From positions 1-36,803 of the forward strand of contig JASLKL010000007.1 of NCBI GenBank assembly GCA_030747605.1: DNA of 36,803 bases. Reading direction: 5' to 3'. The notes under the pieces were generated by a model. The model was not told where the DNA came from. It made no database searches and saw only the letters and a program-made list of their open reading frames with translations. A program made the translations under genes and the position numbers. Numbering within the stretch: the stretch's first letter is position 1; each line of letters opens with the position of its first letter. Shown piece by piece: positions 1-36,803 of the stretch. The DNA comes from Verrucomicrobiota bacterium (GTDB lineage Bacteria > Verrucomicrobiota > Verrucomicrobiia > Limisphaerales > UBA1096).

Positions 1-2
1 GA

Positions 3-3000
3 CAGCATGTTGGTGCAAATTCAGCGCTTGCCAAGACTGCTGATACTAATCTTTCGGTTTACGCTAATCGTCGGGGTATTAGTAATCAGTGGCACTTCTT
101 TACTTTCACAAATGCGCCGCCGGAAAATGAGGAGGATGATACAGGTGGATTGGGCGATAATGATGGCGAAGAAAATGCTGATGAACCTGACTTTGGTAAA
201 TACGTTGCGTTCATTACATTCATGCCACCCAACTTGTCTGCACCTCGTCAACGAGAAGCAGATATAGATTTATATGTGTCACGCGATCCGAAAATAACAA
301 CTTTGGACCCAACTGTCCTTGGTGCAGCTTTCAAATCTACCGGGCGTGCTGGTTCCGAGTATATAACTTTCGATGATGCCAAGGTGGGTAAAGATGAAGT
401 CTTTTACATTGGTGTAAAGTCAGAGGATCAGATGGCAGCCGAATTTGGGATAGTGGGTTTATCGAGTAGTAGTCCCTTCGGTGGATTAGATAACGGAGGG
501 AGATTAAATATGATGCCATTACCTGGTGTAATACCTGATGGTTCAGCTTCAGACCCAGGTGGAGTTTCTATTTTCGGTATTTACGTTGGTCAGCCTTACG
601 AAAGTGTCCGTAAAGTAACTGCTGTTAGTTCAATTTATCATCAGGAGATTGGAGATCTATGGGGTCAATTAAGCCATAACCGTAACGCTGTAGTCTTAAA
701 TGATCACACATTAGCAGATCCGCTACCTAATGAACCGTATCCAACAGATTTCGTGTTTCAATACGATGACGATCTGGATATACCTCAAGATTACCGTGAT
801 TCGGCTGGAGTCTTATTCACAGATGGCCCAGGAAGCTTAAATGATTTCAAATGGGAACCAGCGATGGGTGTCTGGCAGTTAGACATGATTGACAGTGCGA
901 TGTCCTTTACTGGTGTGGTGCAGAATCTTTCTCTTACTGTAGATGCGGTAAAGAACTTAAGTTTGGTTGGGAGCCAGGGAATAGATGTAAACCTTGAGCC
1001 AGGTGAAAGTGAGGATTTCTTAATTGATGTTCCTTTCAATGCTACAAACATGATCGTCCAAGTGACGGATATGACGGGGCCAATAGATGTCTACATTAGG
1101 AAAGATAATGAGCCGAAAATTGAACCCGAAGATTGGGATGACCCTGATGATTTTGAACAGAAATATGATAAATCCACGGTAGATGCCGATTCGAGTAAAG
1201 GTGAGTGGGATGGTAGTCCTGCCAGAGGCGAGTTGCACTATGGACTTGGTGATAATCCACCACTTAGCGAAGGTCGTTGGTTTGTTACCACAAAAAACCC
1301 TGATTCATTCAATGAAGTCGATTTTCATCTTCGTGTAATTTTTGAGTATGATATCTCACTTGAAAACTCCATTAAATTGGTTAGCGAAGAGCCTGAGCCA
1401 ATTGAGGATGATCTTCTGACAAGGTCTTTTCTCACGGTAACGAATGATTTTTTGGTTGGCATGACGGAGGTAGGTGTTCGAATTGATCATCCGCGTCTTG
1501 CTGATTTGGATCTGCACTTGGTTAGTCCGCAAGGAACCCGCCTTTTACTTTCAGAAAACAGAGGGCATACGAATATTTCATATGGTTTTACTAAAACCGA
1601 TGTGCTGAAAGGCCAAGCCATAATGGAAGATGGATTTGAGAGCCCTGATAAGTTTTTGATTGATAATTCTGATAAGTTCAATTCAGGGTGGGAGCTTGAA
1701 GAGGGGCAGGTTTTTTCATACATATCTGAATATTTGCCTGAAGCGCATTCGGGAAATAAGTTTATTGAATTGTTTGGAACAATTTCAACCAATCTGAACA
1801 CGGTGGCTGATCAGTCTTATCGCGTTAGTTTTGCTTATGCTAAAAATCCTGATTCAGATGAATCACCTCAAATGCAAGTTAAAGTTGGTTCGGTTACCAA
1901 CCTGACGGTAAAAGCTTCAGCAGAGAACCAAGACAATACGGTAGCTTGGAAAACGCAAGTAGTTGAGTTTATTGCAAATGAAACAGACACTAAAATTGAA
2001 TTTGATTTATCTGGATCAGATGGAAATGGGGTCTTGCTTGATACTGTTTTGGTTGAGGCAGTTCAGCCTGCTACGCTCTATGCAATTTTTTCTGAGTTGG
2101 AAAATCTTGCCCAAGACAAAATAAAATTCGGGAAAGCTCCTTACGCAATAGAAGAAGATCAGGTCGTATTTAGTGGGTTCGAGGGAGCCCAAGTTGGCAG
2201 TTATATGGCTGATGAACAGGTTGATGGCTGGCTGGTGACCAATGAATGGTTTAATGTTAAAAAGTCTAATCAATCTCATAGTGGTGATTTCTTTGCTGTT
2301 CTTGAGCCTTTTTCGCAATTTGATACTGTTAAGTCGGGTGCAGCTATCCTGCGTGATTTGCCTACAGCGGTTGGTCAGGAATATCTTTTGAGTTTTGTTA
2401 CTCGTTCAGATGGTGGTGAAGGAGAGTATGTTTTAGGTGGAGTTATTACCAATAGGCTTGAAGGCTCGCTTACTGTAACGGAATCGATCCCTGAAAGCTC
2501 TTTTTGGATTACTAATAGTATTAAATTTGTTGCAGCTCGATCCTTCACTCCATTTACAATTCGTGCAAATGGTGCGCTTGTGAATTTGGATACTATTAAG
2601 CTAATTGGTCCAGGTCCGCATAATTTGGCAGAGGAGTCATTAGACGTACTGAGAGGGGAACGCGCCATGGGTGAATGGGTGCTTGAAGTGAGGGATCACC
2701 GTGTTGGTCCAGATGACGATTCAGTTGCAAGTGAAGAGATCGATCCTACTTTGGTTAGCTGGTATATTAAGATTATTGGCAATCAAACAGAAGATACTAG
2801 AGTGACCGATGACAAGGGTCGCAAATACACGCGTGACGATACGGCAGACTCTTTGGAAAACGGAAAGAAGGAACGTGGTAGAATTGCTGAGGATGAGATT
2901 AATTATTGGACTGTCGAAACATGTGATGATTCCAAAAAGTTGACGATTGAGCTTTCGTCGATCAAAAAGTCCAAGAATGCTAAAGTTTCACTTTTTGCTA

Positions 3001-3815
3001 GTTATGGTGGTTTTCCTAGTGGTGATGCTTCATCTGATGATTATGTACGAGTTGATATGGATGATTCCTATTTTGCCGAGTTGACGTTGGATGACAGTGG
3101 TCATTTGCCAATCCGGCCTGGTGAGTTGCTTTATTTGTCAGTGCAGAAGATTGATACTAATGCAATCGAGCGAGCTGTTTATGATATTATGGCCAAATGG
3201 GATGGTAACTGCGGGGACCAAGACCCTCCGGAAATTTCTTCGGTTGAACGTTTGACTGAATCCGAAGGTAGTAAATTGGCTAGTGTAGCTGGTGAAGGAT
3301 CCACTAGCTTTGTTTGGAATATTCCTCTTGGAACATCGTCGGCACTACTTGAGCTAACAGGTCTAACTGTCGATGCAGATGTTGAATTGTTGAGTTCTAA
3401 TGGGAGGTATTTAAGGAACAGTATCAACTTGGGCCAGATATCAGAGCAGGTTGTGTTGCGTGAAGGCGATTTTATTTCGAACCTCGATGGGGATTGGTTG
3501 GTTTTAGTGCGCAATCGTGAGTCCCATACGGGTGAATTCACATTGAATACTACTTTGGCTACAGATCAGGGTAACTTGATTTCTTCGCAGACTATTCAAC
3601 TGGATATTGTAAATCAGTTTTGGCCTCCGATTGTTCGACTTGCTTGGCCTAGTGTGTCAGGTGAAAATTATATCCTTGAATCATCTGAAAACCTTGTTGA
3701 TTGGTTGCCAGTATTCGAGAAGACCGCTGGTGCAGATGGAATAGTATTCCGCACTGGACGTTCTTGGTATGGTGATCGGTATTATCGTGTGAAGCAGGTA
3801 TTGCATAGTCGTTAA
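3..3815 (+). CDS. Large secreted multidomain protein: pre-peptidase-like and proprotein convertase P-domain segments, DUF642-like modules, C-terminal 'ESS..L..W' module; 5' truncated by the window edge
   Basis: The frame is open from base 3 (QHVGANSALAKTADTNLSVYANRRGISNQWHFFTFTN...). The listed start at 150 is a TTG with coding-like sequence upstream. P-domain motif VRIDHPRLADLDLHLVSPQGTRLLLSENRG, then GEWVLEVRDHRVGPDD...LVSWYIKIIG. Confidence 0.85.
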   Translation, partial: QHVGANSALAKTADTNLSVYANRRGISNQWHFFTFTNAPPENEEDDTGGLGDNDGEENADEPDFGKYVAFITFMPPNLSAPRQREADIDLYVSRDPKITTLDPTVLGAAFKSTGRAGSEYITFDDAKVGKDEVFYIGVKSEDQMAAEFGIVGLSSSSPFGGLDNGGRLNMMPLPGVIPDGSASDPGGVSIFGIYVGQPYESVRKVTAVSSIYHQEIGDLWGQLSHNRNAVVLNDHTLADPLPNEPYPTDFVFQYDDDLDIPQDYRDSAGVLFTDGPGSLNDFKWEPAMGVWQLDMIDSAMSFTGVVQNLSLTVDAVKNLSLVGSQGIDVNLEPGESEDFLIDVPFNATNMIVQVTDMTGPIDVYIRKDNEPKIEPEDWDDPDDFEQKYDKSTVDADSSKGEWDGSPARGELHYGLGDNPPLSEGRWFVTTKNPDSFNEVDFHLRVIFEYDISLENSIKLVSEEPEPIEDDLLTRSFLTVTNDFLVGMTEVGVRIDHPRLADLDLHLVSPQGTRLLLSENRGHTNISYGFTKTDVLKGQAIMEDGFESPDKFLIDNSDKFNSGWELEEGQVFSYISEYLPEAHSGNKFIELFGTISTNLNTVADQSYRVSFAYAKNPDSDESPQMQVKVGSVTNLTVKASAENQDNTVAWKTQVVEFIANETDTKIEFDLSGSDGNGVLLDTVLVEAVQPATLYAIFSELENLAQDKIKFGKAPYAIEEDQVVFSGFEGAQVGSYMADEQVDGWLVTNEWFNVKKSNQSHSGDFFAVLEPFSQFDTVKSGAAILRDLPTAVGQEYLLSFVTRSDGGEGEYVLGGVITNRLEGSLTVTESIPESSFWITNSIKFVAARSFTPFTIRANGALVNLDTIKLIGPGPHNLAEESLDVLRGERAMGEWVLEVRDHRVGPDDDSVASEEIDPTLVSWYIKIIGNQTEDTRVTDDKGRKYTRDDTADSLENGKKERGRIAEDEINYWTVETCDDSKKLTIELSSIKKSKNAKVSLFASYGGFPSGDASSDDYVRVDMDDSYFAELTLDDSGHLPIRPGELLYLSVQKIDTNAIERAVYDIMAKWDGNCGDQDPPEISSVERLTESEGSKLASVAGEGSTSFVWNIPLGTSSALLELTGLTVDADVELLSSNGRYLRNSINLGQISEQVVLREGDFISNLDGDWLVLVRNRESHTGEFTLNTTLATDQGNLISSQTIQLDIVNQFWPPIVRLAWPSVSGENYILESSENLVDWLPVFEKTAGADGIVFRTGRSWYGDRYYRVKQVLHSR

Positions 3816-3855
3816 TCTTGGATAAACACCGCTTTTTGCGGGTAAGGCTTCAGCG

Positions 3856-4671
3856 ATGAAGGTATACGATCATCGAGTTCGTTTAGTGATGGCATGGATT
3901 TTTAATTTCCCTGCATTGCTTTGCCTGTCCTTGTTGTCTGCAGTTCTAATTTCTTGTACTTCCACTAATCACTCACCGCTTACATTAGTATCTCCTCCTC
4001 AAATTATTGGAGCAAAATTCATTGGCAATAAGGCCTGTTCAGAGTGCCATGATAAGATTAATAGTAAATTTCATGGTAGCCCACATGGTCGTTTTTATCG
4101 AGGCGACGAAATTCGCTGGGCATCTTTAGCTGGTTGTGAATCTTGCCATGGCCCCGGTAGTAAACATGCACAATCCGGTTTGGCTATTGATATAGTGAAC
4201 CCTAAAACAGAGCCTCAGGCTTGTCTTAAGTGTCACGTTACCACTCACAGCGAATTTACCCTGCCTCATCATCACCGTGTCTTAGAGGGGAGAATGACTT
4301 GTGTTGATTGCCATGAACCGCATGGTCAAAGCATTCATCAAATTAGCGGTGGCTTAGGAATGCAGAAGCGCGATGCTGTTTGCGTTCGCTGCCACAAGGA
4401 ACAAGGCGCGTCTCATGTGTTTCAGCATGAGGCTATGCGCGAAGGTTGTGTGACATGCCATAACCCTCATGGTTCAGTGAATCGTGGGATGCTGGTTCAA
4501 CGTGATGCAAACCTATGCCTTCGATGTCACTCTCAGATTCAAAATGGGGTGGATCGTGTTTATATTGGTAAAATGGATCATACGGGGCTATTGCGAAGCG
4601 GCACCTGTTGGTCTTCGGGGTGTCACTCTTCAGTGCATGGTTCTAACTTTAGTCCGCGTCTTTTATACTAG
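3856..4671 (+). CDS. Multiheme c-type cytochrome, MtrA/DmsE-like, eight predicted heme sites, possible lipoprotein
   Basis: Seven CXXCH motifs (CSECH, CESCH, CLKCH, CVDCH, CVRCH, CVTCH, CLRCH) plus a terminal CX4CH (CWSSGCH) followed by the DmsE/MtrA-like SSVHGSNFSP. Lipobox-like LISC near the N-terminus. Confidence 0.88.
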   Translation: MKVYDHRVRLVMAWIFNFPALLCLSLLSAVLISCTSTNHSPLTLVSPPQIIGAKFIGNKACSECHDKINSKFHGSPHGRFYRGDEIRWASLAGCESCHGPGSKHAQSGLAIDIVNPKTEPQACLKCHVTTHSEFTLPHHHRVLEGRMTCVDCHEPHGQSIHQISGGLGMQKRDAVCVRCHKEQGASHVFQHEAMREGCVTCHNPHGSVNRGMLVQRDANLCLRCHSQIQNGVDRVYIGKMDHTGLLRSGTCWSSGCHSSVHGSNFSPRLLY

Positions 4672-7031
4672 TGCGCATTCTTTTACCTATTCTAATTTGC
4701 ATTAATTCTGGTCTGTCACAGGAGGTAGTTGATGTGAGCCAATTGGTGAGACCTGTCGATCGACGTGTGGATTTTGTTACTGAGATTCAGCCATTGTTAA
4801 ATCGTTCATGTATTAAATGTCATGGCGATAGCCGCCCAAAAAGTGATTACCGGATGACTAGTCGCGAACTAGCTTTTCAGGGTGGTGAATTGGGAACTGC
4901 TATTTTCCCTGGCAATAGTGAGAAGAGTCCTCTGGTACATTATATTTCCGGATTAGTGGATGACATGAGCATGCCTCCAAAGGGGAAGGCGCCAGCATTC
5001 AATCAACAGGAGATTGCTTTAGTGCGTGGCTGGATTGATCAGGGTGCGATATGGCCGAATGATAAAACAAAAATAACTGTTGACCCATTAGCGCGCTGGA
5101 TAGACCTCGATGGTAGTTCAGCAGCATTTCGGCGACACTGGGGTATAGCCGAGGGGTTTGCTTTTGGGATTGGACAATTGTCTGTCACTGGGAAGACCTC
5201 AAGCGGATCGCGTGTAGAGTTGGATGGGAGATATATTAACGGAGAGGAAGATCATTTGACGCAATTGAGAATTGAAAGATCTGGTCTTGGGTATATTGAA
5301 ACGGGTTATGAGTCTTGGCGTGAATTTGGTTTGGCTAATGGTGGATATATTTTTGGGATTGAGTCTTCACCGTTCAGTTTATCTAAATCACCATATGTAG
5401 ACCTTAAACATTTTTGGTTGTCGGGCGGTTTATTGAAGAGCGATGCTTCAAGTATTGATTTTTCTTATGAGCAACTTTTGCGTGAGGGCAACCTTGGAGT
5501 GCAGCAGTGGGGAGGGGTGACTTTAACAGAGTTTGAATCAAGATCTGTTTATCCTGCAATTAAGTCAGTTGATGATACATTGCATCGCATTTCACTTCGT
5601 TCTCAGCATGAGATTGGAGAAACACAAATTGAGGATTCATTGTCTATTGAGATAGGTGATTCATCTAATAGTCGGAATCATGTGGATTATTTAAATTTCC
5701 CAGTGACAGGTGATTTACCCGATTATCTTACGCTAATCGACAATTCCCATGATTTTAAACAGGGGGCAAATTCATTACGAGTGACTCGGCGTTTAAAGGA
5801 TTGGTGGCATGTTTCAATAGGCCATCATTTCGCCAAGTTCGATGGAGGTGGCAGTCTTGATGTTATATCCATGTCTCCGAACAATCCAGGGGAAGCGCCA
5901 TGGCAGGGTGATCTTAGTAATTCCATTCGTACCAAACAACGTTCTCATTTTTTCAATGTTGCGACTTTGATGAATCCGGTAAAAAATCTTAACTTCTCAG
6001 GTGGTATTCAGGGTGAGTCTACAAGACAGCAGGGATTTGCCAGTGGATTATCCTTGGGAGTTTCACCAGTACGCTATGCTTCTGGTCTAGACCTAACTTC
6101 AATTGAGGGGAATTTTCAGTTGGCTTTCTCCGGACTGAAAAATACGGTTTTGACGGCTGGTACAAGATTACGCAATCAGGAGTCAGATTATCGTGAGGAA
6201 AGTCATATTGACAGTGACTGGGGGGGTGATGGCTTTATGCGGGAGAGTGATGAGAGTGGGCAGATGACTCAGCATCGATTTGGGTTCATCTGGTCACCTG
6301 ATTCCAGCTGGTTTGCCCGTGGTGGCTATAGATGGCGGGATTCGCAAAGTAGTTTCGATCACCCGGTTGATCTAGATTCGGTTAATGAGCAAGGTAATGG
6401 TTATCCTGCTTTTATCAATTTTCGTCAGGACCAAGGCGCTGTTATTGATCTTGGATTAACTTGGCGTGGTCACTCTAAATGGATTCCTAGTTTGCGATGG
6501 GAGCGTTATAGTACAGACTATAAGTTAGGTACTTTAAAGTTCGATGATCCTTGGGGTGAATTAGGGCATGCAGGAGGAAGTCACTTGTCTGGGGAGCATC
6601 AGTCTGATGTATTTAGTTTGACTTACACTTCTAATCTAATGCCAAGGGCTATTATGTCTACAAGTTTGGGCTACACCGATACTTGGGCAGGTACGATAGA
6701 GGCTGAACAGATTGGTCTGCAGCCTTATGAGGGGGATGTATGGTTTTACGTTGATCAGTTTACTTACGTTTTTAATTCGGAGACCGATATGACGCTATCT
6801 TGGTCATATCATCATGCCAACTATGGGCATCATAATTTGCCTGAAACGATTGCTTACGGATTAGAGGCTGAACGCTATGGGTTTAAATGCGGTGTACGGC
6901 ATCGTATTGGCCAGATGGCAGTTTTTAACTTGGAGTACGGTTGGTTTAGTAATAATGAGCCGAGCTCGAATCATGTTAACGACTACAAAGCCCATATGAT
7001 TCTTGCTACATTGAGAGTTGATTTGGACTGA
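4671..7031 (+). CDS. Planctomycete-type cytochrome c domain fused to a probable outer-membrane beta-barrel
   Basis: GTG start overlaps the upstream TAG (TAGTG). N-terminal signal-like segment, then VDFVTEIQPLLNRSCIKCHG...SMPPKGKAPAFNQQEIALVRGWIDQGAIWP (PSCyt1-like). About 650 aa of alternating polar/aromatic, strand-like sequence follows, rich in Gly, Ser, Trp and Tyr. Confidence 0.75.
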   Translation: MRILLPILICINSGLSQEVVDVSQLVRPVDRRVDFVTEIQPLLNRSCIKCHGDSRPKSDYRMTSRELAFQGGELGTAIFPGNSEKSPLVHYISGLVDDMSMPPKGKAPAFNQQEIALVRGWIDQGAIWPNDKTKITVDPLARWIDLDGSSAAFRRHWGIAEGFAFGIGQLSVTGKTSSGSRVELDGRYINGEEDHLTQLRIERSGLGYIETGYESWREFGLANGGYIFGIESSPFSLSKSPYVDLKHFWLSGGLLKSDASSIDFSYEQLLREGNLGVQQWGGVTLTEFESRSVYPAIKSVDDTLHRISLRSQHEIGETQIEDSLSIEIGDSSNSRNHVDYLNFPVTGDLPDYLTLIDNSHDFKQGANSLRVTRRLKDWWHVSIGHHFAKFDGGGSLDVISMSPNNPGEAPWQGDLSNSIRTKQRSHFFNVATLMNPVKNLNFSGGIQGESTRQQGFASGLSLGVSPVRYASGLDLTSIEGNFQLAFSGLKNTVLTAGTRLRNQESDYREESHIDSDWGGDGFMRESDESGQMTQHRFGFIWSPDSSWFARGGYRWRDSQSSFDHPVDLDSVNEQGNGYPAFINFRQDQGAVIDLGLTWRGHSKWIPSLRWERYSTDYKLGTLKFDDPWGELGHAGGSHLSGEHQSDVFSLTYTSNLMPRAIMSTSLGYTDTWAGTIEAEQIGLQPYEGDVWFYVDQFTYVFNSETDMTLSWSYHHANYGHHNLPETIAYGLEAERYGFKCGVRHRIGQMAVFNLEYGWFSNNEPSSNHVNDYKAHMILATLRVDLD

Positions 7032-7061
7032 TTACTTAGCCAAGTTTGCTTTGACGGAAAA

Positions 7062-7964
7062 ATGACAATACCCAGCCAACCAAAAGATCCACAAAATCCC
7101 CTCGGTGATCTCGAAGAATGGGATGACTTTGTTAAGGAGCGTTATCCTAAACCAGCTGAAAAAGAATCACTTGTAGGCACTAATCCAGAAAAAACTGAGG
7201 ATCAGTTTCGGAACTATGAAGCTGAGGCTCGAGATTCGGTTCGAGAGTTCTACCGCTTGAACCATCGCGGTCAAACGCTCGATTTTGTTCGCAAGAAAAG
7301 ATCGGATTATCTCCAGTTGAATCGTCGTGAGATGGGAATATGGGAGGCTGCTGAGTTTTTGAATACTTTAGTAGACGATAGTGATCCTGATACTGATCTT
7401 TCACAGCTTGAACATTTACTTCAAACTTCCGAACAGATCCGGAAGGATGGTCATCCCCGTTGGTTTATTCTTGCTGGTTTCATACATGATCTGGGTAAGG
7501 TTTTATGTTTGTTTGGTGAGCCTCAATGGGCAGTAGTTGGCGACACATTCCCTGTTGGCTGCGCTTATTCCGAAAAGATCGTTTTTCCAGAGTACTTTGA
7601 TGGTAACCCAGACAACCAAAATAATGATTTGCAAACTGCGCTTGGAATTTATGAAGAAGGTTGTGGGCTAGACAATGTGCTTCTTTCCTGGGGGCATGAT
7701 GAATATATATACCATGTTACAAAGGATTATCTTCCAATTGAGGCTCAGTATATGTTGCGTTATCATTCTTTTTATCCTTGGCATCGTGAGAAGGAATACA
7801 CGCATTTAACAAATGCTCAGGATGAGGAAATGCTTTCCTGGGTTTTGGAGTTCAATCGTTACGACCTCTACACCAAGAGTCATGGAGCACCGGATGTGGT
7901 GCAACTGCGTTCTTTTTACGAAGAACTGATCGCTGAATTTTTCCCAGCCAAGCTTCGCTGGTGA
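7062..7964 (+). CDS. miox: Inositol oxygenase (myo-inositol oxygenase family)
   Basis: Strong family signature: [117 protein letters not shown]. All expected diiron ligand motifs are present. Confidence 0.96.
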
Positions 7965-8383
7965 GCAAAAAGGATCACAAGGTTGCAGCCTTAATGGAGG
8001 GCATTGAGCAAGGGGATCATGATCCACACTTGGTTGGATATCTACGTTGTTTCAATTGTCAGCAATTTTATGAAGCGCATGATGTTTTAGAGGCACTTTG
8101 GTTGAAGGATCGCTATGGGTCAGATGGTGATTTTTTTAAAGGGATGATACAATTTGCAGGTGCATTTGTGCATTTACAGAAAAAACGCATCAGACCTTCT
8201 AAAGTCCTTTTTTTACGATGTACGACCTATCTGTGTAAATATCCTAGCCGATTCTATTCATTAGATGTTTCTGGCATTATCCGTTTAGCAAAACAATATG
8301 CTTTAAATTTAGATAAAACTGATGCGGATGCGGATGTTTTATTAAAAACAATTCCGTTAATTGATTTTCACAAGGATATATAA
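7961..8383 (+). CDS. DUF309 domain-containing protein
   Basis: GTG start overlaps the MIOX stop by 4 nt (GTGA). [20 protein letters not shown]...[19 protein letters not shown] is typical of DUF309. Confidence 0.85.
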
Positions 8384-8450
8384 GGTCTAAATCTTAATAT
8401 TGTTTCCTTGATAGTCGTTAGTTCCGCATCCCATGCTCTTTCTGTACTAA

Positions 8451-10700
8451 GTGATAGCCCGGGTCACATTGGATCTAGCAGTCCGTCGAGAGTTTGATTA
8501 TCTCATCCCTAATGAGATGGAGAGTAGCGTTCGAGATGGGACGCGGGTCAAAGTGCCGTTTGGTAGTCGTGAGATTTTAGGAGTGGTCACGGCTGTGCTT
8601 GCCGAATCGCCGCACGCAAATCTTCGTGAAATTATCAAAACGGTTGGCGGACAGGCATTAGTGACCCCGCCTATACTGAAGTTGGTCCGTTGGATTTCAG
8701 AGTATTATTGCTGTGCTCCTGAGGTAGCCATGAAGGCAGTACTACCTGATGCCGTTCGAAAAGAGGAGGAAGGTTGGCGTGAACGTCTTTATGTGCGTGC
8801 GCTTCCGCAGCATGATAAGTTGCCAAAATTGACCAAGCGTCAGGAGGACCTGTGGAGCATTGTGGAGGAATGGAGAGAGTTGCCTTTGCAGGAGTTCGTA
8901 CGTTTAGCAGGTACTACATCTGCGACAATTCGTAAACTTGAGGATAAGGGTTTAGTTAGTATCGCGCCTCAAATTTCTGAGCGCGACCCCTATGCAAAAG
9001 AACACATTTTACCAACTAATCCACTGGAGTTGAATGATGAACAGTCCGTTGCACTGAATAGTATCGTAAAGGCCATTGATTGTTTAGCTAACGCGGAAGA
9101 TAAAGTGAGTGAGGTTAAGGAAAATGGTGTTTTTTTGCTACATGGGGTCACAGGCAGTGGCAAGACAGAGGTTTATCTTCAGGCCATTGCTCATGCGCTT
9201 GAGCAGGGAAAAGGTGCGATAGTTTTAGTGCCTGAGATTTCGTTAACGCCTCAGACTGTGGAACGGTTTAAAGCCAGATTTAGTCAGGGGCCGTTGCAGA
9301 CTTTGGTTGCAGTTCTTCATAGTCATTTGTCTGCTGGCGAAAGACATGACGAATGGCATAAGATTAGACAAGGTAGAGCGAGGATTGTGATAGGTGCTAG
9401 ATCAGCGGTATTTGCGCCGGTGGAACCACTTGGACTGGTTGTTGTTGATGAAGAACACGAGCATTCTTACAAGCAAGAGGAGGCTCCTCGTTATAATGCA
9501 CGCGATTTGGCTGTTGTTCGCGGGCAACAAGAGGGGGCTGCAGTTGTTCTTGGTTCGGCGACTCCTTGTATGGAAAGTTACTATAATGTTCAGCGTAAAA
9601 AGTATGGACTGCTTTCGTTGACTGAACGTGCTGATGAAAAAACTATGCCTATTGTCCGCGTTGTGGATATGCGCAATGCATCTCATAAGGATAAAGGTAT
9701 TAGTATATTTTCCCCTCAACTTCATGAGGCCATTTTGCAAAGGCTCGAAAAAAATGAGCAGGTTATGCTGTTTCTCAATCGTCGTGGTTGGTCTAGTTCA
9801 TTGCAATGTACAGAGTGTGGTTTTGTTGCTGAGTGTCCGAATTGTAGTGTTTCTTTGACATATCATCGTTCGGCGCAACAGTTGATGTGTCACATTTGTG
9901 GTCATATTGATTCAGCTCCTAGTAAGTGCCCTGAACAGAGATGTGGGAATTCATCGATTCGATTCTCCGGCCTTGGTACGGAAAAAGTCGAAGCGGCCTT
10001 AGCTAAGAGTTTCCCGTCGGCACGGGTTAAACGTATGGATTCTGATACGCTCAAGCGTAAGGAGGATTACCGGAGAATATTGGGTGATTTTCGTAGTGGG
10101 AAAATTGATATTTTGGTTGGCACTCAAATGATTGCTAAAGGCCTGCATTTTCCAAATGTGACGTTAGTGGGTATAATTCATGCTGATTTAAGTTTACACA
10201 TACCAGACTTTCGAGCTGGTGAACGAACATTTCAATTGCTTACGCAAGTTGCCGGACGTGCTGGACGTGGTGATGTTGAAGGGGAGGTGTATGTGCAGTC
10301 GTTTACGCCATTTCACCCGGCAATCCAGTATGCACGTCGCCATGATTATATTGGTTTTTATGATCAGGAGATTGAATTTCGGCAAGAGTTGCGTTATCCG
10401 CCGGTTGGTCGCGTAGCTTTATTGACTTTGCGTGGTCGAAGTGAGGATAGAGTTCGTTTTTTTTCGGACCATTTACGCAAAGAAATGGATGTTTTGGCAA
10501 ATGAACTAGGTGATGTTGTGGTTGCAGGGCCTGCTCCTGCTCCATTGTTGCGAGCAGAGAATTATTATCGCTATCAAATTATGATACGAACGCCCCGCAT
10601 GCCACAATTAAGCCGTCAACTTTCCGCTAAAATCGATTCACTTCAAATCCCCGAGGACTTAAGGCTCATCATTGATATCGATCCGATGTCGCTTAGTTAA
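8451..10700 (+). CDS. priA: Primosomal protein N' (replication restart helicase PriA)
   Basis: GVTGSGKTEVYLQAI (Walker A), VVDEEHEHSYKQEEAPRYNARDLAVVRG, zinc-binding cysteines CTECGFVAECPNCS...CHICGH...CPEQRCG, and QVAGRAGRGDVEGEVYVQ. GTG start. Confidence 0.97.
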   Translation: MIARVTLDLAVRREFDYLIPNEMESSVRDGTRVKVPFGSREILGVVTAVLAESPHANLREIIKTVGGQALVTPPILKLVRWISEYYCCAPEVAMKAVLPDAVRKEEEGWRERLYVRALPQHDKLPKLTKRQEDLWSIVEEWRELPLQEFVRLAGTTSATIRKLEDKGLVSIAPQISERDPYAKEHILPTNPLELNDEQSVALNSIVKAIDCLANAEDKVSEVKENGVFLLHGVTGSGKTEVYLQAIAHALEQGKGAIVLVPEISLTPQTVERFKARFSQGPLQTLVAVLHSHLSAGERHDEWHKIRQGRARIVIGARSAVFAPVEPLGLVVVDEEHEHSYKQEEAPRYNARDLAVVRGQQEGAAVVLGSATPCMESYYNVQRKKYGLLSLTERADEKTMPIVRVVDMRNASHKDKGISIFSPQLHEAILQRLEKNEQVMLFLNRRGWSSSLQCTECGFVAECPNCSVSLTYHRSAQQLMCHICGHIDSAPSKCPEQRCGNSSIRFSGLGTEKVEAALAKSFPSARVKRMDSDTLKRKEDYRRILGDFRSGKIDILVGTQMIAKGLHFPNVTLVGIIHADLSLHIPDFRAGERTFQLLTQVAGRAGRGDVEGEVYVQSFTPFHPAIQYARRHDYIGFYDQEIEFRQELRYPPVGRVALLTLRGRSEDRVRFFSDHLRKEMDVLANELGDVVVAGPAPAPLLRAENYYRYQIMIRTPRMPQLSRQLSAKIDSLQIPEDLRLIIDIDPMSLS

Positions 10701-10718
10701 TATTATAGGGAGCGAATA

Positions 10719-11999
10719 ATGAATAGAAAATCAAACACAGTGCTTTCTCAAATTGGCCGTCGTACGGCTGATTCGCCGATTTCTTGGTTAATGAGAACTA
10801 AACTTGAGAGGCCCAATTTGGTATCGCTTGCAGCTGGTTTTACTGACAATGAATCATTGCCGCTTGTGAGTAGTCGGCGCCTACTCAATGAACTGTTAAA
10901 AGATGAAGCGGTCGGTCGGGCAGCTTTGCAATATGGATCTACTGCTGGTGATGACGTCTTGCGCGAACTTACTGCTAAGCGTATCGAGCAATTGGATAAA
11001 ATTTCAGGTGATAAAAAAACAGGTGATTTAGCAAAGCGAATGGTCATTACTCATGGGTCGCAACAATTCTTGTATATTTTAACCGAGGCACTTTGTGATC
11101 CTGGTGATATTGTGTTGGTGGAGGATCCTACTTATTTTGTTTATCTTGGTATAATGCAAAGTCGAGGGCTGAACGGTCGGGGGATAGCTATGAATCATGA
11201 TGGAATCGACCTTGAGCATCTTGAGATGGTCCTTGAATCACTTCGGCGATCTGGCGAATTAAAGCGCACCAAGATGCTATATCTTGTTTCTTATTTTCAA
11301 AATCCAACCGGCAGATCAACCAGCCTTTCGGTCAAGAAAGAAGCACTTGATTTGCTTAAAAAATATGAGCGTGCCGCAGGCCATCCTATTTATCTTTTGG
11401 AGGATTCTGCTTATCGTGAACTTGGTTTTTCAGGGCAATCGGATTCTTCAGCATTGTCTATTCATGGCGCCTCTGAACGAGTCATATATTCTGGTACTTT
11501 TAGTAAGCCATTTGCGACTGGAGTACGTGTAGGGTTCGGCGTCTTGCCAGAAGTTCTGCTGGCTCCTTTTTTACGAATTAAATCTAATCACGATTTTGGA
11601 ACGAGCCACTTAATCCAAAAGCTTGTATTGCGAGCATTGGATTCAGGTGAGTACGTTAAGAATTTGGCGAAAGCTCAGCATCGATATCAAGTTAAAGCCA
11701 ATGTGATGAATGATTCGATTTCCGATTATTTTCCTGATTTAGTGAAATGGGAAAAACCAGAGGGAGGTTTGAATTTTTGGGCTGAATTGCCACGGTCGAT
11801 GAGTACTGGATTGAAATCCAAACTTTTTCAGGAAGCACTGAATCAAAATGTGCTCTATGTGCCTGGCAATCTTTGTTATGTAGATGATCCCACTAGGCGT
11901 AAACCTAGCTATGAAATGCGCCTTAGTTTTGGTGCTGCTTCTGAAAAAGATATTCGAAAGGGGATTCGAAGTTTGGGGAATGTTCTTAAGTGTAAATAG
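10719..11999 (+). CDS. PLP-dependent aminotransferase, class I/II (MocR/LysN-type fold without HTH)
   Basis: ITHGSQQFLYILTEALCDPGDIVLVEDPTYF, SYFQNPTGRSTS, PLP lysine motif YSGTFSKPFATGVRVGF. Purine-rich AGGGAG upstream of the ATG. Confidence 0.92.
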   Translation: MNRKSNTVLSQIGRRTADSPISWLMRTKLERPNLVSLAAGFTDNESLPLVSSRRLLNELLKDEAVGRAALQYGSTAGDDVLRELTAKRIEQLDKISGDKKTGDLAKRMVITHGSQQFLYILTEALCDPGDIVLVEDPTYFVYLGIMQSRGLNGRGIAMNHDGIDLEHLEMVLESLRRSGELKRTKMLYLVSYFQNPTGRSTSLSVKKEALDLLKKYERAAGHPIYLLEDSAYRELGFSGQSDSSALSIHGASERVIYSGTFSKPFATGVRVGFGVLPEVLLAPFLRIKSNHDFGTSHLIQKLVLRALDSGEYVKNLAKAQHRYQVKANVMNDSISDYFPDLVKWEKPEGGLNFWAELPRSMSTGLKSKLFQEALNQNVLYVPGNLCYVDDPTRRKPSYEMRLSFGAASEKDIRKGIRSLGNVLKCK

Positions 12000-12019
12000 T
12001 TAATTTTAACTAGTTGGAT

Positions 12020-12823
12020 TTACTTCAATGGAGGAGGTGCACTTAACTTCCGGTATAGCCATGCCTCTAGTGGTCGCAGAGGAGAAAGCCAACGGTAAAA
12101 TGGAGAGTAGTATAGCCTTAGTCGTATGACTGAGAGAAGCATAACAAAGGAAGTGCGACCCAGTTCAACCTTGGAACCAATCTGGTCAGTCCATTCCGTA
12201 GGGACTTCGAGTATTTTATATCCGGATCTTTTCAGGGCATAGAGTAGGTTGATGTCAAATGCCATATCAGCAACTGTAAGTTGACTATGAATTGCTTCGA
12301 CAGCTTCCCGCCGCATTACCTTTGCTCCGCATTGAGTATCACGAATACCCATCCAGAAAAAAAACTGAATAATTGCGTGAAATGTTCGACTAGCAAAACG
12401 GCGACGTAGGGTTTGCTCTTGATGTAATACTGAGTCCGTTAACCAACGTGAGCCAATAACGCAGTCCGTTTTTTTACATTTCTGGATAAGATCATCGAAT
12501 GCGGCTGGTGGTGTTGCGCCGTCGGCATCAACATAGCCAACTAAATCTACTTCAGGGGTGAGCTTGAGCCCCTCAATTAGTGCTCCTCCTTTGCCAACAG
12601 GTTCAGGGATGTTTACATAATCTATTTCCGAAAATTTTTTCTTGGCAGTTCTTACAACTCCGAGCGTGTTATCTTTGCATCCGTTTAGTACGACAACCAT
12701 GTTGAAGCGCCCCGGGTGGTGGTGTCGAAAATAGTTGGCATAATCCTCAAGTACGGGAGCAATGCGGGTTTCTTCGTTATAGGCCGGGATTAGCAGCAGA
12801 ATATGAGGCAATGCATTGGGCAC
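12020..12823 (-). CDS. Glycosyltransferase family 2 (dolichyl-phosphate glucosyltransferase-like)
   Basis: LLIPAYNEETRIAPVL, GKGGALIEGL, VGYVDADGATPP, VIGSRW, DTQCGAKVMRREA. Confidence 0.9.
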   Translation of the reverse strand: MPNALPHILLLIPAYNEETRIAPVLEDYANYFRHHHPGRFNMVVVLNGCKDNTLGVVRTAKKKFSEIDYVNIPEPVGKGGALIEGLKLTPEVDLVGYVDADGATPPAAFDDLIQKCKKTDCVIGSRWLTDSVLHQEQTLRRRFASRTFHAIIQFFFWMGIRDTQCGAKVMRREAVEAIHSQLTVADMAFDINLLYALKRSGYKILEVPTEWTDQIGSKVELGRTSFVMLLSVIRLRLYYSPFYRWLSPLRPLEAWLYRKLSAPPPLK

Positions 12824-12861
12824 TGGGTCGGTTTACTTAAAAAAAAGCATTGAAGCAATAC

Positions 12862-13620
12862 TCACCATACTGTGAATGCCCCATCGAGTCCCCATAGCTG
12901 TGAGCCTCGATATTTTTGCATTTGATCGATGTCCTTCCACCTTACGGATCCATCAAGCCATCCTATGTTGCCACCATCAGCACCGACATCCTTTGATGAG
13001 GCTCCTTCGGCGCTGGGGTTGGAGTAGTCGACTATGCCTTCTGTGTCACTGCCGTACTCGAAAAGAATTGGTCCGTTTGAACCATGTGGTGCAAGTGTAT
13101 GCCCGAACCCTGGCGACCAGGTATTCAGATCGGTTACCAGTGGCAGGCTGGGGTTGTCTGAGAGGGTTTGCGGTGAGACCCAGCCTTGAAATTCATCCAT
13201 TGCTGGCCAAGGTGTTTGATAATGTCCTCCTAGGTAATTGTAGCCGATAACGTAGCCCCATCCTTCAAAAAGCCATCCTTTCGGATCTCCGAATGGTTTG
13301 CCGAGGTTGGAGCATTCATAAATATTAAACGGAGCGTATTTGAGTAAAGATTCACGAATGGGAGTTGAAATCAGAGGTGTGTGATCATCCATTGGGTCCT
13401 TTGCATCGGACAAGCCGCTTGGTAAGTACTGGTCATTGTCCCCTCCATACATGTGGGCAACTTGAATAAATTGGCGGATATTATTTTTGCAGTATGTTCT
13501 TCGTGCTCTTTCCTTTGCACTAGCTAAGCTGGGAAGTAGGAGTGCTGCTAGAATGGCAATGATAGCAATAACTACCAGTAATTCGATAAGTGTGAAGCCT
13601 TTACGTGCTATGAAGTTCAT
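12862..13620 (-). CDS. Prepilin-type N-terminal cleavage/methylation domain protein (type II secretion pseudopilin-like, H-X9-DG-like C-terminus)
   Basis: [42 protein letters not shown] at the N-terminus and [15 protein letters not shown] near the C-terminus. Start overlaps the upstream gene's stop by 4 nt. Confidence 0.93.
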
Positions 13621-15053
13621 TTGCTTCGAAGCCGGAAAAACTCTTGTCCAGTTTTATTGGGGCGAATACGAACTACTAGCCGATCACCTTCCTTGGCGGT
13701 GCCTCCTCCAACTTCGTTCCAGTTCGACTCTTGGCCTATGGATTCTGAGGACTCGAGAATGAAAACGCCTTTGGCTGGCCACGAAAACTCGAGATCATTC
13801 CCTGCTAACCGGACATCCAGTGGCTGAGGTTCGACGACCATTTTACTCATTTCAAGCTTGTGAAGTGTCCCCTTGGAATTCCTGACATAAAGACTGTGGT
13901 TAGCTAGTACGGGGACAGTCCAGCAGGTGCCATTTAATACATTGGATTTGGCTAGTTGCTTGAAACGCGTCGGTGACGCTTCAGCGATGTAGAGAGTTCC
14001 ATCACGAGTGAGGATGATCAACTTGTTATCGGCGGCTGTAATCGAGCTGCATGGCATGTTTGTTTTAGTCCACTCAGTTTCTCCCGTTTTCATATTAATA
14101 CAACGGACGGTTTTTCCTCGTTCAATACGCCCATCTGCTCCGTAAAGATAATCCCCTATAATCACTCCAGCATTAAAGTGCATGCGCATGTTTCGGTTTT
14201 TCCACTTGGAACGAGTGCTAGTGCTGCTTAATTCGAGCAATTCGCCGTCACGTGAGTTTGAGGTAAGAAAGATTTTACCGTTGTACAACACTGGGTCAGC
14301 AGCGTTGACATCTGCGCTGGTACGGAACGATTTTTTCCATAGTTGTCTGCCATTGGAAAGGTCGACTCCGTATGCACTATCGGCGGCAAAAATTACGAGA
14401 GCATTCTTACCTTTGTGATTATAAGGTACCGCGCTTGCATAGCCAGCGGTACCCGAACCGGTTTTCCAAGACAAACGACCTGAACTTTTCTCCAGTGCTA
14501 CGCCGCGTGTGCCGACGTTGTAAACCACTTGCTTGCCTTGAATAAGTGGTGACGATGCAAATCCCCATTTTGGAACTTTGGCATTGTAAAGCCGTTTTAA
14601 ATCCTTTGTCCAAACCACTTCCCCTGATTCAGCTTTGAAACAGTATGCTTTGCCAGTTTTACTTAATGTGTAGACAAGGTTGCCATCTACTGTGGGAGTT
14701 GCATTCGGACCTCCATCGTAAAGATTTGCAGTTAGTTTTTCCGAGTAAGTATGGCGCCACAGCTCATCGCCGGTGACATCGTCTAGCGCAATTACCTGAT
14801 CGCGATTTGATTTGTTTCCCATTGTGAATACGCGGCCACCAGATACGGAAACGGTAGCGAATCCGGTTCCTACTGATGCTTTCCAGAGTTTAGTAGGCCC
14901 ACTTGATGGCCATTTTTGAAACCAATCACTTTCATTCGAAATTCCGTTATGATTGGGACCACGCCAGTTTGGCCAGTCTGTTGCTCGCCCGAGGTCGAAA
15001 CTTGTTATAACCAGAAACAAGGTAAAAAGTATTTTTAGATTTTGTCGTAACAT
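13617..15053 (-). CDS. Secreted PQQ-like beta-propeller repeat protein with a C-terminal 'ESS..W' module
   Basis: [16 protein letters not shown], repeated blade motifs such as [34 protein letters not shown] and [16 protein letters not shown]-terminal signal peptide. Confidence 0.92.
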
Positions 15054-15178
15054 GTTTTTTAAAAAGTAGACTAATAGAATGGAGCGTCAATTCACCAGTG
15101 ACATTATTGAAAAGAAAGCAAAAAAGATACCATTAAAGATTTACGTCTTACGGCCATTAAAAGTTACTTGATAGATGA

Positions 15179-15210
15179 TTTAGTTGCGTGCTTTATCGTT
15201 TAGTTGCGTG
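15179..15210. repeat. Tandem 12-nt direct repeat TTTAGTTGCGTG with 20-nt period
   Basis: Exact copies at 15179-15190 and 15199-15210 inside the ~300-bp gap 15054-15355. Confidence 0.85.
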
Positions 15211-15355
15211 AATTTCACTCAATAATATTTGGTCTGTTTGGAGGTATAATAACCTTGAGTTAAGTCGAGACGGTGTCTTATGTGAGTGCTATATCGAAAT
15301 CTGTTTTTACTGAAATCGTATCAACCGAAAAGTCACTGGAGAGTTTAAATTTTTT

Positions 15356-16024
15356 TTAGTCAAAGAAACGTCCAAAGAGCTTGGCGGCAAGTGCTGTGCC
15401 TATTGGTTTAGCTATTTTTGTGAACAGCGGTCGTAAGTCCTTCAGTGTCTTCACATCTTGGGTGATATGGTTCTCTATATTAACAGTCATATCATTTGAC
15501 TTAGTGGTTGATCCGTTTGCGGAGATTGCGGTGAAACGTAAATTGTTCCATGAGAAATTTAGGTTGCCGACTGTGAAGTATAGTGGCGAATCGTCCAGAG
15601 CCAATTGGGCAGTTGTTTTGGCTACAGCATCTGGTAAAGAAATCAAGTTTCTAGAACCTTTATTAGTCTCTACAAGATTGAATTCTTCAATTCGGATTCG
15701 AATCTGACGGAAGTGAGGTTTTAGCTTTCTTCGAAAGTTCATCAATTCAGAGAAATCACAGTCGATGAACAGATCGTCAATCTTGAGCATTGAAGATCCA
15801 CCATATTCAGGAAGATTAAAAACGGTAATTTTATTGGCGGCTATAGTGGAGTTTAATGGGAATCCTATTTCGAGTTGTCCAATTTGGACGTCCATTCCTT
15901 GTTCTCGAAATTCACTTACAATCCACCACTTGGTCAGTGCATCTTTGGTTAGAAATAGGCCAATTGCTAAAACTAGCATTAGAATTAGCAGGCGAAATGT
16001 CCAGCGGAACAGAAACCGCATCAC
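15356..16024 (-). CDS. Membrane-anchored hypothetical protein, AsmA-like N-terminus
   Basis: Single N-terminal TM (FRLLILMLVLAIGLFLT), then VQIGQLEIGFPLNSTIAANKITVFNLPEYGGSSMLKIDDLFID, similar to AsmA-type repeats. Confidence 0.6.
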   Translation of the reverse strand: MMRFLFRWTFRLLILMLVLAIGLFLTKDALTKWWIVSEFREQGMDVQIGQLEIGFPLNSTIAANKITVFNLPEYGGSSMLKIDDLFIDCDFSELMNFRRKLKPHFRQIRIRIEEFNLVETNKGSRNLISLPDAVAKTTAQLALDDSPLYFTVGNLNFSWNNLRFTAISANGSTTKSNDMTVNIENHITQDVKTLKDLRPLFTKIAKPIGTALAAKLFGRFFD

Positions 16025-16074
16025 AGGGAATTAACAAATCAGAGGAGGAGAGACAATGGGAAAGGTGCTAATTT

Positions 16075-18213
16075 CTATTTTTCTTCTACCAATCGCTGTG
16101 CTTCGCGATGATTCAACTTGCCGGTTCCCAATTTGGGGATTTCTTTCAGGACGTGGATTTCACGTGGTGTGCAAAGGTTAATTAATCCAGCAGAAGCGAC
16201 GGCATCACGGATCTCAGAGGTCTTGAGATTTGGTTCATTGGTTACAGCAACTAGTTTTTCTCCTTTATCTGCATCAGTCACAGCAATTACGGCGATCTCA
16301 CAGTTTTCGCCGTGATGAGGAAATGCTCCTGCGAGGGCATCTTCGACTGCGGTTAGGCTTACCATTTCACCGCTGATTTTTGCAAATCGTTTAGCGCGGC
16401 CCTTTATCCAAAAATACCCATCGTCGTCCACTTTCACTATATCTCCGGTATCGTACCAGCCGTTGAGCGATTGGAATGCCTTGTTAGCGTCCTTGTTAAG
16501 GTATCCCTTCATTACGTTGGGACCTTTAACGAAAAGTCGGCCGGCATCCTTTACTCCGTCGACTGGCTCTAATTTCCATTCCATATCTGGAAGAATACGG
16601 CCGACCGATCCAAATCTATTGTCTGCCTTGGTGTTGGCACTAATACCTGGCGAACACTCTGTGACTCCGTAAGCCTCTGTAATACGAACGCCGAATTTTC
16701 GTGCCCAAGTATCTGAAGTTGCCTGTTGAATTTTTTCTGCACCAGCCAACAAATACCGAACATTCCGAAAATCATACGGATGGGCTTTTTTGGCGTAACC
16801 ATTAAGGAATGTGTTGGTACTTAGGAATATGGTCGTGTTGGAATTATAAACGGCTGTAGGGATTACGCGATATTGCAACGGTGACGGGAAAATTGTTGTC
16901 CGCAATCCGCGGCAAAGTGGCAATAATGTGCCAACAACTAACCCGAAGCTATGGAACATTGGTAAGCAGTTGAAAATGCTGTCCGTGTCGAGGATGTCTA
17001 CCATCGCGAGTAGTTGTCGTAAATTGGCTAGAATATTTTTGTGTGTTAATTCCACTCCCTTCGGAATTCCCTCAGATCCGCTTGTGAACAAAACTACGGC
17101 TGTCTTATCGGATGGGATGTGAAACTGTGATTGTCCAAATTTTAACTTATGCTTTATTAGTATGGTCAACTTAGTTGGAGCTGAAATTTTTTCACGTACT
17201 TTCTCTAGATATATAAATTCGATGCCAGCGTCCTTCATCGGCTGTATATTTATACCGGCTTTCTCTAAAAATGCTTGAGACGTTATGATTTGTTTCACTC
17301 CAGCCAAGTCTGAACATGTCTGCATTATTGAAACCCCACTACTATAATTCAAAATTGCTGGTACTTTTCCAAGACGCCAGAGTGCTAAAAGAGTAATCGG
17401 TGTTGCGTTGACATTTGGTAAAAGTAGGCCCACTCGTTCGATGTCAGGCTTCAGTAGTTTATTGAATTGCCCAGATAAGACTTCTGATCCGACCATTACC
17501 ATTCGATGATTAAGGCGTTGCCCTGTAACATCTTCTAGCACTATTGATTTTGGACGCTCACGACCCATGGAACCTATGGCTGTCAATAAATCTTGAGGGC
17601 CTAAGTTCATTTCAGTCTGAAACTGAAGTCCCATCAATTGCTCTCTAAGCCATTGCGTATAAGCTTCTCTTGCATTGGATCTATTACTTAGTGTTTTAGG
17701 AGCGGATTGGGGGTCACTGAAATGAATGGTTAAACTTGGAAAGATTTTTTTCCATCCGGGATGCTTTGAATAAGGCAGGCGATGAGCATTTCTTTGATAG
17801 CAGGTTATTATTTTCGCATTAGTTTTTTCTAGTAGGAAGCCAGTCCCTTCAAAGAGTTTCATCAAGCTGCCGGTTTCTGATAGGCGCCCTTCAGCAAAAA
17901 GAACCAATCGGCCACCACTCTTCAAAAAGTTCGACATTTCTTTGATGGCAAATGGTGAAGCATTGTCTATTGGAAAAGTGAACCGGTTACGCATTACAAA
18001 CCGAAAAATCCAATGGCTTTCAGCACGTGTAGACGAAACGACAAACTTCCAATCTTCCTGAAGGCAAATTCCAACTATCCACCAGTCAAACCAAGACACA
18101 TGATTGGGTACGAGTAGAACTGGGCCATTTGTCTTTAGAACCTCAGCGTTATGTATTTTGAATCCGAAAATAATTCGGGCAAAAATTCGGCTTATAAAGC
18201 GAAACAATGGCAT
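16075..18213 (-). CDS. aas: Bifunctional lysophospholipid acyltransferase / acyl-ACP(CoA) synthetase, Aas-like
   Basis: PlsC motifs NHVSWFDWW and FAEGRLSETG. AMP-binding motifs VVLFTSGSEGIPKGVELTHKN, EAYGVTECSP, GWYDTGDIVKVDDDGYFWIKGRAKRFAKISGEMVSL. Confidence 0.92.
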   Translation of the reverse strand: MPLFRFISRIFARIIFGFKIHNAEVLKTNGPVLLVPNHVSWFDWWIVGICLQEDWKFVVSSTRAESHWIFRFVMRNRFTFPIDNASPFAIKEMSNFLKSGGRLVLFAEGRLSETGSLMKLFEGTGFLLEKTNAKIITCYQRNAHRLPYSKHPGWKKIFPSLTIHFSDPQSAPKTLSNRSNAREAYTQWLREQLMGLQFQTEMNLGPQDLLTAIGSMGRERPKSIVLEDVTGQRLNHRMVMVGSEVLSGQFNKLLKPDIERVGLLLPNVNATPITLLALWRLGKVPAILNYSSGVSIMQTCSDLAGVKQIITSQAFLEKAGINIQPMKDAGIEFIYLEKVREKISAPTKLTILIKHKLKFGQSQFHIPSDKTAVVLFTSGSEGIPKGVELTHKNILANLRQLLAMVDILDTDSIFNCLPMFHSFGLVVGTLLPLCRGLRTTIFPSPLQYRVIPTAVYNSNTTIFLSTNTFLNGYAKKAHPYDFRNVRYLLAGAEKIQQATSDTWARKFGVRITEAYGVTECSPGISANTKADNRFGSVGRILPDMEWKLEPVDGVKDAGRLFVKGPNVMKGYLNKDANKAFQSLNGWYDTGDIVKVDDDGYFWIKGRAKRFAKISGEMVSLTAVEDALAGAFPHHGENCEIAVIAVTDADKGEKLVAVTNEPNLKTSEIRDAVASAGLINLCTPREIHVLKEIPKLGTGKLNHREAQRLVEEK

Positions 18214-18320
18214 GACATTGAATTATTAATCGGAGCAAACTTAAGTCTAATAGATCGAAACGGAAGCCAAAAAAATGGAGACACTAACATCATTATGATA
18301 AATATCTTTTTCTAAAGAAA

Positions 18321-18346
18321 AAAGCCGACGTAATCTCGTCGGCTTT
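18321..18346 (-). terminator. Rho-independent terminator for the DUF1501 gene, potentially bidirectional
   Basis: Perfect 10-bp inverted repeat aaagccgacg-taatct-cgtcggcttt. On the - strand it is followed directly by a T-rich tract (TTTTTTCTTTAG). It lies in the gap between 18213 and 18371. Confidence 0.9.
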
Positions 18347-18370
18347 AAATTATTATTTAATTTATAGCTA

Positions 18371-19840
18371 TTAAGCGAACAACTTAGTGACTGCCTTGGC
18401 TTTAACCAACTCACGAGGCTGATTCAGGTGATTGTATACGATTGTTTCTGGATCAATGCCGAAGGCGTGATAAATCGTTGCCAGTAATTCGCCTGGGTGG
18501 ACAGGATCCTCAACCGGCGCAGAGCCAGTGCGGTCTGATTTTCCATGTACATAACCTTGTTTGATGCCCGCGCCAGCAATTGCTGCTGTGTAACAGTAAG
18601 GCCAGTGGTCGCGGCCATCGGCACTATTACTATTGCCAGAAGTGCTTACGCCTTTTGTTGGGCTACGGCCAAATTCTCCTACAGCGATGACCAAAGTGTC
18701 TTCTAGCATGCCCCGCTGGCTCAAGTCGGTGATAAGTCCTGAGAGTCCGGCATCTAGCATGGGTGCAGCTTGATCTTTCATGCGCTTTGGTAGTCCAACG
18801 TGAACATCCCAGGAATGGTTGTCTGAATTGGCAACTTTTGGCCAGACTACTTCCACAACTCTTGTGCCAGCCTCAACTAGGCGGCGGGCCAGTAAGCAGC
18901 TTTGACCAAATGTATTGCGACCGTAAAGATTACGGGTTGCTTCTGATTCTTGAGCTAGATCAAATGCATTGCGAGCACGGCCGGATGCTACAAGGTTTAG
19001 GGCTCGGTCATAGTATTCATCAAGTTTGAAGTTGGATACTGCCTTGTCTATATCTGGTGACGCATCATTTATTGCATCGCGAAGGCGGGCGCGACGGCGT
19101 AGACGCAACTCGAATACGTCCGGTCGCATTTTTAAATCATCTGTTTTAACACGGTCCATTTTATTCATATCCATGTCACCTCCATCAGGATAGAGATAAT
19201 ATGGATCGAATGATTTGCCTAAGAAGCCTGCTGTGCCGCCTTTGCCAACTACGTTGCTTTCCTGTAAGGGGCGGGGCAGCATTACAAATGGTAGCATTGG
19301 CTCAGTCGTTGGGCGTAACCGAACGATATTAGAACCAAAGTTAGGGAAATCTTTTGGGCTTGGAGGTTCTAGCTGACCAGAAGGACTCACTTTGTCGGTA
19401 GTGTATCCGGTCATCATCTGGTAGATCGCAGCTGTGTGGTTGAATAGTCCATTAGGAGTATAACTCATCGAACGTATCATCGACATTTTGTCATTTACCT
19501 TAGCCAGTTTGGGCATCAATTCGGTAAAGTTTACACCGGGAATTTTTGTTGGGATGGGCTTGAAGATGGACTTTACATTGTCGGGGGCATCCGGTTTAGG
19601 ATCCCACAAGTCTATATGACTAGGTCCTCCTTGCAAGTAGCAGAGAATTACATGTTTTGCCTTGCCCCATCCAGGGCCTCCTACATGACCAGCTTCGGTG
19701 GCACGTGCCTGAAGTTTGAGTATATTGGCTAAACCTAAGCCCATCATACTTGATCCTCCTATACGAAGTAGGTCGCGTCTTGAAACCTTCAAGTGCGGAT
19801 CACATAAGTCCTTTCCTGGTGCTCCTGGTATTGTAATCAT
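18371..19840 (-). CDS. DUF1501 domain-containing protein (sulfatase-like fold, Tat-type signal)
   Basis: [24 protein letters not shown] twin-arginine signal, [79 protein letters not shown]. Confidence 0.95.
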
Positions 19841-19905
19841 TGTTTTAAGTCGATTTAAAAATTAAGTGTCTCTTTTCAGAAAGGCTAACATTTTTATCAT
19901 GATCG

Positions 19906-22900
19906 TCAACGGTTGAATAAGAACGCTGGACTGTTAATTAGTGCCCAGGCTATGTCTTGTGCCGCTGTCAAACGGACAGTTTCCTGTTGAGCTTTGCTTA
20001 GCTCTAATGCACGGCGAAGTTCCGCAAGTTTAGGATCTATAGTAAGTGGTTGTTCCGCTTTTGCTAGGGAAGACTTAAGCTCCTTGAGCTTTGGATCCTC
20101 TGGTCGTTTTTTCTTAGCGTTTTCAAGTTCCTTGTTTTTGGTCGCCAAATCCTTGTCTTGTGCCTTGAAGTAGTCTGTTAGGCGTTTGTTTTGATCGCTG
20201 CTTCGCTTATCTAAGGCGGTTGCTAGAATAACGCTAATATCACCTGGATGACCGATCTCAACCTTTTCATCGGTTGTGACAAGAAGGCGGAATTTCCCAA
20301 TTGAGTGTTTGTTGCTGTTGTAGTTTTGGTTTAGTGAGAAAGTTAGACGTGATCCGCCCTCAGTTCCAAATTTTTCTTTTGGTATAAAGATGGCAGTTCT
20401 GTCAGCTCCTAGTTTCGGGCTAGATGCCCAGCCTTTATTATCCACCTTTCCGTCGATTGCTTTCTTTACGTCGAAATCCTTTTGATTAAAGTCTGACTTC
20501 GCTTCCTTGAATGAAACTTTGGTGGATTTACGACTTTGTTCTTTTCCTGTTGAGATTGCCTTTAGGCCAAACTCAGTTAAAACAAAATTGCCATCGTCAT
20601 TTCGGCCTGGCCCTTTTTTTGGTAGCTTGTCGTCTGCCAGCAATTCAAGACGAACTCCTGTGATGCCGTTAAGTTTGGTGTCGGCATTGACAGTATAAAC
20701 TGTCTTTTTAAGATCACCACTGGCAAAGACTATGTTGCCTTCACGCTTCTCAAGTTTAGTGCCGTTTGTAGCTTTTAAATCACCAATAACTAAATCATTC
20801 CACTTAGTTGTCTTTGCAGCGGAGCCCTCCCATTCAGTCAAGCGTTTGGCTAGTTCATTATTGTAGGTTTTTAGTGACTCTTCTGCCTTTGCTATGCGTT
20901 CTTTTTGTTTCCTGTCGGCATCGGCTTCACGGGGAGCAATCTCCATTTTGTATGCCTCAAGTTTAGTTTTAGCTAAGCGGATGGCATCCGTGCGCTTCTT
21001 GGCACGTTTTGTTTCGATTGGTTCGATTTCTTTCTCATGTTTGGCTAATTGATTGATTGCAGTTTCGTGTTCTAACTTTACGTCTTCGATTATTGTTTTT
21101 GCTGCAGAGATTTCTTTCGGGGTGGCATGACGGTTCAGCACTCTCAGGAACAATTCGTCAACCATCTTTTCATCGTCTGCCATGTCGGATACAAGTTTGG
21201 TAATAGCATTGTCTTTTGAACTAATGGCATTGTCTACGGTTGGTCCACTAATGAGTGCCATAATCGGCCCCAATTGGAGTTCGTTGGATCGCTCACATTC
21301 ACAAGCACTTTCGCGTGCTGGTCGACCTAGATTGCCTAGAAAACCATCGGCAAGTTTTACTCCTGAATCAGGAAGTTGCGCGGCCCGTGTGCCTTCAGGC
21401 ACTCCGGGAAATTTACTTTTAGTGCCAGTTACTCGGTAAATTGAATCAAATAAAACCTCAGCTGGCAGTCGTCGTGCTTTGGCATGCGAGAAGTTAATTG
21501 TGTCGTCTTCATTCCACTTGTTGGTTTTTAGGCTCAATTGGTAAGTCCGGGATTTGGTTATGATTTTTACCAAATGACGTACATCGAAACCGCTTTCAGT
21601 GAATTCCTTTGTTAGCCAATCTAGTAATTCGGGATTACTTGGTGGATTGCCGGCACGTATATCGTCAATTGGTTCAATGATGCCGGTCCCGGTCATATAT
21701 CCCCAAATACGGTTCACATAGCTCTTGGCGAAATACTCGTTGTCTGGGGACGTTAACCAAGCAGCGAAGCTTTCGCGGCGACTTCCATCTTTTGGAGTAT
21801 TGTGTTCACTTGCAAACGGAAATGAAGGTGGTGTGATTTCACCGGTTCTATCATGCTTGGTTTCTCCTTCATTACGATCATATATAATTTCGTAGAGAGG
21901 CTTGGCTCCTTCAACTGCTGTCCCTCCTATGCGTTTATCTCCGGCCTTGTCATCCTTCTTTAGACTAACTTGAGCGAAATAAGCTGTGGTTTCGTAATAT
22001 TGATCTTGTGTCCATCTTTCAAATGGATGGTCATGGCATTTGTTACAGTTGAATCTAGTTGCTAGAAAAAGATGGGTGGTGTTTTCCATAATAGCGGTAG
22101 GTTCTCGTAATATCTTGTAGTATGAGGCTGGGGGATTGTCCTTATTAGAACCGCTTGCAGTAATGATTTTTCGTGCGAACTCATCATAAGGAGTATTGTT
22201 GGCGATCTCATTTCGAATCCATTTACGGAAGGTTGATGATCCGTCTGTTCCTAGAAATTTCCTGTTAACCAGCAACATGTCGGCCCACTTGTTGGTCCAG
22301 TGGTCGATGTAGTTATCACTGCCTATAAGTTTGTCAATTAACTCATCTCTTTTAATTTTGCTATCTCGTTTGTCAGCAGCAAACTTGCGTGCATCTTCGC
22401 TACTAGGAGGTAAGCCGATTAAATCGAGGTAAATACGGCGTAGAAAGTCTTCGTCTGAGCTTAAACCTGATGGAAGCGTCTTGGTGCGTTTCAGCTTGGC
22501 TGCGACAAACTCATCTACCCTGTTGTTATGTGGCATTTCTTTCCATTCAAACCCAGAGCGATTGCCCATAACGGTAACGATTGTAGATGCATAAGCACCT
22601 TCAAATCGTGCAAGCATCGGAGCTTCACCGCGGCGAGCTGTAGTTAATAAGCCTCCTTTATTGGTATTAGCGATGTCAGAGTTTCCGGTTTCTATGAATG
22701 ACTCTGCGGTAACATCACGTTTTTCACCGTTAGCATATGTTGCGATAACACGCATCTGCTGCTTATCGCCAATCTTTTGAACCACAGGGTTCTGTGGATA
22801 TAGATCGATTCCTGTTACCCGAGGCGAATTGATCTCAAGCTTGGCACCATTCGCAATCCAACTCTTCAGGATTTCATAGTAGTCTTCCCCTGTTTTTGTT

Positions 22901-24903
22901 AACTGTCCGCCTTCATGCGGTACAGATGCTGATGATTTAAGCAGGATCAAACTATTATCCGGTGAAGCGATATTAACTCGGCGACTAGCCAGATCATCAG
23001 TGAAGGCTCTAATGTCATAGATCGGATCATATCCGCGCAAAGATAACTTGAATCCATTCTTGCCATCCTTTGCTCCATGACAGGTTCCAGCATTACAGCC
23101 CAACTTAGATAGCACTGGCATGACATCACGAATATAGTCAGGATTAAAATCACCAGTGACACCAGCCACTCGAATTGGCAGGGTCATTTTTTGATTCTTG
23201 TGATAAATTTCCAGCTTGGCTTCTCCGTTCTTAACCGGTGAGATCATGCCACTTTTGCTAACCTTGATTATTTCTGAATCCAATTTGAAAGCAAAGTCTC
23301 TAGATGCATCGTATTTTTCACCGTTGCCTTTCACCGCAGTTAGTAGCATCTGGTTGTAGTCAAATTTTCCGTTCAGGTTAATCTCGGAAGGTTCGACTGA
23401 TAGTGCAATTACATCCTGAAGTTTATCTTCTGCCATAGGGACAGACATAAATGCCCGTTTTAAGCCGAGCGACTTGCTGTCATATAACCGTACCACTCCA
23501 TCTGCGCCCCCTGCGGCAATTGTTTCTCCGTCAGGACTAAATGCAGCAGAATAAACCGAAGTGCCAAGTGAGAGTTTGGCTAATAGTTTGACTTGTTTGG
23601 TGTGATATTCGGCAGAAAGTTTTTTGGAGTTTCCATCCAGTGGTCGCTCAAATGCTTTCTTTAAGGCATCGTTTACACTGCTGTCGTAGTCGGAGCTATA
23701 GAGATGTAGTGATCCCACTCCATTGTAGCTACTGCCAGCGATCATCTTTTTCCCATCTGGTGCGAAGTCAACTGCGAAGATTCTGCCCGGCATTGGCGGG
23801 AATTTTCGAACAAGATTTGAGTTATCGCCGATCACGCGCTTAGTTACACGGGTCAGCCGGAAAATTTGTGGCACTCCGTCTGATCCGCCAACGAGGACTT
23901 CTTCTTTTTTTGGGTGAACTGTGATTGCATGTATTCCACCTTTAAGTGCGCCTGGAGTTATTGAGGTGATGTTATCGACAAATCGTTGTGTAGCCACTTC
24001 GGTTAATTTAACCGCCATGTCGCGTCCAACAGAAATCAAGTGATCTCCCTTGTTGTTCCATACCGTATCTAGTACCCAGTCATCATGGGTGTCTTTGAAC
24101 AGTACTTGTTTGCCGCTACTAACGTCGTAAGCACGAAGTGTAGAATCTGACAATCCAACTGATACCTTTTTATTATCAGGCGACCAACTGATGCCATACA
24201 GTGTGTCGTAACCAACGGGGATCGACATAGACAGTTTTCGGCTACTGACGTTCCAAATTTGAATCTCTCCAGAACGTGCAGGTAATCCACCGGCAACTGC
24301 CAGTTTTTTACCATCATGTGAAAATTTTACTTTTTGAATTCGCTCTGACAATCCAACTAATCGGCCTTCCAAACCAGAGCCATCTGTGTTGTGCAAAAGG
24401 ATTTCATGATAACCAGCAACCGCGATTAGTGAGCCGTCTGGGGAATAATCAATTGAGGAGATGACTGGAGGCAAGCTGTACACGGGTGGATTATCCATGT
24501 TGTAGAGTTGCTTTGCACTTGCCGGTGTGTCATCCACCGCGCCTTCAATTACCCATCGAGTAATCAAGTCGATCTGGTCTTTAGGCAATGGATCTTCCTT
24601 TTGAGGCATCTCTGCTTCGCCGTCGATCGGGGTTATTAGTGTAATCAAATGACTCTCATCTGGCTTTCCAGGAATAATCGCAACCTCTTCACTGTCTCCT
24701 CCCTTCAGGAGTGCTTTGAAGGTCGTCATTACATAGTCACCATTGGCTTTGGCAGGTTGGTGGCACCCGTGGCATGAGGCCTGAAAAATGGGGCGAATGT
24801 CGTTGTAAAAACTAACTTTTTTGGCCTTATCTTCCTCGGCTTGGATAGAAGATGTCATCCAAAACAAAGCGAAAGGTATAAACTGAAAAAATCTTTGTCT
24901 CAT
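19906..24903 (-). CDS. Giant PSCyt1 / WD40 / bacterial Ig-like / DUF1549 / DUF1553 protein
   Basis: SFYNDIRPIFQASCHGCHQPAKANGDYVMTT, WD40-like repeats (SPDGSLIAVAGYHEILLHN, FSPDGETIAAGGADGVVRLYDS), two Ig-like segments, CNAGTCHG, DUF1549 (RNCxxKCHDHPFERWTQDQYY-like: FNCNKCHDHPFERWTQDQYY) and DUF1553 (AAWLTSPDNEYFAKSYVNRIW). I prefer the start at 24903 (MRQRFFQFIPFALFWMTSSIQAEE signal peptide, AGGA upstream) over the ORF start at 24999. Confidence 0.92.
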   Translation of the reverse strand: MRQRFFQFIPFALFWMTSSIQAEEDKAKKVSFYNDIRPIFQASCHGCHQPAKANGDYVMTTFKALLKGGDSEEVAIIPGKPDESHLITLITPIDGEAEMPQKEDPLPKDQIDLITRWVIEGAVDDTPASAKQLYNMDNPPVYSLPPVISSIDYSPDGSLIAVAGYHEILLHNTDGSGLEGRLVGLSERIQKVKFSHDGKKLAVAGGLPARSGEIQIWNVSSRKLSMSIPVGYDTLYGISWSPDNKKVSVGLSDSTLRAYDVSSGKQVLFKDTHDDWVLDTVWNNKGDHLISVGRDMAVKLTEVATQRFVDNITSITPGALKGGIHAITVHPKKEEVLVGGSDGVPQIFRLTRVTKRVIGDNSNLVRKFPPMPGRIFAVDFAPDGKKMIAGSSYNGVGSLHLYSSDYDSSVNDALKKAFERPLDGNSKKLSAEYHTKQVKLLAKLSLGTSVYSAAFSPDGETIAAGGADGVVRLYDSKSLGLKRAFMSVPMAEDKLQDVIALSVEPSEINLNGKFDYNQMLLTAVKGNGEKYDASRDFAFKLDSEIIKVSKSGMISPVKNGEAKLEIYHKNQKMTLPIRVAGVTGDFNPDYIRDVMPVLSKLGCNAGTCHGAKDGKNGFKLSLRGYDPIYDIRAFTDDLASRRVNIASPDNSLILLKSSASVPHEGGQLTKTGEDYYEILKSWIANGAKLEINSPRVTGIDLYPQNPVVQKIGDKQQMRVIATYANGEKRDVTAESFIETGNSDIANTNKGGLLTTARRGEAPMLARFEGAYASTIVTVMGNRSGFEWKEMPHNNRVDEFVAAKLKRTKTLPSGLSSDEDFLRRIYLDLIGLPPSSEDARKFAADKRDSKIKRDELIDKLIGSDNYIDHWTNKWADMLLVNRKFLGTDGSSTFRKWIRNEIANNTPYDEFARKIITASGSNKDNPPASYYKILREPTAIMENTTHLFLATRFNCNKCHDHPFERWTQDQYYETTAYFAQVSLKKDDKAGDKRIGGTAVEGAKPLYEIIYDRNEGETKHDRTGEITPPSFPFASEHNTPKDGSRRESFAAWLTSPDNEYFAKSYVNRIWGYMTGTGIIEPIDDIRAGNPPSNPELLDWLTKEFTESGFDVRHLVKIITKSRTYQLSLKTNKWNEDDTINFSHAKARRLPAEVLFDSIYRVTGTKSKFPGVPEGTRAAQLPDSGVKLADGFLGNLGRPARESACECERSNELQLGPIMALISGPTVDNAISSKDNAITKLVSDMADDEKMVDELFLRVLNRHATPKEISAAKTIIEDVKLEHETAINQLAKHEKEIEPIETKRAKKRTDAIRLAKTKLEAYKMEIAPREADADRKQKERIAKAEESLKTYNNELAKRLTEWEGSAAKTTKWNDLVIGDLKATNGTKLEKREGNIVFASGDLKKTVYTVNADTKLNGITGVRLELLADDKLPKKGPGRNDDGNFVLTEFGLKAISTGKEQSRKSTKVSFKEAKSDFNQKDFDVKKAIDGKVDNKGWASSPKLGADRTAIFIPKEKFGTEGGSRLTFSLNQNYNSNKHSIGKFRLLVTTDEKVEIGHPGDISVILATALDKRSSDQNKRLTDYFKAQDKDLATKNKELENAKKKRPEDPKLKELKSSLAKAEQPLTIDPKLAELRRALELSKAQQETVRLTAAQDIAWALINSPAFLFNR

Positions 24904-25086
24904 TAAGTTTTCCTTAAAATACAGCATTGTTGCAGGCATCCACGCGTGATTAGTTACAATTGCTTCGGAAAATCGTACATATTCCAGTGTTTTTTTCAAT
25001 AAAAATCAAAGGTTTTGGAAGTTGAGCAAATCAATTAATCCAATAAAAAAAGATTAAGAAACCCCGATTTATCAATTGTTATTTAA

Positions 25087-25857
25087 TTAAGAGTGAGAAG
25101 TCTTTTTGGCAGTAATGAAGGCGTTAAACATTAGGTAGCGCCAAGGGCCAAGATTTAGAGTGAGATCGATCAGTTTAGGGACATATCGATCAGTACATTC
25201 GACGCTCAAAACTTCGCACCCATTTTGTTCTAGAAAGAATTTTATTTCTAATCCATTGGTAGCGACGATAGCGTCATCATCGGGCTGAAAAGTTTCACGA
25301 ACTACTGGCTCCATCCGGTCGAAGCGTACGGTGTTTGGATTGGTTGCCATCTGAAGGCGCTTGGCTCGAAGGCGTCGCCAATTTTTGAGTTTATTGGTTA
25401 GGCCCCGCATTTTAGGATGATAATCGCGAAATCCAAATACACGGAAAAAATTGGGGCTTGATAGGATGATACGACCACCTGGCTTTACGACTCGAACCAG
25501 TTCTGTGATGAAGGTTTCGGGTTGTTCAACATGCTCAAGTACATTCAGGGCGCCAGCGCTATCGAAGGTGTCATCATTGAATGGAAGAGTGACTCCATCG
25601 TATAGTTGACATAGTGGGCTTACTTCTTTTGCTTTGGCAATATTTGGTTCAGAGATTTCGACACCATATGCTTCGTGTCCGAGTTCAATTAATCGCTGTA
25701 CGACTTGGCCAACACCACATCCAACATCGAGTATCTTGCTGCTTGGTTGTGTATTGCCTAGCGCATCAGAATACTTAGCGTAAAATTCGGCATCCCAGTT
25801 TTCTAGAAAATGGGCATAGGCCTTGTTTTCTTGATAATAATCTTTCTGATGGCTCAT
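25087..25857 (-). CDS. Class I SAM-dependent methyltransferase
   Basis: KILDVGCGVGQVVQRLIELGHEAYGVEIS, NVLEHVEQPETFITELVRVVKPGGRIILSSPN. Confidence 0.92.
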   Translation of the reverse strand: MSHQKDYYQENKAYAHFLENWDAEFYAKYSDALGNTQPSSKILDVGCGVGQVVQRLIELGHEAYGVEISEPNIAKAKEVSPLCQLYDGVTLPFNDDTFDSAGALNVLEHVEQPETFITELVRVVKPGGRIILSSPNFFRVFGFRDYHPKMRGLTNKLKNWRRLRAKRLQMATNPNTVRFDRMEPVVRETFQPDDDAIVATNGLEIKFFLEQNGCEVLSVECTDRYVPKLIDLTLNLGPWRYLMFNAFITAKKTSHS

Positions 25858-28604
25858 TACTTCGTTCTATTTTTCTTATTGTCGATAATAATGAAACCAA
25901 GTAATCCGAATCCACTCAGTATTGATGCGAGACTTACGTAAAGCCAAGTGGCGGGGGGTTGGAATCGAAAGACTATATTGTGTTGTCCAGGTTTCAGCTG
26001 AACACCGCGCATAACGAAATTGCATCGAAGTAGTTCTGCGGGTTGTCCGTCCACGCTGACGTTCCAATGTGGTGACCAATGGTCGTTAAGCATCAGAACA
26101 GCTTCGGTGGTCACATTAGCAGTGAGCTGGATTTCTTTTGGCTTATATTCCTTGATTATAACACTTCCGGCTGCTTGGCCAGGTGCGGCTGTAGATGGAG
26201 CTATTTGTGAGTTTATGATTGCAGTGGAGTGGGGATCGAATTCTCGACTGGCCAAAGTTTCCAATGTAGCTGAATTGTTAGTTTGAACCTGCCAATGACT
26301 ATATAGCTTGGCTCTAGGCAGGGCTCCATCAAAGTGAATTAGGCAATATGGTCCTGCTGGATTGAATTGTGTGGTCAAATCCTCATAAACGGGAGAGTTC
26401 GGGTTGCGTGCATCTGGACGCAGTCCAATCAAGAAAGAGTTGGTAGATGTGAAGCGACCTTTTTTTGGGTCAAATTGTTGATTAAAAAAAGCCAAGTCAT
26501 TTGTTTTTCCAAGAATCCATCGTGTGTTGGTTAACTCCCAGCGTCGGCCTGCCAGGTAGTGTGTATTGGTGTCGCCTGTTATGGTAAATCTTCGCTCGAA
26601 TGCTTCATGATCTGCAGACATCCGGGGTGCTTGCACGATATCGATTGATTGAATGTTGTTATACAGGAACTGATGCTGTAGCCATTCGATTCCATAGAGC
26701 CGGCCTAGGTCTCCGCTTGGTAAAGGTGATATGGTGACGCGTCCCTTGTGGGGTAATTGGCTGAGTCGATCAATCAAAGGGTTCTTGTTGTTATACTTAT
26801 ACTTGTAATCATCGTATTGTATCCAAGGTAAATTGGCTCGTGTAAGGTCGACAATGATTAGCAAAGCCAGCCCGATTAAAAAGGGAGAAGCCGCCTTCGT
26901 CCTGAGTATCTTGGCTATCAAAAACACACTAATGACTAAAAAAATCGAGGTAATGATAAGCTCTTTTCTCCCAAATGAAGCCATGGTTAACGCTTCTTCC
27001 AAGGGAAAACCTTGGCCGGCAATATGTTGTGCTAGCAGTTTTTTGGCAGAACTTAAAATTAGGCTAAATAGCAAAATGATACTCGCAACAATGGATGATC
27101 CAATAATCCATTTTCGAATCAACTTGGAGTTTTCTTTTGTCTCTAGTTTGGCGAGGCGAATTAATCCTTCGACACCGTAACCGCATAGAATAATCAACGC
27201 AAAGTGCATCGGGTGAAGGAACTTGATCGTATTTCGCATAGTGTTGAAAAACGGCATTTGATAGATGAACTGATAAAAAATTGCATGTCTTCCAAAAGCT
27301 AAAAGTAGTGATGACAAAGCAATGAATCCCCAAAAAAGTATCATTCGGCGTTCTGTTCCCGAATAGAGTGAAGTGCGTTTATTGAGTGCGAAAAGGGTTG
27401 CCCAAATCGCAAGTAAAAATACAACTATCCCGACGTATTCACCTGATCCAGAGTGGCGTTGCAAAAAACGTCCCTTATTTTGCACAAGACTCATTAACTG
27501 TGTTGCTTGATTGACGGAGATATTCATGACTTGGGCAAGTTCACCTGGTAAAACATTACGTTGCCCAAACGCTGCGATTATTTCTTCCACCTCGTTAATC
27601 TGTTCCAAAACCGGATCTTGGCCCATTGATCCCCAGTATCTTCCGCCTTCAAGTGAAATTAGCTTTTCAGAGTCGTAAGAGCTTGGAGTGTCGAGTCGAT
27701 ATCCGTAAAGGCCAGGCACTACGATTCGTAAAGCTTCCATCTTCGGCAGACTCCATTGTGTAAGGAAATTCCATTTCTGTTCTTTTGCGGCTTGTGTGTT
27801 TTCGGTTTGACCATTGGAAGATCCTTGCAGCTGAGTTCCAACAAGCGTGGAAATGGTCTGTGATGATGCTAAGCCGGCAGCGAGTGCTACTACTGCTATC
27901 CCGGCCATCCCGTGGCCAGATGCTCGACCAAGATTTGTTTGCTTCCCGCTTTCAAGCGGTTTGATAACGAAGCCAAATAATATAAATGCTGCAATGTATA
28001 GGCTAAAGAGTGCTCCTATATCATATCCTTCCATCAAGCCAAGTCCGACGCAGATTCCGGCTATTGTAAGGTTTGCCCAGGGGCGTGCTTCTAGAGCGCG
28101 TAGTATGAATGCTCCGGCAAGAAATGTTGTGGCAAAAGTTAGTGAACGTGATGGTAGCCCCCAGCAAGCATATGATACCACTTCCATGTTAAATGCTGCT
28201 GCAATTGCGCCGATAGTACACGCAAGATTACGAAGGCCGAGTGTGCGAAAAAAAAACCAGGCAGATAGCCCTAGAATGATCAGGCAGATGGGCGTACACC
28301 ATTTGAGGTAAAGCACTGAATTTTGAAGCAGCAAGCCTAGCGTCATATATATGCCAGGTGAAGCGCTTGGCTGCTCATAGCCTAGCCAGTTTAAGTCGTG
28401 CCAATAGCCAAAAAAAGTACCGGGCATTTTAATTGCATTGCTACTGATTGATCCTAGAGGGCCGTCGTTCGAGAAGAGGGTCATCGCAGGTTTGGTGCTG
28501 TCCCAAAAAAGAAACAGCGTTACGATAATCAATAGAGTGGCTACACCTCCAAGTGGTTTAATCCAGCCGGAAGTTCGTTCAGTTGTAAGAAACGTTAAAT
28601 TCAC
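25857..28604 (-). CDS. YfhO-like multi-pass membrane protein (surface polysaccharide modification)
   Basis: Many TM segments, then a C-terminal VLMLNDHWSPHWNVSVDGQPAELLRCNFVMRGVQLKPGQHNIVFRFQPP typical of YfhO-type proteins. Stop overlaps the next start (TAATG). Confidence 0.75.
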   Translation of the reverse strand: MNLTFLTTERTSGWIKPLGGVATLLIIVTLFLFWDSTKPAMTLFSNDGPLGSISSNAIKMPGTFFGYWHDLNWLGYEQPSASPGIYMTLGLLLQNSVLYLKWCTPICLIILGLSAWFFFRTLGLRNLACTIGAIAAAFNMEVVSYACWGLPSRSLTFATTFLAGAFILRALEARPWANLTIAGICVGLGLMEGYDIGALFSLYIAAFILFGFVIKPLESGKQTNLGRASGHGMAGIAVVALAAGLASSQTISTLVGTQLQGSSNGQTENTQAAKEQKWNFLTQWSLPKMEALRIVVPGLYGYRLDTPSSYDSEKLISLEGGRYWGSMGQDPVLEQINEVEEIIAAFGQRNVLPGELAQVMNISVNQATQLMSLVQNKGRFLQRHSGSGEYVGIVVFLLAIWATLFALNKRTSLYSGTERRMILFWGFIALSSLLLAFGRHAIFYQFIYQMPFFNTMRNTIKFLHPMHFALIILCGYGVEGLIRLAKLETKENSKLIRKWIIGSSIVASIILLFSLILSSAKKLLAQHIAGQGFPLEEALTMASFGRKELIITSIFLVISVFLIAKILRTKAASPFLIGLALLIIVDLTRANLPWIQYDDYKYKYNNKNPLIDRLSQLPHKGRVTISPLPSGDLGRLYGIEWLQHQFLYNNIQSIDIVQAPRMSADHEAFERRFTITGDTNTHYLAGRRWELTNTRWILGKTNDLAFFNQQFDPKKGRFTSTNSFLIGLRPDARNPNSPVYEDLTTQFNPAGPYCLIHFDGALPRAKLYSHWQVQTNNSATLETLASREFDPHSTAIINSQIAPSTAAPGQAAGSVIIKEYKPKEIQLTANVTTEAVLMLNDHWSPHWNVSVDGQPAELLRCNFVMRGVQLKPGQHNIVFRFQPPATWLYVSLASILSGFGLLGFIIIDNKKNRTK

Positions 28605-28612
28605 TTTTTTAT

Positions 28613-29578
28613 TTATTCCCAGTGCTCTTTCTTGATTGATGAGCCAAAAAAAACATCACGTAGTAACACCGAAATACTTCCAAGGTGCCAGTGTAGCCAG
28701 GGTATTTTAGGTCGAGCTGATTTGTAAATGCGCTGCACATGATCTGGTTTTTCGTCTGCCATCTGCTGCATTTTCACCTTCGATCGTGCAGCGAACATGC
28801 AACGCAGTTTTTGTCTGCGCACCCATCGTGGTAAAGCAGCTTGATCCATCAAATTAAACGCATGCTGGATAGCCTCCCATTCATCTAGCACCCAGCTTTT
28901 GATGTTTTCCTCGTTACGCTTTGTCATGCTGAATGGGTGTCGTCTTATATGCAGTAAAACTTTCGGTACTTCGATACGAGAAGTGCTGGATTTGGCTAGA
29001 TCCGAGTAAAAAATACAATCAGCTGCATGAGGCATGTTGGTTCGGAATCGAACCGGGCAAGTTTGACCAAGTGTCTTGATGAGTGTTCCGCCGAGCATTA
29101 GTGATTTGCATTCACTGTGTTGTGAGAGCAAAGCGTTGGTCGAAATGTTACGCGGAGGAGAAGGACGAGTAGTTGGGCTTTCAATGAGTTTGCCATCTTT
29201 GTCGATAAATGCCGAAAGGCAATAGCTAAAAGACGGTGCTTGGGCATCTTTTAGCGCGTTATACATTTGTTCAATGAATTCGGGGAGCAAGACATCGTCT
29301 GCGCAAATATAGTGTAGAAAGTCGCATTCAGATGCATAGTCTAGCGCTCGATTGAAGTTCTTAAAGAGACCATGGTTTTCATCACTGCGAATAAGTTCGC
29401 ATTTCAGTAATTCATACGATTCCACGAGCTTCGCTGTGTTATCGGTTGAGGCGTCGTCAATTACGATAACGCGATCCGGCTTTAGAGTCTGTGATGCTAG
29501 AGAATCAAGTGTTTCCAGTATAAATCTTTCCCCGTTGTATACTGGGATTACGGATATGATTTGCATCCTGTTGTTCAT
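28613..29578 (-). CDS. Glycosyltransferase family 2
   Basis: ISVIPVYNGERFILETLDSLASQTLKPDRVIVIDDASTDNTAKLVESY; HYICADDVLLPEF. Confidence 0.93.
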   Translation of the reverse strand: MNNRMQIISVIPVYNGERFILETLDSLASQTLKPDRVIVIDDASTDNTAKLVESYELLKCELIRSDENHGLFKNFNRALDYASECDFLHYICADDVLLPEFIEQMYNALKDAQAPSFSYCLSAFIDKDGKLIESPTTRPSPPRNISTNALLSQHSECKSLMLGGTLIKTLGQTCPVRFRTNMPHAADCIFYSDLAKSSTSRIEVPKVLLHIRRHPFSMTKRNEENIKSWVLDEWEAIQHAFNLMDQAALPRWVRRQKLRCMFAARSKVKMQQMADEKPDHVQRIYKSARPKIPWLHWHLGSISVLLRDVFFGSSIKKEHWE

Positions 29579-30429
29579 GATACTTGGGATAGTTCGGTGA
29601 TCATTTCCTCCCAGGTTGGTGCTTGGTATCCAGTGGCATCTTTGAAGCGCTCACCGTTTAGACTTCGATCGCATTCAAATGAATCGTCTGGTTTGATTTT
29701 TCCCTGCCATCCTAGTTTAGCTTGGCAGAGTTTAAGTAAATCGTATTTTGATATTGGCTCACTGGCTACTTGCCAGAGGCCGAAGAGTGATTGATGCTGA
29801 GTCAAGATGCGTTCGACAATCTTAGCCATCTCAATTGTTGTGAAGCCGCTGTATATTGCGCGGGTATAGCCCTTGATGGTTGTCCCATGTTGACTTAGGA
29901 ACCAGCTTAATAAAGATAGGTTTGAATCGATTTCATGGCCTATGACAGATGATCGTATTGTTACGCAATGGCGATCTGTTACTTCGCCCAAGTGCTTTGT
30001 TTTACCATAAAGGTCAGTAGCATCGGCGGGATCATTTTCTGAATAGTTGCCTTTAATCCCAGCGAATACGCAGTCGGTACTGAAGTGGATCAATCGAGTG
30101 CCTAGTGCCTCGCATTGTTTAGCCAAATGATGAGGAAATTCAGCGTTTACTTTCCGAATTTTGCTCTCGTCGTTAGCTTCGTTGATTTGTTTGATGATGC
30201 CGACACAATTAATAACAGCTTCTGGTTTGGCTTTTTCGAGTACTCGGCCGAGCGCATTGCGATCGGTTATATCCCTTACTTGTATTGACGTTGAAGGGTC
30301 AAAAATTTCATGAGATGTGTAATCGGTAACCGGTCGGCGTAGTGTTACCCAAACTTTATGTTTTGTTTGGAGACTTTGCCATAGTTGATGTCCCAACATC
30401 CCGCTGCCTCCAAGGATGAGTAGCCTCAA
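29575..30429 (-). CDS. SDR-family sugar nucleotide reductase, RmlD-like
   Basis: LILGGSGMLGHQLWQSL, INCVGIIKQ, RLIHFSTDCVFAGIKGNYSENDPADATDLYGKTKHLGE. Confidence 0.88.
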   Translation of the reverse strand: MRLLILGGSGMLGHQLWQSLQTKHKVWVTLRRPVTDYTSHEIFDPSTSIQVRDITDRNALGRVLEKAKPEAVINCVGIIKQINEANDESKIRKVNAEFPHHLAKQCEALGTRLIHFSTDCVFAGIKGNYSENDPADATDLYGKTKHLGEVTDRHCVTIRSSVIGHEIDSNLSLLSWFLSQHGTTIKGYTRAIYSGFTTIEMAKIVERILTQHQSLFGLWQVASEPISKYDLLKLCQAKLGWQGKIKPDDSFECDRSLNGERFKDATGYQAPTWEEMITELSQVS

Positions 30430-31091
30430 GGCTGGTCCCCCTTTTTGTGTATGGCCGGAATGCCGCGTAAGTCCTTAATTGCTACTAGATTGAATGCATG
30501 CTCGGGATTGTCATTAATTCGAAGAAAAAGTGTGAGTAATTCGTCAAAAAAAAGGCATCCCGGGAAATTATATTTTGGCCCTGCCATGTAGCCGCGAAGG
30601 TAACGAGTGCCTGTGGTGCCGTAAACGGTATAGCCGCGGTTTTCGAATTCTTGGATGGTCCATCCTGAACGGTGACGTTGAAACTCGTTTCCAAATTCCG
30701 GACCTTGCGGCACAAATCCATTTGGAGTTTCAAAGATGATATATTTTCGGCTTAATTTTTCGATGCGATCTATAAGTTTTATACCGTCAGTTTTTGGTAG
30801 ATGCTCAATAAGTCCGTACAGTGTTACGAGATCAAATTGAGTATCGATTTTGTCTTTCAAGATGTCTGCATGAATATAGTGATCATGTACGCCGCGTTTT
30901 TTTGCGGTATCGATTGCGTCGATAAATGCATCGAGTCCAGTGGTTTTCAAGTCTGGCCGAAACACTTGAAGATGAGAACTGGTGCCGCATCCAATATCTA
31001 GAGCGGTCTTGATTTCTCCTTTAGCCACAAGTTTTTCTGTGAAATCGGCAGCAGAGTTAGGCCGTAATAGTTGTCGAAGCGGGTTGGCCAT
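30426..31091 (-). CDS. SAM-dependent methyltransferase
   Basis: IKTALDIGCGTSSHLQVFRPDLKTTGLDAFIDAIDTAKKRG; FDLVTLYGLIEHLPKTDGIKLIDRIEKL. Confidence 0.82.
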   Translation of the reverse strand: MANPLRQLLRPNSAADFTEKLVAKGEIKTALDIGCGTSSHLQVFRPDLKTTGLDAFIDAIDTAKKRGVHDHYIHADILKDKIDTQFDLVTLYGLIEHLPKTDGIKLIDRIEKLSRKYIIFETPNGFVPQGPEFGNEFQRHRSGWTIQEFENRGYTVYGTTGTRYLRGYMAGPKYNFPGCLFFDELLTLFLRINDNPEHAFNLVAIKDLRGIPAIHKKGDQP

Positions 31092-31106
31092 ACGCCTTTT
31101 AATTAG

Positions 31107-32093
31107 TTAGATGTAAAGTTCGATTTCACCCATTTTATCGAGCAACTTTGCAATATCTTCATATTTATTAAGCTGGTGTGTGTTGTTGGAGGTGTATTCA
31201 GATCCGAGCGGCTTATCAGAGTGATGTTTCGGAACATTGTATTCTGGGTGTACTGTGTAAAAAAGTTCTTCATCAGTAATGCGTCGCATCTCGTATTCAT
31301 TGACAAGAGTTTCGTGAAGTTTTTCCCCAGGTCTAATTCCAGACACTTCAATAGGATGATTTTTTCCTTTTTGGCTAAATTTTCTGCGCACTGCATCGGC
31401 AAGTATTTCGATAGTGCAGGCGGGAGCTTTGCGAACAAAAATTTCACCACCGATGGCGTGTTTCATCGCGTGCAATACAAGTCCAACTGACTGGTCAAGT
31501 GTTAGGAGGAACCTTGTCATATCCGGAACTGTAATAGTTATTGGTTTATCACTTTCAATTTGTCTTTTAAATAGTGGTATCACAGAACCGCGACTGCCCA
31601 TAACGTTTCCGTATCTTACGCAGCAAAATTTAGTTTCACTTTCGTTGATGTTCTGGCTGCAAACGATCTTTTCCATCATGGCCTTACTTGTGCCCATTGC
31701 GTTAAGTGGTTTGACTGCCTTGTCTGTGCTAAGGGCAACGAATACTTTTACTCCGGCTGCTTTTGCAGTGCGGCAGGCGTTTTGTGAACCTGCTACGTTT
31801 GTTTTGTAAGCTTCGAAGGGATACGTTTCGCAAGACGGGACGTGTTTGAGTGCAGCTGCGTGGAATACCAGATCTATTCCTGCCATTGATTCCTCCAGCC
31901 GCGCTTCGTCTCGAACATCGCCAATAATGTATTCGAACTGGGGGAATTTTTGTTGCATCTCCCATTGTTTTTTTTCGTCGCGGCTAAAGATTCTAACTAT
32001 AGATGGTGACTGCTTGAGTAGATGCTCGGCGACTCGATTCCCAAAGGAACCAGTGCCGCCGGTGATCAAAATTTTGGATCCGGAGATGTTCAT
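31107..32093 (-). CDS. UDP-GlcNAc 4,6-dehydratase/5-epimerase family (CapE/WbjB/FnlA-like)
   Basis: KILITGGTGSFGNRVAEHLL, DVRDEARLEESMAGIDLVFHAAALKHVPSCETYPFEAYKTNV, STDKAVKPLNAMGTSKAMMEK (MxxxK in place of the YxxxK catalytic motif), DMTRFLLTLDQSV. Confidence 0.9.
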   Translation of the reverse strand: MNISGSKILITGGTGSFGNRVAEHLLKQSPSIVRIFSRDEKKQWEMQQKFPQFEYIIGDVRDEARLEESMAGIDLVFHAAALKHVPSCETYPFEAYKTNVAGSQNACRTAKAAGVKVFVALSTDKAVKPLNAMGTSKAMMEKIVCSQNINESETKFCCVRYGNVMGSRGSVIPLFKRQIESDKPITITVPDMTRFLLTLDQSVGLVLHAMKHAIGGEIFVRKAPACTIEILADAVRRKFSQKGKNHPIEVSGIRPGEKLHETLVNEYEMRRITDEELFYTVHPEYNVPKHHSDKPLGSEYTSNNTHQLNKYEDIAKLLDKMGEIELYI

Positions 32094-32182
32094 GCCTAAC
32101 CGGGCTGAGTTTAGGCTTCTGCTTATAAATTGGCAATGGACAAGACTTGAAAGCTACCAGATCTAAGACTAGTATTTTTCTC

Positions 32183-33043
32183 ATGAAAGCCATAATTGCA
32201 GTGATGATAGGGCTTATGGGGCATATGCTCTTGTACGCTGAGAATGCTGCATCGAAGTCCAAAGAAGCTGTAACTTTAGCAAAGCGCGATCTGGTTGAAT
32301 TGGAATTCGATACTACGGTTGGCCTTGGATATCAGGTATATGTCAAGCAAGGGGAGGCTGACTGGGAACCTCATGGTCAAGTTGTCGAGGGAAATGGTGA
32401 GGCGGTTAGTATTATCTATACAGGTGATGAGTCAGGTGTGGAATTTCGTGTTGATATCGTTGACTTGGTTAAGTCGGATCCCGCTAAATTGCCTGAAGGT
32501 ATCGAGTATAAACTCACGGGAATATATCGCCTCCGAGGTAGCTACAAGGTTTGTGTGGCAAAGGTGGATAATCGTAATCAGGTGCCCCGTACTGCCTACT
32601 TTACTTTGGGTGAAGGGGAGAGAGCCGGAACAATAAAAGTCATGCGTATTGATTCCGAAAAAGGTCTAACCGAAATTGAGGCTCATGGTGTTGCTTTATC
32701 TTTGAGCTTTAGTGGAAATGCCTATACGACCAATACGTCCGTTCCGTTGGTAGCACCAACAATCCCTCAAGTGCCTGCTGGTAGGCCGACGGTTGTTGAA
32801 GGCCCGCCAAAGGGGAAAGTGTTTATGGGTAATAATGATCCCTACTATAAGGAGGCGCAAAAGAAAGCCTATACCAATCGTTATTCGATTTTAGATAAAT
32901 CTAGTGTGAGATCTATTAATCGACATGTTCGTAGTAAGCCACAGTCCATTTTCACACCTCGCATTTCGTCTCAGAGCCACTTGCCTCAAATATATATTCT
33001 TCCAAAGGCTCGCGCTCAAACTTATAGAGCACCCCGCAGATAA
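32183..33043 (+). CDS. Secreted hypothetical protein
   Basis: Preferred start at 32183 (MKAIIAVMIGLMGHMLLYAENAA signal peptide) rather than the ORF start at 32147. No recognised enzymatic family. Confidence 0.65.
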   Translation: MKAIIAVMIGLMGHMLLYAENAASKSKEAVTLAKRDLVELEFDTTVGLGYQVYVKQGEADWEPHGQVVEGNGEAVSIIYTGDESGVEFRVDIVDLVKSDPAKLPEGIEYKLTGIYRLRGSYKVCVAKVDNRNQVPRTAYFTLGEGERAGTIKVMRIDSEKGLTEIEAHGVALSLSFSGNAYTTNTSVPLVAPTIPQVPAGRPTVVEGPPKGKVFMGNNDPYYKEAQKKAYTNRYSILDKSSVRSINRHVRSKPQSIFTPRISSQSHLPQIYILPKARAQTYRAPRR

Positions 33044-33225
33044 GCTTAATAATTATTATACTATGATTGCTTTTTTAACTGGAGCGCTAGTGTTGCTTAT
33101 CGGAATCGGTGTTGGATTATATATTTCAAAGAAAAGTTAGGTTCCGTATGGTGTCTACATTTATAGAGCACTGCCCTATTTGGGTTTTGCTTGTAAATTA
33201 AAGGGCTGAATGAGGCTGAAATACC

Positions 33226-34620
33226 TTAATTATTCAGTTCATCCAATAGTTTTTGGTGGATATTGTCGAAGCCACCATTGCTTAGAACGCAGAGGATATC
33301 GCCGGGCTGAGTTTGAGGAATAATGTGACTTACAATGTCGTCGGCCGTTGGAAGGTAATACGCTTCGGTGCTTTTGGCTCGAATATCTTCCATCAGTTGT
33401 TCGGCGTTTAACCTTTCTTCTGGAGGAACCTGATCCAATCGAGCGACTTCAGCTACTAGTACATGTTTAGCAAAGCTTAGTGCATCTGCTAGTTCTGTTT
33501 GAAAATGATTGCGACGTGTTGTGTTGCTTCGAGGCTCAAAGATCGCCCATATGCGACGATCTGGGAACCGTCGGCCAAGTGCCTTGAGCGTTTCACGAAT
33601 AGCGGTTGGGTGGTGCGCAAAGTCGTCTATAACTGTGATCCCTTTAACTTCTCCTCGGATTTCCATGCGCCTCCGTATGCCTTTGAATGAGTCGAATCCA
33701 GTCTGGATTTGTGCATCGCTCAATCCCGTATAGCGTGCCATCAGAAGGGCTGCTAGTGCATTACGAACATTAAGTTCACCTATCATTGGAATCCGGAATT
33801 CGGATCTTCCAAGTCGAAAGCTGGATCCGTTTTCGTCGTACAATAATTTGTCTGCTTGTTCTTCGCACTCGTTACTTAGGCCAAAACGACGCACAGGACA
33901 GTGGCCGATATTAATAAGTGGCCGGAGGTTTGATTCATCACCATTGGCGAGGAGTAGTCCATTTCGAGGTACAATGTTAATCAGTCGTTGGAAAGAAGTC
34001 TGAATTTCATTCAGGCTACTAAAAATGTCTGCATGGTCGAACTCTAGATTATTTATAACGACCGCCTCAGGTAGGTAATGAACAAACTTGCTACGCTTGT
34101 CAAAGAATGCTGTGTCGTATTCATCACCTTCAAGCACGAACCAATCACTTTCGGTAAAGCGTGCCCCTTGCCCAAGATTGTTGGGAATGCCTCCAATAAG
34201 GAAACTGGGATTAAGGCCATTGTGTTCAAGTATCCAGGCTAGTAGCGAAGCTGTAGTAGTTTTGCCGTGGGTGCCCGAGACAACCAGTGATCGTTTTCCA
34301 TGAAGAAAGTGGTGCTTTAGTAATTCCGGAAGTGAGCAGTAGGATAGTTTCTGTTCAAGCGTAAGTTCCACCTCGAGGTTTCCACGAGAAATCGCATTTC
34401 CGATGACGACTAGATCTGGTTTATGAGCCAGATTATCTTCACTAAATGGGCGGGCCTCAATGTCACGCCCTTTTAGGAATGTTGACATTGGGGGATAGAT
34501 TCCTTGATCTGACCCAGAGACGATATACCCGCGTTCTTTGAGTGCTGCTGCCACCGAAGCCATTGCGGTGCCGCAGATGCCGACAAAGTGTATGGATCGT
34601 GCCTCGTTGATGGCTGGCAT
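33226..34620 (-). CDS. mpl: UDP-N-acetylmuramate:L-alanyl-gamma-D-glutamyl-meso-diaminopimelate ligase
   Basis: IHFVGICGTAMASVAAALKERGYIVSGSDQGIYPPMS, SGTHGKTTTASLLAWIL, FLIGGIPNNLGQGARF, VIDDFAHHPTAIRETL. Confidence 0.96.
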   Translation of the reverse strand: MPAINEARSIHFVGICGTAMASVAAALKERGYIVSGSDQGIYPPMSTFLKGRDIEARPFSEDNLAHKPDLVVIGNAISRGNLEVELTLEQKLSYCSLPELLKHHFLHGKRSLVVSGTHGKTTTASLLAWILEHNGLNPSFLIGGIPNNLGQGARFTESDWFVLEGDEYDTAFFDKRSKFVHYLPEAVVINNLEFDHADIFSSLNEIQTSFQRLINIVPRNGLLLANGDESNLRPLINIGHCPVRRFGLSNECEEQADKLLYDENGSSFRLGRSEFRIPMIGELNVRNALAALLMARYTGLSDAQIQTGFDSFKGIRRRMEIRGEVKGITVIDDFAHHPTAIRETLKALGRRFPDRRIWAIFEPRSNTTRRNHFQTELADALSFAKHVLVAEVARLDQVPPEERLNAEQLMEDIRAKSTEAYYLPTADDIVSHIIPQTQPGDILCVLSNGGFDNIHQKLLDELNN

Positions 34621-36803
34621 TATTTCATTTTGAGTAGTTCAGGTGCCGTCCAAGGATCTACTCGTTTGGAGGTTGCAGCGCGAATTTCACTGACTTTATC
34701 TGAGGTGATTGGTTCACCGCGATGGTCCCATTCGCGTCTTATATACGTCAGGATTGCAGCAACCTGATCGTCATTGAAACCAACCAGTGCCGGCATCTCA
34801 AGATCGTGTTTTTGTCCGTTTACGGTGATTGGTCCAACAAGGCCTTGTAGGACTATTCGTACGAGTCGATCGTCACTTTTTAGTACCCAATCAGAGTCAA
34901 CCAAAGGAGGGGCGACTCCAGCCTGTCCTCGTCCGTGTCCTTGATGGCAAGCTGCACAGGTGTAGGTGTAAAATTGTTTTCCTTGGTCAAACAGAGTTTG
35001 TTCAGATTCGGTAAGTGGGCGTAGCGGGGGGAGTGGTTTTACGCCTTGCTTGCCCTTCCAAAGGAACAGCTTATCAATTGAGTTGGCAAGTTTTGCTTCC
35101 TCGGGGTATTTGGATTTTTGCAGTTTGGTAAGCATGGAAGGTTTTTTGTCGTAATATACTGGTTTTCCTTTGGACCGGTTGCGATCAATCCCACGCAGAA
35201 TCGCTATGCGTTGCCAGTCCTGTGTGCGGCGTCCGTAGGTGTAATAAATTAGTTTACCGACCCTGGAAGGCCTTCCTTCCTTGAATACACAATCTGCAAG
35301 AGACTCAATAACGTTTGAGCGATGTTTCGCGTTGCGCCAGCGTCTTTCACCTAGAAGCAATTCAAGAAATTCCAATTCCTCACCTGCCAATCCAGAAAGT
35401 GCGGCATCCAAAACATAAGGCTTTTCTGCATGATTATAGAGCGCACTTCTAATAGCCATGTGAGTTAGGATGTGATCGTGAGCTCCGAGAGACAGCACCA
35501 TTTGTCGTAACTCGGTGATATCTTCTGTTCTAGTATTTAATACGAGTTGATCGAGTATTGCATCATTTCCAGGAACCTTAAGCCAGGGCTCAGCCAAGCG
35601 TGCCGCAGACATGCGTACACCTCGATCGTTGTCTTTTAAGGCATCAAGTATAATGTCAGGACTTATAGCGGCTCGGCCTTCGAGTGACCATAGTGCGTGC
35701 ATTCGGCCAAGCGCATGATTTCCGTCTTTGGCTACTTTGGCTAACTCAACATTTATATCATCCCTGCTTTCAACAAGCAGGCGCTGAGCAGTGTCACGAA
35801 CCCAGCCGTTGTCATTGCTGAGTGCAGAAACGAGTTGCTGTCCGCTGGCTTTAGATAATTTTTGGGAGGAAGTGCTATGGCCCGTGTAAACAACACGATA
35901 GATTCGACCGTTATCAATGTCTTTTTCCAAGCCTCGACTTTCGGCTTGGTTACGTAGATAGCTTGTTAGGTAAATTCTGTGCTGAACTATTCCGCGGTAC
36001 ATGTCGACGATATAAAGTCCGCCGCTAGGGCCATTGTAGAGATTGACCGGTCGAAATCTTTCATCACTGCTGCTCATCCACTCATATCCATTTTCGGCAT
36101 TTTCAGCAAAAATATTCCCGCCAGTTTCGATATGCCTGTTGCGGCGAATGAAATTGCCACTTGGTTCGCAGACGAACGAGTTGCCTTGGTATAGCTTAGG
36201 GAAGTTATCACCACGATATATCACTGGGCCGCATGCGGCGGTATATCGAGACAGGCGACCTTCTAATGGCCCTTCAGATCTTAGTGTGCCTTTTCTATAG
36301 GCTCGGTTTACTCCTAGGTTTAGTCGGCCTGGCCATGTTTCCTGACTTTTGGCTAAACGAATGGCTGCTCCTCCCCCTCCTCGAAATGGATTACGTTGCA
36401 AGTACTCAGATGGGATCAGATCTCCGCGCAGCATGTCGCTGTTACTGTTATAGTAAAGACGCCCCAGATTATCCATAGAGATGCCCCATTGGCCGCGCTT
36501 AATAGTTGGTTCTCGTTGCCATTCACCACTTGTGTTCCGGAAACGTACCGTGTGGTTTGCACTGTAAATCCAATTGTCTAAAGCCCACATGAGCCCGTTT
36601 GCAGCATGTTCCGGGTTTGCACTTTTGCCCCGGGCAGGATCGCAAGCCACAGCATAGTCGTTTGCAATTACAGTATGCTTGTCTGCTTTGTCATCGCCGT
36701 TTGTGTCCTCGAAAAATAATAATTTTGGAGGTTCGGCTACCAATACACCACCTCGAACAAGTGCTATAGCTCTAGGAAGAAATAGATTGTCCTTAAAGAT
36801 GGT
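34620..36803 (-). CDS. PVC-type heme-binding protein: PQQ/membrane-bound dehydrogenase-like N-terminus, HEAT-like repeats, C-terminal cytochrome c; 5' truncated by the window edge
   Basis: On the - strand the frame stays open to base 36803 (TIFKDNLFLPRAIALVRGGVLVAEPPKLLFFEDTNGDDKAD). CAACHQGHGRGQAGVAPPLVDSDWV heme motif with downstream MPALVGFNDDQVAAILTYIR. Confidence 0.93.
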   Translation of the reverse strand, partial: TIFKDNLFLPRAIALVRGGVLVAEPPKLLFFEDTNGDDKADKHTVIANDYAVACDPARGKSANPEHAANGLMWALDNWIYSANHTVRFRNTSGEWQREPTIKRGQWGISMDNLGRLYYNSNSDMLRGDLIPSEYLQRNPFRGGGGAAIRLAKSQETWPGRLNLGVNRAYRKGTLRSEGPLEGRLSRYTAACGPVIYRGDNFPKLYQGNSFVCEPSGNFIRRNRHIETGGNIFAENAENGYEWMSSSDERFRPVNLYNGPSGGLYIVDMYRGIVQHRIYLTSYLRNQAESRGLEKDIDNGRIYRVVYTGHSTSSQKLSKASGQQLVSALSNDNGWVRDTAQRLLVESRDDINVELAKVAKDGNHALGRMHALWSLEGRAAISPDIILDALKDNDRGVRMSAARLAEPWLKVPGNDAILDQLVLNTRTEDITELRQMVLSLGAHDHILTHMAIRSALYNHAEKPYVLDAALSGLAGEELEFLELLLGERRWRNAKHRSNVIESLADCVFKEGRPSRVGKLIYYTYGRRTQDWQRIAILRGIDRNRSKGKPVYYDKKPSMLTKLQKSKYPEEAKLANSIDKLFLWKGKQGVKPLPPLRPLTESEQTLFDQGKQFYTYTCAACHQGHGRGQAGVAPPLVDSDWVLKSDDRLVRIVLQGLVGPITVNGQKHDLEMPALVGFNDDQVAAILTYIRREWDHRGEPITSDKVSEIRAATSKRVDPWTAPELLKMK

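Follow-up and report, generated by a model that had tools for sequence, protein, structure and literature searches.

A candidate Verrucomicrobial porin–cytochrome conduit in which the predicted barrel carries a fused PSCyt1 heme domain

The gene pair and its setting

The stretch of DNA that we analysed (36,803 nucleotides in all, referred to below as the window) represents a single contig from the marine Verrucomicrobia MAG G000, which is 74% complete. It contains two adjoining genes for which the ORF coordinates and the stop/start overlap given in the original prediction were both confirmed in the sequence, and whose features are as follows.

3856..4671, forward strand: octaheme c-type cytochrome of lipoprotein type, MtrA/DmsE-like, 271 aa (ORF)
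3946..3957, forward strand: lipobox-like LISC of the cytochrome (sequence; cysteine conserved in relatives)
4606..4626, forward strand: eighth heme site, CX4CH (CWSSGCH), at the alignment position of the final CXXCH in decaheme DmsE-type proteins
4669..4673, forward strand: TAGTG, the stop/start overlap of the cytochrome and fused genes (sequence)
4671..7031, forward strand: fused protein of 786 aa with signal peptide, PSCyt1 domain and predicted 26-strand barrel (Pfam, AlphaFold2, Foldseek)
4809..4985, forward strand: PSCyt1 domain PF07635, residues 47-105 (E 5.6e-15)
4809..4823, forward strand: CXXCH (CIKCH) of the fused domain, present in 55 of 55 fused relatives, a set selected by CXXCH
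4971..4973, forward strand: MPP-motif Met, the presumed sixth ligand of the heme (M-P-P invariant in 55 of 55)
5070..7028, forward strand: barrel region, residues 134-785, 26 predicted strands (DSSP on the model; a barrel-only query found homologues in 66 of 97 related genomes)

Upstream of the pair, a truncated ORF at 3-3815 encodes a large secreted protein that carries proprotein-convertase P-domains together with a DUF642/choice-of-anchor C domain, and stops 40 bp before the cytochrome gene. Several members of the genus also have large ORFs just upstream of the pair, one of them (L051) with a subtilase-like motif, and the upstream ORF is possibly co-transcribed with the pair. Downstream, at 7062-8383, lie genes for a myo-inositol oxygenase (MIOX) and a DUF309 protein, and genes with similar starts follow the pair in most, not all, members of the genus. 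The window also encodes a prepilin-like protein with the N-terminal methylation motif PF07963 (12862-13620, reverse strand), and another multiheme cytochrome of approx. 685 aa is found elsewhere in the same genome (L010:901-2958, reverse strand).

The octaheme cytochrome and the fused barrel protein

The first protein had been described as an eight-heme MtrA/DmsE-like cytochrome. Both the number of heme sites and the homology with MtrA held, with the qualification that only seven of the sites are CXXCH, the last being CX4CH, a site that is a plain CXXCH in two relatives (L092 and L167). As a single sequence in phmmer the cytochrome matched the MtrA chain 6r2q_A with an E value of 1.9e-23, and the profile of its family matched the same chain at 1.2e-50. 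Foldseek of the cytochrome model, which is weak (pLDDT 66), returned this chain as its sole significant match (E 4.6e-6); the name ‘Cystathionine beta-synthase’ attached to the octaheme's match is merely how the PDB file labels the molecule, and the matched chain is MtrA in 6R2Q. Two NCBIfam families, TIGR03508 (1.2e-39) and NF041028 (3.3e-44), also matched, but both below their curated cut-offs (136 bits against 192 for TIGR03508), which indicates that the cytochrome is related to these decaheme families without belonging to them. Judged by sequence comparison, it is a shortened relative of MtrA. Alignment with decaheme DmsE-type relatives places the loss internally, at the heme 3-4 pair, and so rules out a loss of N-terminal hemes. 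Apart from those in the heme motifs, exactly eight histidine residues are invariant in the octahemes of fused and unfused systems alike, i.e. one distal ligand per heme, which fits eight bis-His hemes. Of the octaheme ORFs whose N-terminus is intact, all 84 have a lipobox-type cysteine ahead of the first heme, in keeping with the lipobox-like reading of LISC, and the strict pattern is present in 73 of these, the remainder having mostly L-N-S-C or similar.

The second ORF starts with GTG and encodes a short signal peptide followed by the PSCyt1-like CXXCH domain that had been proposed, which Pfam recognizes as PF07635 well above the gathering score (56.1 against 22 bits). The 55 fused domains that we compared represent approx. 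50 distinct loci, as several records repeat, and omega values of 0.09–0.26 indicate purifying selection in both domains of the fused gene. More than 20 other PSCyt1-domain matches were found in the genome, and these are a likely source of the fused domain. Within the window, positions 18371-24999 hold a DUF1501 gene and the gene for a 1697-aa PSCyt1-WD40-PSCyt2-PSD1 protein, a canonical PVC gene pair.

The remaining 650 or so residues, a probable β-barrel in the original prediction, were modelled by AlphaFold2 from 24 sequences as a large barrel of 26 β-strands, with a mean pLDDT of 82 (above 90 in the majority of strands, below 50 in the PSCyt1 heme loop) and a pTM of 0.72. The top fold match in the PDB was MtrB (6r2q_B, E 7e-14, TM 0.68 on target), followed by TonB-dependent receptors and similar barrels (E approx. 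1e-9, TM on target mostly 0.4–0.5). MtrB has 26 strands of which the first four are shorter (PMC7198977), and in our model the first strands are likewise the shorter ones. Adjacent genes thus independently find their best matches in two subunits, MtrA and MtrB, of one crystal structure, 6R2Q, and the barrel is predicted to have the MtrB architecture. At the sequence level homology with MtrB is marginal, and for the window protein itself falls short of significance: the barrel part of the window protein matched no Pfam or NCBIfam family, including the MtrB/PioB-type models PF11854, TIGR03509 and NF041027, whereas among 21 relatives PF11854 matched two (best 3.6e-6), NF041027 four and TIGR03509, weakly, one. 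The non-aromatic C-terminus (RVDLD), noted from the outset as a caveat, stands as an observation and is a shared feature of the fused clade, whose members typically close with a hydrophobic residue or Trp and then a single polar residue or a Pro (...LD, LN or WP, for example), whereas unfused sister barrels end in ...YRF or similar.

Counted from the model, loops after odd-numbered strands average 10.6 residues and turns after even-numbered strands 3.4 residues, a pattern which suggests that both termini of the barrel are periplasmic. As the fused domain is N-terminal to strand 1, it most likely lies on the periplasmic face, and the model topology thus speaks against the earlier suggestion of a terminal extracellular relay or of a plug on either face of the membrane.

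Relatives and history of the fusion

Loci of relatives were gathered with the barrel-only query and with the cytochrome alignment. The cytochrome and barrel genes are syntenic in relatives across one Verrucomicrobia order, and wherever the contig reaches far enough the octaheme almost without exception adjoins the barrel directly. Two types were distinguished. In the fused type, the CXXCH lies approx. 726–777 residues from the C-terminus and the octaheme gene directly upstream, and no 9-heme cytochrome adjoins it in the neighbourhoods read. The unfused type (approx. 700–780 aa) has no CXXCH, again has the octaheme upstream, and often has a 9-heme cytochrome too, which in locus L096 matches the MtrC/MtrF domains (PF22113, 1.7e-11). 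Outside the genus, 33 of the 76 sampled genomes of the order carried the fused type, which was also read in the genus itself. A survey of 390 phylum-wide genomes, very few of them from the order, yielded no fused gene beyond the order; its top outside match (G223) proved unfused on reading, and the other outside matches were judged by ORF length only. A chance pairing is ruled out by the recurrence of the pair across the order together with purifying selection on both domains of the fused gene, and a chance fusion or assembly error by recurrence in approx. 50 loci.

At least nine genomes carry both a fused and an unfused system. This bears on the possibility that the fused domain is extracellular and provides the terminal heme in place of MtrC, which would account for the missing 9-heme neighbour in the fused clade when unfused relatives often have one. 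We consider this very unlikely, given that the predicted topology of the barrel leaves its N-terminal end on the periplasmic side, that the lumen would be occupied by the octaheme and that both systems are retained together in these genomes; a tethered periplasmic relay is more likely than an MtrC substitute.

Unfused loci occur in other settings as well. That of L075 (3638-12689) encodes 9-heme, octaheme, barrel, 109-aa monoheme, NrfH-like 6-heme and 11-heme proteins, and this extended cluster looks like a complete quinol-to-surface route. Two loci of Candidatus Scalindua (anammox Planctomycetes; L103 and L108) have an unfused octaheme and barrel with an adjoining tetraheme cytochrome, and a similar tetraheme protein is found at L182, from another class of the window's phylum.

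In the careful barrel tree, from which L054 was excluded as its start lies at a contig edge, all fused barrels fall under one node (100/99), with the unfused L096 and L182 branching just below it. One further unfused barrel, L167, is nested inside the fused clade beside L172 (100/99); it truly has no PSCyt1 domain, but has kept the octaheme and barrel. The cytochrome tree splits in the same way (76 and 95), and this agreement indicates that both genes were inherited together. As read from these trees, the fusion is a single gain from unfused relatives followed by one secondary loss, in L167.

The shared history also bears on the possibility that the barrel serves as a porin for substrates or as a receptor, to which the octaheme is unrelated. 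Such a role would suit a barrel with no strong sequence family match, but we regard it as extremely unlikely in view of the near-universal adjacency of the octaheme, the agreement of the main splits between the two trees and the position of MtrB ahead of the TonB receptors in the fold search, by both E value and TM score. More plausible, although still improbable, is a fused domain that stands outside the electron path as a plug or as an assembly or quality-control module of the barrel: N-terminal plugs are common in large barrels, and L167 dropped the domain yet keeps its octaheme and barrel. Against this reading, all 55 fused members retain both the CXXCH and the methionine of MPP, under the low omega values given above, and a conserved sixth ligand is not needed by a structural plug. 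A redox role for the domain, as a periplasmic relay, is the reading that we carry forward.

Proposed route and comparison with known systems

The pair is a candidate porin–cytochrome conduit of MtrAB/PioAB architecture, as originally proposed, on the strength of the MtrA homology of the cytochrome and the MtrB fold of the barrel model; also as noted there, no separate MtrC-like protein accompanies it. In the reading that we consider probable, the two genes would encode a trans-outer-membrane electron conduit in which the lipid-anchored octaheme, an MtrA relative by homology, would thread the modelled 26-strand barrel, and the PSCyt1 domain, with a His/Met heme, would sit at the periplasmic mouth, as the topology suggests. 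The domain may then act as a tethered relay that links the bis-His wire, of low potential, to soluble carriers in the periplasm, with inward flow the likelier direction.

His/Met hemes are generally of higher potential than bis-His hemes, so that flow from the wire to PSCyt1 would be downhill. No NapC/NrfH quinol dehydrogenase was found in 21 genomes of the genus, which are incomplete MAGs, nor any full MtrC-like 9-heme protein, only short weak matches, whereas the heme-copper oxidase subunit COX1 is present in 15 of the 21. Together these observations favour uptake, and, judged from gene absence in incomplete MAGs and from generic His/Met and bis-His potentials, we lean slightly towards an inward path, which would run from an extracellular donor through the octaheme and PSCyt1 to a periplasmic cytochrome c and a terminal oxidase. 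The same complex might instead export electrons to humics or metals, with the PSCyt1 heme as the point of entry from periplasmic carriers. Verrucomicrobial porin–multiheme clusters have been proposed for humic reduction (He et al. 2017, PMC5615132), unfused sisters often have the 9-heme cytochrome beside them (MtrC/MtrF-like in L096) and the L075 cluster encodes an NrfH-like cytochrome. However, the genus has neither NapC/NrfH nor an MtrC-like protein, and a His/Met entry heme, normally more oxidizing than a bis-His wire, would impose an uphill step, so we think export rather unlikely. Returning to uptake, we tentatively propose a nine-heme, two-protein conduit in which a low-potential wire would deliver electrons to a tethered, high-potential periplasmic PSCyt1, making the barrel a directional uptake port.

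The unfused sisters, the single gain and the later loss amount to a natural experiment on the role of a periplasmic relay. The fused form spans one Verrucomicrobia order, some of whose members are marine and have heme-copper oxidases, and in which extracellular electron exchange has been little studied. We found no description of a PSCyt1-fused barrel in the open-licence literature, which is weak evidence of absence.

A porin–multiheme complex with an eight-heme cytochrome was, however, proposed in Verrucomicrobia by He et al. 2017 (PMC5615132). In that account, the clusters are defined by an eight-heme periplasmic cytochrome and a barrel of at least 20 predicted strands, a definition into which the window pair falls, and which also fits the unfused sister family (Opitutaceae, Limisphaera and others); the loci of Opitutaceae type that the cytochrome alignment brought up are homologues without the fusion. 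The text of the paper mentions no heme domain on the porin, which by description sets the window pair apart, and several of the clusters have an extracellular multiheme protein, unlike the fused type. The window pair does not stand alone, but belongs to the fused branch of a broader family of Verrucomicrobial octaheme/barrel systems.

Like the window pair, MtrAB, PioAB and MtoAB combine an MtrA-family cytochrome with an adjoining 26-strand barrel, and Pio and Mto likewise have no MtrC partner. Their cytochromes have ten heme sites, whereas that of the window has eight, a lipobox and the CX4CH site, and the window barrel differs in its fused PSCyt1 domain and in a sequence that is barely related. 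In the Mto and Pio operons the periplasmic partner is a protein of its own, the cytochrome MtoD and the HiPIP PioC respectively (PMC10654088), of which the fused PSCyt1 would be the tethered equivalent; known versions thus keep the periplasmic relay as a separate protein, and here it would be fused to the barrel. GSU2203/GSU2204 (NF041028/NF041027) also pair an MtrA-like cytochrome with an MtrB/PioB-like barrel having one CXXCH, but in the NF041027 member L183 (Desulfuromonas, 565 bits) this motif lies inside the protein (offset 236 of a 645-aa frame) and the N-terminus carries no CXXCH domain, whereas in the window protein the CXXCH is N-terminal. The PSCyt1 proteins of PVC bacteria share the domain family (PF07635), but usually occur with PSCyt2/PSD1/DUF1501 genes, as at 18371-24999, and have no barrel.

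Cyc2 resembles the fused protein in having an N-terminal monoheme domain, predicted to be periplasmic, followed by a barrel, but has 16 strands and only one heme, and lacks a partner that supplies a multiheme wire (PMC8406198), whereas the fused protein has 26 predicted strands, PSCyt1 as its heme domain and an octaheme partner gene. Cyc2-like fusions have been suggested to precede the Mto/Pio complexes (PMC10654088), an idea on which the present case bears, as here the fusion arose when the barrel was already large and had its wire. This candidate conduit would thus combine two designs until now found separately: the wire of many hemes within a 26-strand barrel, as in MtrAB, and the fusion of heme domain and barrel, as in Cyc2.
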